From contig NZ_KE386569.1 of the NCBI RefSeq assembly GCF_000427625.1, forward strand, positions 249,376 through 313,375: a DNA stretch of 64,000 nucleotides, given 5' to 3'. The translations under genes were made by a program, and so were the position numbers. How positions within the stretch are numbered: position 1 is the first letter of the stretch; the number at the start of each line of letters is the position of its first letter. Below the pieces are notes generated by a model that worked only from the letters and a program-made list of their open reading frames with translations, was not told where the DNA came from and made no database searches. The DNA is from Methylobacter luteus IMV-B-3098 (GTDB taxonomy: Bacteria; Pseudomonadota; Gammaproteobacteria; Methylococcales; Methylomonadaceae). Shown here piece by piece: positions 1 to 64,000 of this stretch.

Positions 1-2
1 TC

Positions 3-233
3 GGTAACCCCGCAATGCCTTTGCACTGTGCTCTGATACACGCCGCGCTGGCATCGGTTGCTAATTTGGCGATTATTCCTATGCAGGATATTCTGGAGCT
101 GGATTCCAGTCATCGGATGAACGTTCCCGGTACTATTGAGGGCAATTGGCAATGGCGCTTTCAATGGGGGCAATTGTCACATGAGCGGGCTACCAGATTG
201 GCTCATCTTATCAAATTGTTTAATCGCAATTAA
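3..233 (+). CDS. malQ: 4-alpha-glucanotransferase (amylomaltase), C-terminal fragment
   Basis: Only the last ~76 codons are present; the reading frame is open to the left edge, so the gene starts outside the window. The piece carries the typical end of GH77 amylomaltases: a helix with IIPMQDILEL, then RMNVPGT, GNW and WRF. The enzyme transfers maltosyl and longer alpha-1,4-glucan units between chains in cytoplasmic glycogen/maltodextrin metabolism. It ends with TAA and faces the convergent xoxJ. The call rests on this short tail but the motif string is distinctive. Confidence 0.85.
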   Translation, partial: GNPAMPLHCALIHAALASVANLAIIPMQDILELDSSHRMNVPGTIEGNWQWRFQWGQLSHERATRLAHLIKLFNRN

Positions 234-275
234 CACAAGGCGACCAATCAAGGTCGCCTTTAGAATCAAGACTAT

Positions 276-1145
276 TTAGTCATCATCTTCGCGTTTCACC
301 TGTTTCGGTATCGGCAATAAGGGAACGTTATAGCTTTTAATGATTGCCTGAATCTGGTCTGCTTTGGCGACAATCAGTTTATTGAGCGTTTCCTGTCTGG
401 CCTTGTCGCCATAGCGCACGCCCATCGCCATTGAGAAATCGAATTTCATGCCGGGGGCCGATTGCATCGGAATCATCGTATAACTGTTCTTTGAGCTTTG
501 TGAGATGACATAGCCGGCCATCGGTCCCCAAAGAATAACCATGTCGATCTTTTTCGCATTTATATCATTGAGTATCTGCATGGCCACGTTATTTTCCGCA
601 TCACCCGACATGGATTGATAGGGAATACCTTGGTCAAGCAGGCCGTTTTTTTGCAGCCAGGCTGTTCCTGGGCCTCGATCAAACATGGCAATCCGCAGAT
701 CTTCCTCACGTTCCGGCGACAAATCGGCCAACTGCGAGGCATCCTTTATGTCATCCCATCCGCGGCCCTTGGCAATCAACAGCACATAAGTCGAATGGTA
801 GTAGGGCACTGTCGTTAACGTGAGGTCATAGTCGGCAGGAACGCCCATGATGACATCGCACTTAAACTCTTTACTGTCTACATCGTCTTCTTTTAATGGC
901 GCGTTCAAGGTATTGCGAACAAAGCCGATGCGTTGAGGAAGCCATGTGTATTCAAGCGTCTGGCCGAGTTCCTTGGCGAACAGTTCGGCGATTTTATTTT
1001 CAAAGCCGTCCTGATTTTTAGTCGAATAAGGCGGGTTCAATGGATCCGCGCAGACTTTGAATTTTTCTTCCGCCGCGGCCGAAAGCGTCACTGCGGTTAG
1101 AAATAATCCGGCAAGTACTTTATTAATCTGATGCGAAGCCCGCAT
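276..1145 (-). CDS. xoxJ: XoxJ/MxaJ-type periplasmic binding protein of the methanol oxidation system
   Basis: About 289 residues with an N-terminal signal peptide and then a type-2 solute-binding fold. CADPLNPPYS followed by GFENKIAELFAKELG is the hallmark of quinoprotein-dehydrogenase-associated binding proteins (MxaJ/XoxJ). Family members act in the periplasm with PQQ methanol dehydrogenases and are thought to help activate or mature the enzyme. I chose the ATG at 1145 because AAGGAG lies just upstream of it; a start nine codons earlier lacks such a site. It lies downstream of xoxF on the same strand, separated by a broken TerB-like gene. The tail is very acidic (EDDD). No xoxG cytochrome lies between xoxF and xoxJ. 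Confidence 0.85.
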   Translation of the reverse strand: MRASHQINKVLAGLFLTAVTLSAAAEEKFKVCADPLNPPYSTKNQDGFENKIAELFAKELGQTLEYTWLPQRIGFVRNTLNAPLKEDDVDSKEFKCDVIMGVPADYDLTLTTVPYYHSTYVLLIAKGRGWDDIKDASQLADLSPEREEDLRIAMFDRGPGTAWLQKNGLLDQGIPYQSMSGDAENNVAMQILNDINAKKIDMVILWGPMAGYVISQSSKNSYTMIPMQSAPGMKFDFSMAMGVRYGDKARQETLNKLIVAKADQIQAIIKSYNVPLLPIPKQVKREDDD

Positions 1146-1243
1146 TAAGTTCTCCTTGTGTAAATTGAACAATAAGAATCACTAGTTTACTGTATAACGA
1201 TTTGTTATTTAAACAAAAAATTAGTTCAATGCAGTGATTGGAA

Positions 1244-1712
1244 CTAGTCAGGTAGAATCGTATCCGGCTTAATATTAAGTTCAGCGAAGATTTTCGTTAA
1301 CAGTTTTTTTCTTCATCAATAATTCTGTGCCTTAATCCATAAGGATATTGGGTCGTGCAGGCTGCGGCAATATCCAAGCAGTACTCAAAAATTGTTGAGT
1401 GTCTTTGCGCGGGTAGTGCTCTAGACACAGTTGATCTTAATTCTGCCAGCAAACGGGCAGAAGGCCGGTTATGAGCAAAGCGATTAAGGAAAGCATTGGC
1501 ATCTTCAATGCTGACTGCTGAATGCTTGCTATGCGATCTAAAAAAACAATATGTTCGATAAGAAAGTTGTAGTGAATCCTTAATTCTCCAGGCTGATTTT
1601 CGCCATTGACCCATATGATCTCAATTAATGGAATCAAATTCAGAAAATAAAAATCGGCAGGGCACGGGTTGAACTCAGTCATTAACTGATCGAATGCATG
1701 TTGCGGTGACAT
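1244..1712 (-). pseudogene. TerB-like small protein gene broken by two frameshifts
   Basis: Three overlapping minus-strand frames together give one ~156-residue protein. Frame 1 (from 1712) encodes an N-terminus with IHYNFLIEHIVFLDRIA. A second frame continues with VSIEDANAFLNRF and YCLDIAAACTTQYPYGLRHRI. A third continues the C-terminus (EEKKLLTKIF) to a stop at 1244. Each join needs one additional base. The second join falls at a run of seven A (coding strand, ~1304-1310), and another run of seven lies near the first join (~1541-1547), so either mutation or homopolymer sequence error could explain it. The helical pattern recalls TerB/tellurite-resistance domains, but that family call is tentative. 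It sits between xoxF and xoxJ. Confidence 0.6.
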
Positions 1713-1791
1713 AGAATTTCTTATGATAAGGATAGAAAAGTCTAACTATAGCTTAGGTTTATATTATGTCCAGCTTAAGAAATTGATTGGC

Positions 1792-1828
1792 AAAAAAAAG
1801 CCCTGACCGATTACCGGTCAGGGCTTTT
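1792..1828 (-). terminator. Rho-independent terminator of xoxF
   Basis: Perfect 10-bp stem (1800-1809 with 1815-1824), 5-base loop, flanked by A/T runs. On the minus strand the stem is followed by eight T. It lies 32 bases past the xoxF stop codon. Confidence 0.9.
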
Positions 1829-1859
1829 CAGGATCAACCTAAAAAATCAGATCGATTTA

Positions 1860-3713
1860 TTAATTAGGTAATGCGAATACAGTTAATGTACCACCTAATT
1901 TAGTGAAAGAGCTCAAGCTTCTGTATGCGCCAACAGCACCTAAACCTTCAGAGTTTGAGTTTTCTTCACCGGTGTCAAGACCTGCTGCGATACCGATACC
2001 AGCCCAGCCGCCGATACCTGACAGAACGCCAACATATTGTTTGCCGTTGTATTCCCAAGTATTAACGTTGCCGATGATGCCGGAAGGTGTTTTGAATTTG
2101 TACAATTCTTTACCGGTTTTAGCATCAACTGCTTTCAGGTAGCCTTCAAGAGTACCGTAGAACACAACGCCACCGGATGTAGCAACAGAACCTGACCATA
2201 CAGAGAATTGCTCTTTGTTGGACCAGACGATTTTACCGGTTTTAGCGTCATACGCTGTAAACTGACCTAGGTTGGTTGAGTTGTCGGGTTTGCCTGTGAG
2301 AACGTCTGCACCAGCAGGTTCCATGGTCAGGGTGGCACCTACATAAGGCTGGCCGGCTGTGTATGAAACTTCGAATGGTTCGTAGTTCATGCACAAGTGG
2401 TTGCCAGAGATATAGAACAGGCCGGTGTCAGGAGAGTAAGACACTGGTTGTTGGTTTTTGCTGCCCAATGCAGCAGGGCAAACGCCTTCAGTGGTTACGT
2501 CTTCACCGTTTTGTTCGGTAGAGTATTTTGAAACAACTTGAGGACGACCTGTTTTCATGTCAACGTGGGTAGCCCAGTTGACGGATTTGTCGAATTTTTC
2601 AGCAACCAGCAATTCGCCAGTTTCACGATCTAACGTGTAGCCAAAACCATTGCGGTCGAAATGCACGATAGTTTTGTGCATTTTGCCTTTGACTTCCTGG
2701 TCAACCAGAACAGTTTCGTTGATGCCGTCGAAATCCCACTCATCGTGAGGAGTCATTTGGTAAACCCATTTAACTTCCCCGGTGTCAGCGTCACGAGCCC
2801 ATAAAGACATAGACCATTTGTTGTCGCCAGGACGTTGTGTAGGGTTCCATGTGGACGGGTTGCCTGATCCGTAATACACCAGGTTCAGTTTAGGGTCATA
2901 GCTGTACCAGCCCCAGGTTGTACCGCCGCCGATTTTCCATTGGTCGCCTTCCCAGGTGCCTGTGCTTGAATTTTCGCCAACAGGAGTAACTTTGCCGTCT
3001 TTCCAGGTTGTTGTCTTTTTAGGATCGATCAGCGTATCGCCGTCTGGACCCATGCTGTAGCCTTTCCATGCCAATTCGCCGGTTCTGATGTCATAAGCGG
3101 CCAGGAAGCCACGAACACCGAACTCACCGCCAGAAATACCGGTCAGCACTTTGTCTTTAACAACTAATGGAGCTTGAGTGTTGGTCATACCCAGTTTAGG
3201 GTCGCCGTTTTGTACGCTCCATACGCGTTTGCCGGTTTTAGCATCTAAAGCCGTTAACACGGTATCGGATTGCTGTAAGAAAATTTTGCCGTCGCCGTAA
3301 GCTAAACCACGGTTAACAGTGTCGCAGCACATAACCGGAATAGTAACGTCAGCGTCTTGTGTAGGAGTGAATTCCCAAATTACAGATTGAGTTTTTTGGT
3401 CAATCGCGTAAACAGTGTTGGGGAATGGGGTATGGATGTAAAGCACATCGTTAACCACCAGCGGGCCGCCTTCATGACCACGTAATACGCCTGTAGAGAA
3501 AGACCATGCAGGCTGCAGATTTTTAACGTTGTTGACGTTGATCTGATTCAATTTGCTGTAGCGAGTACCGGCGTAGTCACCACCCCACGTAGCCCAGTTA
3601 GCCGGGTTTTGAGTCAGTTTTTCAACTTCGCTGTTAGCAGTTGAAACCGCTGGAGCAGCTAATATAGCAGCCACACTTGAAGCAAGCAGCCAACTTTTTA
3701 AAGGCTTCTTCAT
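1860..3713 (-). CDS. xoxF: PQQ-dependent, lanthanide-type methanol dehydrogenase XoxF
   Basis: 617 residues, the usual XoxF length, with a signal peptide ending near residue 26 (VSTA). It oxidises methanol in the periplasm using PQQ. Visible landmarks: the adjacent-cysteine disulfide (C129-C130 in [11 protein letters not shown]), metal ligands Glu197 (GEFGVRG) and Asn285 (GSGNPSTWN), the catalytic Asp327, and the extra Asp329 in WDFDG. The D-x-D pair marks lanthanide-dependent XoxF; calcium MxaF has Ala at the second position. [11 protein letters not shown] and repeated W-docking blades mark the eight-blade propeller. It has its own terminator and a ~510-base upstream region. The lanthanide preference is inferred from D329. 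Confidence 0.96.
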
Positions 3714-4224
3714 ATATATTTCTCCTGATATTCTGTTAATTAGACAGAATACTGATTATGTTTTTTTAAGACTAATATTAGTTTTAAAGCATTAGGGTGA
3801 CTTTTTCTATCTCTTTAATAAGGAATTTTTCCTGGTCACACCAGACGCTTAAATTTAATGATTTTACCCCAAAAGTCAACTCTTAAGGTGGTTATAAGGT
3901 CTTTTCTGCGTTCTTGCTCGACACAAAATCGTAGAAAGTGACTGACACTAATTTACTCAGAGTAAAACGCATGCTCTATACAACTGCCTGAAATGCTAAT
4001 GATTATTTTAAGTTTGTCGGCTTGGCGATGTGTGACAAATTTATGTCGTTATATAAGCTTGCTTATGCGGTTTGCTTGAACTGATGAGCTTGAGTCTGGC
4101 CGTGTTTCATTTGCCTAATAATTTTCTAAAGGATTACTTCCTATCTGGTCACGGTGAGTTCGTTACGCTAGAACAGTAATTAATCCGGATATCAGACCAT
4201 AGGAAGCCGCTTCAAGCTGATTGG
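3714..4224. other. Gene-free xoxF upstream region with an imperfect inverted repeat
   Basis: No open frame of note. The half next to xoxF (3714-3900) must hold its promoter and leader; a purine-rich AGGAGAAAT precedes the xoxF start on the minus strand. At the lpxH end an imperfect inverted repeat has arms CTTCCTATCTGGTC (4137-4150) and GACCATAGGAAG (4195-4206), about 44 bases apart, of unknown role. Confidence 0.5.
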
Positions 4225-4950
4225 TTAAATGGCTTCTATGCTGTAACCGTTGCGATTCCAGCACAAAACTTCGGCCGCATCCCTTCTCCAGGCAGAAAGT
4301 ACAAAGCGTTGGGCAGGCTGTCCGTCTATTTCAAAGTTATGAATGCCGGGTCGGTGAGTATGTCCATGAATCAGGCGCAAGCTGTTGTGTTCCCGCATGA
4401 CAGCCTCTACCGCATTTTGATTGACGTCCATGATTTCCTGCGTTTTTTTGCGTTTATGAAAGTGGCTGCGAAAACGGTACCAGCGCGCCATCAGTAAGCG
4501 CAGGAGTAGTGGTTTAGATAAGACATAGCGCTTCCATTCCGGCGTATGTGATTTTGCTCTAAAAGCCTGATAGGGCAGGTCGTCGGTGCAGAGTAAATCG
4601 CCGTGTGTGAGCAAGGTAGGCATGTCATAAAGATCAATGACTATATAATCATCCATCAAGATCACGCCGGTCTCCTGGCAGAACTTATCGCCCAGCAGGA
4701 AATCACGGTTGCCTTGCTGTAAATAAACTTTTGTGCCCGAATCAGTCAGTTGTTTCAGCTGTTTCCGAATCTTGTTGTTGGGCGGGGTAGGGTCGTCATC
4801 ACCTATCCAGGCATCGAAAAGATCGCCCAGAATATAAACTGCCGCAGCCTTGGATGCTCGCTTTTCAAGAAAGGCAAGAAAACGGCGCGTAATTTCAGGT
4901 TTATCCAGGGAGATATGCAGATCTGAAATGAATAGAATGTCTTTATTCAT
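4225..4950 (-). CDS. lpxH: UDP-2,3-diacylglucosamine diphosphatase LpxH
   Basis: About 241 residues. A calcineurin-like metallophosphoesterase that cleaves UDP-2,3-diacylglucosamine to lipid X in lipid A synthesis, peripheral to the inner membrane. The metal-binding motifs appear in order: SDLH near the N-terminus, GDLFDAWIGDD, GNRDF, THGDLLCTDD, and HGHTHRP near the C-terminus. The frame can be extended eight codons to 4974, but that stretch lies inside the terminator hairpin of the upstream ppiA gene, so the ATG at 4950 is preferred. No clear ribosome-binding site is visible. Confidence 0.93.
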   Translation of the reverse strand: MNKDILFISDLHISLDKPEITRRFLAFLEKRASKAAAVYILGDLFDAWIGDDDPTPPNNKIRKQLKQLTDSGTKVYLQQGNRDFLLGDKFCQETGVILMDDYIVIDLYDMPTLLTHGDLLCTDDLPYQAFRAKSHTPEWKRYVLSKPLLLRLLMARWYRFRSHFHKRKKTQEIMDVNQNAVEAVMREHNSLRLIHGHTHRPGIHNFEIDGQPAQRFVLSAWRRDAAEVLCWNRNGYSIEAI

Positions 4951-4963
4951 GAAGAAACAGGTG

Positions 4964-5002
4964 AAAAAGCCCAAGGCAAAACCGGATTCAGCCTTGGGCT
5001 TT
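4964..5002 (-). terminator. Terminator between ppiA and lpxH
   Basis: 12-bp perfect stem (AAAGCCCAAGGC at 4966-4977 with its complement at 4991-5002) followed on the minus strand by a T run. It ends ppiA transcription and may limit read-through into lpxH, whose start lies 14 bases beyond. Confidence 0.8.
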
Positions 5003-5034
5003 CAATTGCTCGTCTTTAGTTTTTATCTTGATGA

Positions 5035-5613
5035 TTATTTAATGACTTCAGCTTTTTCAATCACGATGTCGGTCTTAGGCACGTCCTGATGCGGACCGCG
5101 GTTACCTGTGGGCTGCTTGGCCATGGCGTCGACTACGTCCATGCCTTCGATCACTTCGCCAAAAACGGCATAACCCCAGCCATTAGGCGTCGGGCTGGTG
5201 TGGTTCAGGAATGAGTTATCTTTATAATTGATAAAAAACTGCGCAGTTGCAGAGTCGGGATCTGGTGTGCGTGCCATGGCGATTGTGCCGCGACTATTGG
5301 GCAGGCCATTATTGGCTTCGTTTTTGATGGGAGCATGCACGGCTTTTTGGTTGAAGCTGGTATCGAAACCGCCGCCTTGCGCCATAAAGCCTGGAATAAT
5401 GCGATGGAAAATAGTGCCGTTGTAAAAGCCTTCGTTAACATAAGTCAGAAAATTTGCCGATGAAACGGGCGCTTTTTCAGGATTCAGCTGAATAACGATT
5501 TCACCGAGTGTTGTTGTTAATTTAACTTTGGTTTGTGTGTCAGACATTTTGTTTTCCGTTGCAAAAGAAAGTGTTGTTAGAGACAGCATCATGAAAAGAA
5601 TGAAGACGCGCAT
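5035..5613 (-). CDS. ppiA: Periplasmic peptidyl-prolyl cis-trans isomerase, cyclophilin type
   Basis: 192 residues with a signal peptide (hydrophobic stretch ending SFA). The cyclophilin core is complete: [13 protein letters not shown] carries the catalytic Arg, followed by [23 protein letters not shown], and [14 protein letters not shown]. It should assist proline isomerisation during folding of exported proteins. AAGGAAA precedes the ATG at 5613. PpiA rather than cytoplasmic PpiB is inferred only from the signal peptide. Confidence 0.92.
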
Positions 5614-5804
5614 GGGATTTCCTTATGAGTGATGCAAATGCCAGATTCTATGTGTTTTTATCTTGAAAGAGAAGTATGTGCTTGGTAAATTGTGCGATTT
5701 TGTTTATAAACTTACACAATTTCATCTGGCGCTCTGTCTTGCAGAAGTCGATTACGGGCGCTTGGATGGATTTTTTAACGATATGACATGGTAACTATAA
5801 CTAA

Positions 5805-7199
5805 ATGTTAAAAATATATAACACCCTGACTCGAAAGAAAGAATTGTTTCAGCCGCGCGAAGCGGGCAAAGTCGGCATGTATGTTTGCGGCATGACAGTT
5901 TATGACTACTGTCATATCGGTCATGCTCGCGTCATGGTCGTGTTTGATACGGTTGCGCGCTATTTTCGTTATTTGGGTTATGACTTGACTTATGTGCGTA
6001 ATATAACCGACATTGATGACAAGATTATTCAGAGGGCCAATGAAAACGGCGAAGAATTCGGCAAACTGACGGAGCGTTTCATCGAGGCTATGCATGAGGA
6101 TGAGCGGGCACTTTCGGTGCTGCCGCCCGATATCGAACCCAGAGCCACGCAATCCATCGCACAGATTATTGCCATGATTGAGTCCTTGGTGGCTAAAGGA
6201 CTGGCTTATGTTGGCAGTAATGGCGATGTGTTCTATTCGGTAGACAAATTCAAAAACTACGGCCAATTGTCGGGTAAGAACCTGGACGAACTGCAGGCCG
6301 GCGAACGCGTTGACGTGGATCTGGCCAAGCAGAATCCGATGGATTTCGTGTTGTGGAAAATGGCTAAGCCGAATGAGCCGGCCTGGGAATCGCCTTGGGG
6401 CCTGGGTCGTCCCGGTTGGCATATCGAATGTTCGGCCATGTCGACCTGCTGCCTGGGAAATCATTTCGATATTCATGGTGGCGGCATGGATCTGCAGTTT
6501 CCTCACCATGAAAATGAAATCGCCCAGTCGGAAGGTGCGACCGGTGAAAAATTCGTTAATTTATGGATGCACAACGGCTTTGTGCGTATCAATGAAGAGA
6601 AAATGTCCAAATCACTGGGCAATTTCTTTACCGTTCGGGAAGTGCTGCAACGCTATCGGCCTGAAATTATACGTTTCTTTATTCTTTCCAGTCATTATCG
6701 CAGTCCGCTGAATTATTCCGACGAGCATTTGAATGAGGCAGCAGCAGCCCTAACACGGCTTTATACGGCTCTGCGTGGCATCGAATTGGTAGAGGCAACA
6801 ATAGAAGCCGATTATAAAACGCGGTTTGAACAGGCCATGGATGATGATTTTAATACGCCTGTTGTCCTGTCCGTATTATTTGATCTGGCCAGAGAGTTGA
6901 ATAAAGTCAAGGAAAACGATAGAGAAAAAGCGGTGCAATTGGCGGCTACGCTAAGATATTTAGGCAGTCTGCTGGGAATACTGCAAGATGCTCCTGAAAC
7001 TTTTCTTAAAGGTGGAGCAATAGCCGGTTCGGGCGCCGTGATTTTATCAGGTGAGCAGATTGAACAGCAAATCCAGGCGCGCCTCGATGCCAAAAAGAAT
7101 AAAGACTGGTCAATTGCCGATCGTATTCGCGATGAATTGAAAGAGCAGGGTGTCATTCTGGAAGATGTGCCGGGCGGCACGAATTGGCGCCGGGAATAA
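5805..7199 (+). CDS. cysS: Cysteinyl-tRNA synthetase
   Basis: 464 residues, normal length. Class I synthetase charging tRNA-Cys in the cytoplasm. The zinc Cys28 (YVCGMTVYD), the HIGH signature at residues 37-40, the second zinc-site region (GWHIECSAM), the zinc histidines (FPHHENE) and the KMSKS loop near residue 266 ([10 protein letters not shown]) are all present, as is the C-terminal DALR and anticodon-binding part. The minus strand carries a 233-residue antisense frame that is a coding shadow. Confidence 0.98.
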
Positions 7200-7304
7200 T
7201 ATGGCAATAAATGTTCAGGCTCACGTACAGGTAAAGCCAAAATATTATCTCAGGGCAAACGCGTTTGCTTGAGAAGTAGAGTTAATGATTAAAGAAGGAT
7301 AGTA

Positions 7305-7934
7305 ATGAGCGAAATAAAAGATAAATCAGTCCAGGTATTCCTTGATGAATTGGCCAGCAAAGCGCCTACGCCCGGCGGCGGCAGCGCCGCCGCTGTAATG
7401 GGCGCGCAATCGGCCGCCTTAACCAGCATGGTGTGCAATCTGACTATCGGCAAGCCTAAATACGTCGAGGTCGAAGCTGAAATGCAGGCGCTGCTGGAGA
7501 AATCGGAAGCTCTGCGGGAAAAACTGATCGGCATGATTAAAGCCGATGTGGATGTCTTTGATCGTTTAATGGCTACCTACGGTTTGCCGAAAGAAACTGA
7601 AGAGGAAAAAACGGCGCGCAGTGCAGCTATTCAGGCCGTGTTAAAAGAAGCGACAGAGGTACCTCTGGCATGTGCCCGCGCCAGTGCGGAAGCAATTGAA
7701 TTAAGCCGTATTGCGGCAGATAAGGGTAATCTGGGCGTGATCAGTGATGCCGGCGTGGCTGTGATGGCCGGCTACGGCGCCTTAAAAAGCGCAGCTCTGA
7801 ATGTCTATATCAACGCCGGCAGTCTTAAAGACAGAGACTTTGCCGAGGCAAAGCTGGCAGAACTGGAACGGATCATGAAGGGCGCTGATGTGGCGGCTGA
7901 AGAAATTTATCAGCTTGTTAAAGCCAAGTTGTAA
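7305..7934 (+). CDS. fchA: Methenyltetrahydrofolate cyclohydrolase (FchA/cyclodeaminase family)
   Basis: 209 residues matching the stand-alone cyclodeaminase/cyclohydrolase family: FLDELASKAPTPGGGSAAA at the N-terminus is its signature, and the rest is helical (DADVFDRLMATYGLPK, GNLGVISDAGVAVMAGYGA). In methylotrophs FchA interconverts 5,10-methenyl- and 10-formyl-tetrahydrofolate in C1 assimilation and formate handling. GAAGGA lies upstream of the ATG. It is about 105 bases after cysS, possibly co-transcribed. A formiminotransferase-cyclodeaminase role is unlikely without the first domain. Confidence 0.88.
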   Translation: MSEIKDKSVQVFLDELASKAPTPGGGSAAAVMGAQSAALTSMVCNLTIGKPKYVEVEAEMQALLEKSEALREKLIGMIKADVDVFDRLMATYGLPKETEEEKTARSAAIQAVLKEATEVPLACARASAEAIELSRIAADKGNLGVISDAGVAVMAGYGALKSAALNVYINAGSLKDRDFAEAKLAELERIMKGADVAAEEIYQLVKAKL

Positions 7935-8140
7935 TCATCAAATTCGGCCGTCGTATAGGCGGCCAGATGTGTTTTAAATGTGATGATGAAGTATTTTAAT
8001 TTCAATGATTTATGCTTTATTTGAAAAATAACTATAAAAATACTCAAAAAAGAGTTGACGAGAAAGGGAAGCTCCCTTATCATAGTCAGCTCTTCAAGGG
8101 TGGTTGAGAAGTTTAGCAAGCCATTAATAAAGAAGGTCGT

Positions 8141-8217
8141 CGGGGTATAGCGCAGTTTGGTAGCGCGCCTGCTTTGGGAGCAGGATGTCGGGGGTTCGAA
8201 TCCCTCTACCCCGACCA
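8141..8217 (+). tRNA. tRNA-Pro (anticodon TGG)
   Basis: 77 bases including encoded CCA. Acceptor CGGGGTA pairs with TACCCCG; anticodon stem CCTGC/GCAGG holds loop TTTGGGA; the T-arm GGGGGTTCGAATCCCTC is intact. First of a three-tRNA cluster. Confidence 0.97.
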
Positions 8218-8221
8218 ATTT

Positions 8222-8298
8222 GCGCTTGTAGCTCAACCGGATAGAGCACCGGCCTTCTAAGCCGGGGGTCGCAGGTTCGAGTCCTGCCAAGCGCGCCA
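8222..8298 (+). tRNA. tRNA-Arg (anticodon TCT)
   Basis: 77 bases including CCA. Acceptor GCGCTTG pairs with CAAGCGC; anticodon stem CCGGC/GCCGG encloses CTTCTAA, giving anticodon TCT (reads AGA/AGG). Only four bases separate it from tRNA-Pro, so one transcript is likely. Confidence 0.97.
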
Positions 8299-8320
8299 TT
8301 TCTTGAGAAGTCCATATTAT

Positions 8321-8397
8321 GGTGAGCGTAGCTCAGTTGGTAGAGCCCCGGATTGTGATTCCGGTTGTCGTGGGTTCGAGCCCCATCGTTCACCCCA
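8321..8397 (+). tRNA. tRNA-His (anticodon GTG)
   Basis: Anticodon loop TTGTGAT inside CCGGA/TCCGG. The encoded extra 5' G opposite the discriminator C (GGTGAGCG with CGTTCACC) is the tRNA-His identity element. CCA is encoded. Last of the Pro-Arg-His cluster. Confidence 0.97.
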
Positions 8398-8574
8398 TCT
8401 TTTTCAATAGCTACTAATGCTTTTGATTTTTTCACCGTCATCCCTCTTATTCAAATTCTCTGCGTTCATACTGAATATCCGGTTCAAGCCAAGCGTAGCG
8501 CGATTGTTTCTGTAATCAATCCATTTCCATAGCATAAATGCATCCTGATCATGCTTCAACAAGCCAGGATGAAT

Positions 8575-9006
8575 TTAAACATGACTGCTGATCCAGCGCT
8601 CAATATCTTGGGCATTCATGGCGCCTGACTGACGGGCAATCTCACGGCCGGCTTTAAATAGAATCATCGTAGGAATGCTGCGAATGTTAAATTGAGCGGC
8701 AATGCCTTGTTCCTGTTCAGTATTAAGCTTGGCCAAACGTACCCGAGGTTCAAGTTTAGCCGCAGCCTGGGCGAAAGCCGGAGCCATCATCTTGCAAGGC
8801 CCGCACCAGGGCGCCCAGAAATCGACAACGACAGCAATATCATTGAGCGAAATATGACGTTGGAAATGATCGCTGTTTAATTCCAGTGGCTGGCCGGTAA
8901 ATAAAGTTTGCTTACATTTTCCGCAATGGGGGTGGTGCTCCAAACGGTCGGAAGGAATTCGATTTGTGGTGTGACAGAAAGGGCAGACTATATGCATGGA
9001 ACTCAT
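8575..9006 (-). CDS. trxC: Thioredoxin 2 (zinc-finger thioredoxin TrxC)
   Basis: 143 residues. The N-terminal zinc site has Cys8/Cys11 (CPFC) and Cys28/Cys31 (CGKC); the thioredoxin domain carries the active site WCGPC at residues 67-71 and the cis-proline loop (RSIPTMILF). It reduces disulfides in the cytoplasm and is commonly tied to oxidative stress. Length and zinc motif separate it from TrxA. A second in-frame ATG at codon 4 is possible, but an AAGAAGAT upstream favours 9006. Confidence 0.95.
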   Translation of the reverse strand: MSSMHIVCPFCHTTNRIPSDRLEHHPHCGKCKQTLFTGQPLELNSDHFQRHISLNDIAVVVDFWAPWCGPCKMMAPAFAQAAAKLEPRVRLAKLNTEQEQGIAAQFNIRSIPTMILFKAGREIARQSGAMNAQDIERWISSHV

Positions 9007-9082
9007 GTTGGGGATCTTCTTTTAAAGTTTAGACAGGTCTGATATAAGGCCATCAAGTCTAAAAATCAATTGTATCTATACC

Positions 9083-9583
9083 TTATGTTTTTGAATTAAC
9101 AGGGCGCACGCTCCCGTTATGCATGTCAATAATATAAGCGCGACCGAAACCTACCACATATCGTCCATTTTCAGGATGTAAAGCAAATAAATGAAAATCC
9201 GACAACGAACGTAACAGGCTGACGACTTCGCCGAATTTGGCGCTCAGGGCTTGCAACTGGATAGTGTAAATCTCGTCATCATGTGCTATCTCGTTAACTT
9301 TACAACCAAATACAGCCCGCTCACGCGCAAATAGATTATGAGATTCGGATTCCGGGCGTATAAACATCACAGATGCCTGCGGATTGAGCAGCAAATTGGC
9401 AGTGTGGCTGGCAAGTTCGCTGACAAAGATATAAAAGCATCCTGCCTGATCTTGTACAAAAGGTGCATAACTGATGTCGGGAGTGCCGTTCGCTGTGGCG
9501 GTCGATAGCAATAATGTTTGCTGGGACGCAATCAGTTTACGGCAATCGATGGCTATGTCGTCGAGATTTTCTGTTTCGTTCAT
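9083..9583 (-). CDS. HugZ/HutZ-like pyridoxamine 5'-phosphate oxidase-fold protein
   Basis: 166 residues with the FMN-binding split-barrel pattern: TLLLSTATANGTPDISYAPF at residues ~22-41, FVSELASHTANLL, and ASVMFI. The C-terminus GRYVVGFGRAYII matches HugZ-type heme-utilisation proteins. HugZ relatives degrade heme or bind it, but this cannot be told from sequence alone and no heme-uptake genes lie beside it. Neighbour trxC is on the same strand ~75 bases downstream. Confidence 0.75.
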   Translation of the reverse strand: MNETENLDDIAIDCRKLIASQQTLLLSTATANGTPDISYAPFVQDQAGCFYIFVSELASHTANLLLNPQASVMFIRPESESHNLFARERAVFGCKVNEIAHDDEIYTIQLQALSAKFGEVVSLLRSLSDFHLFALHPENGRYVVGFGRAYIIDMHNGSVRPVNSKT

Positions 9584-9950
9584 CTTAGGTGTGCTCTTTG
9601 TTGTATTCGTTATTATGAGATACTCTTCCCCGCATTCAATTTTTACGGTTTTTCGAATTTTCCTGGATCAAGGCCGGTTTGGTTGCACGATTTCGCCCGC
9701 TATTGAGCTCCATCTCCACTGTCGCAAGCATGTACTGTCCATTATTGACCAAGCCCGATTGACAAGCGAATATACACTTGTGAATTAGGGTGATCATAGA
9801 TATTTTTCTTTTGGAACTTTATCAAAAATATCGGTTTCAAAAAAAAGCGAAACTTAAGGTTTCCTGATTGTGGAGAAATATATTCAAGACTGTCCGGCTT
9901 GCAGGTCCATGCCCAATTAGCCATCAGATACTGATGAAAGTGATTATCCA
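9584..9950. other. Gene-free stretch
   Basis: About 365 bases between two divergently transcribed genes, so promoters for both are expected. Only short overlapping frames without family features are seen. A TTGACA hexamer at ~9768 has no convincing -10 partner. Confidence 0.4.
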
Positions 9951-10550
9951 GTGATTCAGCAATTAGTATCGTCCTTAATTGTCCGATCCTATGTCGCGCG
10001 CGCTCTCTGCGCATTTTTGATGCTGTCTTATTTCAAACAAAGGATGCGGCGTACGCTGATCTGGCTGATCAACGGCTATTTCGTGGCATGGGCCGCCGAA
10101 TGGGGCAGCATCAACTTTGATTTTCCTTTCGGCTGGTACGTTTATCACTACGATGTGCTCGAAAACGACCTGATCGTATTCGGCATGCCGTTCTTCGACA
10201 GTTTGTCGTTCATGTTCCTTAGCTATGTCAGCTTCTCGGTTGCGCAATTTTTCCTGTCGTCGTTGCAAGGGCGTGGCCTGGCTGAGCGGAAGCACTATGA
10301 CGACCGTCCATCGCAATTTGCTGATTTGCCTTGCAACGGTGTAAGGGCGCCCGGTTTATGGTTCGGTATCGCACTGTTCCAGTTGGGTGTGACTTATTGG
10401 CTGGCGCTTGCCGATATCGTCACGCCCATTGGTCGCGAGCGCATCCTGCTGCTGGTCTTGACCGGCTGCTTTGTTATCGGGCCGATCCTGTTGCTTACCG
10501 TTGCGAAATTTGCAAAGCTTGCTAACCGGGGGGCAATGAATTGGAATTGA
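9951..10550 (+). CDS. Multi-pass membrane protein resembling DUF422/CruF carotenoid-pathway proteins
   Basis: 199 residues from a GTG start, with about five hydrophobic segments. The block AAEWGSINFDFPFGWYVYHYDVLENDL followed by FGMPFFDSLSFMFLSY has the layout of the DUF422 family, which includes the carotenoid hydratase CruF (W-E-x-x-S-I, FPFG-Y-Y, G-P-F-F-D-S-L-S-F). It is shorter than usual CruF proteins (often 250 or more) and no other carotenoid gene lies near, so the reaction is unknown. An ATG at 10020 is an alternative start that would drop a poorly conserved N-terminus. Confidence 0.5.
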   Translation: MIQQLVSSLIVRSYVARALCAFLMLSYFKQRMRRTLIWLINGYFVAWAAEWGSINFDFPFGWYVYHYDVLENDLIVFGMPFFDSLSFMFLSYVSFSVAQFFLSSLQGRGLAERKHYDDRPSQFADLPCNGVRAPGLWFGIALFQLGVTYWLALADIVTPIGRERILLLVLTGCFVIGPILLLTVAKFAKLANRGAMNWN

Positions 10551-10715
10551 TACACGGGCATGTCAATCTCCTATTCGGGCAGGCAGTCGAAAGCTACAGT
10601 GGCAATCGAGACAGAAACCGACAATGACAAGGGCTTAAAGAGCACGTATTCTTAATCCAGTCGAGCTGGTAACGCTATTACATGACCGGGTTTAGCAAAG
10701 TTAAGGGTAGCGCAA

Positions 10716-11333
10716 GTGCATGATGGAGAACGATTCAATGTCATCAGTCATTTACTGGGCGCGATAGCCGCCTCTACGGGCCTGGTAATGCTGGTTGTGC
10801 TGGCGGCACGACAGGGAGATGTATGGAAAATCATCAGCTTCAGTATTTATGGAGCCTCTCTTGTACTGGTCTATACTTTTTCGACGCTCTACCACGGCTT
10901 GGAGGGCAAAGCCAAAGAACTGTTCGCCGAACTCGACCATCATGCCATTTATATCCTGATTGCCGGCACCTATACGCCTTTCACACTGGTTACATTGCGT
11001 GGCAGCTGGGGCTGGTCAATATTTGGAATCGTCTGGAGTCTGGCGGCGCTAGGGAGCCTGCTGGAGTTACTGTCCAAAAAAGAGCAGCGAATTCTGCCGG
11101 TCGTTATTTATCTTCTGATGGGCTGGATTATACTGATTGCCCTCAAGCCATTGCTGCAAGTCATGCCGATGAAGGGCTTTGTCTGGCTCTTGTCGGGAGG
11201 GCTGTTTTATAGCGTAGGCGTGGTGTTTTACGCGCTGGATGACAGAGTCAGGTATTTTCATAATATTTGGCACATTTTTGTATTGGCGGGCAGTATCTGT
11301 CATTACTTTACCGTGCTCTTTTTTGTGGCTTGA
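10716..11333 (+). CDS. Hemolysin III / PAQR-family membrane protein (YqfA-like)
   Basis: 205 residues, seven predicted membrane spans. Conserved polar residues of the PAQR/hemolysin III family are visible: STLYHG in the second span, LDHHAIYILIAGTYTPF, and the C-terminal H-x-x-x-H pattern in FHNIWHIFVLAGSICHY, which together form a metal site. It starts at GTG 10716 with AAGGG upstream. Bacterial members are membrane-homeostasis proteins or putative hydrolases of unclear substrate; hemolytic activity should not be assumed. Confidence 0.88.
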   Translation: MHDGERFNVISHLLGAIAASTGLVMLVVLAARQGDVWKIISFSIYGASLVLVYTFSTLYHGLEGKAKELFAELDHHAIYILIAGTYTPFTLVTLRGSWGWSIFGIVWSLAALGSLLELLSKKEQRILPVVIYLLMGWIILIALKPLLQVMPMKGFVWLLSGGLFYSVGVVFYALDDRVRYFHNIWHIFVLAGSICHYFTVLFFVA

Positions 11334-11356
11334 TGCCCGCCAGATCGAGTAAAAAC

Positions 11357-12419
11357 TTAACGGTCTGTATCACCCTTTAAACTGGCCAGGTCAATAACGA
11401 AGCGGTACTTCACATCGCTCTTCAGCATACGTTCATAGGCTTCATTAATTTGCTGGATCGGGATGATTTCGATATCGGCCGTAATCTGGTGCTGGGCACA
11501 AAAATCGAGCATTTCCTGTGTTTCCTTTAAACCGCCGATCAGAGAGCCGGCAATGCTGCGGCGCTTGAAGATCAGGTTGCCAACGGCAGGGGAGGGATGC
11601 GCGTGATCGGGCACGCCCACCAGGCATAAAGTGCCGTCCCTCTTGAGCAATGCCGTGTAAGCGTCCAGATTGTGCGAAGCGGCCACGGTATTCAGGATAA
11701 AATCAAAGCTGGCGCGGTGCTTGCCCATTGCATCGGCATCTTTCGACACGACCACTTCATGGGCGCCCAGGCGCTTGGCGTCTTCCGTTTTGTTTGCCGA
11801 GGTTGTGAACAACACGACATGAGCACCAAACGCACGCGTGAATTTTACCGCCATGTGACCGAGTCCGCCCAGGCCGACAATGCCGACTTTGTCGCCCGGC
11901 CCTACCTGCCAGTGCCGTAACGGGGAGTAAGTGGTAATGCCCGCGCATAATAAGGGTGCTGCCGCAGCCGGATCAAGGCTATCCGAGATATGCAGCACAA
12001 AACGCTGGTCGACGACGATCTGATTGGAATAGCCGCCGTAAGTCATTAGGCCGGTATGCGGATCTGGGCTGTTATAGGTAAACGTGGCCGCAGTCGCAGA
12101 ACTGCTCCTGATGATCGTGGCAATCGGGGCAGGTGCCGCATGAGTCGACCAGGCAGCCGACGCCGACCAGTTCACCGATTTTAAAATCCGTTACGTCACT
12201 GCCAACAGCGGTCACTTTGCCGATGATTTCATGGCCCGGCACGATCGGAAATGTCGAGCCGCCCCATTCATTGCGTACCTGATGAAGATCGGAATGACAT
12301 ACGCCGCAGAATAAAATATCGATCTGGACATCGGTCGGTTTCGGATCGCGCCGCTCAAAGCTGAACGGGACGAGCAGGGAGTGATGATCATGGGCGGCAT
12401 AACCGATAGTCTTCCGCAT
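11357..12419 (-). pseudogene. Zinc-dependent alcohol dehydrogenase (YahK/CAD-like), frameshifted
   Basis: Two overlapping frames make one ~350-residue medium-chain alcohol dehydrogenase. The first (from ATG 12419) has the catalytic zinc site GVCHSDLH and PGHEIIGKV plus the structural zinc cysteines CGTCPDC and EQFC, then runs into a stop. The second resumes with ATFTYNSPD, carries the Rossmann motif GLGGLGHMAVKF and the C-terminal catalytic part, and ends at 11357. The break is near 12085-12095 and needs one base removed or two added; it is not at a long homopolymer. If real, the gene is inactive. Relatives reduce aldehydes with NADPH. Confidence 0.85.
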
Positions 12420-12613
12420 AATAATGTTCCTGTTTAGCGTTTCGTTAAAGAACAAGCTGGACAGCTGCTTGAACAGCTCAGGTTCCTGAAGCCATTAAAC
12501 GTTTCTCAAGCCGATTATGTGCGCTTGTTATCGGATTCGGATATGATAATGCAATCATTTAGTTGTATGCCGTTCCTGTTAATAATTCTTAACTGTTTTT
12601 ATTATCAAAGCCA

Positions 12614-13120
12614 TTGAAAAATTCCGCTGGAGTAGACGATCTGTATTTTTTCATCCGGCTTATCCTGCCGTTAGTGTCGGCTTTGTTTGTCGGTTGCGCC
12701 CATGAGCCTAAAATCAGTCCGGTGAGGCCCGCGCACTCACAACTGCCGCCGGTCATCAATTATGCCCTGAGCTTACAAGGCGTTCCCTATCGCTATGGCA
12801 AGTCCTCTCCGCAAGAGGGTTTCGATTGCAGCGGCTTTATCAAACATGTTTATGAACGGCAAGGCATCGCTTTGCCGCGCACGACGCGCGAGATGGCCAG
12901 GGCCCTGCCGCCGATCTCGATACACGATCTCAGTTCCGGCGATCTGGTTTTTTTCAATACCAATGGCCGCCCGTTTTCCCATGTCGGCCTGTATATCAGC
13001 GATAATAACTTTATCCATGCTCCCAGCCAGCGTACCGGCAAGGTGTTGGTATCGAGTTTGAATAATCAATACTGGCGCCAGCATTTGATTGGCGCACGTC
13101 GGCCCGCACAGTGGCGTTAA
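12614..13120 (+). CDS. NlpC/P60 peptidoglycan endopeptidase, probable lipoprotein
   Basis: 168 residues. Signal segment with a plausible lipobox Cys28 (ALFVGC), then an NlpC/P60 cysteine peptidase: Cys72 in GFDCSGF, His123 in FSHVGLY and a third polar residue His135 (FIHAP). Such enzymes cut D-gamma-glutamyl-meso-DAP bonds in peptidoglycan stems. The domain is complete (PYRYGKSSPQEGFDCSG; LPRTTREM; SGDLVFF). The start is a TTG at 12614, the only one giving a full signal peptide. Confidence 0.88.
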   Translation: MKNSAGVDDLYFFIRLILPLVSALFVGCAHEPKISPVRPAHSQLPPVINYALSLQGVPYRYGKSSPQEGFDCSGFIKHVYERQGIALPRTTREMARALPPISIHDLSSGDLVFFNTNGRPFSHVGLYISDNNFIHAPSQRTGKVLVSSLNNQYWRQHLIGARRPAQWR

Positions 13121-13144
13121 CTGAAATTTTTATCCTGAGTATCC

Positions 13145-14440
13145 ATGCAAGTCGTCCAGAGCCGGAAAAAATCCTATCAACAGCTTTATGTTCAAGTATT
13201 GACGGCCATTGCACTGGCCATTCTGCTCGGCCATTTCTATCCTGAAACCGGCATCGCCATGAAACCTTTAGGCGACGGTTTCATCAAGCTGGTCAAGATG
13301 ATTATCACGCCGATCATTTTCTGCACCGTCGTTTCCGGCATTGCTGGCATGCGGGATATGAACAAGGTCGGGCGCGTCGGCATCAGGGCGTTAGTCTATT
13401 TCGAGGTCGTCAGCACGTTGGCGCTGGCTATCGGGCTGATCGTAGTTCATGTCATCAAGCCCGGCGCAGGCATGAATATTGATGTCAGCACGCTCGATAC
13501 CACGGGATTAACTGCCTATACCACGGCGGCGAAAACACAGAGCACCGTGGATTTTCTACTCAATATCATTCCTACTAGCGTTGTCGATGCCTTCGCCAAG
13601 GGCGATATCCTGCAGGTGTTGCTGTTTGCGTTGCTGTTCGGTTTCTCGCTGGCCGCCATGGGGAAACTCGGCGAAGACGTAGCACTGTTCATCGACAAGG
13701 TTTCGCAGGTGCTGTTCGGTATCGTCGCGACTGTCATGAAGCTGGCGCCGATCGGCGCTTTCGGGGCCATGGCCTTTACGATCGGCAAATACGGCATCGC
13801 AACGCTCGCGCCTTTGGCGAAATTGATGGGCAGCTTTTATCTGACCTGTCTACTGTTTATTTTTATCGTGCTGGGGCTGATCGCTCGATTGACGGGTTTC
13901 AGCATCCTGAAATTCATACGCTACATCAAGGAGGAGTTGCTGATTGTGCTGGGCACGTCTTCCTCGGAATCGGTACTGCCGCGCATCATGCTGAAAATGG
14001 AGAAACTGGGCTGTTCGAAATCCGTTGTGGGCCTGGTGATTCCGACCGGGTATTCGTTCAATCTGGACGGCACATCGATTTACCTGACCATGGCCGCGAT
14101 CTTCGTCGCTCAGGCTACCAACACGCCGCTGACGCTGACGCAGGAATTGACGATACTCGGCGTTCTGCTGCTGACCTCGAAAGGCGCATCGGGTGTGACC
14201 GGCAGCGGCTTTATTACCCTGGCCGCGACGTTGTCGGCCATCCCGACCATTCCGTTGGCCGGGCTGGCGCTGATTCTCGGCATAGACCGCTTTATGTCAG
14301 AGGCACGCGCGCTGACCAATCTGATCGGTAACGGTGTCGCGACTGTGGTCGCTGCCAAATGGGAGAATGAGCTGGACGAGAGACGGCTTGATGCTGCGCT
14401 TAACGGTATAGGCGATGCGGTTGAGTTGCCGGAGTCTTGA
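13145..14440 (+). CDS. dctA: DctA-type C4-dicarboxylate:cation symporter
   Basis: 431 residues, matching the dicarboxylate/amino acid:cation symporter family. Features: [24 protein letters not shown] near residue 40-65, the serine-rich re-entrant loop [39 protein letters not shown], and [13 protein letters not shown] with [21 protein letters not shown]. These are the substrate and sodium/proton sites and fit DctA best (uptake of succinate, fumarate, malate). It begins 25 bases after the NlpC/P60 gene. Confidence 0.9.
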
Positions 14441-14520
14441 GCCGCGGCAGCGTAAAATGCCCCGGCTGTATTCTTGTAACATAGGAAAATAATTTTCTTA
14501 AATGAGCAGAGATTTTTCGA

Positions 14521-14548
14521 TGTAGGTGCGAATTCATTCGCACCTATA
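14521..14548. repeat. Palindromic dispersed repeat, copy 1
   Basis: TGTAGGTGCG, then AATTCATTCG, then CACCTA: an interrupted palindrome (core GGTGCGAA-ttca-TTCGCACC). The same element with GGGG/CCCC arms recurs at 52948-52971, and similarity extends ~12 bases upstream (a GATTTTTC-like stretch). REP/BIME-type intergenic repeat, here between convergent dctA and the sugar dehydrogenase gene. Confidence 0.7.
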
Positions 14549-14576
14549 ATTTCCTGATTAATTTCATGCCTATTAC

Positions 14577-15749
14577 TTAATGCCGGTAAACGCGGTAGAT
14601 ACTGCCCGTAAAGTCATCCGAGATATAAATAGCACCGTCCGGTCCCTCGGCAACATCGACAGGCCGGCCTATGACGTCGCCTTTATGTTCAAAGCCGGTA
14701 ACAAAGTTGCGTTCCGTGATCGTGCCATTGGGTCCAAAATGCAGCGACACGACCTTATAACCGATTTTTTCGGTGCGGTTCCAGGAGCCGTGCAGGGCGA
14801 CCAGTGCCGAGTTTTTGAATTCCGGCGGCAAGTTTTTGCTGCGAAGGAAAGTGATGCCAAGAGGTGCTGTATGGGCTGCAAATTCATGAACCGGAGCCTG
14901 GCTGTTGCGTATTTTTTCCTCATTGCCGGCGCCAAAGTCAGGATCAGGGATTTTGTTGCCGTTCGCATAAGGCCAGCCGTAAAACTTGCCTTGCTCGATC
15001 CGGTTAAGTTCGCAGGGCGGGAAATCATCGCCCAGGAAATCGCGACCGTTATCGACGCCGAACAGTTCATGGGTGACAGGATGCCAGTCAAAACCGACCG
15101 TATTGCGCAGCCCCGTCGCAAATAATTCTTCCTTTCCGCCGTTTGAGTCATAGCGCAGCATGGCTGCCCGCTTCGGATTTTTTTCCACACAGGCATTACA
15201 GCTCGATCCGACCGATACATACATCAGGCCGTCCGGCCCGAAGCGTACCGTGCGGCTCCAGTGATTATTGCCTCCAGGAATATCGGTGACGATATGCTCG
15301 TATTCGCCTTGTGTCTGACGCGTCAGGGCATCGAAGCGTATGCGTCCGATCGCGTCGGTTTCGGCAATATATAAGCGGCCTTGATGAAGATCCAGGCCGT
15401 GCGGCCGATTCAGCCCGGTCAGTAGATCGCTTCTGCCGTCCGGTGCGCCGTCATGATTGGCATCCCGCTCAAGCAATACGACCCGGCCTTCGGAAGGCAG
15501 GCTGACCAGCAGATCGCCCGCTTCGGTAAAACGCAGCATGCGGGCGTCGGGTAAATCTTTTGCATAGACCGAAATCGAAAAGCCCGGTGGCAAGCCTATG
15601 CGCGCGCTCAACAGCACTTCGGCCGGTGGATTTTTCTTCAGCAAAGGCGTATTAATGCCGAGCCAACGGGAAACCAGGAATCCAAGAATGGCCCCTATGA
15701 TAATGATACGCGCCAGTGCCCAAAGAAATTTATGCATAAGGAATACCAT
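14577..15749 (-). CDS. PQQ-dependent glucose/sorbosone dehydrogenase-like protein, membrane anchored
   Basis: 390 residues with one N-terminal hydrophobic anchor (FLWALARIIIIGAILGFLV), then a six-blade propeller of the soluble PQQ aldose/sorbosone dehydrogenase family. Seen: RFTEAGDLLVSLPSEGRV, LNRPHGLDLHQGRLYIAET, HWSRTVRFGPDGLMYVSVGSSCNAC, GLRNTVGFDWHP, the HGSWNR block and GPDGAIYISDD. These carry the Arg, His and Asp residues of the PQQ/calcium site. It probably acts in the periplasm on a sugar or aldehyde; the substrate is unknown. The ATG at 15737 is an alternative start. Confidence 0.85.
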   Translation of the reverse strand: MVFLMHKFLWALARIIIIGAILGFLVSRWLGINTPLLKKNPPAEVLLSARIGLPPGFSISVYAKDLPDARMLRFTEAGDLLVSLPSEGRVVLLERDANHDGAPDGRSDLLTGLNRPHGLDLHQGRLYIAETDAIGRIRFDALTRQTQGEYEHIVTDIPGGNNHWSRTVRFGPDGLMYVSVGSSCNACVEKNPKRAAMLRYDSNGGKEELFATGLRNTVGFDWHPVTHELFGVDNGRDFLGDDFPPCELNRIEQGKFYGWPYANGNKIPDPDFGAGNEEKIRNSQAPVHEFAAHTAPLGITFLRSKNLPPEFKNSALVALHGSWNRTEKIGYKVVSLHFGPNGTITERNFVTGFEHKGDVIGRPVDVAEGPDGAIYISDDFTGSIYRVYRH

Positions 15750-15873
15750 TCAACTATCGAAGTTCTTTTCGAGGACATGAAGTCAGCATTTTTTGTAATT
15801 TGAACGGGCACCAATGAAGAAGTTTCTTTTCAAATGAATAAGATGTTCATCAATTTTTCTATTGGAGACTACC

Positions 15874-16314
15874 ATGGCTGAAACCGGAATCGATAATGAC
15901 GCAGTGCTGACTGTGCTGAATAAAATCCTGGAAACCGAACTGGCCGGCGTTGTTTGTTATTCGCATTACGCATTGATGATATATGGCTATAACCGTATCC
16001 CCATTGTTTCGTGGCTGCGCGGTCAGGCAGCCGAATCCTTGACCCATGCCAATGAAGCAGGTGAATTGATTACCGATTTTGGCGGACATCCTTCTCTTGG
16101 CATCGGCCCGTTGCTGGAATCGCACCGTCATGACATCGGCGATATCCTGACGGAATCGCTGGAGCATGAAATGCTGGCTTTATCGGCTTATTATGAATTG
16201 CTGGAACTGGTGAAAGACCGAAACGTGATGCTGGAGGAGTATGCCAGGCGCCTGATCGCTCAGGAGGAAACGCATCTGAGCGAAGTGCGCAAAATGCTCA
16301 GAAAGCCCGGCTAA
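15874..16314 (+). CDS. Bacterioferritin-like ferritin-fold protein
   Basis: 146 residues from ATG 15874; TTGGAG lies at the right distance, so the longer TTG-start reading is rejected. It is a four-helix ferritin-like protein (LNKILETELAGVVCYSHYAL; AESLTHANEAGELI; ESLEHEMLALSAYYELL; AQEETHLSEV). Candidate metal ligands are Glu20/22, Glu54, His58, Glu98, Glu132 and His134. The second-helix spacing is E-x-x-x-H rather than the E-x-x-H of classical bacterioferritin, so iron storage is likely but its centre may differ. No heme-ligand methionine is obvious. Confidence 0.8.
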   Translation: MAETGIDNDAVLTVLNKILETELAGVVCYSHYALMIYGYNRIPIVSWLRGQAAESLTHANEAGELITDFGGHPSLGIGPLLESHRHDIGDILTESLEHEMLALSAYYELLELVKDRNVMLEEYARRLIAQEETHLSEVRKMLRKPG

Positions 16315-16384
16315 TAAAGAAACCTGTGCAAATTTCCAGGCCGCGATAAAATAGGTGGCCATAAAGACTATGATGTGAGTTGCC

Positions 16385-16693
16385 ATGAGCTATTACAAAT
16401 ACCACGTATTTTTCTGTACCCACCAGCGCGAGAATGGCAGTGCCTGCTGCGCGAACCGCGGCGCCCAGATTGCGCGCGATTACGCCAAGGATCAGGTTAA
16501 AAAATTGAAACTGAACGGTCGAGACAAGTGCCGCATCAATAATGCCGGCTGCATGGACCGCTGTGGTGAAGGCCCGGTGCTGGTGGTGTATCCGGAAGAG
16601 GTATGGTACACCTATCATGATAAAGCCGATATTGATGAGATTATCGAGGAACATCTGCAGCATGGGCGCATCGTCGAGCGCTTGAAAATCTAA
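16385..16693 (+). CDS. Thioredoxin-like [2Fe-2S] ferredoxin
   Basis: 102 residues. The four-cysteine pattern of the thioredoxin-fold (Shethna-type) 2Fe-2S ferredoxins is present: Cys11 (FFCTH), CC in GSACCANRG, Cys in DKCRINNAGC, and DRCGEGPVLVVYPE. The family carries electrons or has a protective role. It is 70 bases after the bacterioferritin-like gene on the same strand, so a role in iron or redox handling with it is a reasonable guess. Confidence 0.88.
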   Translation: MSYYKYHVFFCTHQRENGSACCANRGAQIARDYAKDQVKKLKLNGRDKCRINNAGCMDRCGEGPVLVVYPEEVWYTYHDKADIDEIIEEHLQHGRIVERLKI

Positions 16694-16882
16694 GCGGACA
16701 TGGCCCGTCTGAACCTGGCTGGCCTTGCTGATTCTCCTCAACGGACTGCTTCAAGCCGTGCTTCTGCGATATAATAACCAACGCAATACAAAAGCCGCGG
16801 CTATCGGTTTGGGCGGTCGTTGTTAATTATTAAATCCAGAACCTTGTTGTATGGCGGCAGGGATTATCATAAGGAGAATTTT

Positions 16883-17449
16883 GTGGCAAAGGCCAGTGAT
16901 TTGAAAAAAGGCATGGTTGTCGAAATAAACGGCGTCCCGCATGTGGTCAAGCAAGTCGAAGTCAGAAGTCCCTCGTCCCGAGGTGCGACGACATTGTACA
17001 AAGTCCGTTTTAACAATCTTAAGACAGGTCAGAAGCTGGACGAGTCTTTAAAGGGTGATGATTTCTTTAAGGATGCCGATTGCGTGCGCGCCAAAGTGCA
17101 GTTCTCTTATATCGACGGCGACAACTACATCTTCATGAATATGGAAGACTATAGCCAGTACAGTCTCAGCGCTGAAGATCTGGAAGGGCAGAAGGAATAC
17201 CTGACCGAAGGGCTCGAAGGCATCGTGGCCCTGCTGACAGACGATGCCTTGCTGGCTATCGAACTGCCCGGATCCGTCGTGCTCGGGATTGTGGATACGG
17301 CGCCCGGCATAAAAGGCGCGACGATGACAGGCCGCACCAAGCCGGCGCGGCTGACAACAGGACTGGAAGTTCAGGTGCCTGAGTACCTGGAGAATGAAGA
17401 GCTGATCAGGATCAATACCGCGACCGGCAAATTCATGTCGCGCGCTTAA
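16883..17449 (+). CDS. yeiP: Elongation factor P-like protein YeiP (EfpL)
   Basis: 188 residues from GTG 16883, which has a strong AAGGAG eight bases upstream; earlier in-frame codons are not part of the family. Three-domain EF-P fold. The domain-I loop VRSPSSRGATTLYKVRF matches YeiP/EfpL (SPxxRGAxTLYK) rather than EF-P, which has a modified lysine. TAPGIKGAT and QVPEYL are typical of the C-terminal OB domains. EfpL relieves ribosome stalling at proline and some other motifs. A possible operon with rlmG, 11 bases downstream. Confidence 0.93.
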   Translation: MAKASDLKKGMVVEINGVPHVVKQVEVRSPSSRGATTLYKVRFNNLKTGQKLDESLKGDDFFKDADCVRAKVQFSYIDGDNYIFMNMEDYSQYSLSAEDLEGQKEYLTEGLEGIVALLTDDALLAIELPGSVVLGIVDTAPGIKGATMTGRTKPARLTTGLEVQVPEYLENEELIRINTATGKFMSRA

Positions 17450-17460
17450 TATTTAGTGTT

Positions 17461-18642
17461 ATGAAAACGGGCGGCCGCATGGTTGCCCATAGTGGACCAT
17501 GTGTGGACAATCTCTTAACCGTACCTCAGGGCGAGTTTAAACTGAATCGCCTGCCGCTACGCGCGCGCGAGCTGCTGCGCGCCTGGGACGCGGCCGATGA
17601 ATACCTGCTCAATTACCTGGCAGAAGACGGGAAACCGCCGGCCGATGCCCGGATTTTAATTCTCAACGACACGTTCGGCGCCCTGGCCGTGGCGCTGAAC
17701 CGTTTCCGGCCGCAGGCGATTTCCGACTCGTATCTATCGCAGCAGGCGAGCCGTATGAATCTGGCCGGCAATGGCCTGGCCGAGGACAGCGTCAGTCTGT
17801 TGAACAGCCTGGAAGCACCGGACGGTGTTTTCGACCGGGTTCTGATCAAAGTACCGAAAACATTGGCTTTACTGGAGGATCAGTTGATCCGCCTGCAGCC
17901 GCATCTGACGTCATCGACCCGGGTTATCGTCGGCGGCATGATTAAGGCCTTGCCGGCTTCGGTCTGGAAAATACTGGAACGTCTGGTCGGTCCGGCGACA
18001 ACGTCTCTAGCGCACAAAAAGGCGCGCCTGATTTTCACCGCGCCTGATCCGAAACGGATTGTGCCGGCCAATCCTTATCCAGTTCGCTATCGGCTTGAGG
18101 GCACCGATTATCTGATCACCAATCACGCCAATGTATTTTCGCGCGACAGCCTCGATATCGGTACGCGCTTTTTTCTGCAGCACCTGCCCATCAAGTCCGA
18201 AGCACGCGATATTATCGATCTAGGCTGCGGCAATGGTGTAGTCGGCTTGATGGCCGCCGTAAGCAATCCGCAAGCGACTGTTCACTTTGTTGATGAGTCT
18301 TTTATGGCAGTGGCTTCTGCAAGAGAAAATTTTTATAGCGCTTTGGGGTCGGAGCGGCAGGCGATCTTCCGCACTGGTGACGGATTGACGGATTTTGAGC
18401 CGGATTCGGCCGACTTGATTCTTTGTAATCCGCCTTTTCATCAGCAACATACCGTGGGCGATCAGATCGCTTTAAGCATGTTCAAGCACGCGCGCAGAAT
18501 ATTGCGGCCAGGCGGTGAGTTATGGGTGATTGGCAATCGCCATCTGGATTACCCTATGGCGCTTAAGCGGCTTTTTGGCAGCTGTGCGGTTATCGCAGCC
18601 AATTCAAAATTTGTGATCCTGCACGCCTGCGTCAATGATTAG
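17461..18642 (+). CDS. rlmG: 23S rRNA (guanine-N2)-methyltransferase RlmG
   Basis: 393 residues. Tandem RsmC/RlmG architecture: a degenerate N-terminal methyltransferase-like domain with LPLRARELLRAWDAADEYLL, then a catalytic domain with IIDLGCGNGVVGL (SAM loop, ~residue 250) and LILCNPPFHQQH (NPPF catalytic motif). The enzyme methylates G1835 of 23S rRNA in E. coli. RsmC is a close alternative, but length and N-terminus fit RlmG. It ends just before a hairpin terminator. Confidence 0.9.
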   Translation: MKTGGRMVAHSGPCVDNLLTVPQGEFKLNRLPLRARELLRAWDAADEYLLNYLAEDGKPPADARILILNDTFGALAVALNRFRPQAISDSYLSQQASRMNLAGNGLAEDSVSLLNSLEAPDGVFDRVLIKVPKTLALLEDQLIRLQPHLTSSTRVIVGGMIKALPASVWKILERLVGPATTSLAHKKARLIFTAPDPKRIVPANPYPVRYRLEGTDYLITNHANVFSRDSLDIGTRFFLQHLPIKSEARDIIDLGCGNGVVGLMAAVSNPQATVHFVDESFMAVASARENFYSALGSERQAIFRTGDGLTDFEPDSADLILCNPPFHQQHTVGDQIALSMFKHARRILRPGGELWVIGNRHLDYPMALKRLFGSCAVIAANSKFVILHACVND

Positions 18643-18662
18643 CAAGGTTCAGGGCAAAAAAA

Positions 18663-18691
18663 ACTCCCACTGTTTTTTCAGCAGTGGGAGT
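18663..18691 (-). terminator. Hairpin terminator downstream of rlmG and of a small minus-strand gene
   Basis: 10-bp perfect stem ACTCCCACTG (18663-18672) with CAGTGGGAGT (18682-18691). Seven A precede it, so on the minus strand the stem is followed by a T run, making it a terminator for the small ORF at 18759-18911; for rlmG it may act only as a weak stop. Confidence 0.75.
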
Positions 18692-18758
18692 GCGAGAAGT
18701 CAAACAGGACAATCAGTCGTCACTGTCTGGAGTGCAATACCAGGAGATGGTAAAAATG

Positions 18759-18911
18759 TTAGTCGTGCAGTCTGCGATTGAAGAATATATTACTAAAAAT
18801 AGCCGATGCTGCAAACAGAACGGTAGAAACAATAAATTCGCCTGAAATAAAACCAAAAACGCCTGTGATGAACATCAGGCCAATGAAAACATCTCTTTGA
18901 AAATCAGTCAT
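18759..18911 (-). CDS. Small hydrophobic protein, 50 residues, probable membrane peptide
   Basis: A short frame running from ATG (18911) to TAA. It encodes MTDFQRDVFIGLMFITGVFG, then FISGEFIVSTVLFAAS, then IFSNIFFNRRLHD: two hydrophobic stretches separated by one acidic residue, with a basic tail, as in a small helical-hairpin or single-span membrane protein. Support: uninterrupted frame, natural start, hydrophobic pattern, and a T-tailed hairpin 68 bases downstream on the same strand. I recognise no family. The ribosome-binding site is weak (GGATCTTCAAA). Confidence 0.55.
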   Translation of the reverse strand: MTDFQRDVFIGLMFITGVFGFISGEFIVSTVLFAASAIFSNIFFNRRLHD

Positions 18912-19018
18912 TTTGAAGATCCGTTAATATATGTGGATAGGAAATAAGTGAATTGAGGCATACTATACAGCCGCTCTTATTAGTTGACAACATGGCTTGT
19001 TATTAATTAATAGTTTCT

Positions 19019-19264
19019 TTATTTGAAATAATATATGGCTCGCTTTACTGATTCAGCGTGAATCTGATCATTAAGCCAGGCACAGTCCTCCATTTCCAGA
19101 TAGAAGCTCGAATCAGCCGATATGGATTTAAGTGCCGGATGAATTCTGGCATTTAACATCCGCCGCTCTTTACGATTAATTATCTTGTTTTCAATTCGGT
19201 TCTGTTGTGTTAGCGCAACGTTAGAACCAGATTCACCGGAGAATAAATTGCATATTGTTCTCAA
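19019..19264 (-). CDS. Hypothetical small protein
   Basis: 81 codons, or 46 from an internal ATG at 19159 preceded by GAGCGGCGG. No recognised domain. The C-terminus (FYLEMEDCAWLNDQIHAESV) could be a short soluble helix. It is listed because it fills a gap between the small membrane ORF and the DnaA-box palindrome; it may be chance. Confidence 0.3.
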   Translation of the reverse strand: MRTICNLFSGESGSNVALTQQNRIENKIINRKERRMLNARIHPALKSISADSSFYLEMEDCAWLNDQIHAESVKRAIYYFK

Positions 19265-19298
19265 TTTTGCCTAAAAAAGCAGATTAATCCCAAGGAAG

Positions 19299-19321
19299 TT
19301 ATCCACATTTTCTGTGGATAA
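19299..19321. promoter_or_regulatory. Pair of perfect DnaA boxes in inverted orientation
   Basis: TTATCCACA (19299-19307) and TGTGGATAA (19313-19321), each an exact R1-type DnaA box, separated by TTTTC, in an AT-rich gap of ~310 bases (19265-19574) with no gene. It could be a DnaA-titration or regulatory site. dnaA, dnaN or mnmG are not nearby, so an origin is not claimed. Confidence 0.6.
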
Positions 19322-19574
19322 CTCTGTGAGTAACTTGAAAATAAATTAGCTAACTGGTCACTTTTAAAGTCTTTTTGTTAGATTGTTCAGCTTTTGGACA
19401 ATTATTCAAGCTTTGAAACATTATCTTTAGCTATCAATGAGATATGAATGTCAATAGCGCCTATTGGCATTATTTTGGCAGTTAAAAACGATTGACAGAC
19501 AAGATAATCGGGTGCCGAGAATCTTTACCTATCTGTTGTGGGAAAAAATAACTTTGACAACATTCTGTCAAGTT

Positions 19575-19970
19575 TTATTTCGAAATAAATCGACTCTCTA
19601 CCATGATGCAAGCCGTTAGATAGTTGAACCGGTTTTGTTGTAAAAAATCGATGACTGCCGGGGTAGTTGTGCCCGGTTGCAGCCAGACATTCATCAGTCC
19701 CAGATCAAGGCATTGTTTTAATATTTTCAAGGTTACTTCAGGCGGGACCACAAAGTCGACAATCGTCGGTTTTTCGGGTATTTCCGATAGTGACGGATAA
19801 ACCGAATCATGTTCTACCATTTTCTTGTTAGGATTGACTGGAAACAAGCGGAAGCCTTTACGCTTTAGATCCTTATAAATAATGTTGCCGAATTTGGCGG
19901 GATTGTCTGTGGCGCCAACAATGGCAATGGTCGTATCGGGGTGTTTTAGCAGCGAAATCAGGTCAGTCAT
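19575..19970 (-). CDS. CoA-binding protein (YccU-like)
   Basis: 131 residues, the standard size of the small CoA_binding family with a single Rossmann domain. IAIVGATDNPAKFGNIIYKDLKRKGFRLFPVNPN holds the nucleotide loop and NPN turn, and GLMNVWLQPGTTTPAVIDFLQ the later conserved block. The family binds CoA or a related ligand; its physiological role is not settled. Transcribed toward the DnaA-box region. Confidence 0.88.
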   Translation of the reverse strand: MTDLISLLKHPDTTIAIVGATDNPAKFGNIIYKDLKRKGFRLFPVNPNKKMVEHDSVYPSLSEIPEKPTIVDFVVPPEVTLKILKQCLDLGLMNVWLQPGTTTPAVIDFLQQNRFNYLTACIMVESRFISK

Positions 19971-20087
19971 AAGCTTTCCAAAAAAAGTCAGGGTGACGGG
20001 TAATCATTGAGTCAATTTGCCATGCATGCAGACATATGATCTCATATGCGCCTTTTTGTTCTGATAATTAGGAGATCATTGCTTAGT

Positions 20088-20783
20088 ATGGCGAATTTCA
20101 AAGCCCATGTATTCATCGCCGCGGCTGCCAGCAGTGGCACCGCCCTGGTTGCCGCTAATGTGGGGCTGATTGATGGCGCCGATGCGCCCTGGCTTATTTT
20201 TTTGGGGATAGTCGGCGGCATGCTGCCTGATATCGATGCCAGCAATTCCAAGCCGGTCAAGCTGTTGTTCAACGTACTGGCCTTATTGGGTGTGTCCGGC
20301 GTATGGGTGGCATTCAAGGATGGCTATGCTCAACAACAGCTGCTGCTGGGTATTGTGGCCACTTATCTTGGGATACGCTATGGCTTGTTTTTCCTGTTTA
20401 ACAGTTTTACCGAGCACCGTGGGGTGTTTCATTCCCTGTTAGCGGCCGTGTTTTTTGCCTGTTTAATGACCTGTATCAGTTTTTATTTCCTCGAATGGGA
20501 TATTTTACACGCTTGGCTGAACGGTTTGTTCATAGCCGTCGGCTTTATTGTGCATCTGTTGCTGGATGAGCTGTATAGCGTTGATTTATCCAATACGAGA
20601 ATGAAAAAATCGTTTGGTACGGCGTTGAAATTATTCAGTTATAAGAATATTCCGGCTTCTGTGTTAATGACAGTGTGCACGATAGCGCTTTACTGGCTGG
20701 CGCCGTCGCCGGCACCTTTTCTGAAGGTCTGGCAGTCGGCTCACTGGAATCAGTATTTAACGCAGGCAAAGCTTTGCCAATAG
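20088..20783 (+). CDS. YdjM-family inner-membrane metal-dependent hydrolase-like protein
   Basis: 231 residues from ATG 20088 (AGGAG upstream; the longer frame adds an unlikely N-terminus). MANFKAHVFIAAAASS, LGIVGGMLPDIDASNS, EHRGVFHSLLAAV and HLLLDELYSVDLSNTRMKKSFGTALK are the conserved His/Asp metal-site blocks of the LexA-regulated membrane hydrolase family (PF04307). Several membrane spans. Substrate unknown; phosphatase-like activity on lipids has been proposed for relatives. Confidence 0.85.
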   Translation: MANFKAHVFIAAAASSGTALVAANVGLIDGADAPWLIFLGIVGGMLPDIDASNSKPVKLLFNVLALLGVSGVWVAFKDGYAQQQLLLGIVATYLGIRYGLFFLFNSFTEHRGVFHSLLAAVFFACLMTCISFYFLEWDILHAWLNGLFIAVGFIVHLLLDELYSVDLSNTRMKKSFGTALKLFSYKNIPASVLMTVCTIALYWLAPSPAPFLKVWQSAHWNQYLTQAKLCQ

Positions 20784-21019
20784 AATAAGAATTCTCTTCA
20801 GGTTGAGTCCCAAGCCTGTTGATATTTAATGAACTATGCTTTATGGCTATTGAAAAATAGCGGCCCAGTTTGTGGCTTAATTGTCAGATAACCACCAAAT
20901 ACAATAGAATAACCGGCTTTTGGACGTAACTCAGGTGCTTCAATTTGAAGTGCCGGCGGCGGATCAGGTTATGTCAGTACGGTAGTTATCGATCCGCTCA
21001 AGAGGAATCAGTAAAAAAT

Positions 21020-21589
21020 ATGTCAACAATCGATAAAACTCAGAGTCAAATCAATCGGCGAAGATTTTTACAGATGCTAGCCTGTGGTTCACTGGCGGCA
21101 GGTTTTCCCAGTCTTGTTGAGGCTTCGGCAAGAAAGCCTTACCGGTCCGCCCGAAATCTCGCTTTTCTAAACACTCATACTGGCGAAAGATTAGCATTAA
21201 CTTATTTTGAAAAAGGCCGCTATATTTCGGATGCCCTGCAGGAGGTCAATTATCTGCTGAGGGATCACAGAACCGATGATGTCTATGACATTGACACGTC
21301 GCTGCTGGATCAGCTTTACAACTTGCGAGTCATGCTGGGCATAAACAAACCCTTCCATATTATTTCCGGTTACCGCTCGCCCTATACCAATGCGCTGCTG
21401 CATGAGCAGAGCGACGGCGTCGCTACCAAAAGCCTGCATATGCAGGGCAGGGCTATCGATATCCGCATTGAAGGGTTTAATACCAAACATTTGCGCAATG
21501 CCGCCATTGCCATGCAATCCGGAGGCGTCGGCTATTACCGTCGTTCGAACTTCGTGCATCTCGATACAGGCCGGGTCAGAACCTGGTAA
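21020..21589 (+). CDS. YcbK-like murein endopeptidase (DUF882), Tat-exported
   Basis: 189 residues from ATG 21020. A twin-arginine signal is clear (QINRRRFLQMLACGSLAAG). The peptidase M15-like domain has SGYRSPYTNALLH, the zinc ligands in SLHMQGRAIDIRI (H-x6-D), and the last histidine in NFVHLDTGRVRTW. In E. coli the relative MepK cuts 3-3 meso-DAP crosslinks made by L,D-transpeptidases. It faces ldtD (next gene, opposite strand) with a gap of only 18 bases, so the maker and the cutter of these crosslinks are neighbours. Confidence 0.9.
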   Translation: MSTIDKTQSQINRRRFLQMLACGSLAAGFPSLVEASARKPYRSARNLAFLNTHTGERLALTYFEKGRYISDALQEVNYLLRDHRTDDVYDIDTSLLDQLYNLRVMLGINKPFHIISGYRSPYTNALLHEQSDGVATKSLHMQGRAIDIRIEGFNTKHLRNAAIAMQSGGVGYYRRSNFVHLDTGRVRTW

Positions 21590-21607
21590 ATTTCGGCAAA
21601 TGCTTTT

Positions 21608-23344
21608 TTATTCAGTGAGGACAACCGTATCGGCTGTTTTCTTTTGAACCGGTCTGGATAACGCCTGAACCAACGGATTGTCGAGACCGTATATATCCTC
21701 GAAAAATAACACCTGATCAGCCGTAGCCATTGCCGTGGTATAGAAAATAATGACCGGGATGGGATTGTCCAATTGGACGTATCTGGGATTGTCTCGATGC
21801 ATGGCTTTGCTGATTCTTTGCCGGTCCCAGCCGTCCTTGGATTTCAGCACGAATTCGGCTAATGCTTCAGGGTCCTCGACCCGAACGCAGCCATGGCTGA
21901 AGTCTCTTCTTGTGCGCTTGAACAAATTCTGAGTCGGGGTATCGTGCAGATAAACATTGTAATCATTCGGAAACATGAACTTCACGCTGCCCAGCGCATT
22001 CAGGCGGCCGGGGCGTTGTCTGACTTTCAAGAGACCGCGGCTTAAAAGATTTATTGTCTCGTCGTTAACCGCCATCACGGTTGCATTCGGGCCGAAGTTA
22101 TTGACCAGCTCCATATTCTGCCCGGCCAGATAAGACCAGTTCAGGCGCAGTTTAGGCAGCAGTTCTTCCTTGACGATGCTTCGCGGCACGTTCCAGTAGG
22201 GCCTGAACTGAAGAAAATGCATGTTGGCCATGAACACAGGCGTCTGCTTGTTTAAGGATTTGCCGACGATCACCTTCATGTTTAAAGGCGGCACTGTTTC
22301 CATACCGATTGAATCATAAGCCCATAACTGAAAAGCGGGAATATTGACGATAATCAGCGAACCTTCTTTCACTCTGGGCAGCCAGCGAAATCGTTCCATG
22401 GACAATTCAATTTGCCGGATTCGATCAGCGAGAGGCATATTGAGGGCGGCGACTGTGCTTTTGCCAATTACGCCGTCGCCTCCCAGCCCGTGCCGCAGTT
22501 GGAAATTCTTGACCCCATTGACCAGGGACGCATCATAAAGTTTGCCGTTTTTCGCATCGGTTTCTGCCGATTCGGGCATATCGCCTAAAGCCGTCAACAA
22601 CTCACGGAGAAATACCATTTGCGAATCATGCTGGCCCGGCCGTAATGTCTGTATAAACGAGAACTGATGAAAATTGTTTGTCCGGGCGAGTTGCCGGTAT
22701 CTGGACAAGGCCTCTTTCAAATGCCGGTAGACAGGCAGTACCGGCTCAACCTTGGCAACGAGTTCGGACGGTTTTTTCTGGGCGGCGGCTTCCACAATTA
22801 AACCGGCAAGACTAACCTGTTCCAGGATTATATCGGCGCCCAGTTTTACATTATGAGCTTTGATTTGGCCGTAATGCAGATCGGAAAGATAACGCAGCAG
22901 AGCAATATTCAGTGCCGTATCATACAACGCCAGGGCCTGTGGCGATTTATCCTGGCCGGCTTTGATTTGCAGCCATTTCCGGGCAAGATAAGACTCATCA
23001 TAATTTTGCGCATTCAGACCGTTTTCTTCAGCGTTTGCCAACAGCGCTAACACATCATCCACCTGACTATCCAAAGCGCCGTTCTTCAACCAGACCAATT
23101 GATAGCTATTCAATTGGTAAAGCGCCTGAATGTCTTCATGCTGGTCGTAAATGTCGTTATGCAGCAGGTAAGGGTGCCGGTTTGAAGTTATCAGGGAACT
23201 GATGACTTCAACCAGCCCGGGGTCGGTTGTGCCTTCAGACGAGCGAGACAGGGGAGAAAACATCAGCCCCAAAATAAGCCAGACAATAACTGTCCAGTTA
23301 TTATAAACACTCGGCTTTGCTGGATGGATCGCGCTTAAAAACAT
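21608..23344 (-). CDS. ldtD: L,D-transpeptidase LdtD/YcbB
   Basis: 578 residues, close to the family's ~600. N-terminal membrane anchor/signal, a scaffold domain, a peptidoglycan-binding repeat (VKNFQLRHGLGGDGVIGKSTVAALN) and a C-terminal YkuD catalytic domain with the nucleophile in FSHGCVRVEDPEALAEF and the preceding MKVIVGK block. Forms 3-3 crosslinks in peptidoglycan. The gene is convergent with the ycbK-like gene; in E. coli ycbB and ycbK are co-directional. Confidence 0.94.
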   Translation of the reverse strand: MFLSAIHPAKPSVYNNWTVIVWLILGLMFSPLSRSSEGTTDPGLVEVISSLITSNRHPYLLHNDIYDQHEDIQALYQLNSYQLVWLKNGALDSQVDDVLALLANAEENGLNAQNYDESYLARKWLQIKAGQDKSPQALALYDTALNIALLRYLSDLHYGQIKAHNVKLGADIILEQVSLAGLIVEAAAQKKPSELVAKVEPVLPVYRHLKEALSRYRQLARTNNFHQFSFIQTLRPGQHDSQMVFLRELLTALGDMPESAETDAKNGKLYDASLVNGVKNFQLRHGLGGDGVIGKSTVAALNMPLADRIRQIELSMERFRWLPRVKEGSLIIVNIPAFQLWAYDSIGMETVPPLNMKVIVGKSLNKQTPVFMANMHFLQFRPYWNVPRSIVKEELLPKLRLNWSYLAGQNMELVNNFGPNATVMAVNDETINLLSRGLLKVRQRPGRLNALGSVKFMFPNDYNVYLHDTPTQNLFKRTRRDFSHGCVRVEDPEALAEFVLKSKDGWDRQRISKAMHRDNPRYVQLDNPIPVIIFYTTAMATADQVLFFEDIYGLDNPLVQALSRPVQKKTADTVVLTE

Positions 23345-23440
23345 TTATATGACAGACTCCGTTAAGATGGCGGGCAGGCTCAGTTGGTTCGGTTATTGTT
23401 AAAAAAGTTGCACATAAATGTGAAAAAGTACCGATGCAGA

Positions 23441-23770
23441 CTAATCGTTACGTTTAAAAGAATGGACCCAGACCAGACTGTCATTGTTCCAGGTCATGCC
23501 GGCGTGCATTCTCAGGATCACATCTTTATAGGCGTCAAGGTTAGGATAGCCTTCGGCTTTTGCATCGGCATCAGTCATCTCGCCCAGGCTTTGCCGCTCC
23601 AGCGCGGTAACGATAAATGCCGTGCCTTCCAGTTCAAAGGTCTCGCCCGGATAAGCGTAGACGCCATCCCTGCGTTGTTGGGTCTTTTGTCCGTCCAGCA
23701 CAGCAGCAACCAGTTTGGGATGGGTTACGAGGCGATCAATATGACAGGTCTTTTCGGGGTACTTATTCAT
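23441..23770 (-). CDS. ASCH-domain small protein
   Basis: 109 residues. VAAVLDGQKTQQRRDGVYAY followed by GETFELEGTAFIVTALERQSLGEMTDADAKAEGYPNLDAYK has the conserved K-T and R-R positions, the beta-barrel order and the (D/E)A-x-x-E-G-(Y/F) motif of ASCH domains, which bind RNA or modified nucleosides. Function is not known here. It sits alone between ldtD and the Met-rich protein gene on the same strand. Confidence 0.7.
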   Translation of the reverse strand: MNKYPEKTCHIDRLVTHPKLVAAVLDGQKTQQRRDGVYAYPGETFELEGTAFIVTALERQSLGEMTDADAKAEGYPNLDAYKDVILRMHAGMTWNNDSLVWVHSFKRND

Positions 23771-23906
23771 CAGGTTATCCTTTGCTTAAAAGGTGGATAC
23801 AATAACTCAACCTGATGATAATAAGAAATAGTTAAAAGCAAGCTTTTTGAATTGAAGTTAATCGTGGCGATACCGCCAGGCGGCCGCTAAGCCGCCCTTG
23901 ATAGAT

Positions 23907-24326
23907 TTATTGATTGGTTTTTGAGCCCGGCTGCTGCATTTTTTTATGATCTTTTTGCCATTGCCGACGATGTTCCATCAGCTGATCATGATGCGCTTTT
24001 AACAAATCCAACTGTTGTTTTTTAAGCTGTTCTTTTTTGGCGGGGTCTTTCTCTGCCAGAATCTTATCGGAAAGCTCGTGCATTAACAGCATATGGTCCT
24101 GAAAAGTCCGCATATGCAGATCTTTTTGCTCTTCGGACATGCCTCCCATCATGCCGCCCATGCCACCACCCATTTCACCCATGCCTCTACCCATTCCGCC
24201 CATGCCTCCACCCATTCTGTTCGTGCCCTGGGATTCGGGTTTATTTATCGGTTCGCCGGCGTAACTGACCATGCCATAAGAAATTAACAGAAAAAAAGCA
24301 GCCATCAATTGATTAAGATGTTTCAT
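23907..24326 (-). CDS. Met/Gly-rich periplasmic protein (possible metal-binding)
   Basis: 139 residues with a signal peptide (cleavage near SYAGEP). A central tract of ~27 residues is a GGM/GRM/GEM repeat (RMGGGMGGMGRGMGEMGGGM and onward), then a charged helix rich in Met, His and Lys (HMRTFQDHMLLMHELSD; HHDQLMEHRRQWQ). Met-rich tracts often coordinate copper; the helical C-terminus recalls Spy/CpxP-like periplasmic proteins. In a methanotroph copper handling would be apt, but this is inference. No copper genes adjoin. Confidence 0.65.
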   Translation of the reverse strand: MKHLNQLMAAFFLLISYGMVSYAGEPINKPESQGTNRMGGGMGGMGRGMGEMGGGMGGMMGGMSEEQKDLHMRTFQDHMLLMHELSDKILAEKDPAKKEQLKKQQLDLLKAHHDQLMEHRRQWQKDHKKMQQPGSKTNQ

Positions 24327-24434
24327 TGGTAGTCACCTTGTAGTGGTTTGGTTTAAACAAAAAAACATACTCAAGAAATTAGAAATGCCGCCGAAACCAA
24401 AAGTTCCTTCTGGAAAGGTCGAGGAAACGTTACC

Positions 24435-25091
24435 TCAGGCTTCTCCTTTCATGACCAGGGTACCGTATTCTTCCGGCGTGATAGTGCCGCCCAGTGTTTC
24501 TGCTATGCCTTTATCCCTTTCCGGAAGAGCATCCTGTAGCGCATCGATGCGCTTCCATTGCGGCGGCGGGGTTGGCTGACCGTCTTGAGGCGCGTACCTG
24601 GACGTCTGTACCCGCTGATACTTGTGAATATAACGCGGGCAATTGACGAATATCTCGGTAATCGTGACGCGTACGATCATTTCCGCACCTTGAAAGTCGA
24701 CGAGCAATGGATCATTGCTATCGACAGCCGCCGTCCCGTGAACGCGAACGCGGTGCGGCGTTTCAAAATCGATGAATAACAGGCCGACCTTGTCGTTGGC
24801 CGTGATGTTGCCTATGGACAAAAACATGCCGTTGCCGTTGTAACTGGGGAAGGCAAGCGTTTTGTTGTCCACCACTTTAACAAATCCCGGCGTTCCACCT
24901 TTGTATGAACAGGTAGGGTAGCCCCGGTGATCGATCGTCGTCAGAAAGAACATGTCGCGGGTTTCGATGAAACTCTTATGCTCATCGGCAATTTCTGACT
25001 GGACAATGATTTGACCGACAGCATCGGCCAGGCTGCGCGTATCAAAAGCATCCTGCAGGGCCAGATGCTGGGTTCCGTATATGTCTCTCAT
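24435..25091 (-). CDS. Pyridoxamine 5'-phosphate oxidase-family flavoprotein
   Basis: 218 residues. FMN-binding split barrel: SFIETRDMFFLTTIDHRGYPTCSYKGGTPGFVKVVD with the strand-turn pattern of the family, SYNGNGMFLSIGNITANDKVGLLFIDF and RVRVHGTAAV; later ITEIFVNCPRYIHKYQ is typical of the YgbA/PNPOx-like group with a fixed C-terminal extension. Substrate unknown. It is divergent from the diheme cytochrome gene, with ~220 bases between them. Confidence 0.8.
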   Translation of the reverse strand: MRDIYGTQHLALQDAFDTRSLADAVGQIIVQSEIADEHKSFIETRDMFFLTTIDHRGYPTCSYKGGTPGFVKVVDNKTLAFPSYNGNGMFLSIGNITANDKVGLLFIDFETPHRVRVHGTAAVDSNDPLLVDFQGAEMIVRVTITEIFVNCPRYIHKYQRVQTSRYAPQDGQPTPPPQWKRIDALQDALPERDKGIAETLGGTITPEEYGTLVMKGEA

Positions 25092-25312
25092 TATGCCTCC
25101 AGGGGATGAAGTATTTTATTAAAAGATAAGGCGCTGCTGGCTGACGGACGATCGCAATAAACGGACATCACGCAAAACGCCTTTTTACGTATGCTAACAC
25201 ACAGACATAGCTGTTTTTTGTGTGTATACCCAATATTCATCTTGATGGGATAGAAAATGGCACTCGCTTATCTGGTATTCATCCTAACTTTTCTCAAGAA
25301 ATGGAGATTATC

Positions 25313-26632
25313 ATGAAACGATATTGGATATACATGATGACAATTCCTCTACTGGTCATCTCCGTCAGTACGGCATTTTCTGATGACAAGCGGCAGGCAC
25401 TGATAAAGTTCGATAAGCAAATTAACAGGCAGGCTCAGCAAACGCTGGCCGATGGCAGTAAAATTTTTCGATACGATACCTTCGGCGACGAGGCCTTCTG
25501 GGGCGATACGCTGAAATTGCACCAGGCAATAAAAGGCGCTAAATTCGGCGGCGTAGGCCCGGGCGTGAGCCCGAAGACGGCGCTAGCGGTAGGTCTCAAG
25601 GTTGATGTCGATGCGCTTCCGGCAAACATCGTATCCAGCCTGAAGAGCGGCGGCGTGAACCTCGATGATCCGGCGGTCACAATTGAATTGCTGCGCCTCA
25701 ATGCCGTCGTTGGCGTCAAGGGCATCTTTGCCGGAAATGATCTGAGCTCAATTGGCATACAATGCGCACTCTGCCACTCCACGGTGGACAATTCACTGGC
25801 GCCCGGGGTTGGTCATCGGCTCGACGCCTGGGCCAATCGTGATCTCAACGTCGGCGCGATCATCGGCCTGGCTCCCGACCTCAGCGCGTTTACGACGCTG
25901 CTCGAAGTCGATGACAAGACCGTGCGGGACGTGCTGGCGTCCTGGGGCCCGGGAAAATTCGATGCTGAACTGGTTCTCGATGGCAAAGCCTTCCGCCCGG
26001 ACGGCAAATCGGCCGCGACGCTCATTCCTCCCGCGTTCGGCCTGGCGGGCGTCAATCTGCACACCTGGACCGGCTGGGGTTCCGTGACGCACTGGAATGC
26101 CTTTGTCGCTGTGCTGGAAATGCACGGGAAGGGCACGTTCTTCGATCCGCGCCTGAAAGACCCTGAGCAATTCCCGGTCGCCGCCAAAGCCGGTTTCGAC
26201 AACGTGCGCAACGATCCCGATCTCGTTAGCGCCAAATTGCCGGCGCTGCATTTCTATCAATTGGCGATTCCCGCGCCAATGGCACCGAAAGGCAGTTTCA
26301 ATCCATCCGCCGCAGCCAGCGGCAAACAGGTTTTCGAAGACAAAGGCCAATGCGCGACCTGCCATGTGCCGCCGACTTATAGCGAACCGGGGTGGAACAT
26401 GCACACACCGGAAGAGATCGGCATTGACGATTTCCAGGCCAACCGGTCACCGGACATGCGCTATCGGACTGCGCCGCTGAAGGGGCTGTGGACCCACACC
26501 AAAGGCGGTTTTTATCATGACGGGCGGTTTGCTACACTGCTCGATGTGGTAAATCATTACAACAGTCATTTAAAACTGGGGTTAACCGATCAGGAGAAAG
26601 CAGACCTGGTCGAGTATTTGAAATCGCTGTAA
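25313..26632 (+). CDS. Diheme c-type cytochrome (peroxidase/MauG-like C-terminal region), periplasmic
   Basis: 439 residues from ATG 25313 (TGGAGA upstream). Signal peptide ending at AFS. Two heme c sites: CALCH near residue 150 and CATCH near residue 346; the stretch after the second resembles the C-terminal domain of diheme cytochromes of the peroxidase/MauG group (APLKGLWTHTKGGFYHDGRFATLLDVVNHYN). The first half (SKIFRYDTFGDEAFW) is typical of a broad family of large periplasmic cytochromes. Electron partner unknown. Confidence 0.85.
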   Translation: MKRYWIYMMTIPLLVISVSTAFSDDKRQALIKFDKQINRQAQQTLADGSKIFRYDTFGDEAFWGDTLKLHQAIKGAKFGGVGPGVSPKTALAVGLKVDVDALPANIVSSLKSGGVNLDDPAVTIELLRLNAVVGVKGIFAGNDLSSIGIQCALCHSTVDNSLAPGVGHRLDAWANRDLNVGAIIGLAPDLSAFTTLLEVDDKTVRDVLASWGPGKFDAELVLDGKAFRPDGKSAATLIPPAFGLAGVNLHTWTGWGSVTHWNAFVAVLEMHGKGTFFDPRLKDPEQFPVAAKAGFDNVRNDPDLVSAKLPALHFYQLAIPAPMAPKGSFNPSAAASGKQVFEDKGQCATCHVPPTYSEPGWNMHTPEEIGIDDFQANRSPDMRYRTAPLKGLWTHTKGGFYHDGRFATLLDVVNHYNSHLKLGLTDQEKADLVEYLKSL

Positions 26633-26993
26633 TTCTGAAGCTGCAACAGCCCTGGCTTGCCGGGGCTTGTTGCAGCCTGGCCTGACAAAGCCTGTTCTAG
26701 TAGCCAAGGGCGCTAGATCGGCAAGATCTCTTTTCAAATCCCTGCCTCGCCGGTATTGCTGATCCAAAGCGGATCTTGCGGCCGACTGGCTGAGGCTAAA
26801 GCTAAAGCAAGCAATTTCAGCCTATTGGCAAGCTTTATCGCCAACCGGAAAAGCCAAATGGTTGATGGGCTTTATGGCGAGATTCACCTGCATGGTCCTT
26901 TGGCTGCTTATGTGATTGCGACGCACAAGCGATCGGACCGCTTAGCCATAAGGCGTTTCGGGCCGGGCGAAGCGCCAAAACCCGTTTTACGCG
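26633..26993. other. Gene-free stretch with a strong hairpin (26640-26676)
   Basis: A hairpin with 9-bp outer stem GCTGCAACA (26640-26648) / TGTTGCAGC (26668-26676) and an inner GCCC/GGGC follows the cytochrome stop codon and may terminate it, though no T run follows. The remainder holds one 95-codon frame (26756-27043) without family features or a credible ribosome-binding site, which I do not accept as a gene. Confidence 0.45.
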
Positions 26994-27449
26994 TCAGGCG
27001 GACGATGAAGGATCTTCAGACAATGCTGACAGGTCGACTCTGACGCCGAAACGGGCCGCATCGGCCAGCGAGTATTTGTCCAGCACAGCCATGAATGCGC
27101 GCTGCGCCTCGTATAACATGGCCTTCAGAAAGCAGTCGCGGGTCAGGCGGCACTGATTGGACGGTGTATCGAAGCACTCCACCAGATTCATGTTGACTTC
27201 GGTCCTCCGTACTACTTCCCCGACCCCTATGGTATTCGCGGGTCGGGACAGCTGAATGCCGCCGCCCTTGCCCCGGGTCGTCATGATGAAGCCTTGATTG
27301 GCCAGGCTGTTCGCCACCTTGACCAGATGGTTGCGGGAAATTTGATGATACTCGGCAATTTCTGAAATGGTCGCCATGCCCGGTTCCGGCAAGCGGGCAA
27401 GATAAATCAGCAGGCGCAGTGAATAATCAGTGAATTGCGTAAGCTGCAT
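26994..27449 (-). CDS. nsrR: NsrR, Rrf2-family nitric-oxide-sensing repressor
   Basis: 151 residues. Rrf2 winged-helix start (MQLTQFTDYSLRLLIYLA) with recognition region EYHQISRNHLVKVANSLANQGFI, the wing RGKGGGIQLSRP, and the three-cysteine cluster ECFDTPSNQCRLTRDC that carries the NO-sensitive Fe-S cluster. AAGGAGCA lies before the ATG. It is divergent from the hemoglobin/reductase pair, and two NsrR-like palindromes lie in the shared region, so autoregulation and control of that pair are likely. Confidence 0.92.
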   Translation of the reverse strand: MQLTQFTDYSLRLLIYLARLPEPGMATISEIAEYHQISRNHLVKVANSLANQGFIMTTRGKGGGIQLSRPANTIGVGEVVRRTEVNMNLVECFDTPSNQCRLTRDCFLKAMLYEAQRAFMAVLDKYSLADAARFGVRVDLSALSEDPSSSA

Positions 27450-27533
27450 GTTTGATGCTCCTTAAAATCAGCCTGCGTTTCAAGCAGGGCTTAAAAAATA
27501 AAAGATAGGGCTTGACGATTTTACTACCTGGAA

Positions 27534-27560
27534 ATAAGATGCATGTTAAATACATCTTAT
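27534..27560. promoter_or_regulatory. NsrR-like operator 1
   Basis: ATAAGATGCATGT then TAAATACATCTTAT: a near-perfect palindrome of the AAGATGCATTT/AAATGCATCTT type known for NsrR, 85 bases 5' of the nsrR start and 84 bases 5' of the globin start. Confidence 0.8.
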
Positions 27561-27601
27561 AGTTACGCCTTATCACTGCCCCCTCTTGGGGCGTATCTTT
27601 T

Positions 27602-27623
27602 AAGATGTATTTTAAACACCTTT
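27602..27623. promoter_or_regulatory. NsrR-like operator 2 (weaker)
   Basis: AAGATGTATTTTAAACACCTTT: left half matches the NsrR half-site well, right half is degenerate. It lies 21 bases 5' of the globin start, suitable for repression. Confidence 0.6.
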
Positions 27624-27644
27624 TTAATTGAACTGGAGAAAAAT

Positions 27645-28019
27645 ATGTCGCAACAAGAGTCCTTGTACGAAAAATTAGGTGGCGAAGCCGCCGTTAATGC
27701 TGCCGTTGATATTTTTTACCGCAAGGTATTGAGCGATGACCGCATCAGTTCCTTCTTCGAGGACGTGGATATGGAGAAGCAGGCCGCGAAACAAAAAGCA
27801 TTCCTGACCATGGCCTTCGGCGGGCCGCACAATTACAGCGGTCTCGATATGCGCGCCGGCCATGCCCATCTGGTCGAGCGCGGCCTGGATGATACGCATG
27901 TCGATGCGGTGATTGAAAACCTCGCGGCGACCCTCCGCGAGCTGGGCGTGCAAGAGGCTCTGATCAATCAGGTTGCCGCTATCGCCGAGAGCACGCGAAA
28001 CGACGTGCTGGGCCGTTAA
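27645..28019 (+). CDS. Truncated hemoglobin, group I (2/2 globin)
   Basis: 124 residues from ATG 27645 with CTGGAGAA upstream. Contains SLYEKLGGEAAVNAAVDIFYRKVLSD, DVDMEKQAAKQKAFLTMAFGGPHNYSG and the proximal histidine in DMRAGHAHLVERGLDD: group I truncated hemoglobin order. Such globins turn NO and O2 into nitrate when reduced. The next gene is a dedicated-looking reductase, and NsrR-like operators lie upstream, so an NO-dioxygenase function is inferred. Confidence 0.92.
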   Translation: MSQQESLYEKLGGEAAVNAAVDIFYRKVLSDDRISSFFEDVDMEKQAAKQKAFLTMAFGGPHNYSGLDMRAGHAHLVERGLDDTHVDAVIENLAATLRELGVQEALINQVAAIAESTRNDVLGR

Positions 28020-28050
28020 TTCTTTATTTCAGAAATACAGGTACGCTGCC

Positions 28051-29031
28051 ATGGTGACTATTCGTTATGCAAAAGACAACTTCGAATTGGGCGAGAACCA
28101 ATCTGTTCTGGAGTGTTTGACCAGTCGCGGCGTGCCCGTTCCTTTTTCCTGCCGCAGCGGAGCCTGCCAGACCTGCCTGATGCGTGCCACTGTCGGGACG
28201 CCTCCCGAAATTTCGCAGCAAGGATTGAAGGATAGCCTCAAACTCCAGAACTATTTTCTCGCTTGCGTTTGTCATCCCACTTCAGATCTTGATGTCGCTC
28301 TGCCGGACGATAAGGATATTCAGGCGGCTGTTCCCGCTACCGTCAAAAGTCTGAAACTGCTCAATTCAGAAATCATGCATGTCACGCTCGAATGTCATGT
28401 GCCCATCGATTACAGAGCCGGGCAGTTCATCAACCTGTTTCAGGACCCGTCGCTGGGCCGCAGTTACTCACTCGCCAGCGTGCCGCATGAAGATGATCAC
28501 CTTCACCTCCATGTTCGCCGCCTGCCGCAGGGCAGGGTCAGCGGCTGGATACATGAGGAACTGCGTCCGGGCGAGACGGTCGAGGTTCGCGGTCCCGCCG
28601 GCGACTGCTTTTACACGCCCGGCAATGCCGAACAGGGCATGGTTCTGATCGGTACGGGCTCCGGGCTTGCGCCGCTTTACGGCATTATCCGCGATGCCCT
28701 TAGTCAGGGTCACACCGGCCCTATTCGATTATTTCACGGCAGCCGCGACCTGAACGGAGTCTATCTGACCGGGGAGCTGCGCGATCTGGTCAGGCAATAT
28801 TCGAATTTCGATTACGTGCCGTGCCTGTCCGGCGGAGATGTGCCGCACGGCTTTGCCGCGGGACGCGCCCATGACGTGGCTTTTCAGCAGATACCCGATC
28901 TCAAGAACTGGCGCCTGTTTCTCTGCGGGCATCCAGAAATGGTCAAGACAGCCAAAAAGAAAGCCTTTCTGGCGGGCGCCTCCATGAAGGATATCTATGC
29001 CGACGCCTTCAATGTCAGCCAGTCTTCCTGA
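28051..29031 (+). CDS. Ferredoxin-FAD-NAD reductase partner of the truncated hemoglobin
   Basis: 326 residues from ATG 28051. N-terminal plant-type 2Fe-2S domain (FSCRSGACQTCLM, last cysteine in ACVC), then an FNR-like FAD domain (GQFINLFQDPSLGRSYSLAS) and an NAD domain (LIGTGSGLAPLYGII; FLCGHPEMVKTAK). The order is as in MmoC, benzoate-dioxygenase and phenol-hydroxylase reductases. It begins 31 bases after the globin stop, so one operon. It should pass electrons from NAD(P)H through FAD and 2Fe-2S to a partner, most simply the globin. A reductase for another oxygenase is the alternative. Confidence 0.88.
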   Translation: MVTIRYAKDNFELGENQSVLECLTSRGVPVPFSCRSGACQTCLMRATVGTPPEISQQGLKDSLKLQNYFLACVCHPTSDLDVALPDDKDIQAAVPATVKSLKLLNSEIMHVTLECHVPIDYRAGQFINLFQDPSLGRSYSLASVPHEDDHLHLHVRRLPQGRVSGWIHEELRPGETVEVRGPAGDCFYTPGNAEQGMVLIGTGSGLAPLYGIIRDALSQGHTGPIRLFHGSRDLNGVYLTGELRDLVRQYSNFDYVPCLSGGDVPHGFAAGRAHDVAFQQIPDLKNWRLFLCGHPEMVKTAKKKAFLAGASMKDIYADAFNVSQSS

Positions 29032-29181
29032 CTGGCCTGAAACTGCCCATGGCTGATAACAGAAATGGCCCTCAGAATTCGGATACTTGTTAGCGATAAA
29101 ACTGCTCTATGTAATCTTAATAACGAGGAAAAAGGCATAGTCAGAGTATCAGTCAATGTATTTAATTCTGATGCCTTTATT

Positions 29182-29937
29182 TTATCGGCGTTTCTGTTCT
29201 TTGAATTGCTGAGTATGTTTCAGAATCTCGTTGACGATCTGTTCGGCGGTTTTTTCGATATCCTTTTCCGTTGCATTTTTTTCCATGACAAATTTGGCGG
29301 CGGCCACATAAGGGTTGATGGTCGCGGCAGCGCCAGGCACTTTTTTGGGATCTTTGATGGTGCCAAATACGATAAAGGGCGTCTGTGGCTGCGCGCCGGC
29401 CAGATTGCTGACGCCGACCTGGACGTTCATAGTGGTCGCGCCGCGGCCAAAGCCGATCACGGCACGCTTAATGCGGTTACCTTCATCGACTTCGGTAAAT
29501 ATGCCCTGTAGCAGCCAGCCGTCGCGCGGCAGAGTCACCTGCGGGCCGGACAGGCGCTGCGCAGTGAAGCCTTTATCCCTGAGATTGCTGATCAGGCTTT
29601 GGCTCATGTCATTAACGATTTCCCTAGCCCGCGCCTTAGGATCCGAGTGTGCCATCGGATGCGGCAGCCGTTGCCCGATCTGTCCTAAACCTCGGCCGGG
29701 CAGAGCGCCCCGAACACCCTGATCACCTTCGATTTTTTGGGCATCAAGGATAAAGTCGCTGACATAAACCGTTCTGGGCAATTCGGCCGGCCATCGGCCT
29801 TTCATCTGCTCATCGCGGATTTCAACAGCGCCTAGTACGTCGCGGGAATCGGCGCCACGGTGCATTTGGCAGCCCGAGCTCAAACCCATAAAAACCATCA
29901 GGCCAATAAGGCAGATAGGGAAATTGCGACTTACCAT
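29182..29937 (-). CDS. DUF4410-like lipoprotein
   Basis: 251 residues with a lipoprotein signal (MGLSSGC, lipobox Cys23). The body contains PRTVYVSDFILDAQ, SLISNLRDKGFTAQRL, DGWLLQGIFTEVDEGNRIKRAVIGFGRGATTMNVQV and a charged C-terminus, the order of the DUF4410 family. Probably held in the outer-membrane inner leaflet. Function unknown; it lies convergent to the globin/reductase operon with ~150 bases between. Confidence 0.7.
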   Translation of the reverse strand: MVSRNFPICLIGLMVFMGLSSGCQMHRGADSRDVLGAVEIRDEQMKGRWPAELPRTVYVSDFILDAQKIEGDQGVRGALPGRGLGQIGQRLPHPMAHSDPKARAREIVNDMSQSLISNLRDKGFTAQRLSGPQVTLPRDGWLLQGIFTEVDEGNRIKRAVIGFGRGATTMNVQVGVSNLAGAQPQTPFIVFGTIKDPKKVPGAAATINPYVAAAKFVMEKNATEKDIEKTAEQIVNEILKHTQQFKEQKRR

Positions 29938-30555
29938 AGCATTATCTCGTCAATTAAATGTTAAGCATGAGTGTGCAAATAGTCTTTATAGCATCCGGAT
30001 TCGTTCAAGAATCCATAGGCCGGGAGCGAGCCGATGACAGATGCAGGCGACAGGCATGGCACCAACTTTAAGCGTTTGATCTTAGATTGCAATTAAAGCG
30101 CGATTTTGAACGGATAATGAAAAATTGTCGCACTCGAGTTGAATAAAGTAAGGCAAGCAGAGCCAATGGAAGCAATGCCATACTCCGTATGGCTATTCTC
30201 CTGATCTGGCAGGGCAATAAGGAATGCCGGGTTTTCCGTTTTCAGAAGCTTTACCTCTTTAGCAGAAGTGTGCGGCGGTTCGCATGCCTTATCAATAGGT
30301 ATTAATGCCTATTATTAAAGGTTTTCAGCGAGTGTTTGAACTTGTCGGCGCGATAATCGGCTATCAGCTTTGGGATGTGTAATTTGCCGATGATGTGTAG
30401 TCAAAAAACTTCAAACTTACTTTTAAAAGTTTAATCTATAGATAGCTTTGGGTAATGTAAAATTGCCTGTTAATTAAAGAATTTAATGGCATTAACATTA
30501 AACGCTCAAACAAATGAATGTAATTTTTATAAATTTTTAAATAAGAGAAACTGAT
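29938..30555. other. Gene-free stretch, AT-rich toward the DksA-like gene
   Basis: 618 bases without a credible gene. Notable: a small hairpin GCCATAC-tcc-GTATGGC at ~30176-30193, and two diverged direct repeats around AGCTTTGGG (near 30366 and 30444). Promoters for the flanking divergent genes must lie here. Confidence 0.4.
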
Positions 30556-30774
30556 ATGTCATCAGCATGGGCAGGTGGAACGGATGCCATTATTGAGAGA
30601 ATGGATCAAATGACGGCGCTCTTTATCGAAGAAACCCGAAAATCGCTTTATACGGGTGAATCGGCTATCGATTGTGAAGAATGCGGCGAACCGATTCCGG
30701 AAACGCGAAGAAAGGCTATTCCTTGTAAATATTGTCTAGCCTGCCAGACAGCGTTGGAAAAAAATTCACGGTAA
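30556..30774 (+). CDS. Short DksA/TraR-type zinc-finger protein
   Basis: 72 residues. C-terminal four-cysteine zinc finger CEECGEPIPETRRKAIPCKYCLAC is the TraR/YbiI class; the N-terminal half is a short helix (IIERMDQMTALFIEETR). Length matches truncated DksA relatives that bind the RNA polymerase secondary channel. RNA polymerase binding is by family only. AAGAGAAA precedes the start. Confidence 0.88.
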   Translation: MSSAWAGGTDAIIERMDQMTALFIEETRKSLYTGESAIDCEECGEPIPETRRKAIPCKYCLACQTALEKNSR

Positions 30775-30878
30775 GAGAAAGACTGGATAACGCAAGGATG
30801 TGCTCATCCTACCGGGTTGAACCGCCTGATGTTTGCCGCGGTCACAAATCAATAAACCCGATGTCAGGGAGTATCCCT

Positions 30879-31259
30879 ATGAGCGTGCAACTCAACCATA
30901 CCATTGTCTCGTGCCGTGACCAGCAACGGTCGGCAACGTTCCTGACAAAAATCCTCGGGCTGCCGGCCCCCAAACCCTTTGGACCCTTTCTAGTCGTTGA
31001 ACTCAGCAACGGAGTTTCGCTCGACTTCTATGAAACCCACAAAGAGATCGCGTCGCAACACTACGCCTTCCTGATCGGTGAAGACGACTTCGATTCGATC
31101 TTCGGCCGCATACGCGAGCAAGGGCTTGAATACTGGGCCGATCCCGGTCAGCACCGGGCAGACGAGATTAATCACCGCGACGGTGGCCGCGGGGTGTATT
31201 TCGAAGATCCCGACGGGCATCTCCTCGAAATCATCACTCGCCCTTACGGCGGGGGTTAG
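30879..31259 (+). CDS. VOC-family (glyoxalase/bleomycin-resistance fold) protein
   Basis: 126 residues from ATG 30879 with CAGGGAG upstream. [25 protein letters not shown] at the N-terminus and [19 protein letters not shown] at the C-terminus are the two half-sites of the vicinal-oxygen-chelate fold; His5 and Glu in LEI would ligate a metal. The substrate is unknown. The frame extends upstream to 30732 but without family features. Confidence 0.85.
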
Positions 31260-31321
31260 GCGAGTGCTGCCGCGATCCTTTCGGTGGCATTGATACGAGC
31301 ACCATCACTCAGGAGGTCAGC

Positions 31322-31711
31322 ATGAGCAAATCACCCGGCCACCAAAAATGGCCCAACCATAAAGTCCAGGAAAAACCCATTAATCAAAGAGTTCAGGTCG
31401 AGATCAACGGCGAGGTGGTCGCAGACTCCAGCGATGTCGTTCAAGTCGACGAAGACCAGCATCCGCCTCGCTACTATTTTCCCCGCTCCGACGTCAAGAT
31501 GGACAAGCTGGAGCGATCGGATACCACGACCGAATGCCCGTTCAAAGGCTCCGCGCACTATTATCATCTCAATCTGGGCGGCCAGACATTCGAGGATGCG
31601 GTCTGGACCTATGAGGATCCTTATGAAGAGCATCGTGCACTGAAGGACAGGATCGCCTTTTATGATGACAAATTTCAGGCCATTCATATTGAGATAGAGG
31701 CAAAAGGATAA
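31322..31711 (+). CDS. DUF427-domain protein
   Basis: 129 residues. [48 protein letters not shown] and [27 protein letters not shown] form the complete DUF427 pattern. Function unsettled in the family. AGGAGGT lies 7 bases upstream. It follows the VOC gene by ~60 bases on the same strand. Confidence 0.88.
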
Positions 31712-31960
31712 CTGTGCTCATATCCAGAGTTTGTCCATCGGCTGTGCCGGGCCGGTTTGAAACAGTTGATTTGCATCCATTGCCGGTAAAATTGTGGATC
31801 TCTCAGTTCTGTACTGAGCACTGACGGAGCAATCAAAACCATCCTGCGCTTTTTGATCTGCAAACCAGTGGGGGCTTAGGTTGCGTATTGCAAGCCTGTA
31901 AAGCCTGTGCAAAATATTTTACAATCGCGTGTAAGAAATCTTCTGTTTTAACGACTCAGC

Positions 31961-31984
31961 AAATAAACACGTAATGGTTTATTT
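31961..31984. promoter_or_regulatory. Inverted repeat in the arsM upstream region
   Basis: Perfect 8-bp arms AAATAAAC (31961-31968) and GTTTATTT (31977-31984), spacer of 8, 49 bases before arsM in an otherwise gene-free gap of ~320 bases (31712-32032). Could be an operator; no ArsR consensus is claimed. Confidence 0.4.
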
Positions 31985-32032
31985 CGTTTACTTGCGTCCC
32001 TACAAATATCTACTTATCTATCCGGAGCCTAC

Positions 32033-33079
32033 ATGACCGATGCCGCCCTCAGTGAATCTGTTCAAAATTATTACGGGGAGGTGCTTAAATCCAGTCAGGA
32101 TTTAAAGACCAGCGCCTGTTGCACGCTTGACGCGATGCCTGGGCATTTGCGTCCGTTTCTCGCCGATCTGCACCCGGAAGTGGTGGCCCGCTTCTACGGT
32201 TGCGGTTCGCCGTTGCCTCCAGCGCTTGAAGGCCGTACCGTATTGGACCTGGGGTGCGGTTCGGGACGTGATTGTTACTTGCTGTCCCGGTTGGTCGGTG
32301 AATCGGGACGGGTCATCGGTGTCGATATGACGCAAGCTCAGCTTGATGTCGCCAGGCGTCATTGCGACTGGCATGCCGAACGGTATGGTTATGCGTGCTC
32401 CAATGTCGAATTCCTGCAGGGGCGCATCGAGGATCTCGCCTCGATCGGCATTGCCGACAATTCCATTGATGTTGTCGTGTCGAATTGCGTCATCAATCTG
32501 TCGCCCGATAAAAAGCAGGTATTGGCGGAAGTTTTCCGCGTGCTCAAGCCCGGCGGCGAACTCTACTTTTCCGATGTCTATGCCGACCGGCGTATCCCTG
32601 CTGCGCTCAGACAGGACCCGGTGCTGCTGGGCGAATGTCTGGGCGGCGCCCTGTATGGGGAGGATTTCCGCCGCATCATGCACGACCTGGGCTGTCCTGA
32701 TGTCCGCACCGTCAAGGGCAATCCGATCACGCTGGGCGATCCGGAGGTCTTGGCCAAAATCGGCATGGTCAATTTCCGCTCGGTGACGGTCAGGGCTTTC
32801 AAAATGCCCTTGGAAGACCGTTGCGAGGATTTCGGGCAGGTCGCCGTCTATAAAGGCACATTGCCCGAATCGCCCCACTTTTTTGATTTGGACGATCACC
32901 ATCATTTTGAAACCGGCCGGCCCCTGCGCGTCTGCGGCAATACCGCCGACATGCTCGGCATGAGCCGCTATGCCGAACATTTTGAAATCTGGGGCGATAA
33001 ATCCACGCATTTCGGTTTGTTCGATTGCGCGCCGCCCAACAAAAGCCTGTCCGTTGAATCCGGAGCGGCCTGTTGTTAA
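32033..33079 (+). CDS. arsM: Arsenite S-adenosylmethionine methyltransferase ArsM
   Basis: 348 residues. SAM motif VLDLGCGSGRDCYLLS (residues ~70-85), VIGVDMT, and the As(III)-binding cysteines: Cys152 (VVSNCVINL) and Cys202 (LLGECLGGALY), spaced 50 as in characterised ArsM, with Cys29/30 and Cys57 as the N-terminal pair. The C-terminal CEDFGQVAVYKGTLPESPHFFDLDDHH is also typical. It turns arsenite into methylated arsenicals in the cytoplasm. No arsR or arsB lies beside it, so it appears to be a solo gene. The tail ends GAACC. Confidence 0.93.
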   Translation: MTDAALSESVQNYYGEVLKSSQDLKTSACCTLDAMPGHLRPFLADLHPEVVARFYGCGSPLPPALEGRTVLDLGCGSGRDCYLLSRLVGESGRVIGVDMTQAQLDVARRHCDWHAERYGYACSNVEFLQGRIEDLASIGIADNSIDVVVSNCVINLSPDKKQVLAEVFRVLKPGGELYFSDVYADRRIPAALRQDPVLLGECLGGALYGEDFRRIMHDLGCPDVRTVKGNPITLGDPEVLAKIGMVNFRSVTVRAFKMPLEDRCEDFGQVAVYKGTLPESPHFFDLDDHHHFETGRPLRVCGNTADMLGMSRYAEHFEIWGDKSTHFGLFDCAPPNKSLSVESGAACC

Positions 33080-33164
33080 TGCCTGAGTACCCTGTCATGT
33101 ACTGAATCGGCCATCACCGGTTCCAGTTCCGGAGCATCAATGAAGGTAGAAGGCTTTTTATTGA

Positions 33165-33668
33165 TCAGGGATAAATTAAATTTTGGGTAGCAAAACCCAG
33201 TGATTGGGCTTGATCAATCAGGGCTTGCATGATGTTTTTATCCAGGGTCGGCGTGCGCGACAGAATCCACAGATAATCGCGATCAGGCCCTGCAATCATG
33301 GCATAGCTGTAGTTGGCTTTGTCCAGGGCGATGATGTTATAGGCGCCGTAGAATGGCCCAAAAAAAGATACTTTCAGGCGGCCGACATCGGGCGATTCGA
33401 TAAAGTAAGCCTTGCCCTCGGCCGATTGACGCTGACCGGTCTCGGCATTGTAACCGCTGTTCAGCACGCTGACGCCGCCATCGTCCCTGAGGCCATATTC
33501 GGCCGTGACTTCGGTCAGGCCGCGTTCAAAGCTGTGGTCGAGACGGGCAATTTCATGCCATTTGCCGAGGTATCGGTTAAGCTCAAAGCCGGTGACGGGT
33601 TTGGCGCCAGGCGGCAGGCCGGTGCAACCGGGCATCAGCATCAGTAACAGCAGGTATAAATAAGGCAT
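33165..33668 (-). CDS. blc: Outer-membrane lipoprotein Blc (bacterial lipocalin)
   Basis: 167 residues. A short lipoprotein signal with lipobox LMPGC (Cys15), then the lipocalin signature LGKWHEIARLDHSFERGLTEV, VLNSGY, VSFFGPFYGAYNIIALD and YLWILSRTP. Lipocalins of this type carry lipids at the outer membrane under envelope stress. A GGAGAT site precedes the ATG at 33668. The ~400 bases before it (33669-34073) hold only poor frames. Confidence 0.9.
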   Translation of the reverse strand: MPYLYLLLLMLMPGCTGLPPGAKPVTGFELNRYLGKWHEIARLDHSFERGLTEVTAEYGLRDDGGVSVLNSGYNAETGQRQSAEGKAYFIESPDVGRLKVSFFGPFYGAYNIIALDKANYSYAMIAGPDRDYLWILSRTPTLDKNIMQALIDQAQSLGFATQNLIYP

Positions 33669-34073
33669 GGCGGGATCTCCGGATTAGTGACGACTTCGAA
33701 ACAGCGCTTTTGTCCGTTGTCTGCGCAGGGCATGCGACGGCCGGAAAAGACCGCAGCTCAGCCAGTCGCGGCGAAAGACGAGCAGGGATTTTTGATAGCG
33801 CGGCATGTGATGAGTCAATGCTTTGTTTTGGCAAATAGTGAAGCAGACCTTGGCTGCCTTTAGAGGTCTGGCAGCAAAAATAGTTTTTGCCAGGCCCACC
33901 AAGATCGGCCGGTTTGCGTAGTCACATCAGTTGCCAAATGATTCGAATCATGGACAGGCGGCCAAAATAACCGAAAATCTTTATGACGAGCCGGAATTGA
34001 TTTGGCGGGAGCCCATGGGCTTTATGGCACGGAGCGCTTTAACTTATGCAGGTTAAATCCGGAGGTTGTTTGC

Positions 34074-34820
34074 ATGCCAAAAACCTATCGCTCTGTTCCA
34101 AAAGGACTCGCCTTGGCTTGGTTGCTGTTCCTGTGCTTTACTGCTGCCATAGCCGAAGAGGGCTTCATGAAGCAGCGCCAGGAAATGATCAATGTCATCA
34201 AGTCCGGTGTCAGGATGAGCCAGCAGTTTCTCGAGAAAGGCGCGCTTGATGAAAAAGTGCTGGACGCCATGCTTAAAGTGCCCAGGCATGAGTTCGTGCC
34301 GGAAGATCAGCGTCCCTACGCTTATGACAACAGGCCGCTGCCTATCGGTTACGGGCAAACCATCTCCCAGCCTTATATCGTGGCCGTCATGACCGATCTG
34401 CTGAGCCTTGAGAAAGGCGACCGGGTGCTGGAAATCGGCACCGGCTCAGGCTATCAGGCCGCCATTCTGGCCGAACTGACCGATGCGGTATTTACCATGG
34501 AAATTATCGAGGGGCTGGGCCGGCAGGCCGGGGAACGCTTGGGGCAATTGGGATACAAGAACGTGCGGACCCTGATCGGGGACGGCTATTACGGCTGGCC
34601 GTCCGAATCGCCTTTCGATGCGATTGTCGTCACCGCCGCGGCCAGTCATATTCCGCCGCCGCTGATCAAGCAACTGAAACCGGGAGGACGCATGATTATA
34701 CCGGTCGGCAGCCGTTTCATGGTCCAGCATCTGGTGCTGGTGACCAAGGATGCGGACAGCAAGGTTACTACCCGGCAAATTCTGCCGGTTGCCTTTGTGC
34801 CGCTGACCGGTGAACATTAA
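34074..34820 (+). CDS. pcm: Protein-L-isoaspartate O-methyltransferase with a signal peptide
   Basis: 248 residues from ATG 34074 (GGAGG nine bases upstream). Residues 1-30 look like a Sec signal (basic start, ALAWLLFLCFTAAIA, A-x-A site). The PCMT domain is complete: VPRHEFVPEDQRPYAYDNRPLPIGYGQTISQPYIVA, SAM loop VLEIGTGSGYQAAIL, FDAIVVTAAA and GGRMIIPVG. The enzyme normally repairs isoaspartate with cytoplasmic SAM, so an exported form raises the question of SAM supply. The next gene starts immediately after its stop, which suggests tight coupling. Confidence 0.88.
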   Translation: MPKTYRSVPKGLALAWLLFLCFTAAIAEEGFMKQRQEMINVIKSGVRMSQQFLEKGALDEKVLDAMLKVPRHEFVPEDQRPYAYDNRPLPIGYGQTISQPYIVAVMTDLLSLEKGDRVLEIGTGSGYQAAILAELTDAVFTMEIIEGLGRQAGERLGQLGYKNVRTLIGDGYYGWPSESPFDAIVVTAAASHIPPPLIKQLKPGGRMIIPVGSRFMVQHLVLVTKDADSKVTTRQILPVAFVPLTGEH

Positions 34821-37253
34821 ATGACCGAAACCAGGCCGACCGGCTCGTATCTGTTGGCGGTAGCCGTTATCTCGGCGTCGGCGCTGGCGTATGAGGTGTT
34901 GCTGATGCGCCTGTTCTCGATCATCCAGTGGCACCATTTCGCCTATATGATCATCAGCCTGGCGCTGCTCGGGTATGGCGTCAGCGGCGTTTTTCTGGCA
35001 TTGAACCGCGATGCGCTGCAACGCCGGTTTCCGGCTGCGATCACGGCCAACATGCTGCTGTTCAGCTTTTCGGTGCCGGCCTGTTACGCCCTGGCCCAGA
35101 TGATCCCCTTCAATCCCGAAGAGATTCTGTGGGCGCCCGTGCAATTGTTCTATTTGCTTTTACTGTACCTGCTGCTGGCATTGCCGTTCTTCTTTGCAGC
35201 CAATGTGATCGGCCTGTCTTTTTATCATTACCAGACCCGCGTGTCGTCTATTTACGGGGCGGACTTGCTTGGCGCCGGCGCCGGCAGCATCGGCATCATC
35301 CTGCTGCTGTTCCTGCTGTTTCCCGAAAAAATACTGACCGTTTTAACCGGACTGGGCATTGCGGCCGCACTGATCGTGTCCCATTACAGTTTTCGGGCAC
35401 AGCCGGGAGAAACAAGGTTCCGGTTCAGTGCCGGCATTATTATTGCTTTGGCTGCGACGTTCGCGCTGACCGGCTGGCTCAGGCTGAATGTTTCGCCTTA
35501 TAAAGGCGAAATCCAGATGCTGAGAATTCCGGGCACCAAGGTCATAGACCGCTATTCCAGTCCGTTGGGCCTGATTGACGTGGTCAAGAGCGCCATTACG
35601 CCGTTGCGCCATGCACCGGGGCTGAGTCTCAATGCTACGACCGAGCCGCCCGAACAGCTGGCCGTCTTTGCCGATGCCGACAATATGACCGCGATCGACC
35701 GCTACGACGGCAATCCGGAAACGCTGGGCTATCTGGATCAGACCACCTCGGCGTTGCCTTACCATCTGCGCTCGCTGCAAAACATCCTGATCCTGGGGGC
35801 GGGCACCGGCAGCGACATCCTTCAGGCGCACCATCATGCCGTTCCGCGTATCGATGCGGTTGAACTCAACCCGCAGGTGATCGATCTGGTCGAGAAAAAA
35901 TACGCCGATTTCGCGGGCCATATCTATCAGCATCCGCATGTCAACCTGCATATAGGCGAAGCCCGCGGATTTGTCGCCACGAGCGATGAACGCTATGACC
36001 TGATCAACATTTCCTTGCTGGATGCGTTCGGAGCCTCGGCGGCTGGGCTTTATGCGCTGTCCGAGAGTTATTTGTATACCGAACAGGCGCTACAGGCGGA
36101 TCTGCAGCATCTGTCGCCGGGCGGCTATCTCAGCATCACCCGCTGGATCAAAATGCCGCCGAGGGATACGCTGAAACTGCTGGCAACGGTCGTGAATGCG
36201 TGCAAGGCGTTGAAGATAAAAGATCCGCAGCAGCGCATCGTGCTGATCCGCAGTTGGCAAACCAGCACGCTGCTGGTTAAAAACGGGCCTTTTTCAGATC
36301 AGGAAATCGATAATCTCAAGCAATTCAGCAGCGAACGCAGTTTCGACCTGGCTTATTATCCTGGCATCACGGTCGAGGAGGTCAACCGCTTCAATATCTT
36401 GCCGCAGCCGTATTTCTACCAGGCGGCGAAGGCCTTACTGGGCGCTGACGGCGAAGCTTTTATAAAGAACTACAAATTCAATATCGAACCGGCAACGGAT
36501 GACCGGCCTTATTTCTTTCATTTTTTCAAATGGAAAACCCTGCCCGAGATTGTGCCGCTGTTGGGGCAGGGCGGTATGTCGCTGCTGGAAAGCGGTTATC
36601 TGTTGCTGATAGCCGCATTGCTGCAAGCCTTGCTCGCCAGTCTGGTGCTGATTGCGCTGCCGCTTGTGCTGGGCAAGGACAGGCTGGGTATCAAGTCCGG
36701 GACTCAGGGCTATCGGCAGGTTGTGGTTTATTTTGTCTGTCTGGGCCTGGCTTTCTTTTTTGTTGAAATCGCTTTCATTCAGAAGTTTATCCTGATTCTG
36801 CATCATCCGATCTATGCCGTTACGGCGGTATTGTGCACATTTCTGGTCAGCGCCGGCGGCGGCAGTCTGTTTTCGAAAAGATTATGCGGCAACCGAGCAA
36901 AATCGATGGTCCGTTGGCCGGTAGCCGGCATCGCCTTGTTCAGTGCATTTTACATCCTCGGCTTTGAATCCTTGACCGGCTTCCTGCTGGAATTGAGCGG
37001 CAGCAGCCGACTGGTGTTTTCGATACTGCTGATCGCACCGCTGGGCTTTTTTATGGGCATGCCGTTTCCGATGGCGATGGACAGCCTCGGCCAGACCGCG
37101 CCGACGCTGATTCCGTGGGCCTGGGGCATCAATGGCTGAGCCTCCGTCATTAGCGCGATACTGGCGACGCTGATCGCGATGCAATTCGGTTTTACCGTGC
37201 TGGTTTTTATGGCCTTGCTGCTGTATGTGGTCGCGGCGTTTAATTTTCCTTGA
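34821..37253 (+). CDS. Membrane-embedded spermidine-synthase-like (aminopropyltransferase-fold) protein with an in-frame TGA
   Basis: 772 codons run to a TGA at 37137-37139; the same frame then continues for 37 sense codons that encode another hydrophobic helix (VISAILATLIAMQFGF, then VLVFMALLLYVVAAF) before a second TGA at 37251. The protein has about seven N-terminal spans (ALAYEVLLMRLFSIIQWHH), a SAM/aminopropyl-transfer-like Rossmann domain (NILILGAGTGSDILQAHHH, VDAVELNPQVIDL, YDLINISLLDAFG) and more C-terminal spans ending in PMAMDSLGQTAP, PWAWGING. The TGA replaces the residue after NG. Causes may be nonsense mutation, sequence error or UGA recoding. The substrate is unknown. Confidence 0.75.
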
Positions 37254-37393
37254 GAAGGCAAAACCTATTTTCTCCAGCCTCACGCTAAATGTATCTCTAC
37301 ATCTGACGCATTCCCCGCAATAAATTCATCAACGATTCAGATTTACGGTACTATGCTACTGTTTCAGATCATTATTTACTGAGAGTGAGGCTC

Positions 37394-37828
37394 ATGCGAA
37401 ACAAAGCAATTTTATTCGGTTCCTTGTTGATGGCGTCCGGTGCGACGCTGGCTGGAGACAATTTACTGGAAGCGGTGACCAAGCAATTGGCCAAAGATGC
37501 GGCTAACACGGCGGCACCGGAAACGGCGAAAAGAGCGACTGAAGCCCAGCAGATACTGCAACAGGCTCAACAGTTAAAGGAGAATGTGGCAAATGCGCCG
37601 AAATCCGTTAAAGAGCAAACGCTGAACGCGGCAAAGGAAACGGCCAAACAAAGGCTGGAACAGGCGAAGCCTGAGCAAATCAAAGCCATGGAAAGCGGCG
37701 CGGAAACCGTGAAGCAACTGAAAGTTCAGGTTGAAAACGCGCCTCAAACTACTGCCGAGGCTGCCGAGGCGGCCAAAGCCAAAGCCAAACAAAAGACAGC
37801 CGAGAAGGTGCTCGAGCTATTGCGCTAA
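37394..37828 (+). CDS. Exported Ala/Gln/Lys-rich helical protein
   Basis: 144 residues from ATG 37394 (GAGTGAGG upstream). Signal peptide ending at TLAG, then a nearly unbroken amphipathic helix rich in Ala, Lys, Glu and Gln (VTKQLAKDAANTAAPETAKR; KPEQIKAMESGAETVKQLK). No domain recognised; a coiled-coil periplasmic protein is plausible. It has its own terminator just downstream. Confidence 0.6.
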   Translation: MRNKAILFGSLLMASGATLAGDNLLEAVTKQLAKDAANTAAPETAKRATEAQQILQQAQQLKENVANAPKSVKEQTLNAAKETAKQRLEQAKPEQIKAMESGAETVKQLKVQVENAPQTTAEAAEAAKAKAKQKTAEKVLELLR

Positions 37829-37851
37829 TCTTAAGCGAGTTTCAGGAAAAA

Positions 37852-37875
37852 GGCCGGATAACCCGGCCCTTTTTT
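37852..37875 (+). terminator. Bidirectional hairpin terminator
   Basis: GGCCGG (37852-37857) / CCGGCC (37863-37868) with TTTTTT at 37870-37875 and AAAAA before the stem, ending both the helical-protein gene (+) and maiA (-). Confidence 0.85.
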
Positions 37876-37883
37876 CAGCTGTT

Positions 37884-38540
37884 TCAAAGCGCTTTTTCCG
37901 CATCAGGCTGATTTTCAGGCGTGGCATTCAGGAAGGCGGACTGCTGCATGCAGTTTTCATAAATATGGCTGATCAACGGGAATTCATGCATTTCGCAGTT
38001 AAAACGCAAGGCGTTGTAAACCTGCGGAACCAGAAACACATCGGCCATGCCGGGACCATCGCCCACGCAAGACAGGCCATTGCAGTCATGCTGCTCCAAC
38101 AATAACTCCAGGGCAGAGAAGCCTTTCTGAATCCAGTGGCAATACCAGGCGTGCCGGGCATCATCATAATTCAGCTTCTCCTTGAGGTATTGCAGTACGC
38201 GCAGGTTGTTCAGCGGATGGATGTCGCAGGCGATCAACTGTACCAGTGCACGCATATAGGCCCGGTCGAGGGCCGACTTGGGCAGTAATGCAGGGGTCGG
38301 ATAAACTTCTTCCAGATATTCGATAATCGCCGAGGACTGGGTCAACACGGCGCCGCCATCGATCAGGGTCGGCACAAGACCTTGGGGATTGATTCTCAGA
38401 TAATCCTCATGGTGTTGTTCGCCGCCGTCTCTCAGCAGATGCACGGGGCGGATTTCGTAATCGATTCGTTTGATGTTCAGCGCGATCCGCACCCGAAACG
38501 AGGCGGAGCTTCTGTAATAACTGTACAAGATTATGCCCAT
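37884..38540 (-). CDS. maiA: Maleylacetoacetate isomerase (zeta-class GST)
   Basis: 218 residues. Glutathione-transferase fold with LYSYYRSSASFRVRIALNIK, INPQGLVPTLIDGG and LTQSSAIIEYLEE. Converts 4-maleylacetoacetate to fumarylacetoacetate. The catalytic SSC motif of zeta GSTs appears as SSA here (residues 11-13): the serines remain, the cysteine is Ala. It follows fahA with a 10-base overlap and ends the tyrosine operon. Confidence 0.9.
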   Translation of the reverse strand: MGIILYSYYRSSASFRVRIALNIKRIDYEIRPVHLLRDGGEQHHEDYLRINPQGLVPTLIDGGAVLTQSSAIIEYLEEVYPTPALLPKSALDRAYMRALVQLIACDIHPLNNLRVLQYLKEKLNYDDARHAWYCHWIQKGFSALELLLEQHDCNGLSCVGDGPGMADVFLVPQVYNALRFNCEMHEFPLISHIYENCMQQSAFLNATPENQPDAEKAL

Positions 38541-39511
38541 GGTTTGACGACCTGCTCGATAGCACCAAAAATGGACTGTCCCTGCGGGGTTGACATTTCT
38601 ATCCTGACCCGGTCGCCATAATGCATGAACGGCGTCACGGCCGCACCGGATTCAACGATTTCAACGACGCGTTTCTCGACAATGCAGGAGTACCCGGCCG
38701 CTCGATCGTAATTGCTGACCGTGCCCGAGCCAATGATCGTGCCGGCGCCCAGACACCGCGTCTTGGCGGCATGGCTGATCAGGCGCGCGAAATTGAATTG
38801 CATGTCGGTGCCGGCATCGGCCTGGCCGAACAGTTCACCGTTCCAGTGCACGGTCAGCGGCCGGTGCAGTTTGTTGTCCTGCCAGGCGTCAGCCAGTTCA
38901 TCAGGCGTCACGGCGACGGGCGAGAAGGCGCTGGCGGGTTTGCCGTGCAGGAAGCCGAAGCCCTTGGCCAATTCGCCGGGAATCAGGTGGCGCAAGGACA
39001 CGTCATTGACCAGCATAACCAGTTGGATATGACTGGCGGCATCAGCCGCCGAAATGCCCATGGGCACGTCGTCGGTAATGACGGCGACTTCGGCTTCGAA
39101 ATCGATGCCGTACTCTTCACTGGCGGCAACGATCGTGTCATGCGGGCCAAGTAACATATCAGAGCCGCCCTGGTACATCAGCGGGTTGTCAAGCAAATCG
39201 GGGGGCAAGGTGGCGCCTCTGGCCTTGCGCACGCGCTCGACGTGGCTCAAGTAGGCGCTGCCGTCCAGCCATTGATAGGCTCTGGGCAACGGGGCAGTCA
39301 TCTGGCCCGGCTCAAACGGCATGGACTTGCAGGCGCCCTTGTTCAGTGCTTGATAGACCGCTTCCAATCGGGGGCTGATGTCCTGCCAGTCGTCCAGCGC
39401 CGCTTGCAGGGTCAGGGCAATATCAGGCGCCAAGACACAGCGGCTCAACTGCTTGTCGACCACAACCAGCGTGCCGTCACGATGCTTTGTTTTAAGCGTG
39501 CCCAGTTTCAT
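38531..39511 (-). CDS. fahA: Fumarylacetoacetate hydrolase
   Basis: 326 residues from ATG 39511, which overlaps the hmgA stop in ATGA; a longer start at 39538 is less likely. Conserved FAH-superfamily elements: DFEAEVAVITDDVP (metal-binding Asp/Glu), VSLRHLIPGELAKGFGFLHGKPASAF, LGAGTIIGSGTVSN and GDRVRIEM. It cleaves fumarylacetoacetate to fumarate and acetoacetate, the last step of the homogentisate route. Confidence 0.93.
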   Translation of the reverse strand: MKLGTLKTKHRDGTLVVVDKQLSRCVLAPDIALTLQAALDDWQDISPRLEAVYQALNKGACKSMPFEPGQMTAPLPRAYQWLDGSAYLSHVERVRKARGATLPPDLLDNPLMYQGGSDMLLGPHDTIVAASEEYGIDFEAEVAVITDDVPMGISAADAASHIQLVMLVNDVSLRHLIPGELAKGFGFLHGKPASAFSPVAVTPDELADAWQDNKLHRPLTVHWNGELFGQADAGTDMQFNFARLISHAAKTRCLGAGTIIGSGTVSNYDRAAGYSCIVEKRVVEIVESGAAVTPFMHYGDRVRIEMSTPQGQSIFGAIEQVVKPWA

Positions 39512-40623
39512 TTCCAGGAATCCACATACTCCGGCCATTCGATAGCGGTGGCTTGCTCGGATATGGTTAGCGCGTCGCGCGTATCGATCATGACCGCCAC
39601 CTCGTCGGTCATGCCGTTGCGCTTGCTGTCGGCATTCTTTAACGCTTTCGGATGCGGGCCGTGCGGAATGCCGCTCGGATGCAGCGTCATCATGCCCGGA
39701 TAGATGTGATCCCGCGAAAAAAATTGGCCGTAATGGTAAAAAATCAGCTCGTCGTAATCATCATTGCTGTGAAAAAACGGCACATTCAGGACATGGGGAT
39801 CGGATTCGAACGGCCGAGGCACAAACGTGCAAACCACAAAACGGCTGGCGACGAACGTGCTGTGCGCCGACGGCGGCACGTGATAGCGATGGCTCATCAA
39901 CGGCCTGATATCGAGCCAGTTCAGGCGCACCGGCATCAGCGTGCCGTGCCAGCCAACTGCATCCAATGGATTGAACGGATAGGTGATGGTGCTCAATTGC
40001 TGCCGGCGCTTGACGATGACGCGCCATTCCGCGTTATCCTGCTGGTTGATAAAGGCGTCATCAATGATCGGCGTGTCCAGCACAGCCGGATCGAAAATCG
40101 CCTGCTGGCTGACCAGGCCTTTGTCCGGCAGCCGGTAGCTGTCATTGGTGGCCTCGATCATGAGCGCCTGGATCGGTTCCGTCACATCCATGCGCCATTG
40201 CGTGCCGCGCGGCAGCATCAGGTAGTCGCCTTCACGGAAATTCAAGTGGCCGTAATCGCAGAACAAGTCGCCTGAGCCTTGATGGATAAAAATCAGCTCA
40301 TCGCCGTCGGCATTGCGCACCAAATGATCCATGCTGTTTTGCAATGTCATAAAACGGATTTGCACATGGGCATTGTTGAACAGCAGGCTCGCATACCAGG
40401 GACAGTCGACAGGAGACCTCAGTTTCTTCGCATCGAAGGCGCGTGGTCGTAGAGGTCCTTCGACCGATTTCCAGCCTGTGGGCGGGTGGCGATGATACAT
40501 CTGCGTCGCCGGCCCGTAAAAGCCTTCCTTCCCCAGTTCGCGCTCGAAGGTGCCGGCCGGCAAGTCGGCATGTGCTTGCCGTGAAGCGTGTCCTTCTGTT
40601 TTGGGTATGTGTATCCAGTTCAT
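39508..40623 (-). CDS. hmgA: Homogentisate 1,2-dioxygenase
   Basis: 371 residues, cupin fold. Iron-site region: FFHSNDDYDELIFYHYGQFF with a His and the Glu, then HPSGIPHGPHP with the last two His; N-terminal YHRHPPTGWKSVEGPLRPRAFDA is typical. Opens the homogentisate ring to maleylacetoacetate. Shorter than the ~440-residue human/Pseudomonas enzymes but similar to a shorter bacterial group. It overlaps hpd (TGATG) and fahA (ATGA). Confidence 0.93.
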   Translation of the reverse strand: MNWIHIPKTEGHASRQAHADLPAGTFERELGKEGFYGPATQMYHRHPPTGWKSVEGPLRPRAFDAKKLRSPVDCPWYASLLFNNAHVQIRFMTLQNSMDHLVRNADGDELIFIHQGSGDLFCDYGHLNFREGDYLMLPRGTQWRMDVTEPIQALMIEATNDSYRLPDKGLVSQQAIFDPAVLDTPIIDDAFINQQDNAEWRVIVKRRQQLSTITYPFNPLDAVGWHGTLMPVRLNWLDIRPLMSHRYHVPPSAHSTFVASRFVVCTFVPRPFESDPHVLNVPFFHSNDDYDELIFYHYGQFFSRDHIYPGMMTLHPSGIPHGPHPKALKNADSKRNGMTDEVAVMIDTRDALTISEQATAIEWPEYVDSWK

Positions 40624-41675
40624 CAGATGACTCCGCGTTTGATCTGGTCGAGTTCAATCGCCTCGAAAAGCGCCTGAAAATTGCCTTCACCAAAGCCTTC
40701 ATTCCCTTTTCGTTGAATGATTTCAAAGAAAATCGGCCCAATCACGGTATTGGTGAAAATTTGCAGCAATAAACCAATGCCTCGACCCGGTGCGCCATCG
40801 ATCAGTATGTGATCGCGGCGTAGCCGCTCCAGGTCTTCTTCATGGCCCGGCACACGCTGGTCAACGGCCTCATAGTAAGTATCGGGCACATCCATGAAGA
40901 CGATGCCGTTAGCGCGCAATTGTTCCACGGTGGCGTAGATGTTATTGGTATGCAGGGCGATATGCTGAATCCCTTCGCCATGATAGGCATCCAGATATTC
41001 CTGAATCTGGGATTTGGAATCGGTCGGCTCATTGACCGGAATGCGTATCTTGCCGCATGGGCTGACCATGGCCCGCGACTTCAAGCCGGTAGCCTTGCCG
41101 TGAATATCAAAGTAGCGGATTTCGCGGAAATTGAATAATCGCTGATAAAACTCGGCCCATTTGTCCATGCCGCCATGGTAGACATTATGGGTCAAATGAT
41201 CGATATCGGTCAGTCCGAGGCCGGCGGGTCTTAAATCGACATTATCGAACGGCACGAAATCGACATCGTAAATGGAATGGTCGCCATAACGGTCGACGAA
41301 ATAGATCAGGCTGCGACCAATGCCCCGGATGGCCGGGATATTCAGTTCCATAGGCCCGATATCGCTGCGCTGGGGTTCCGCCCCGAGGCTGATTACGCGA
41401 GCCAGGCATTCGGCGGCATCTTTAACGCGAATAGCGAACGCGCAAATGGAAGGGCCGTGCACTTTGGCAAAAGCCTGGGCAAAACTGCTGGGCTCGTGAT
41501 TGATAATAAAATTGATATTGCCCTGCCGGTACAATACGACATCCTTGGACCGATGCCGAGCAATGGCCGTAAAGCCCATCCGAATAAACAGATTTTCCAG
41601 TTCCCGGGTATCCGGAGCCGTATATTCGACAAACTCAAAGCCATCGGTGCCGACGGGATTTGATGCGCTATTCAT
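40623..41675 (-). CDS. hpd: 4-hydroxyphenylpyruvate dioxygenase
   Basis: 350 residues from ATG 41675, with GAGGGAGG nine bases upstream (an in-frame start 20 codons earlier lacks one). Two VOC domains; iron ligands are the His in DHLTHNVYHG, the His in GIQHIALHTNN and the Glu in FFEIIQRKGNEGFGEGNF, near the C-terminus where HPPD has them. Converts 4-hydroxyphenylpyruvate to homogentisate. First gene of hpd-hmgA-fahA-maiA. No tyrosine aminotransferase lies in the window. Confidence 0.95.
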   Translation of the reverse strand: MNSASNPVGTDGFEFVEYTAPDTRELENLFIRMGFTAIARHRSKDVVLYRQGNINFIINHEPSSFAQAFAKVHGPSICAFAIRVKDAAECLARVISLGAEPQRSDIGPMELNIPAIRGIGRSLIYFVDRYGDHSIYDVDFVPFDNVDLRPAGLGLTDIDHLTHNVYHGGMDKWAEFYQRLFNFREIRYFDIHGKATGLKSRAMVSPCGKIRIPVNEPTDSKSQIQEYLDAYHGEGIQHIALHTNNIYATVEQLRANGIVFMDVPDTYYEAVDQRVPGHEEDLERLRRDHILIDGAPGRGIGLLLQIFTNTVIGPIFFEIIQRKGNEGFGEGNFQALFEAIELDQIKRGVI

Positions 41676-41817
41676 GGCATTACCTCCCTCGCAATTTATA
41701 CTCGATAAGATCAATGTAAAGGCCATTAGGTTCAAGACCGTTCAAGACAGTCATGGTGCAACTTATCTAATTCAGCTTTGGTCTCAATTGACAACCACTT
41801 ATATTCAGAGGTGCATC

Positions 41818-42729
41818 ATGCGAAACGATACTTTTGAATCGTTAAAAAGCCTTGCACAGCAACATCATATCGAAGGATTGAGCCTGCCGTCCCTGGCGGC
41901 CCTCAGCGAACATCAAGCCGGATATTCAATTGATAAGGCCAGACAGTTCCTGAAGTTTCAGCAGCGAATCAACAAGGAACTGCTCCAGCACCGGGTGATC
42001 ACGGATAATCCTTATACGTTATGGTTTGAGCAAGGCAACCAGAACCTGAGCCAGATTAAAGCGTTTGTCATTCAGTTTTCAGTGTTTTCCAATCAGTTCC
42101 TGATCGCTCAACTCAACAAGATGATCCATGCCGATACGCTGGAAGCCATGCGGGCATCGAAAGAAATTCTGGCGAATGAACTGGGCGTCAGCTTCAAGGC
42201 TATGGCGCAAGGAACCGAAGACCACGATCTGGGCTCCACCGAGGGCAGCATAGAAGGCAGTACGTTCCATTTTTCCGCTGGTCATTTCGAATGGCTCTAT
42301 GCCATCGCCAAAAAACTGGAGCTGGAATTTGCCGATATAGGGCAACCGAAACATGGCACCGATGCCACGCTGTTTTTTTGTAATGAATTAATCCGTTTAT
42401 ACGGCGGGGATAATTACCAGATTTCCCAGGCAGCCAGCTACGCGGTAGAAAACTGGGCTGCGGCCGGGTTTTGGGGGCAGTTGATCACCGGCTTTAAGCG
42501 CTTCAACGAGCGCAACGGGTTTAAGCTGCCGTTAGGCTTTTTTATCTGGCACGATAAACTGGAAGCGCAGCATGCCTCGCACACGCAGGAAGAACTGGAA
42601 GAACTCTATTTCACTCAGCAACTGGATGAAGACCAGTTCATTCATTACGGCTGTGAAATGCTCGATGGCGTTGCGGCATTCTGGGACGGATTGGACGAAC
42701 AACGGCGCGAACTGGCGACCATGCATTAG
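41818..42729 (+). CDS. Heme-oxygenase-fold (HDO/CADD-like) protein, divergent to hpd
   Basis: 303 residues from ATG 41818 (AGAGG upstream). All-helical. IKAFVIQFSVFSNQFLIAQLNKMIHADT, followed by NELGVSFKAMAQGTEDHDLG, then FFCNELIRLYGG and FIWHDKLEAQHASHTQEELEELYF, gives the spaced Glu/Asp and His residues of the heme-oxygenase-like diiron oxidase group (CADD, UndA and relatives): E/D-x-H in the first block and H-D...E-x-x-H-x-x-H in the last. Metal binding and reaction are inferred. It is divergently placed from hpd with 142 bases between, so co-regulation is plausible. Confidence 0.6.
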   Translation: MRNDTFESLKSLAQQHHIEGLSLPSLAALSEHQAGYSIDKARQFLKFQQRINKELLQHRVITDNPYTLWFEQGNQNLSQIKAFVIQFSVFSNQFLIAQLNKMIHADTLEAMRASKEILANELGVSFKAMAQGTEDHDLGSTEGSIEGSTFHFSAGHFEWLYAIAKKLELEFADIGQPKHGTDATLFFCNELIRLYGGDNYQISQAASYAVENWAAAGFWGQLITGFKRFNERNGFKLPLGFFIWHDKLEAQHASHTQEELEELYFTQQLDEDQFIHYGCEMLDGVAAFWDGLDEQRRELATMH

Positions 42730-42771
42730 CGGTTAAATGACTTCGAGGCGCGCGAGCTTGAGCGTATCGGC

Positions 42772-44743
<1,972 letters not shown>

Positions 44744-44754
<11 letters not shown>

Positions 44755-44977
44755 GGACTACAAAACCATACTTGCGCATTTCTTGCAGGACAAATTGATT
44801 AAACTGTTTTTTTTCTATATTATCCGCCACCTTATCCATGCTCCATAATGAGGCGGCTTCGACTCCGTATTCGGCTAAAAGTCTGACATATTCTTGGGCG
44901 ATACTTCGAATTTTGTAATTCTGAAAATCGACAACTACAACGGCGGATTTTGCAGGTACAGCATTGCCTTTGTTCAT
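44744..44977 (-). CDS. Small protein of unknown function coupled to aacS
   Basis: 77 residues with an excellent ribosome-binding site (GGAGGTGAC before the ATG). It reads as a small alpha/beta protein: VVVVDFQNYKIRSIAQEYVRLLAEYGVEAASLWSMDK. No domain recognised. The 3' end overlaps the aacS start by 11 bases, so translation is likely coupled. The frame and start are credible; the role is unknown. Confidence 0.7.
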
Positions 44978-45714
44978 TTGTCACCTCCAATACCTTCTAA
45001 CGTTATTAATCATCCATGACTAATAGTTCCAGGAAGCGATAGGGCTTTGCATTTTTTCATAATCTGCGAAGGAAAAATGCAAAGCAACCCGACATCGCGC
45101 AGCACCATTTGTATCCGTAAAGGCATAAATGGCGTGAAGTTTAAAGCCTCTGGCCGAGTGAAAAACAAGAGACGACTAGAGGCATTGCAGGTAATAGCTG
45201 TCGCATGATTTTATTCGTTCACTTGATCTGGGCGACAAATTGCTCCATGCATTTGCTGGATTCAAACTATTTATAGCGCTCATGCCCAAAGCAAACTTTT
45301 AGAAAAATGCGATTCCTTGCAGTAACAATGTCTTTTGCCTTCATATAGAACACTCAACTCATCGATAATTCCCGAAGGTATGATGGCTGATATACTGAAT
45401 CAGTATTTGTACATATAATAGCTCATCATTTTATGCTCTAGGTATTACGCCCAAGAAATGAAATCTATTAATTAGTCAAGTCATTAAACAATTGTTAATA
45501 CTTAATTAATTTTTTGTTGAAGGCTTGATTTTAAATTCAAAAAATGCTGATTGTCTCGATATAAAATAAAAATGTAATTAAATTAGTAACTTAGATTGCT
45601 AGATGTATCTTGACTTCAAAGAGTTAACTTGTAGCGATATTTGAAATGCCTTAGAATCAGTTGGTATTTGATGCAAGATCTCCTCTTATTGCCTAATAAA
45701 AATATAATTTTAAA
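44978..45714. other. Gene-free region with a long inverted repeat (45044-45085)
   Basis: 737 bases between divergent transcription units. Perfect 13-base arms GCTTTGCATTTTT (45044-45056) and AAAAATGCAAAGC (45073-45085) with a 16-base spacer. The right part becomes strongly AT-rich and should hold the promoter of the exopolysaccharide locus. No ORF of note. Confidence 0.6.
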
Positions 45715-47130
45715 GTGAACAACGCTCACAGACTCGGAATTATTCGTCCTCACAGTAATAAATTAATAGCATTGGCGCGATTGCTGGACGTTATCGTTAT
45801 TGGATTGACTTTATGGGCCATCCTTGACCTTAACGCCGTTGAATGGGATCGCAAGCATACTTGGTGGCTTCTGATATCCGTCGTCGCTTTTGGTATCTTT
45901 GCAGAATTCAATGAGTTATATCGGCAAAGTCGAGGGCTATCCATTCATATTGAAATAAGGCGTATTCTTATTTCATGGTTCTGGGTATTAGTTGTCATAA
46001 TGATCGTTGATCAAACTTATCCCTTGGTGGATCCTGTTTTTAAACATTATTTTTGGATGTGGATTGGAATGGTGCCTGTGGAGATAGTGTCTTGGCACAT
46101 TATTACCAGCAGTATTGCCGGCATAATCAGAAAAAGGGGTCGAAATACTCGCCGAGTTGCGATTTTTGGAGCAACTAGATTAGGTGTCGAATTAAAAAAT
46201 ATATTTGCCGAAGATGAATCGATGGGGTTGCATTTTGTTGGCTTTTATGATGATGAACAGAAAACTGAAACTGACAGAGGCGACTTAGCTGAAAATAAAT
46301 TGAAAGGTAACTTTCGGCAATTAATTAAAGATGCCAAGAAGGGAGCTATCGATATTGTTTATATTACACTTCCCTTGCGAGCAGAGCTTAGAATTAAGGA
46401 GCTGATTGAGCACTTATCGGATTCAACCGTTTCAGTTTATTATGTCCCTGATTTATTTGTATTTGATATGTTAAGATCCAGCTTGCATCATATAAAGGGA
46501 ATACCTGTCATAAGTATTCGTGATACTCCTTTTTATGGGGTTGATGGTGTTATAAAAAGGGCTTTCGATGTACTGTTAAGTCTGATTATTTTAATGGTAA
46601 TTGCAATTCCATTTGTAATAATTAGTGTAAGTGTTAGAATGAGCTCGCCTGGAGCAGTAATATTTAAACAGCGTCGATACGGTATTGGGGGCGAAGAAAT
46701 AATCGTTTGGAAATTCAGAACGATGACTGTCACTGAAGATGACAATAGTATTAAACAAGCACAAAAGAATGATCCTAGAGTGACAAGACTGGGCGCTTTT
46801 TTAAGACGTACATCGCTGGATGAATTGCCTCAGTTTATCAACGTTTTGCAGGGGAAAATGTCCATTGTTGGTCCCAGGCCCCATGCAGTAGCGCACAATG
46901 AATGGTATCGCGGACAAATAAAAGGCTACATGCTCAGGCATATAGTAAAACCGGGAATAACCGGATACGCGCAAATCAATGGCTATCGGGGAGAAACGGA
47001 TACTTTGGATAAAATGGAAAGAAGAATACAATATGATTTGGCTTATATAAGAAACTGGTCTTTATGGCTGGATATTAAAATTATAATGTTGACCATTTTT
47101 AAAGGTTTTTCGGGGGCGAAAGCTTATTAG
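45715..47130 (+). CDS. Undecaprenyl-phosphate sugar phosphotransferase (WcaJ/EPS initiating enzyme)
   Basis: 471 residues from GTG 45715. Four N-terminal spans, a central nucleotide-fold region (RVAIFGATRLGVELKNIFAEDESMGLHFVGFYDD) and a C-terminal phosphoglycosyl transferase: KRAFDVLLSLIILMVIAIP, SSPGAVIFKQRRYGIGGEEIIVWKFRTM, TRLGAFLRRTSLDELPQFINVLQGKMSIVGPRPH, KPGITGYAQINGYRGETDT. It puts the first sugar phosphate (probably glucose) on the lipid carrier. First gene of the EPS locus. Confidence 0.93.
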   Translation: MNNAHRLGIIRPHSNKLIALARLLDVIVIGLTLWAILDLNAVEWDRKHTWWLLISVVAFGIFAEFNELYRQSRGLSIHIEIRRILISWFWVLVVIMIVDQTYPLVDPVFKHYFWMWIGMVPVEIVSWHIITSSIAGIIRKRGRNTRRVAIFGATRLGVELKNIFAEDESMGLHFVGFYDDEQKTETDRGDLAENKLKGNFRQLIKDAKKGAIDIVYITLPLRAELRIKELIEHLSDSTVSVYYVPDLFVFDMLRSSLHHIKGIPVISIRDTPFYGVDGVIKRAFDVLLSLIILMVIAIPFVIISVSVRMSSPGAVIFKQRRYGIGGEEIIVWKFRTMTVTEDDNSIKQAQKNDPRVTRLGAFLRRTSLDELPQFINVLQGKMSIVGPRPHAVAHNEWYRGQIKGYMLRHIVKPGITGYAQINGYRGETDTLDKMERRIQYDLAYIRNWSLWLDIKIIMLTIFKGFSGAKAY

Positions 47131-47446
47131 CGCAATATCCATAGTATATTATTTGAGTTAAGCGAAAAATTAATAGAAAAATAAGAAATTAAAATAGACT
47201 AAAGGCTTTTAATAAACTTGATTTTATTACTTGCCGAGGCTAGGCGATAGAATATTTTATCGTAACGCAATATCAATAATGCTCTTTTGAAATTAAACTA
47301 GATTAATTTTTATTAAAAATTTTATAGATAACTGTTTATTATAGTTATTTTCTGGTGTGTTGAAATTGACCGCTGGATGCTATCAGAATTGGAATGATAG
47401 TTGTTAAGTCCGTGACCAACCGGTCGGTTGGCATGGTTCATGGATG
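47131..47446. other. Gene-free stretch before the riboswitch
   Basis: 316 bases, strongly AT-rich, probably holding a promoter for the PEP-CTERM-like gene. No open frame or clear terminator seen. Confidence 0.4.
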
Positions 47447-47527
47447 ATCAAGGCCTAACCTGTTGTGAAGCAGGGGCGGAAAACCGCGAGTCTTGGTGGG
47501 AGGATTTGCCAAGATAGTCGGGTTGCA
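47447..47527 (+). ncRNA. GEMM-I (cyclic-di-GMP-I)-like riboswitch aptamer
   Basis: The core order is that of GEMM-I: AAGGCCTAACC, then a P2 hairpin CCTGTT-GTGA-AGCAGG with a GNRA loop, then GGGGCGGAAAACCGCGAGTC (consensus GGGACGCAAAGCC-cGGgtC), a P3 stem CTTGG/CCAAG, and the 3' segment AGATAGTCGGGTTGC (consensus GGTAGCCGGGTTGCC). Several core bases differ from consensus and the P1 pairing looks weak. Placed 37 bases before the start of the PEP-CTERM-like gene. Ligand is inferred: c-di-GMP, or possibly another cyclic dinucleotide. Confidence 0.75.
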
Positions 47528-47563
47528 AATTATGATAATTTATAATTTGTTGCAGGTTTTTTT
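47524..47563 (+). terminator. AU-rich hairpin with T7, expression platform of the riboswitch
   Basis: AAATTAT (47527-47533) pairs with ATAATTT (47542-47548), extended by TGC/GCA over a bulge, then AGG and seven T directly before the ATG at 47564. The 5' arm overlaps the aptamer's 3' end, so the two structures compete. The hairpin also holds the only AGG-type ribosome-binding site. It may act in transcription or translation. Confidence 0.45.
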
Positions 47564-48088
47564 ATGAAAAAAGTTTTTTTAAGTTTTGTATTCTTATCCG
47601 TGCTTTCTTTTGGCGCAAACGCGGCTACTTTAACGCTAACAGAAGCAGATCCTGATTTTGCTGATCAAGATAACATGGCTGTTAATTTTGGTGGCACCGG
47701 TCAATTAGTGTCGGGCTCTGGTCAAATTCAGGGCTCAATCAACCATATCTGGGGTATTGAATCTAATCCAGATGCTTCATACGTCTCATCTTTCTCAATT
47801 GCAACGCCACAAGGCACTGCATTTATAGATGATGTTAAGCTTTATGCAGACAGTTCTTTAACTACATTGCTTGTAGCTGCAACTCAAGTTGGCCCTGAGT
47901 GGACATTCAGTTATCTGTTGCCAGCAAATACTCAATATTTTATAAATGTATTGGCTCATGGAACTGGCAGCTATACTCTTAACGTTCAAACACCAATTCC
48001 TGCTGCAGTCTGGCTATTCGGTTCTGCTTTAATGGGATTAGCCGGTTTTTCACGCCGTAAAACCAATTCAGCACTATCTGTTGCATAA
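47564..48088 (+). CDS. PEP-CTERM/VPLPA-CTERM-like secreted protein
   Basis: 174 residues. Signal peptide (LSVLSFGANA), a beta-rich body with repeated Thr/Ser/Gly strands (FVHSFSIATPQGTAF-like stretches) and a C-terminal sorting tail: TPIPAAVWLFGSALMGLAG, then FSRRK. This tail (IPAAVWLFGS-hydrophobic-RR) is the PEP/VPLPA-CTERM type processed by an exosortase. The exosortase is not in the window. The gene is under the GEMM-like riboswitch and has its own terminator, so it is regulated separately from the EPS genes. The body has no recognised domain. Confidence 0.85.
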   Translation: MKKVFLSFVFLSVLSFGANAATLTLTEADPDFADQDNMAVNFGGTGQLVSGSGQIQGSINHIWGIESNPDASYVSSFSIATPQGTAFIDDVKLYADSSLTTLLVAATQVGPEWTFSYLLPANTQYFINVLAHGTGSYTLNVQTPIPAAVWLFGSALMGLAGFSRRKTNSALSVA

Positions 48089-48113
48089 GAAAATTGATTT
48101 TTTCGGTTATACT

Positions 48114-48137
48114 AAAGGGGCGTAATGCCCCTTTTTT
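48114..48137 (+). terminator. Terminator of the PEP-CTERM-like gene
   Basis: AAAGGGGC / GCCCCTTT with loop GTAAT, followed by TTTTTT; 26 bases after the stop codon. Confidence 0.9.
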
Positions 48138-48164
48138 AATTTTATAAAATAGTAGTAAAAAATT

Positions 48165-48728
48165 ATGTTGTTTTTTATGAGAATTTTTTTGTTGCCGGTG
48201 TTGCCGGTACTCTTTGTTTTTTTTCAAACTGCGCATGCGGACTCCTATCAATACACGGTTAATTCCGGAGACATCCTTGAAATTTCAGTCTGGAATGAAG
48301 AAGCCTTGCAAAAGGAACTGCGCGTGTTGCCGGATGGCAGCATAAGTTTTCCGCTAGCGGGAAGTATCCCGGTTGCCGGTAAATCGATAAATCAGATACA
48401 GGCTATTTTGAAAGAAAGACTCGCAGAGTATATTGCCGATCCGGTGGTTAATATTTCGGTCAAGTCGGTTGAGGGCAATTCTATCTATGTCATCGGACAA
48501 GTGAAGAAGCCAGGCCAATTTGTTATGTATCAACCGATGGATGTCATGCAGATGCTGAGCCTTGCCGGCGGATTGACCGCATTCGCAAAAGCCAATGATA
48601 TTGTCATTTTGCGCCGTAATGGCGACAAATCCGAACCGATTGCATTTAAATACGGCGAAGTAGAAGATGGTGACAAATTAGAAAACAACCACTTGCTGCA
48701 TAGTGGCGATGTAATTATAGTGCCTTGA
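48165..48728 (+). CDS. Polysaccharide export protein (Wza/EpsE-like, short form)
   Basis: 187 residues. Signal peptide, then YTVNSGDILEISVWNEEALQKELRVLPDGSISFPLAGSIPVAGKSINQIQAILKERLAEYI (poly-export domain) and a SLBB-like domain (GNSIYVIGQVKKPGQFVMYQPMDVMQMLSLAGGLT), ending at the periplasmic side. The short form lacks Wza's C-terminal barrel helix, as in PEP-CTERM-associated EPS systems where a separate beta-barrel serves as the outer-membrane pore. That partner is the next gene. An in-frame ATG at 48177 is possible. Confidence 0.92.
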   Translation: MLFFMRIFLLPVLPVLFVFFQTAHADSYQYTVNSGDILEISVWNEEALQKELRVLPDGSISFPLAGSIPVAGKSINQIQAILKERLAEYIADPVVNISVKSVEGNSIYVIGQVKKPGQFVMYQPMDVMQMLSLAGGLTAFAKANDIVILRRNGDKSEPIAFKYGEVEDGDKLENNHLLHSGDVIIVP

Positions 48729-48757
48729 ATGCACTCTATATAAGCGTTATTAAGCAC

Positions 48758-50032
48758 ATGAAAATCATTTCTCAACAGGGTAAACAAGGATGTTACGCTG
48801 GTTGCATGAGAGGCCTATTAATTATTGGTATGGCCGTTTTTTGTTCCGGTCCTGATGCCGCTGAATGGACAGTGGCTGGCAATGTGGATCAGTCGTTGTC
48901 TTATAATGACAATGTTAGGATGTTGCCTCAAGACCCCGAAGGATCACTCATTTATGTTTTAACGCCTACACTTAATTTTGCCCGTAAAACCGAAGCATGG
49001 GATGTGCAAGGTAACGCCAGTTACGGTCTTCAGCATTATACCGATATAGAAGAACTCAATAACAATCCGCAAAACTACGGATTAAGCACCGCATATCGAA
49101 CCGAGCGCAGTAATACAGGGTTAAGTGCGAGCTATTCTATTTTACCCAGCCAAAATTTTGCAGAACAGGACACTGGCAATTTTTCATCTAACGTGAACCG
49201 CGACAACATAACAGTCACTCCGACTTATTCTTACAGATTTACGGAGCTGGACAGCTTGATCGGTTCAGCATCCTACTCAAAATCAACCTATTCTGGCTCA
49301 GATTTTGACAATAACGAAACTGGGTTTAATAACTTTAATGATAACGAAAATAAGTCAATCAATATGGGTTGGCAACGGCAGTGGAATGAACTATTTGCGC
49401 AGACCATTTCCATATTTTATTCAAATTATGAATCGACGGGACAGATAAATTCCAGCAGTGACAGTTATGGGATAAATCTGTCGTCGAACTATCAGCTTTC
49501 AGAAAAATGGCAATTTAGCGGCACCATCGGCGGGCGAATTACAGACACAAGCACAGAGACTGTAATAATTCCCGGTCTGTTGACGGCAACCGATCAAAAT
49601 ACATCGGAAGGTTTTTTAACGGATATCGGTGTACATTATAAAGGTGAAAGTCTATCGTCAACTTTCGGTTTAAGCCGATCGTTAGTTCCTTCAGGTCAAG
49701 GACAGTTAACCGAACAAACAAGGATCAGCCTTGATTTTTCGTATCAAATAACCGAGCGACTTTCAAGCGGGTTGATGACCAGTTATCAGGAAACGGATTC
49801 AGTCGGTGATAGAAGTGACGGGTTGGGGCTAAGCCGTACAAATATACGGGTTTCGCCTAACGTTAACTGGAAATTAACAGAGGATTGGTTGTTGTCGGCA
49901 TCCTATGCTTATAGACAGCAGGAGAGGCCAGGCTCGGCTGCAATAGTAAACTCAAGGGCTGGAACAGCAGAGTCAAATATATTTATGTTGTCTATTAATT
50001 ACAACTGGTCCGGATTAAGTATTTCGAGATAA
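48758..50032 (+). CDS. Outer-membrane beta-barrel protein of the EPS export system (TIGR03016-like)
   Basis: About 424 residues; the frame is open from 48725 and the exact start is unclear (48758 or 48806). Signal region, then a chain of alternating hydrophobic strands ending in aromatic residues (SLSYNDNVRM, NASYGLQHY, TDIGVHYKGESLSS), and a C-terminal strand NIFMLSINYNWSGLSISR. This is the layout of PEP-CTERM-system-associated outer-membrane barrels that likely pass exopolysaccharide. It overlaps the preceding export gene or nearly does, in line with an operon. Confidence 0.8.
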   Translation: MKIISQQGKQGCYAGCMRGLLIIGMAVFCSGPDAAEWTVAGNVDQSLSYNDNVRMLPQDPEGSLIYVLTPTLNFARKTEAWDVQGNASYGLQHYTDIEELNNNPQNYGLSTAYRTERSNTGLSASYSILPSQNFAEQDTGNFSSNVNRDNITVTPTYSYRFTELDSLIGSASYSKSTYSGSDFDNNETGFNNFNDNENKSINMGWQRQWNELFAQTISIFYSNYESTGQINSSSDSYGINLSSNYQLSEKWQFSGTIGGRITDTSTETVIIPGLLTATDQNTSEGFLTDIGVHYKGESLSSTFGLSRSLVPSGQGQLTEQTRISLDFSYQITERLSSGLMTSYQETDSVGDRSDGLGLSRTNIRVSPNVNWKLTEDWLLSASYAYRQQERPGSAAIVNSRAGTAESNIFMLSINYNWSGLSISR

Positions 50033-50040
50033 AGACTGCA

Positions 50041-51762
50041 ATGGAAGAAAACGTTAAAACTCTGAAAGATTACCTGCAGATAGCGCGCAGACGAAAATAT
50101 ATCATTGTTATCCCCGCGCTTATATTGTTGCTTGCCAGTATCGCGGTCGCATTGATCTTGCCGCCGGTTTATCAATCGCAAGCCACCATTTTAATTGAAC
50201 AGCAGCAAATTCCAACCGATCTGGTTAAATCAACCGTCACCAGTTATGCGGATGAGCGTATCAGCCTGATTCAGCAACGGGTTATGACGATTGATAATTT
50301 AACAAAAATCATTGATAAATTTGGTCTGTATTCCAAGCAAAAGGAAAAGTTGACGGTAGCAGAACAGGCTGAACAATTTCGGATGAGTGCTCACCTTGAG
50401 CTTGTGAATGCCGATGTAATCAGTCAAGGGGGAAGGATGAGCAAAGCAACGCTCGCATTCAAATTGTCATTTGATGATAAAGATCCGCAGCTGGCACAAA
50501 AAGTAACCAATGAACTGGTCACTCTGTTTTTGAATGAAAACGTCCGTAACCGTACAGAGAGAGCCGAAGAAACAACTGTGTTTCTGGAAGAAGAGGCGCA
50601 GAAATTCAAAGTTGAGATTCAGAAAATTGAAAATGAACTGGCTGAATATAAAGAAAAATACAAGGGTAGTCTGCCGGAGTTATTATCTTCCAATTTATCA
50701 ATGATCAGCCGTATCGAAAGTGAGATTCAGCAATTGGGCTTGCAGGAAAAAATGCTTGATGAACGAAAAATCAGCTTAAAATCGCAAATGGCTATAGCTG
50801 GTCAAGGTCTACTGGCTTCATCGGGCTCCGATGCTCGTGCGCCGAGTTCACTTGCGGAATTAAAGCTGGAGCAGGCTCGCTTATTGAGCAAGTATTCAGC
50901 CACACACCCGGATGTTGTTCGAATTAAACGGCAGGTCGAAATACTTGAATCGGGACAAAATCCTGAGCAGCCAGAGGCGAATGCTGAATTGCAGGAAGCG
51001 AGACAGGAACTGACGAAATTACGGCAGCAATATTCCGATAATCACCCGGATATTAAGGTTGCTCAACGCAAAGTTGCCGAGCTAACAGGTTCGGCGAGTC
51101 CATCTGCTACAAAAAAGTTGCCGGATCAAAGCATCAATAATCCAGCTCTTTTGCAGATTAAAAGCGAAATGGATGTGGCTGAAATTCAGCAAGCCAGTAT
51201 TAGAACGCACCGGGCTGAAATGCAGGAAAAATTAAAATCACTGGAAATGAACGTGGGACAAACGCATCAAGTTGAACGTGGTTACTATGAACTGATGAGG
51301 GATCTGGATAATAACAAAGCTAAGTACAACGAGCTCAAGGCAAAACAGCTTGAAGCTAAATTGGCACAGACACTGGAAGAGGAGCAAAAAGCTGAAAAAT
51401 TCAGTCTGCTCGAGCCGCCACTTCTGCCCAATAAACCTATCAAGCCCAACCGGCTTAAAATATTGTTCATGGGATTTATAGTTTCTATAGGAGCCGGTTT
51501 GGGCGTCGGTTATCTGAGAGAAATGATGGACGGCAGCATCAGAGGGCATCGTTCCTTGGCACATATCGTCGGTATGGAACCTTTAGTCGTGGTTCCCTAT
51601 ATAGAAAATCAGGAAGATAGGGACAGAACCAGAAAAAACATTATTAGCTTCAGCGTCATAGCGGGAGTATTGCTTCTAGGAATGATAGTGGCGATACATA
51701 CGCTTTATATGCCGCTCGATATTTTATGGTACAAAACCTGGAATCGGTTGGGGCTTATATAA
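50041..51762 (+). CDS. Polysaccharide chain-length determinant (PCP, Wzz/GumC-like)
   Basis: 573 residues. N-terminal Wzz start (LKDYLQIARRRKYIIVIPALILLLASIAVALILPPVYQSQATILIEQQ), a long coiled coil (RAEETTVFLEEEAQKFKVEIQKIE onward, residues ~170-460), and a second span near residue 480 (KILFMGFIVSIGAGLGVGYLREMMDGSI). This is the XrtA/PEP-CTERM-type chain-length protein that pairs with the separate kinase encoded next. It regulates polymer length in the inner membrane. Internal QQYSDNHPDIK and KYSATHPDV are two copies of the same motif. Confidence 0.93.
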   Translation: MEENVKTLKDYLQIARRRKYIIVIPALILLLASIAVALILPPVYQSQATILIEQQQIPTDLVKSTVTSYADERISLIQQRVMTIDNLTKIIDKFGLYSKQKEKLTVAEQAEQFRMSAHLELVNADVISQGGRMSKATLAFKLSFDDKDPQLAQKVTNELVTLFLNENVRNRTERAEETTVFLEEEAQKFKVEIQKIENELAEYKEKYKGSLPELLSSNLSMISRIESEIQQLGLQEKMLDERKISLKSQMAIAGQGLLASSGSDARAPSSLAELKLEQARLLSKYSATHPDVVRIKRQVEILESGQNPEQPEANAELQEARQELTKLRQQYSDNHPDIKVAQRKVAELTGSASPSATKKLPDQSINNPALLQIKSEMDVAEIQQASIRTHRAEMQEKLKSLEMNVGQTHQVERGYYELMRDLDNNKAKYNELKAKQLEAKLAQTLEEEQKAEKFSLLEPPLLPNKPIKPNRLKILFMGFIVSIGAGLGVGYLREMMDGSIRGHRSLAHIVGMEPLVVVPYIENQEDRDRTRKNIISFSVIAGVLLLGMIVAIHTLYMPLDILWYKTWNRLGLI

Positions 51763-52054
51763 AAACAATTGCAATTATTCAATAGTTTTTTATATGAATG
51801 GAGTTTGAAAACAACTGTTAGGAATTAAAAGGTTAAAAAACTCTTAATAATAAGGAGTTAGAATAATTTTCTCCTGAGCGGAAAATTTTAGGGAAAATAA
51901 GAAAGAATATTAATTTAAGCTTATTATCGAAGCCTTTTTATAGCGATAGAAAGGGCGGCACTTGTGTGGATATATCTATGCTCTCAAGAATAAGATGATA
52001 ATAGATATAAAAATCCAGAATAGACGAGCAAACAGCGAATATAGGGCAATAAAG

Positions 52055-52924
52055 TTGGAACATATACAGCAAGCTTTAGATAAGTATAAAAAATCTAAAC
52101 AATCCGAGTCCGCCAGTCCGAAAAAAAACAAGCCTACCGAGGAGCAAGCTATAGTTTATGCGAAAACTAAAGTACATGCCGCCAATCAGGATGTTATGAA
52201 AGAGCGTAGAGTGGTAGCAATGCTGAAACATGATCCTATAGCGGAAGTGTTTCGGATGTTACGCACTAAAGTCCTCAAACAATTGCGGGAAAACAACTGG
52301 AACAGTTTTGCCATCACTGCTCCGACACAAAACGCTGGAAAATCGATGGTTGCCGCCAATCTGGCCATCGCAATGTCCATGGAAGTCAATCAGACAGTCC
52401 TGCTTGTCGATCTGGATTTAAGAAAGCCCAAAATACACTGGTATTTTGATCTGCAGGTCGAAAAAGGACTGAGCGATTACCTCGTGTCTGATATACCCTT
52501 ATCAGATATCCTGGTTAATCCAGGGGGATATTGGTTGACTGGTACTAAGACCGTAAAAGACGATATGCCCTTATCTGATATTTTAGTTAATCCAGGATTT
52601 GAGCGTTTAGTATTACTGCCAGGCAGGGACCAGGTAACAGGATCTTCAGAAATGCTGTCCAGTCCCAGAATGAAGAGACTGATCAAAGACATAAAAAACC
52701 AATACGAATCAAGAATTATAATATTTGATCTTCCCCCCATTCTGTCCACTGACGATGTTTTAGTCAGCATGGACTATTTCGATGCCGCATTACTGGTGGT
52801 TGAAGAGGGCGGCAATACACCCGAAGAAGTCACTAAAGCATTGCGAATGCTGTCTGGTACCCAATTGTTGGGCACAGTATTAAACAAATCGGAAACCTTG
52901 CCTGAGCATCAGGGATATTATTAA
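52055..52924 (+). CDS. Exopolysaccharide tyrosine-kinase-like ATPase (BY-kinase/CpsD-EpsG type)
   Basis: About 289 residues. I place the start at TTG 52055 because MEHIQQALDKYKKSKQ matches the standard opening of PEP-CTERM-associated kinases and AGGG lies upstream; the frame is open to GTG 51962. Walker A TAPTQNAGKSMVAANLA, Walker A' VLLVDLDLRKP, and RIIIFDLPPILSTDD (Walker B). The sequence IPLSDILVNPG occurs twice, 72 bases apart (52490 and 52562), an in-frame duplication not usual in this family. The tyrosine tail is reduced to a final YY. It probably partners the chain-length protein. Confidence 0.9.
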   Translation: MEHIQQALDKYKKSKQSESASPKKNKPTEEQAIVYAKTKVHAANQDVMKERRVVAMLKHDPIAEVFRMLRTKVLKQLRENNWNSFAITAPTQNAGKSMVAANLAIAMSMEVNQTVLLVDLDLRKPKIHWYFDLQVEKGLSDYLVSDIPLSDILVNPGGYWLTGTKTVKDDMPLSDILVNPGFERLVLLPGRDQVTGSSEMLSSPRMKRLIKDIKNQYESRIIIFDLPPILSTDDVLVSMDYFDAALLVVEEGGNTPEEVTKALRMLSGTQLLGTVLNKSETLPEHQGYY

Positions 52925-53364
52925 ATGTTATGCAGTAGATTTTCTACTGTAGGGGCGAATTCATTCGCCCCCAAGACTCTTTTTTGGCATTCGGTCATAG
53001 GTGATTCAATTTCCTGTAAGAGTATAAATAATTCGCCCTTACAGGCACATAACTACAAATCAGTAGCGCAGCAAGAGATGGATTTGCCCTTGCCTAATAT
53101 CAGTTCTTAAGCACTGGTTAAAGTAGACTGATTACAGTGATTTTCTATAGCCACATTTTCATGACTAATAATGTGTCTGATAATAAGTTTTGATGTAATT
53201 TTATGCATTGTCAGGGAATTTTAGTTCTAATTATTGCGGCTAGAGATTCTTTCATCAGATTATTTTTATCCGTTAACTTTCTATAAAGGCTTAATGTGTG
53301 TAAATGGAAAATAATCGTTTTGTATTTTGGAATTATTTAAATTAATCTGCTTTGGGATGTGATA
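52925..53364. other. Gene-free stretch with palindromic dispersed repeat, copy 2 (52948-52971)
   Basis: TGTAGGGGCG, AATTCATTCG, CCCC: same element as at 14521 with four arm bases changed in compensating pairs. A degenerate inverted partner (AATTCGCCCTTACAGG, ~53029) lies ~65 bases further. The AT-rich remainder leads to the beta-helix gene. Confidence 0.65.
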
Positions 53365-54597
53365 ATGAAAAGAAATATATTTATTATTAATACGAGTCTA
53401 GTGTTGCTTTGCCTGATTTCCAGTCCATCCTATGCGCAGAATTATTATGTCTGCAATGATGGCTCGGATAGCAATCGCGGTTGGTCGACCGATGAGCCAT
53501 GGGCGACTTTCGATTTCGCCATGTCAAGATTCAAGAATCTGAACGCCGGGGATGCCATTCTGTTCTGCCGAGGCGGGACGTTTACTTCATCTTATCCCCG
53601 ATTGTTCAATCAACACTGCGCTGCGGATGCACCATGCACAATCGCTGACTACATGCCGCCTAATACGGCATCTACAAAATCTACAAATGCCAACTTACCG
53701 CTCATTACCAGCAGCGGCACCAATGGCGTGTTGAATTTTCAGGATGGCGGCGAGGCCGACCATGACGAAGGCTATGTCGTCAAAAATCTGTCGATCAAGG
53801 GTAACGGTGCCGGATCCGGTATTTTCCTGTTTAATGATGTGGACTTTGTTTCAATCGATGGGGTTATTATTGATGGCTTTGATATCGGTGTGCATTCGGC
53901 GGGCGCTAATGTGCCCAATCCCGGCGCCAATCGGGTCAATGAGAGTATAGAACTGAAAAACTCGCAAATCATCAATAATAAAGGCCAGGGCTGGCTGGGC
54001 GGCTGCAATGACTGTGTGATCGACAACAACAAGTTCACCAATAACGGCTTTGCCAGAAAAATACTCAACCATAATATTTATATCAGTGGCGCTAATAATT
54101 TCGGCATTACGGTTTCCAGCAATACCTTAACCAAATCAGCGTTTGTCGGCGGCAAATGCACCGGTGTAGCCCTGGTGGTTCATGGTGTCGTCAGGGATTT
54201 GGCCATTAAGGACAACACGGTTTTTGAAGCCATTGGGGCGGCCGAGCCGACATGCTGGGGCATCAGCGTCGATCCCGGCTATGCGACTGAAGAGTCCTTC
54301 AGCAATGTGATGATTACCGGTAACAAGGTCACCAATGTCGGCAATGTCGGCATCGGCTGCGCGTCCTGCACGGATCTGCAGATTCTGGACAATACCATCA
54401 CGCATTCCCAGGATTTTGGTTTTACGGGAATAAGGACGCCGGTCAGGACCGAGGATACGGTTAAATCTGATCGGGTACTGGTTACTGGTAATTATATTGA
54501 ACTGCTGGATTCCAATAACAGAGGCAAGCAAGGCATTGTTGTGACTTCCACCGGCGATGTGAATGTGGGATCAAATGAGATTTACATATCCAAGTAA
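53365..54597 (+). CDS. Secreted right-handed beta-helix protein (polysaccharide lyase/epimerase-like)
   Basis: 410 residues from ATG 53365. Signal peptide (CLISSPSYA), then YYVCNDGSDSNRGWSTDEPWATFDFAMSRF, a common start of parallel beta-helix enzymes, and about ten rungs with stacked Asn/Gly/Ile (VVKNLSIKGNGAGSGIFLFNDVDFVSIDGVIIDGF; VSSNTLTKSAF; VMITGNKVTNVGNVGI). No catalytic residues can be named. In an EPS locus it may be a lyase or epimerase acting on the polymer, or a structural protein. Confidence 0.8.
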   Translation: MKRNIFIINTSLVLLCLISSPSYAQNYYVCNDGSDSNRGWSTDEPWATFDFAMSRFKNLNAGDAILFCRGGTFTSSYPRLFNQHCAADAPCTIADYMPPNTASTKSTNANLPLITSSGTNGVLNFQDGGEADHDEGYVVKNLSIKGNGAGSGIFLFNDVDFVSIDGVIIDGFDIGVHSAGANVPNPGANRVNESIELKNSQIINNKGQGWLGGCNDCVIDNNKFTNNGFARKILNHNIYISGANNFGITVSSNTLTKSAFVGGKCTGVALVVHGVVRDLAIKDNTVFEAIGAAEPTCWGISVDPGYATEESFSNVMITGNKVTNVGNVGIGCASCTDLQILDNTITHSQDFGFTGIRTPVRTEDTVKSDRVLVTGNYIELLDSNNRGKQGIVVTSTGDVNVGSNEIYISK

Positions 54598-55262
54598 TAA
54601 AAATAATTTAATACTAATTTTGGATGGTTTAATCAGTGTTATGTACTACCTCGGCAATTATGCTGCCAATAATACTGTTAAGTTAAAAAACATGTCGTCA
54701 TTTCTTTATGAATCAATGGAATGGCGACTTAACTGAGTGCAATCGATTAGCGCCTATATACAATTTTTTCATTTCGATAATTATTCAAATAGTATTTACG
54801 GTTATTTAATGAATATTGATGACATTTCTGGATGTAAAAAATTTACTGAAAGATCATCTTTTATAAGGCTTTTTCAGCACTCGCATAATTATTGAATTAA
54901 CTAGCAGTCATTTTACGCATTAATAAAAGATACAAAAAACTGTTTACGGTCGATAACAACTACTAAAACAACAGTAATAAGAAAAATACAATCGTTATAC
55001 AATCTTACCCTCAACGATGCCCCGTCCGCTTTTAATGAATGTTGCATATAGTCGGTTCCAACATCCAATATTGGCGACGGTTGTGAGGATTTTTTGGATC
55101 ACTTGGGCCAAATGTTAAGTTGGCGCTCTTTTAGATCAAATATACCCAAGTATTTTTTATGATGTTAAGAGAGCAGAACAGTGCTGATATATAAAATTTG
55201 TTTATTAACTACAAAATCCAAAGAACAAAGCGAAAATGGAATATATAGGTAATTAAAAAGAA
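54598..55262. other. Gene-free AT-rich region
   Basis: 665 bases, no credible gene, RNA or clear terminator. It separates the export/assembly block from the glycosyltransferase block and marks a change to more AT-rich coding sequence; a second promoter is expected here. Confidence 0.4.
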
Positions 55263-56618
55263 ATGAATTCACAGACTATCAGTTTGAGGGAACGGACATT
55301 CAAAGCAGGCAGTTGGGTACTAATCGGGCACTTGTTTTCGCAGTTCTTGCGCTTTGGTGGTAATTTGATTTTGACTCGTTTACTAGTGCCAGAAATGTTC
55401 GGGATAATGGCCATTGTGAATGTGATTTTAGCGGGCTTGCAAATGTTTTCCGATGTCGGCTTGCTTCAGAATATTGTCCAGAGCAGGCGTGGAGAAGAGC
55501 GTGATTATCTGAATACAGCCTGGACAATTCAGATAATCAGAGGTTTTCTGATTTGTTCCGTCACTTTAATTATAAGTGCAAGCCTATATTATCTTAATCA
55601 ATTTAGCTATTTGTCATCTAATACTGCTTATGGTAATGCTAAATTACCCTTCATATTGGCTGTTATGTCGATAACGGCAGCAATTTCAGGGTTTAATTCA
55701 ATCCAATTGTCATTATTAAACAGAAAGTTGATGATGGGAAAATTGGTGGCAATAGAGATTTTCAGTCAAGTAGTTGGCCTTGGCTTTATGATTTTCTGGG
55801 CATGGAAAACTCATGATATATGGGCACTAGTATTCGGCACTGTTATTTCATGTAGTATAAAAATGACCTTATCGCATGCATCAGACATCGGTGATCGCTG
55901 CCAGTTTTGCTGGGATAGTGAGGCAGTCAGTGAAATTTTTCATTTTGGCAAATGGATTTTCGGATCGTCAATCTTTACTTTTTTAATTGCTCAAGGAGAC
56001 AGACTTATTTTAGGAGGGTTGATTTCGCCTGAGGAATTAGGTGTTTATGGAATTGCTTTTTTTCTTGCAACGGCTTTTAAAGAGGTCGTGAAAAAAGTAA
56101 GGTCATCGGTATTTTATCCGGCTATGAGCGAGGTTGCTAGAACCAGGCCGGAAGATTTAAAAAATGTCTATTATCGGATGCGTTCTCGTCTGGATATAGT
56201 AGTAATGATTGTTGTTGGGGGATTAGCAAGTACAGGTCATGTAGTTATTGATCTGCTTTATGATGAACGCTACCAGGATGCAGGCTGGATGTTGGAAATT
56301 CTTTCATTTTCGATTGTATTTTTGGGAACAACGATGGCTGGTGTTTGTTTCATGGCACTAGGTGATTCAAAGACTATTATGATTTTGACAGCAACATCAA
56401 CTGTTTTTTTATTTGGTACAGTTCCGATTGCATATAACTTTTTTGGTCTTTATGGGGCTGTTGTTGCTATTGCTTTAAACTCTGTAGTGGAGATTCCATT
56501 GATCTTATACAAGATGAATAAGTATAAACTGCTCAGTTGGAAAGGTGAGCTTAAGATGTGGCCCATATTATTTTTGTCATATGGACTTGGTAGATATCTA
56601 TTGGTTTTGATTAATTGA
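55263..56618 (+). CDS. Polysaccharide flippase (Wzx/oligosaccharide translocase)
   Basis: 451 residues, about 12 membrane spans. RTFKAGSWVLIGHLFSQFLRFGGNLILTRLLVPEMFGIMAIVNVI is the classic MATE/PST-type flippase start, with a repeat-unit-carrying membrane core and FHFGKWIFGSSIFTFLIAQGDRLILGG. It should turn the lipid-linked repeat unit to the periplasmic face. Sequence is AT-richer than the genes to the left. Confidence 0.9.
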   Translation: MNSQTISLRERTFKAGSWVLIGHLFSQFLRFGGNLILTRLLVPEMFGIMAIVNVILAGLQMFSDVGLLQNIVQSRRGEERDYLNTAWTIQIIRGFLICSVTLIISASLYYLNQFSYLSSNTAYGNAKLPFILAVMSITAAISGFNSIQLSLLNRKLMMGKLVAIEIFSQVVGLGFMIFWAWKTHDIWALVFGTVISCSIKMTLSHASDIGDRCQFCWDSEAVSEIFHFGKWIFGSSIFTFLIAQGDRLILGGLISPEELGVYGIAFFLATAFKEVVKKVRSSVFYPAMSEVARTRPEDLKNVYYRMRSRLDIVVMIVVGGLASTGHVVIDLLYDERYQDAGWMLEILSFSIVFLGTTMAGVCFMALGDSKTIMILTATSTVFLFGTVPIAYNFFGLYGAVVAIALNSVVEIPLILYKMNKYKLLSWKGELKMWPILFLSYGLGRYLLVLIN

Positions 56619-56772
56619 TAAATGGCCTGTTTTATAGGGTATATGCTATTTCCGTCTTACTTTTAAAAGTACAGATTTATTATCAAGCACTAAGACCGTT
56701 AATTAATTACTATAAAGCTTGTAAGATTGATACTTGTTGTATTTTATTAAAATCATTATCCATTAAATTTAT

Positions 56773-57714
56773 ATGAAAAAGAATCTACCAACTGTTTCTG
56801 TCATTATGCCGATGCGAAATGCAGAGGCTTATGTTTATCAAGCAATTGAATCTGTTCTTAATCAATCTTTCTGTGATTTAGAGTTGGTAGTAATTGATGA
56901 TCATTCAACAGATCAGTCGCGCAAAATTGTTGAGGATTTTTTAGCTAGAGATTCTAGGTTACGTTTATTAAATAGTGATGAACGAGGAGTTGCGGCAGCT
57001 AGAAATAATGGATTAAAAAGTTGCCAAGGTGAATTCATTTTGTTTTGTGATGCGGATGATCAAGTTCCTGAGAATCGAATAGCAGATCAAATTAATTGGC
57101 TCAATCATCACACCACTCATGGAGCTGTATGTGCAAGTTTTGCCATGATGGACGACAAAGGTCGTAACGTTCTCAACCTAAACAATGGAGATAATCCTTG
57201 TGATATTACGGAAGAACTTCTTTCAGGTAAAACTCGAACATCATTGTGCACTTTTGCGATTAGACGTGAATTTATTAATAAGATAAATGGATTTAGAGAC
57301 TATTTTGTAACATCCTCCGACATTGATTTACAACTGCGCTTAGCAGAAGTCTGTAACATATTCTATGTGCCGGAAGTTGTTTATTTTTACCGGCTCAATG
57401 ACTCATCGATTGTACATACACAACCATCAAAAAAAAGGATTTTCTTCGAAGAAACTGCGCGTCTTTTTAGACAACAACGTGCTGAGCAAGGAATTGATGA
57501 TTTGCAATCAGGCCATCCCCCCTTGGTTCCAGAAGATCAAGGGGATGCATTTAATTCTAAGGATCAGTTGCAAGGTGCTTTAATTGGAACTGCCTGGCGT
57601 TTGCATAAGCAAGGCGAAAAACTAAAGGCGATTAAAAGCGGGTTTCGGGCATGCTTGATTAATCCGGCAAATTTAATGGCATGGAAAAGCTATATCATGC
57701 TATTTATCAAATAA
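56773..57714 (+). CDS. Family 2 glycosyltransferase
   Basis: 313 residues. GT-A fold: VSVIMPMRNAEAYVYQAIESVLNQSFCDLELVVIDDHSTDQSRKI, GVAAARNNGLKSCQGEFILFCDADD (DxD), and FRDYFVTSSDIDLQLRLAEVC. Adds a sugar, unknown, to the lipid-linked EPS unit on the cytoplasmic side. Confidence 0.9.
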   Translation: MKKNLPTVSVIMPMRNAEAYVYQAIESVLNQSFCDLELVVIDDHSTDQSRKIVEDFLARDSRLRLLNSDERGVAAARNNGLKSCQGEFILFCDADDQVPENRIADQINWLNHHTTHGAVCASFAMMDDKGRNVLNLNNGDNPCDITEELLSGKTRTSLCTFAIRREFINKINGFRDYFVTSSDIDLQLRLAEVCNIFYVPEVVYFYRLNDSSIVHTQPSKKRIFFEETARLFRQQRAEQGIDDLQSGHPPLVPEDQGDAFNSKDQLQGALIGTAWRLHKQGEKLKAIKSGFRACLINPANLMAWKSYIMLFIK

Positions 57715-57771
57715 TTTGTTACAGGTAGTCTGTTTTTTCAATCGCGTAAACGGTAAGGAATAAAATATTAA

Positions 57772-59169
57772 ATGCCTAATTGGTTTGCTTACGCCGTTTT
57801 ATTTGTCTTGTGGCCATTGATTGCTATATGGCTATACAGATCTAAATCGGTAACAGAAGCGACTTTATGGACCATACTCGGTGGACATATGTTTCTGCCG
57901 GTAGGTACCAAAGTGGACTTGCCGATGATACCGCCTCTTGGGAAAGAATCAATTCCTGCGCTCGCGGCTTTTTTAGGTTGCCGATTTATAGCCGGACGGA
58001 GAATTCCTTTTTGGGGCCAGCGTGGCTGGATATCCTGGTTACTGCTGCTGTTTATATTGGGACCTTTTGTTACTGCGGAATTAAATGGCGATGCTATTTT
58101 TATCGGTGGACACCGGTTACCTCCGATGGAACATTATGATGCAGTATCCGCGGTGATCAACCAGTTAATTATTATTACGCCGTTTTTTCTTGGGAGGCAA
58201 TTGTTTCGCACTGTGGAGGATCATGCCCTTCTGTTCCGTATCCTCATCTTGGCAGGATTGTTTTATTCATTGCTGATGTTATTTGAGGTGCGCATGAGTC
58301 CCCAGTTGCATAGATGGTTGTATGGTTATTTTCCACATAGTTGGATTCAGCAGATAAGATTCGACGGTTTCCGTCCGATTGTTTTCATGGGACATGGTCT
58401 GTGGGTAGCTTTTTTTACAGTCGTTATAATCATAGCGGCAACAGCATTTTGGCGGTTAAAAATCCAGGTACGTAGATTTGCTCCTGCTAATGTCACTTGT
58501 TATTTATTGCTAGTATTATTGCTTTGTAAAAGTGTAGCTTCGATCATGTATGGCTATGCGGCATTTCTGTTGATTAAAGTGACTTCGTTCAAGACTCAGC
58601 TTCGAATAGCCAGAATATTGGTATTGATAGCACTGCTCTATCCGACAATGAGCATTATGAATCTTTTTCCTCATCAGACCTTGATGGACTGGACAGAGTC
58701 TATGAGCGCTGAGCGCGCGCAATCATTGGGTTTTCGTTTTGAAAATGAAGATAGACTGCTGGAGCATGCACGGCAGCGCTTATTTTTTGGTTGGGGAGGT
58801 TGGGGGCGTAATCGCGTTTATAATGAAGAGACTGGTGACGATATGACTGTGACGGATGGAAAATGGATCATTACTTTCGGAGAGTTTGGATGGATAGGTT
58901 TTATCGCGGAATTCGGACTTTTGACATTGTCGGTGTTTAGTGCCGCATCAGCGTTTAAGAGAGTTAAAACGCAACAGGAAATGACACTTCTATCGGCACA
59001 CGCACTTCTTATTGGAATTGTTATGATAGATCAATTGCCCAATGCTTCGTTGGCGCCCTGGTTATGGTTGTTGACGGGCGCGTTGCTTGGTCGTACCGAA
59101 GCGATTTTTGATGCAAATAGGAAACAGGCAACTTTCGATTTATCCAGTGCCTCAAAGGTTTATCAATAA
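57772..59169 (+). CDS. O-antigen polymerase/ligase-like membrane protein (Wzy-like)
   Basis: 465 residues with about 11 spans and a large periplasmic loop (ERAQSLGFRFENEDRLLEHARQRLFFGWGGWGRNRVYNEETGDDMTVTDGKWIITFGEFGWIGF); the FGWGGWGRN-(~20)-DG motif is like the O-antigen ligase/polymerase loop of the Wzy_C family. AAGGAATA precedes the start. Likely polymerises or transfers the EPS unit. Wzy versus ligase cannot be decided. Confidence 0.8.
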   Translation: MPNWFAYAVLFVLWPLIAIWLYRSKSVTEATLWTILGGHMFLPVGTKVDLPMIPPLGKESIPALAAFLGCRFIAGRRIPFWGQRGWISWLLLLFILGPFVTAELNGDAIFIGGHRLPPMEHYDAVSAVINQLIIITPFFLGRQLFRTVEDHALLFRILILAGLFYSLLMLFEVRMSPQLHRWLYGYFPHSWIQQIRFDGFRPIVFMGHGLWVAFFTVVIIIAATAFWRLKIQVRRFAPANVTCYLLLVLLLCKSVASIMYGYAAFLLIKVTSFKTQLRIARILVLIALLYPTMSIMNLFPHQTLMDWTESMSAERAQSLGFRFENEDRLLEHARQRLFFGWGGWGRNRVYNEETGDDMTVTDGKWIITFGEFGWIGFIAEFGLLTLSVFSAASAFKRVKTQQEMTLLSAHALLIGIVMIDQLPNASLAPWLWLLTGALLGRTEAIFDANRKQATFDLSSASKVYQ

Positions 59170-59253
59170 TTTGATAATGCTTGTTGTTTCGTATTATTCA
59201 TAGATTCTTAAACTATATCTTTATAAAACAATATTATTTTAATAACGTCTATC

Positions 59254-60348
59254 ATGAATATAACAATAATAATGGCGAATCCAGCTATGACGGGTGGGGA
59301 CAGAGTCTGTGCCATTTATGCAAAAAAATTGATTGAACGTGGACATCATGTCAATGTTATTGCGCCGCAAAAAAAACTGTTAACCTTCAAGCAACAGCTA
59401 AAACGATGGATTAAAGGTACTGGTTGGGTAACTGTTGCTGAACAATTACAAAATCATTTTGATTTATTAGGTGTTAATGTTACTTACCTGGAATCAAATC
59501 GCCCTGTTACAGGTAGCGATGTGCCCGACGCGGATGTGGTCATTGCAACCTGGTGGGAAACGGCAGAATGGGTTGCTCATTTTCCTGCTTGCAAAGGGGC
59601 TAAGGTATATTTTATTCAGCACCATGAAGTTCATCAGGGGCAACCGATTGAAAGAGTCAAACAAACTTATCTATTGCCATTATATAAAATAACAATCTCA
59701 AATTGGTTGGTGCAAACAATGCAAAACACTTACCGGGACTCAAGCGTTTCATTGGTACCTAATAGTGTTGATTCAGATCTTTTTTTTGCTACGCTCAGAA
59801 AAAAGCAAATCAGGCCAACATTGGGATTCTTATATTCAAAAGTTGAGTTCAAGGGTATCGATACCTTGCTAAAGGTGATTGGGCAAGTAAAAGAGCAATT
59901 GCCTGAGTTGCGAGTGATTTGTTTTGGAAGCAGTAAACCTTTAAAAAGTTTATTACCAGAGTATTTTGAGTTTGAATATCAACCACAGCAATCACGTTTG
60001 CGCGAAATATATGGGCAATGCGATGTGTGGCTCTGCTGTAGTCGATCCGAAGGATTTCATTTGCCACCTTTAGAAGCAATGGCATGTCGTTGTCCTGTGG
60101 TATCGACGAAAGTTGGTGGACCCGAAGATATTGTCAGGCAAGGTGAAAACGGATTTTTATGTGAAATTGATGATGTTGGCAGCTTGACTGATACTGTGAT
60201 GAAGGTATTCAACTCGACGGAGCAGGAATGGCTTGCTTTATCTGATGAAGCTCATGCAACGGTTATCCGATACAGTTGGGATGACGCTACAGAACTGTTT
60301 GAGCAGGCTTTGAGTCAAGCAGTTATGAAAAATACTAATAAATCTTGA
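59254..60348 (+). CDS. Family 4 glycosyltransferase
   Basis: 364 residues, GT-B fold. MNITIIMANPAMTGGDRVCAIYAKKLIERGHHVNVIAP opens the acceptor domain; the donor domain has VSLVPNSVDSDLFF, LGFLYSKVEFKGIDTLLK and the E-x7-E loop EGFHLPPLEAMACRCPVVSTKVGGPEDIV. Cytoplasmic; donor sugar unknown. Confidence 0.9.
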   Translation: MNITIIMANPAMTGGDRVCAIYAKKLIERGHHVNVIAPQKKLLTFKQQLKRWIKGTGWVTVAEQLQNHFDLLGVNVTYLESNRPVTGSDVPDADVVIATWWETAEWVAHFPACKGAKVYFIQHHEVHQGQPIERVKQTYLLPLYKITISNWLVQTMQNTYRDSSVSLVPNSVDSDLFFATLRKKQIRPTLGFLYSKVEFKGIDTLLKVIGQVKEQLPELRVICFGSSKPLKSLLPEYFEFEYQPQQSRLREIYGQCDVWLCCSRSEGFHLPPLEAMACRCPVVSTKVGGPEDIVRQGENGFLCEIDDVGSLTDTVMKVFNSTEQEWLALSDEAHATVIRYSWDDATELFEQALSQAVMKNTNKS

Positions 60349-60505
60349 GTTACTCGTGTGCCATTAGTTTATAAGGTTGTAGCAATCAATCTTTTTAATT
60401 TAATCATATTTTATTTGTCATCCAAATGGGATTTTCGATGCTTAGACTTTATGGATGATAGTAATACATGCAAATTTATAATTAAGGACTTATTGCGGGG
60501 AGCCA

Positions 60506-61708
60506 ATGGATTTAAGTAAAAATGTTACAGTTGTTCCTAAAAGGGCTAGTATTTTTTTTAACTCAAAACTTCGGAAAATCGGAATTATTTTTCCTGGATA
60601 TGGTTATGAGAGAGTTTCTTACGCTTTGCCTGTTAAAGAAATTGAATATCGGAGAGTTGTTTCAATACCGATACATAGGCTTGAGCGAAAAGGAACATTT
60701 TACAAAAATACACCTGTTATTCTTGGTCAAAAAGTGGATTTAATCCATACATGGAATGCGATTCCTTTATCTAATATTCCCTTTGTTGTTTCATTTGAAA
60801 ATGAAATCCCACGATATTTGGGTAGCGTTTATAAATGGCAGGAGTCGCTTGGATTGTCGATATTAAATTCAAATCGTTGTTTGGCTATTTTAGCGCTCAG
60901 CGATATTGCGGCAGCTCTGGCTAGAGAGAAAATGCTTAATCTGGGTTATCCAGGGATTGCAGATAAAATAAGGGTTTTCAGGGGAGGGGTAGATGTCAGT
61001 AGTCTGGGAGAGGAAAATGAGATATCTGCAATTGATTTAAAATGTAAACGCCCATTGAAAATGCTTTTTATTGGCGGTGATTTATTTCGTAAAGGACTTG
61101 TGCCAGCTTATATGGCAATAAAAAATCTTATCGAAAAAGGAGCGAATATAAATCTTACAGTTGTTGGGCGGTTTAAAGAGGGTGGTTATGTATTGCGGGA
61201 AAACTCACCTAGTCCTCTAGAATGGGATAAATTGTTAGAAACCTCTGATTGGGTTACCCATTATAAAAGTTTGCCTAACAAGGACGTTATTAAACTTATG
61301 CATGATTGTGATGTATTGATTTTTCCATCTTATGATGAATCTTTGGGCTGGGTCATTATTGAAGCAGCTTTACTGGGAATGCCGGCAATTACAACAAATA
61401 TTTTTGCGATTCCTGAATTGGTTAAACACAATGAAACTGGATATGTCATTGATATAAATTTAGGTCGGCAGAACAGATGGCAAGGTATTTGGAGTCATGG
61501 AACACAGTTAAAGGCAGAGATAGAGGTGGCAAATGAAAATATTCGTGAAGGTGTTGAAAAATCAATTTCTAAATTATTGAATAATCCCGAACTAATTAAA
61601 ATCTGGGGCAATGCTGCTAAAGAATATATGAACAAGTTGTATAATTTTGAGAGAGCAGCAAATCAATTGCATGATATTTATTTTAACTGTTTAAATAAAA
61701 ATAATTAA
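60506..61708 (+). CDS. Glycosyltransferase family 4 member, divergent
   Basis: 400 residues. The C-terminal GT-B donor domain is clear: VLIFPSYDESLGWVIIEAALLGMPAITTNIFAIPELVKHNETGY, preceded by KMLFIGGDLFRKGLVPAYMAIKNL and LTVVGRFKEGG. The N-terminal domain is less typical. Base composition is strongly AT. Sugar unknown. About 160 bases separate it from the previous gene. Confidence 0.85.
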   Translation: MDLSKNVTVVPKRASIFFNSKLRKIGIIFPGYGYERVSYALPVKEIEYRRVVSIPIHRLERKGTFYKNTPVILGQKVDLIHTWNAIPLSNIPFVVSFENEIPRYLGSVYKWQESLGLSILNSNRCLAILALSDIAAALAREKMLNLGYPGIADKIRVFRGGVDVSSLGEENEISAIDLKCKRPLKMLFIGGDLFRKGLVPAYMAIKNLIEKGANINLTVVGRFKEGGYVLRENSPSPLEWDKLLETSDWVTHYKSLPNKDVIKLMHDCDVLIFPSYDESLGWVIIEAALLGMPAITTNIFAIPELVKHNETGYVIDINLGRQNRWQGIWSHGTQLKAEIEVANENIREGVEKSISKLLNNPELIKIWGNAAKEYMNKLYNFERAANQLHDIYFNCLNKNN

Positions 61709-61898
61709 TTCAAATATCAAAAAAATCTGAATTCAGATAGTTTAAATTTACAAATTATTTGCATTGTAGTTAATTTTCGAAAAGGATTTTTATTGATTTT
61801 CTAAGATTATTTAAAGTTATATTTTGTTTTTTATTAAAAATATGGCACGGTTTGGGCTTAAGCTATTTATTGGTTCATATTTTGAACGGTAACATATA

Positions 61899-62504
61899 AT
61901 GTATCACCTATTAAAGAAGTTTATAAGAATGGTTGCTTTCAGGACTGGTAAATATAAAAATATTTACATTAAATATTGTCGACCAAGTGGTTATGAATAT
62001 GCTAATTTTTTAAAAAAATGGGGTGGTTTTTATAGTATAGGTAATGATTGCCATATTTGGCCTTATACCAATATTACAGATCCTGCATACACTCGACTGG
62101 GTAATAACGTTATGCTCAGCGCATGTACTATTTTAGGGCACGATGGTTCAATAGATGTGTTGAATAGAGCATATGGAAAAAAATTAGATAGAGTCGGCAA
62201 GGTTGATATTAAAGATAATGTATTTATTGGTCATGGCTCCATTATCTTACCCGGTGTAACAATCGGTCCGAATGTTATTGTTGGCGCAGGTTCTGTCGTA
62301 ACCAAAGACATTCCTGAGGGTGTGATAGCTGTTGGAAATCCAGCCAAGCCAATTGGTAAAGCGTATGATCTTGTGGAAAAGCTTGAAAAACAGACAAATG
62401 AATTGCCGTGGGCGGAATTGATACAGAAAAGGGAAGGAAGTTTTGATCCGGTTCTTGAGCCTGAATTAAAAAGATTAAGAGTTGAATATTTTTTTAATGA
62501 CTAA
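61899..62504 (+). CDS. Left-handed beta-helix (hexapeptide-repeat) acyltransferase
   Basis: 201 residues. Hexapeptide rungs in HIWPYTNITDPAYTRLGNNVMLSACTILGHDGSI, then VFIGHGSIILPGVTIGPNVIVGAGSVVTKDIPEGVIAVGNPAKPIG, the canonical trimeric O-acetyltransferase end. Likely decorates the EPS with an acyl group; the precise acceptor is unknown. His in HDGSI is the probable catalytic base. Confidence 0.88.
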   Translation: MYHLLKKFIRMVAFRTGKYKNIYIKYCRPSGYEYANFLKKWGGFYSIGNDCHIWPYTNITDPAYTRLGNNVMLSACTILGHDGSIDVLNRAYGKKLDRVGKVDIKDNVFIGHGSIILPGVTIGPNVIVGAGSVVTKDIPEGVIAVGNPAKPIGKAYDLVEKLEKQTNELPWAELIQKREGSFDPVLEPELKRLRVEYFFND

Positions 62505-62654
62505 TGCTTTTTAATTCTGGATCTAATAATAAATAATTATGTACTTTATCCGCTATCCCGGCCATTGAATTCTGGCATTTTATGTCAAATTTATGATCTC
62601 AACATGCGCAGATTTTTGTTATGCACCTAGCAAGGACGTCAAAAGGCTTCATTA

Positions 62655-63602
62655 ATGGCTAATAAAATTAGTTACAACATAATTATAGTTATCGTAAATT
62701 ACAGGACAAGTGAATTGGTTGTCAATTGTCTTGAATCATTAAAAACAATTTTGAATCAATCTGTTAAAGTCGTTGTTGTCGATAATTCTTCCGGAGATAA
62801 TTCAGCTGATTTAATTGGAAACTGGATTTCAAATAATGAAAATGCCTATTTAATTTGCTCAGAAAACAATTCTGGTTTTTCGGGTGGTAATAATCTGGCA
62901 ATTGAATCAGTAGAAAAAATGGGTTTTAGTGCTGATTTTATCTGGTTATTAAATCCTGATACCGTAGTTCGTGAAAATGCATTACAACATTTGCTGACAT
63001 TCATGCGGCAAAATCCCCCGGTGGGTATAGCAGGATCAAGGCTCGAATATATTGATGGCAAGGCACAATGCTCGGCATTCCGGTTTCATTCCATTTTAAG
63101 CGAGCTGGATAATGGATTAAGGTTGGGCATTATTTCCAGATTGTTGCAAAAATGGCAGGTTCCGTTGCCGATTTCGGATGTGCCTGTCAGCGTGGATTGG
63201 GTTGCCGGCGCCAGTATGCTGATTCGAAAACAGGTTTTTGATGACATCGGATTGTTTGATGACAAGTATTTTTTGTATTTTGAAGAAACGGACTTTTGTT
63301 TACAAGCGAAAAGGTCGGGCTGGTCTTGCTGGTATGTGCCAGCAAGCCGGGTTGTACATTTCGTTGGCAGCTCAACCGGCGTGACCGATGGCAGCAAAAA
63401 AAGACGTCCCCGTTACTGGTTCGAGTCTAGACAGCGGTACTTTTTAAAAAATCATGGTTGGTTTTATTTGATGTTGGCTAACTTAGCTTGGGGTATGGCT
63501 TTTTTGTTGTTCCGTATTCGTCAGAAAATACAAGATAAGCCAGATGATGAGCCAGTATTTTTATTAAGAGACTTTGTTAATTTTAATTTTTTCAATAAAT
63601 GA
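62655..63602 (+). CDS. Family 2 glycosyltransferase (rhamnosyltransferase-like)
   Basis: 315 residues. IIIVIVNYRTSELVVNCLESLKTILNQSVKVVVVDNSSGDNSADLI, SENNSGFSGGNNLAIE, WLLNPDTVV (DxD-like), VDWVAGASMLIRKQVFDDIGLFDDKYFLYFEETDFCLQAKRSGWSCWYVP and HFVGSSTG: the full pattern of WbbL-type transferases. One membrane-associated hydrophobic segment at the C-terminus. Its stop overlaps the next start. Confidence 0.92.
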   Translation: MANKISYNIIIVIVNYRTSELVVNCLESLKTILNQSVKVVVVDNSSGDNSADLIGNWISNNENAYLICSENNSGFSGGNNLAIESVEKMGFSADFIWLLNPDTVVRENALQHLLTFMRQNPPVGIAGSRLEYIDGKAQCSAFRFHSILSELDNGLRLGIISRLLQKWQVPLPISDVPVSVDWVAGASMLIRKQVFDDIGLFDDKYFLYFEETDFCLQAKRSGWSCWYVPASRVVHFVGSSTGVTDGSKKRRPRYWFESRQRYFLKNHGWFYLMLANLAWGMAFLLFRIRQKIQDKPDDEPVFLLRDFVNFNFFNK

Positions 63603-64000
63603 ATGCCTTAATGAAAAAACGTGGCTCAACCAATGAAAATCCGAAAGATATTGGATTCTTTTCTCTGATCAAAGAAGATTTTCTGACGCATGATAAAGAT
63701 TTTTTTGAACAGGGGTTGTGGGCTATTGCCGTGCACCGGTTCGGCAATTGGCGCATGGGCATAAAATATAAATTGTTACGCGCGCCTTGTACGATTTTAT
63801 ACAAAGTTCTCTATAAAGTCGTGGAATGGACATGCGGTATTACATTGCCTTATACCGTTAAGCTGGGGCGCAGAGTTAGGATCTGGCATCATAGCGGAAT
63901 GGTTTTGCATGCCGAATCCATTGGTGATGATGTGCACATCCGGCACAATACGACGATGGGCATCGTCAGAACATTTCATAATCATGAGCTTCCAATCATT
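63599..64000 (+). CDS. Serine acetyltransferase-like protein, N-terminal part
   Basis: Starts in ATGA overlap with the preceding gene and runs open to the right edge (134 codons visible). FFSLIKEDFLTHDKDFFEQGLWAIAVHRFGNWRMG, LLRAPCTILYKVLYKVVEW and the first hexapeptide rungs (GITLPYTVKLGRRVRIWHHSGMVLHAESIGDDVHIRHNTTMGI) match serine acetyltransferase-like proteins of EPS loci, which probably acetylate the polymer or a sugar precursor rather than make cysteine. The end is outside the window. Confidence 0.85.
   Translation, partial: MNALMKKRGSTNENPKDIGFFSLIKEDFLTHDKDFFEQGLWAIAVHRFGNWRMGIKYKLLRAPCTILYKVLYKVVEWTCGITLPYTVKLGRRVRIWHHSGMVLHAESIGDDVHIRHNTTMGIVRTFHNHELPII

Follow-up and report, generated by a model that had tools for sequence, protein, structure and literature searches.

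A Truncated Globin and a 2Fe-2S/FAD Reductase Predicted to Form a Two-Protein NO Dioxygenase under NsrR in Methylobacter luteus

Organization of the Locus

The window, that is, the whole stretch of 64,000 nucleotides of Methylobacter luteus IMV-B-3098 that was analysed and whose positions are used here, carries three genes arranged around one intergenic region. On the minus strand there is an nsrR-like gene of the Rrf2 repressor family (26994-27449; Pfam Rrf2, 4e-35), divergent from a plus-strand gene for a group I truncated globin of 124 amino acids (27645-28019; Pfam Bac_globin), with its ATG at 27645, its stop at 28019, and a GGAG ribosome-binding site at 27635-27638 which is kept in an alignment of 16 related promoters. 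It is followed on the plus strand by the gene of a 2Fe-2S/FAD/NAD reductase of 326 amino acids (28051-29031, ATG at 28051; Pfam and NCBIfam). The three genes in this order, with two palindromes between them, one strong and one weaker, had been described in a first-pass annotation whose account agrees with the sequence. The spacing of 31 nt between the globin stop and the reductase ATG was recounted with the same result, and the two proteins are encoded by separate genes and not as a single Hmp-like chain.

The surroundings of the locus were also recorded. Upstream of nsrR lies a c-type cytochrome gene (25310-26632) whose product has weak matches to cytochrome c peroxidase/MauG-like proteins. 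A small, apparently secreted protein that has a stretch rich in Gly and Met and may bind metal is encoded at 23907-24326. A relative of ArsM-like arsenite methyltransferases is encoded at 32033-33079 (193.6 bits against the PRK11873 cut-off of 263), near a DUF427 protein at 31322-31711.

The top NCBIfam equivalog for the divergent Rrf2 protein was NsrR (PRK11014), with 144.1 bits, under the cut-off of 182; the RirA model gave 112.6 bits against a cut-off of 193. Residues C92, C100, and C106, together with Asp8, align with the solved NsrR 5n07, which we take to be the Streptomyces protein, where the aligned three cysteines and Asp8 presumably hold the Fe-S cluster. The earlier identification of an nsrR with a three-cysteine cluster is in this way supported by the family assignment and by the cysteines, with a score that stays below the NsrR cut-off.

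NsrR Boxes and Promoter

The published NsrR consensus is gATGyAT-N5-ATrCATc (Rodionov 2005, PMC1274295). Box 1, the palindrome AAGATGCATGTTAAATACATCTT (27536-27558, core 27538-27556), has 0 mismatches to it and is its only perfect match in the genome of 5,029,135 bases (5.03 Mb), while the weaker, NsrR-like box 2, AAGATGTATTTTAAACACCTTTT (27602-27624), has 3 mismatches to the core. When up to 2 mismatches were allowed, 43 sites were found in the genome versus 12 for a reversed control pattern. Besides the perfect box 1 these comprise 3 sites with one mismatch and 39 with two, of which L195 and L201 had their surroundings inspected. Translated open reading frames near the 3 one-mismatch sites, read by eye and without family search, had no obvious NO link; a wider NsrR regulon in this genome was for this reason set aside, and the globin-reductase pair looks like the sole strong NsrR target in it.

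A sigma-70-like promoter, TTGACG-17-TAAGAT, was recognized on the plus strand at 27512-27540 by its match to the consensus, its -10 element overlapping box 1. As a class, promoter-like matches were not above chance (2 found, one of them on the plus strand, versus 1.5 expected). Box 1, box 2, and the TAAGAT block are all conserved across the 16 aligned related promoters, in which TTGAC and TAAGAT could be seen by eye, with TTGAC shifted in one of them (L049); in promoters of the Methylobacter type, box 1 lies about 95-126 nt upstream of the globin match. Taken alone, box 2 is at chance level, since 8 matches with up to 3 mismatches were present in the window versus 12.1 expected. Of the two palindromes proposed initially as NsrR sites, the first is thus a unique perfect match, while the second can only be called conserved. 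A terminator-like leader hairpin between the boxes (27577-27593) was considered and set aside because this stretch is not conserved in the promoter alignment.

The scan for NsrR motifs that had been suggested along with the first-pass annotation was extended to relatives by comparing 48 nsrR/globin intergenic regions with 40 adjoining genes for SufR-like regulators (see below), after dropping repeats and regions under 40 nt. At least 12 of the 14 core positions were matched in 39 of the 48 nsrR regions, versus 0.16 expected from shuffles; these 48 are not independent, because many come from close relatives. The best NsrR-core score in the SufR-like set was 10, with 0 of 40 above it. At phylum level, outside the class, the published box was mostly unrecognizable despite the adjacent nsrR, with cores mostly scoring 8-11; the exceptions were 13 in L227 and 12 in L220 and L222. 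Predicted control of the pair by NsrR is, on these motif data, well supported.

The Globin and Its Heme Pocket

The solved structure nearest to the globin was the group 1 truncated hemoglobin 3aq5 (2.9e-36), followed by the cyanoglobins 1s69 and 2hz2, in agreement with the earlier call of a group I 2/2 globin; we take the sources of these three to be Tetrahymena and Synechocystis. Also among the PDB matches was 4xdi (1.5e-28), the structure of Chlamydomonas THB1, a globin that can be reduced by nitrate reductase. By alignment to cyanoglobin, with the customary topological numbering, the pocket is formed by TyrB10 (Y25), GlnE7 (Q46), LysE10 (K49), GlnE11 (Q50), and HisF8 (H73). TyrB10, GlnE7, and GlnE11 make up an oxygen-stabilizing pocket. 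At the position aligned with LysE10, cyanoglobin 1s69 has His and 3aq5 has Gln.

The conservation of these positions was surveyed in 165 distinct globins obtained from 205 matches (loci L001-L187), excluding identical sequences and those under 90 amino acids. TyrB10, GlnE7, LysE10, and HisF8 are present in 129 of the 129 distinct globins with a downstream reductase, and GlnE11 in 128. LysE10 is likewise present in 23 of the 27 globins scored as being without reductase, from which it follows that it marks the globin lineage rather than the pairing itself.

In Chlamydomonas THB1 a lysine at E10 binds the heme on the distal side, and NO dioxygenase activity has been described (PMC11904497, PMC4304232); an endogenous six-coordinate state is reported to ease electron transfer (PMC11904497). 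A title cited within PMC3820574 links the B10-E7-E11 network of a Tetrahymena globin with NO detoxification. By analogy with THB1, the heme iron of the present globin is probably bound by LysE10 in the resting protein, giving a His-Lys six-coordinate state.

The Reductase

The Pfam domains of the reductase follow the order Fer2 - FAD_binding_6 - NAD_binding_1, which is the MmoC/BenC arrangement and bears out the earlier call of a 2Fe-2S/FAD/NAD reductase. Its motifs are Cys34-39-42-72, R137-S-Y-S140, G203-x-G-x-x-P208, and C292-G293, to which we assign the customary cofactor roles by assumption. In 124 distinct pairs, out of 148 within the length limits, the four cluster cysteines, R137, Y139, S140, and G293 were present in 124 of 124 reductases and C292 in 123. 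The top NCBIfam matches were PRK05713, MmoC, an NAD(P)H-flavin reductase, and BenC, all far below their cut-offs (189 bits versus 338 for PRK05713; 136 versus 500 and 118 versus 430 for MmoC/BenC). The Hmp model reached 67.7 bits against a cut-off of 432 and covered the reductase part only.

The genes flanking the pair were compared with Pfam (97 open reading frames from 19 loci). Regular proximity of the reductase to an oxygenase hydroxylase had been named at the outset as evidence against a split Hmp; none appeared in the best 25 of the 108 families found, and on this part of the families an oxygenase was provisionally set aside as the partner of the reductase. The commonest flanking families were COX1 (7), cytochrome c (7), MOSC (6), and HPP (5).

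Several neighbors recur. Downstream of the reductase, L003, L004, L007, L012, L017, and L072 have a gene for a MOSC-domain protein, which in L023 and L025 is found close to the cassette. L023, L024, L025, L028, L030, and L076 encode, next to the cassette, a membrane protein of the HPP family, at some of these loci immediately following the reductase and at some carrying CBS domains. Efflux genes of the HlyD/CusB type are located upstream of nsrR in L003, L007, L014, and L017.

Conservation of the Pair

The pairing, whose confinement to this genome was likewise to count against a split Hmp in the first-pass annotation, was found to be widespread. At order level, in Methylococcales, we compared the first 123 globin matches listed with the 150 reductase matches listed. 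For 84 of the 123, the listed reductases include one on the same strand no more than 600 nt further downstream, the median match-to-match gap being 36 nt; one of these 84 reductases (G061) has an internal stop. Inspection of 38 of the remaining 39 loci revealed a near-full-length reductase match downstream in 29, while L121 and L137 are cut by contig ends, L143 has the reductase in two pieces, and L110 has fragments only. Altogether, 117 of the 123 globin matches examined among those listed have a reductase match directly downstream, 113 of them near full length. The globins without reductase are those of L108, L109, L111, L131, and L135 and the second globin of G145 (L072); one of these six lies 452 nt from a contig end, and those of L108 and L111 sit upstream of NOR-cluster genes.

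The pair also reaches other Gammaproteobacteria and goes beyond the class. At class level, a reductase was found downstream in 48 of 67 distinct globin places and in none of the other 19, where L082 = L152 and L094 = L150 were counted once and seven further listed rows were left out; the places without it hold tandem two-domain globins or lone globins, and several of these belong to the most divergent kind. At phylum level, 29 loci were returned for 51 genomes with a match, and 23 of them have the downstream reductase; three of the 6 without it are at contig ends. The reverse scan, starting from the reductase in named genomes, gave 31 loci with a globin match just upstream in 30, L027 being the exception. 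Named-genome carriers of the pair include Methylobacter, Methylovulum, Methylomonas, Methylolobus, Sulfuriferula, a Gallionellales MAG, and a Blastocatellia MAG. M. tundripaludum SV96, a laboratory Methylobacter, has the same cassette (L012).

No globin-reductase fusion turned up in the listed lengths of open frames. The candidate, a frame of 616 amino acids in G892, arises by spurious read-through ahead of an ordinary globin, and the reductase lies in another frame.

Other globin arrangements were observed. Tandem two-domain group I globins, in one frame of about 270-300 amino acids, occur at class level in L081, L082 (= L152), L094 (= L150), L148, L149, L151, L154, and L155, and no reductase was detected downstream of them in the stretch covered. 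At phylum level, the reductase is preceded by two or three globin genes in tandem in L205, L207-L211, L214-L216, L223, L226-L228, and L230; at these multi-globin loci nsrR is divergent and the published NsrR box mostly unrecognizable.

A Second Cassette with a SufR-Like Regulator

A paralogous pair is present elsewhere in the same genome (C1:1269743-1271098), with a globin 71% and a reductase 52% identical to those of the window. It is divergent from the gene of a regulator of the winged-helix type, for which SufR was the top NCBIfam model (76.6 versus a cut-off of 178.8) and whose four cysteines are kept in 10 of 10 relatives. The best NsrR-like site at this cassette matched 14 of the 22 positions of the long consensus and was taken as absence of the box. 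Downstream, on the same strand, follow the gene of a small protein without assignment and those of a cytochrome c resembling NorC and of NorB, the last matching NO reductase subunit B (3o0r, 6e-98). Genes of this NorB cluster were found within the stretch examined in 7 of 22 named-genome loci, and NnrS-like genes are near the cassette in L020 and L033. In several loci of the Methylobacter type (L004, L005, L008, L009, L011, L012, L075) the two cassettes are close together and convergent.

A quick tree of 124 reductase sequences, with several long branches, placed the 36 SufR-linked reductases in one set of 39 rows, which also holds one nsrR-linked and two unassigned rows. On this tree, 2 changes between nsrR and sufR linkage suffice.

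Near-Absence of Hmp and the NO Context

Methanotrophs are exposed to NO both through their own hydroxylamine chemistry and through neighbors that denitrify. Hmp was found above the cut-off in 1 of 121 Methylococcales genomes, and the Escherichia coli, Bacillus subtilis, and Corynebacterium glutamicum controls were detected; in G004 the match of the Hmp model is to the reductase part only. Set against this, the globin is present in 261 of 301 genomes (E ≤ 1e-3) and the reductase in 217 of 301 (E ≤ 1e-50). In the genome of M. luteus, 0 of 9 matches to Hmp were over the cut-off. For NO at low oxygen this genome possesses two Hcp genes together with a cNOR-like cluster, and nothing in it was over the cut-off for canonical NirK. 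In a Methyloprofundus, a group I globin is described among the ten most transcribed genes (PMC8788690).

Proposed Function

Taking into account the gene order and its conservation, the NsrR boxes, the cofactor and heme-pocket residues, and the near-absence of Hmp, we propose that the pair is a two-protein, NO-inducible NO dioxygenase under NsrR. From the sequence evidence we would give this reading a probability of about 0.8, and the pair probably does, as two proteins, the NO-destroying job of flavohemoglobin. NsrR bound to box 1 over the -10 element, and to box 2 in the leader, would block transcription; NO would damage its Fe-S cluster and derepress the operon. The ferrous-oxy heme of the truncated globin would then turn NO into nitrate and be left ferric, and the oxidoreductase, presumably using NADH and not NADPH, would re-reduce it through FAD and the [2Fe-2S] domain, by electron transfer between two chains. 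Ligation by LysE10 at rest may favor the one-electron reduction, with O2 afterwards displacing the lysine.

Several observations count against this proposal: the NsrR score under the curated cut-off, the globins without reductase, the reductase without a detected globin (L027), the lack of a fusion in the listed open frames, the mostly unrecognizable NsrR box at phylum-level loci outside the class, and the presence of LysE10 in most globins scored as being without reductase. The reductase could also serve neighboring MOSC, HPP, or NOR proteins.

The vicinity of norC/norB to cassette 2 and to several relatives would also fit a pair that chiefly reduces NO to N2O under anaerobic or micro-oxic conditions, or that acts as a denitrosylase, together with the neighboring cNOR. 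The TyrB10/GlnE7/GlnE11 pocket, as an oxygen-stabilizing one, speaks against this. The two Hcp genes agree with it, as does the description of a Methylobacter that answers hypoxia via Hcp/Hcr (PMC6977074); however, Hcp and the cNOR-like cluster already cover low-oxygen NO in a genome where the oxic niche has no Hmp, and we regard an NO-reducing pair as unlikely.

It is still less probable that the true partner of the reductase is MOSC, the HPP membrane protein, or NorCB, with the globin as a passive binder of NO or O2 kept reduced by general cell reductants. MOSC (6), HPP (5), and COX1/NorB (7) do stand among the 97 flanking frames, and the reductase is missing beside some globins; nevertheless, the globin is its constant neighbor in the 117 of 123 order-level matches among those listed, and the scanned neighbors of the cassette in the window include no MOSC, HPP, or NorCB. 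A globin supplying O2 to methane monooxygenase or to hypoxic respiration, the reductase merely undoing autoxidation, is very improbable: group II/III truncated hemoglobins are thought to carry O2 to methane monooxygenase (PMC11102522), but the NsrR box and the cNOR neighbors point to NO, and the pair occurs outside methanotrophs, for example, in Sulfuriferula and in the Gallionellales and Blastocatellia MAGs.

Returning to the two-protein NO dioxygenase, a broader proposal can be made tentatively, to which we give somewhat less than even odds. The LysE10 globin and the [2Fe-2S]-FAD reductase might constitute a second general class of bacterial NO dioxygenase, which would replace Hmp across Methylococcales and be common in other Gammaproteobacteria, and in which a distal-lysine switch would gate the entry of electrons from the partner. 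The module would be placed beside NsrR or SufR-like four-cysteine regulators of Fe-S type, with some copies running into cNOR, for side-by-side oxic and anoxic removal of NO.

If the pair is an NO dioxygenase, the missing enzyme would be named for an order almost devoid of flavohemoglobin, and many truncated hemoglobins without a known physiological reductant would gain a native partner that can be tested, which is a long-standing gap. It may also bear on the high transcription of the group I globin in Methyloprofundus, if that gene belongs to this cassette.

Comparison with Known Systems

The domain arrangement in Hmp comprises a 3/3 globin domain and no 2Fe-2S domain. It resembles the present system in uniting globin and FAD/NAD reductase and differs in that these form one chain. 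The initial description as a split Hmp holds as an analogy; literally it does not, given that the globin is truncated and not 3/3, that the 2Fe-2S domain is additional, and that the Hmp model scores 67.7 against 432. The reductase aligns over nearly its whole length with the MmoC/BenC-type oxygenase reductases and with PRK05713, and differs from them in scores far under the curated cut-offs and in flanks without a hydroxylase in the best 25 of 108 families.

We know of no bacterial NsrR operon for THB1 and other group I truncated globins. Chlamydomonas THB1 is alike in being a group I truncated globin with LysE10 (PMC11904497, PMC4304232). In Bradyrhizobium japonicum, Bjgb and Flp, encoded in one operon, are described, with mutant evidence, as two proteins that jointly detoxify NO (PMC4724949); they share with our pair the separation of globin and flavoprotein, but Bjgb, which has a single globin domain, is homologous to the heme domain of Hmp, and the operon is under NasS-NasT, for nitrate assimilation, and not under NsrR.

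Another close system is the glbN-lpg2536 operon of Legionella pneumophila. In the comparative analysis where Hmp is given as the most conserved NsrR target, this operon is the sole predicted target in its genome and is suggested to oxidize NO as Hmp does (PMC1274295), and Gardner 2012 (PMC3820574) read it as indicating that FNR-like proteins are common partners of truncated globins. As far as the published description goes, both systems have a cyanoglobin-type globin and a putative ferredoxin reductase in tandem, an NsrR site, and a gammaproteobacterial genome without hmp. The Legionella genome is described there as lacking hcp, dnrN, and nnrS, unlike the present one, with two Hcp genes, the cNOR-like cluster, and a second, SufR-like-linked cassette. 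A system of this kind was thus predicted twenty years ago, and the idea is not new, being older (Rodionov 2005) than the first-pass annotation implies. In the open-access literature searched, no description was found of the methanotroph operon, the SufR-like variant, or the bacterial LysE10 signature, and by term count the word globin does not occur in the main text of the work on Methylobacter hypoxia (PMC6977074). With respect to the Legionella prediction, what is added here is the breadth of the pair, the near-absence of Hmp in the order, a second regulator with cNOR, and LysE10, which offers a testable His-Lys heme chemistry.
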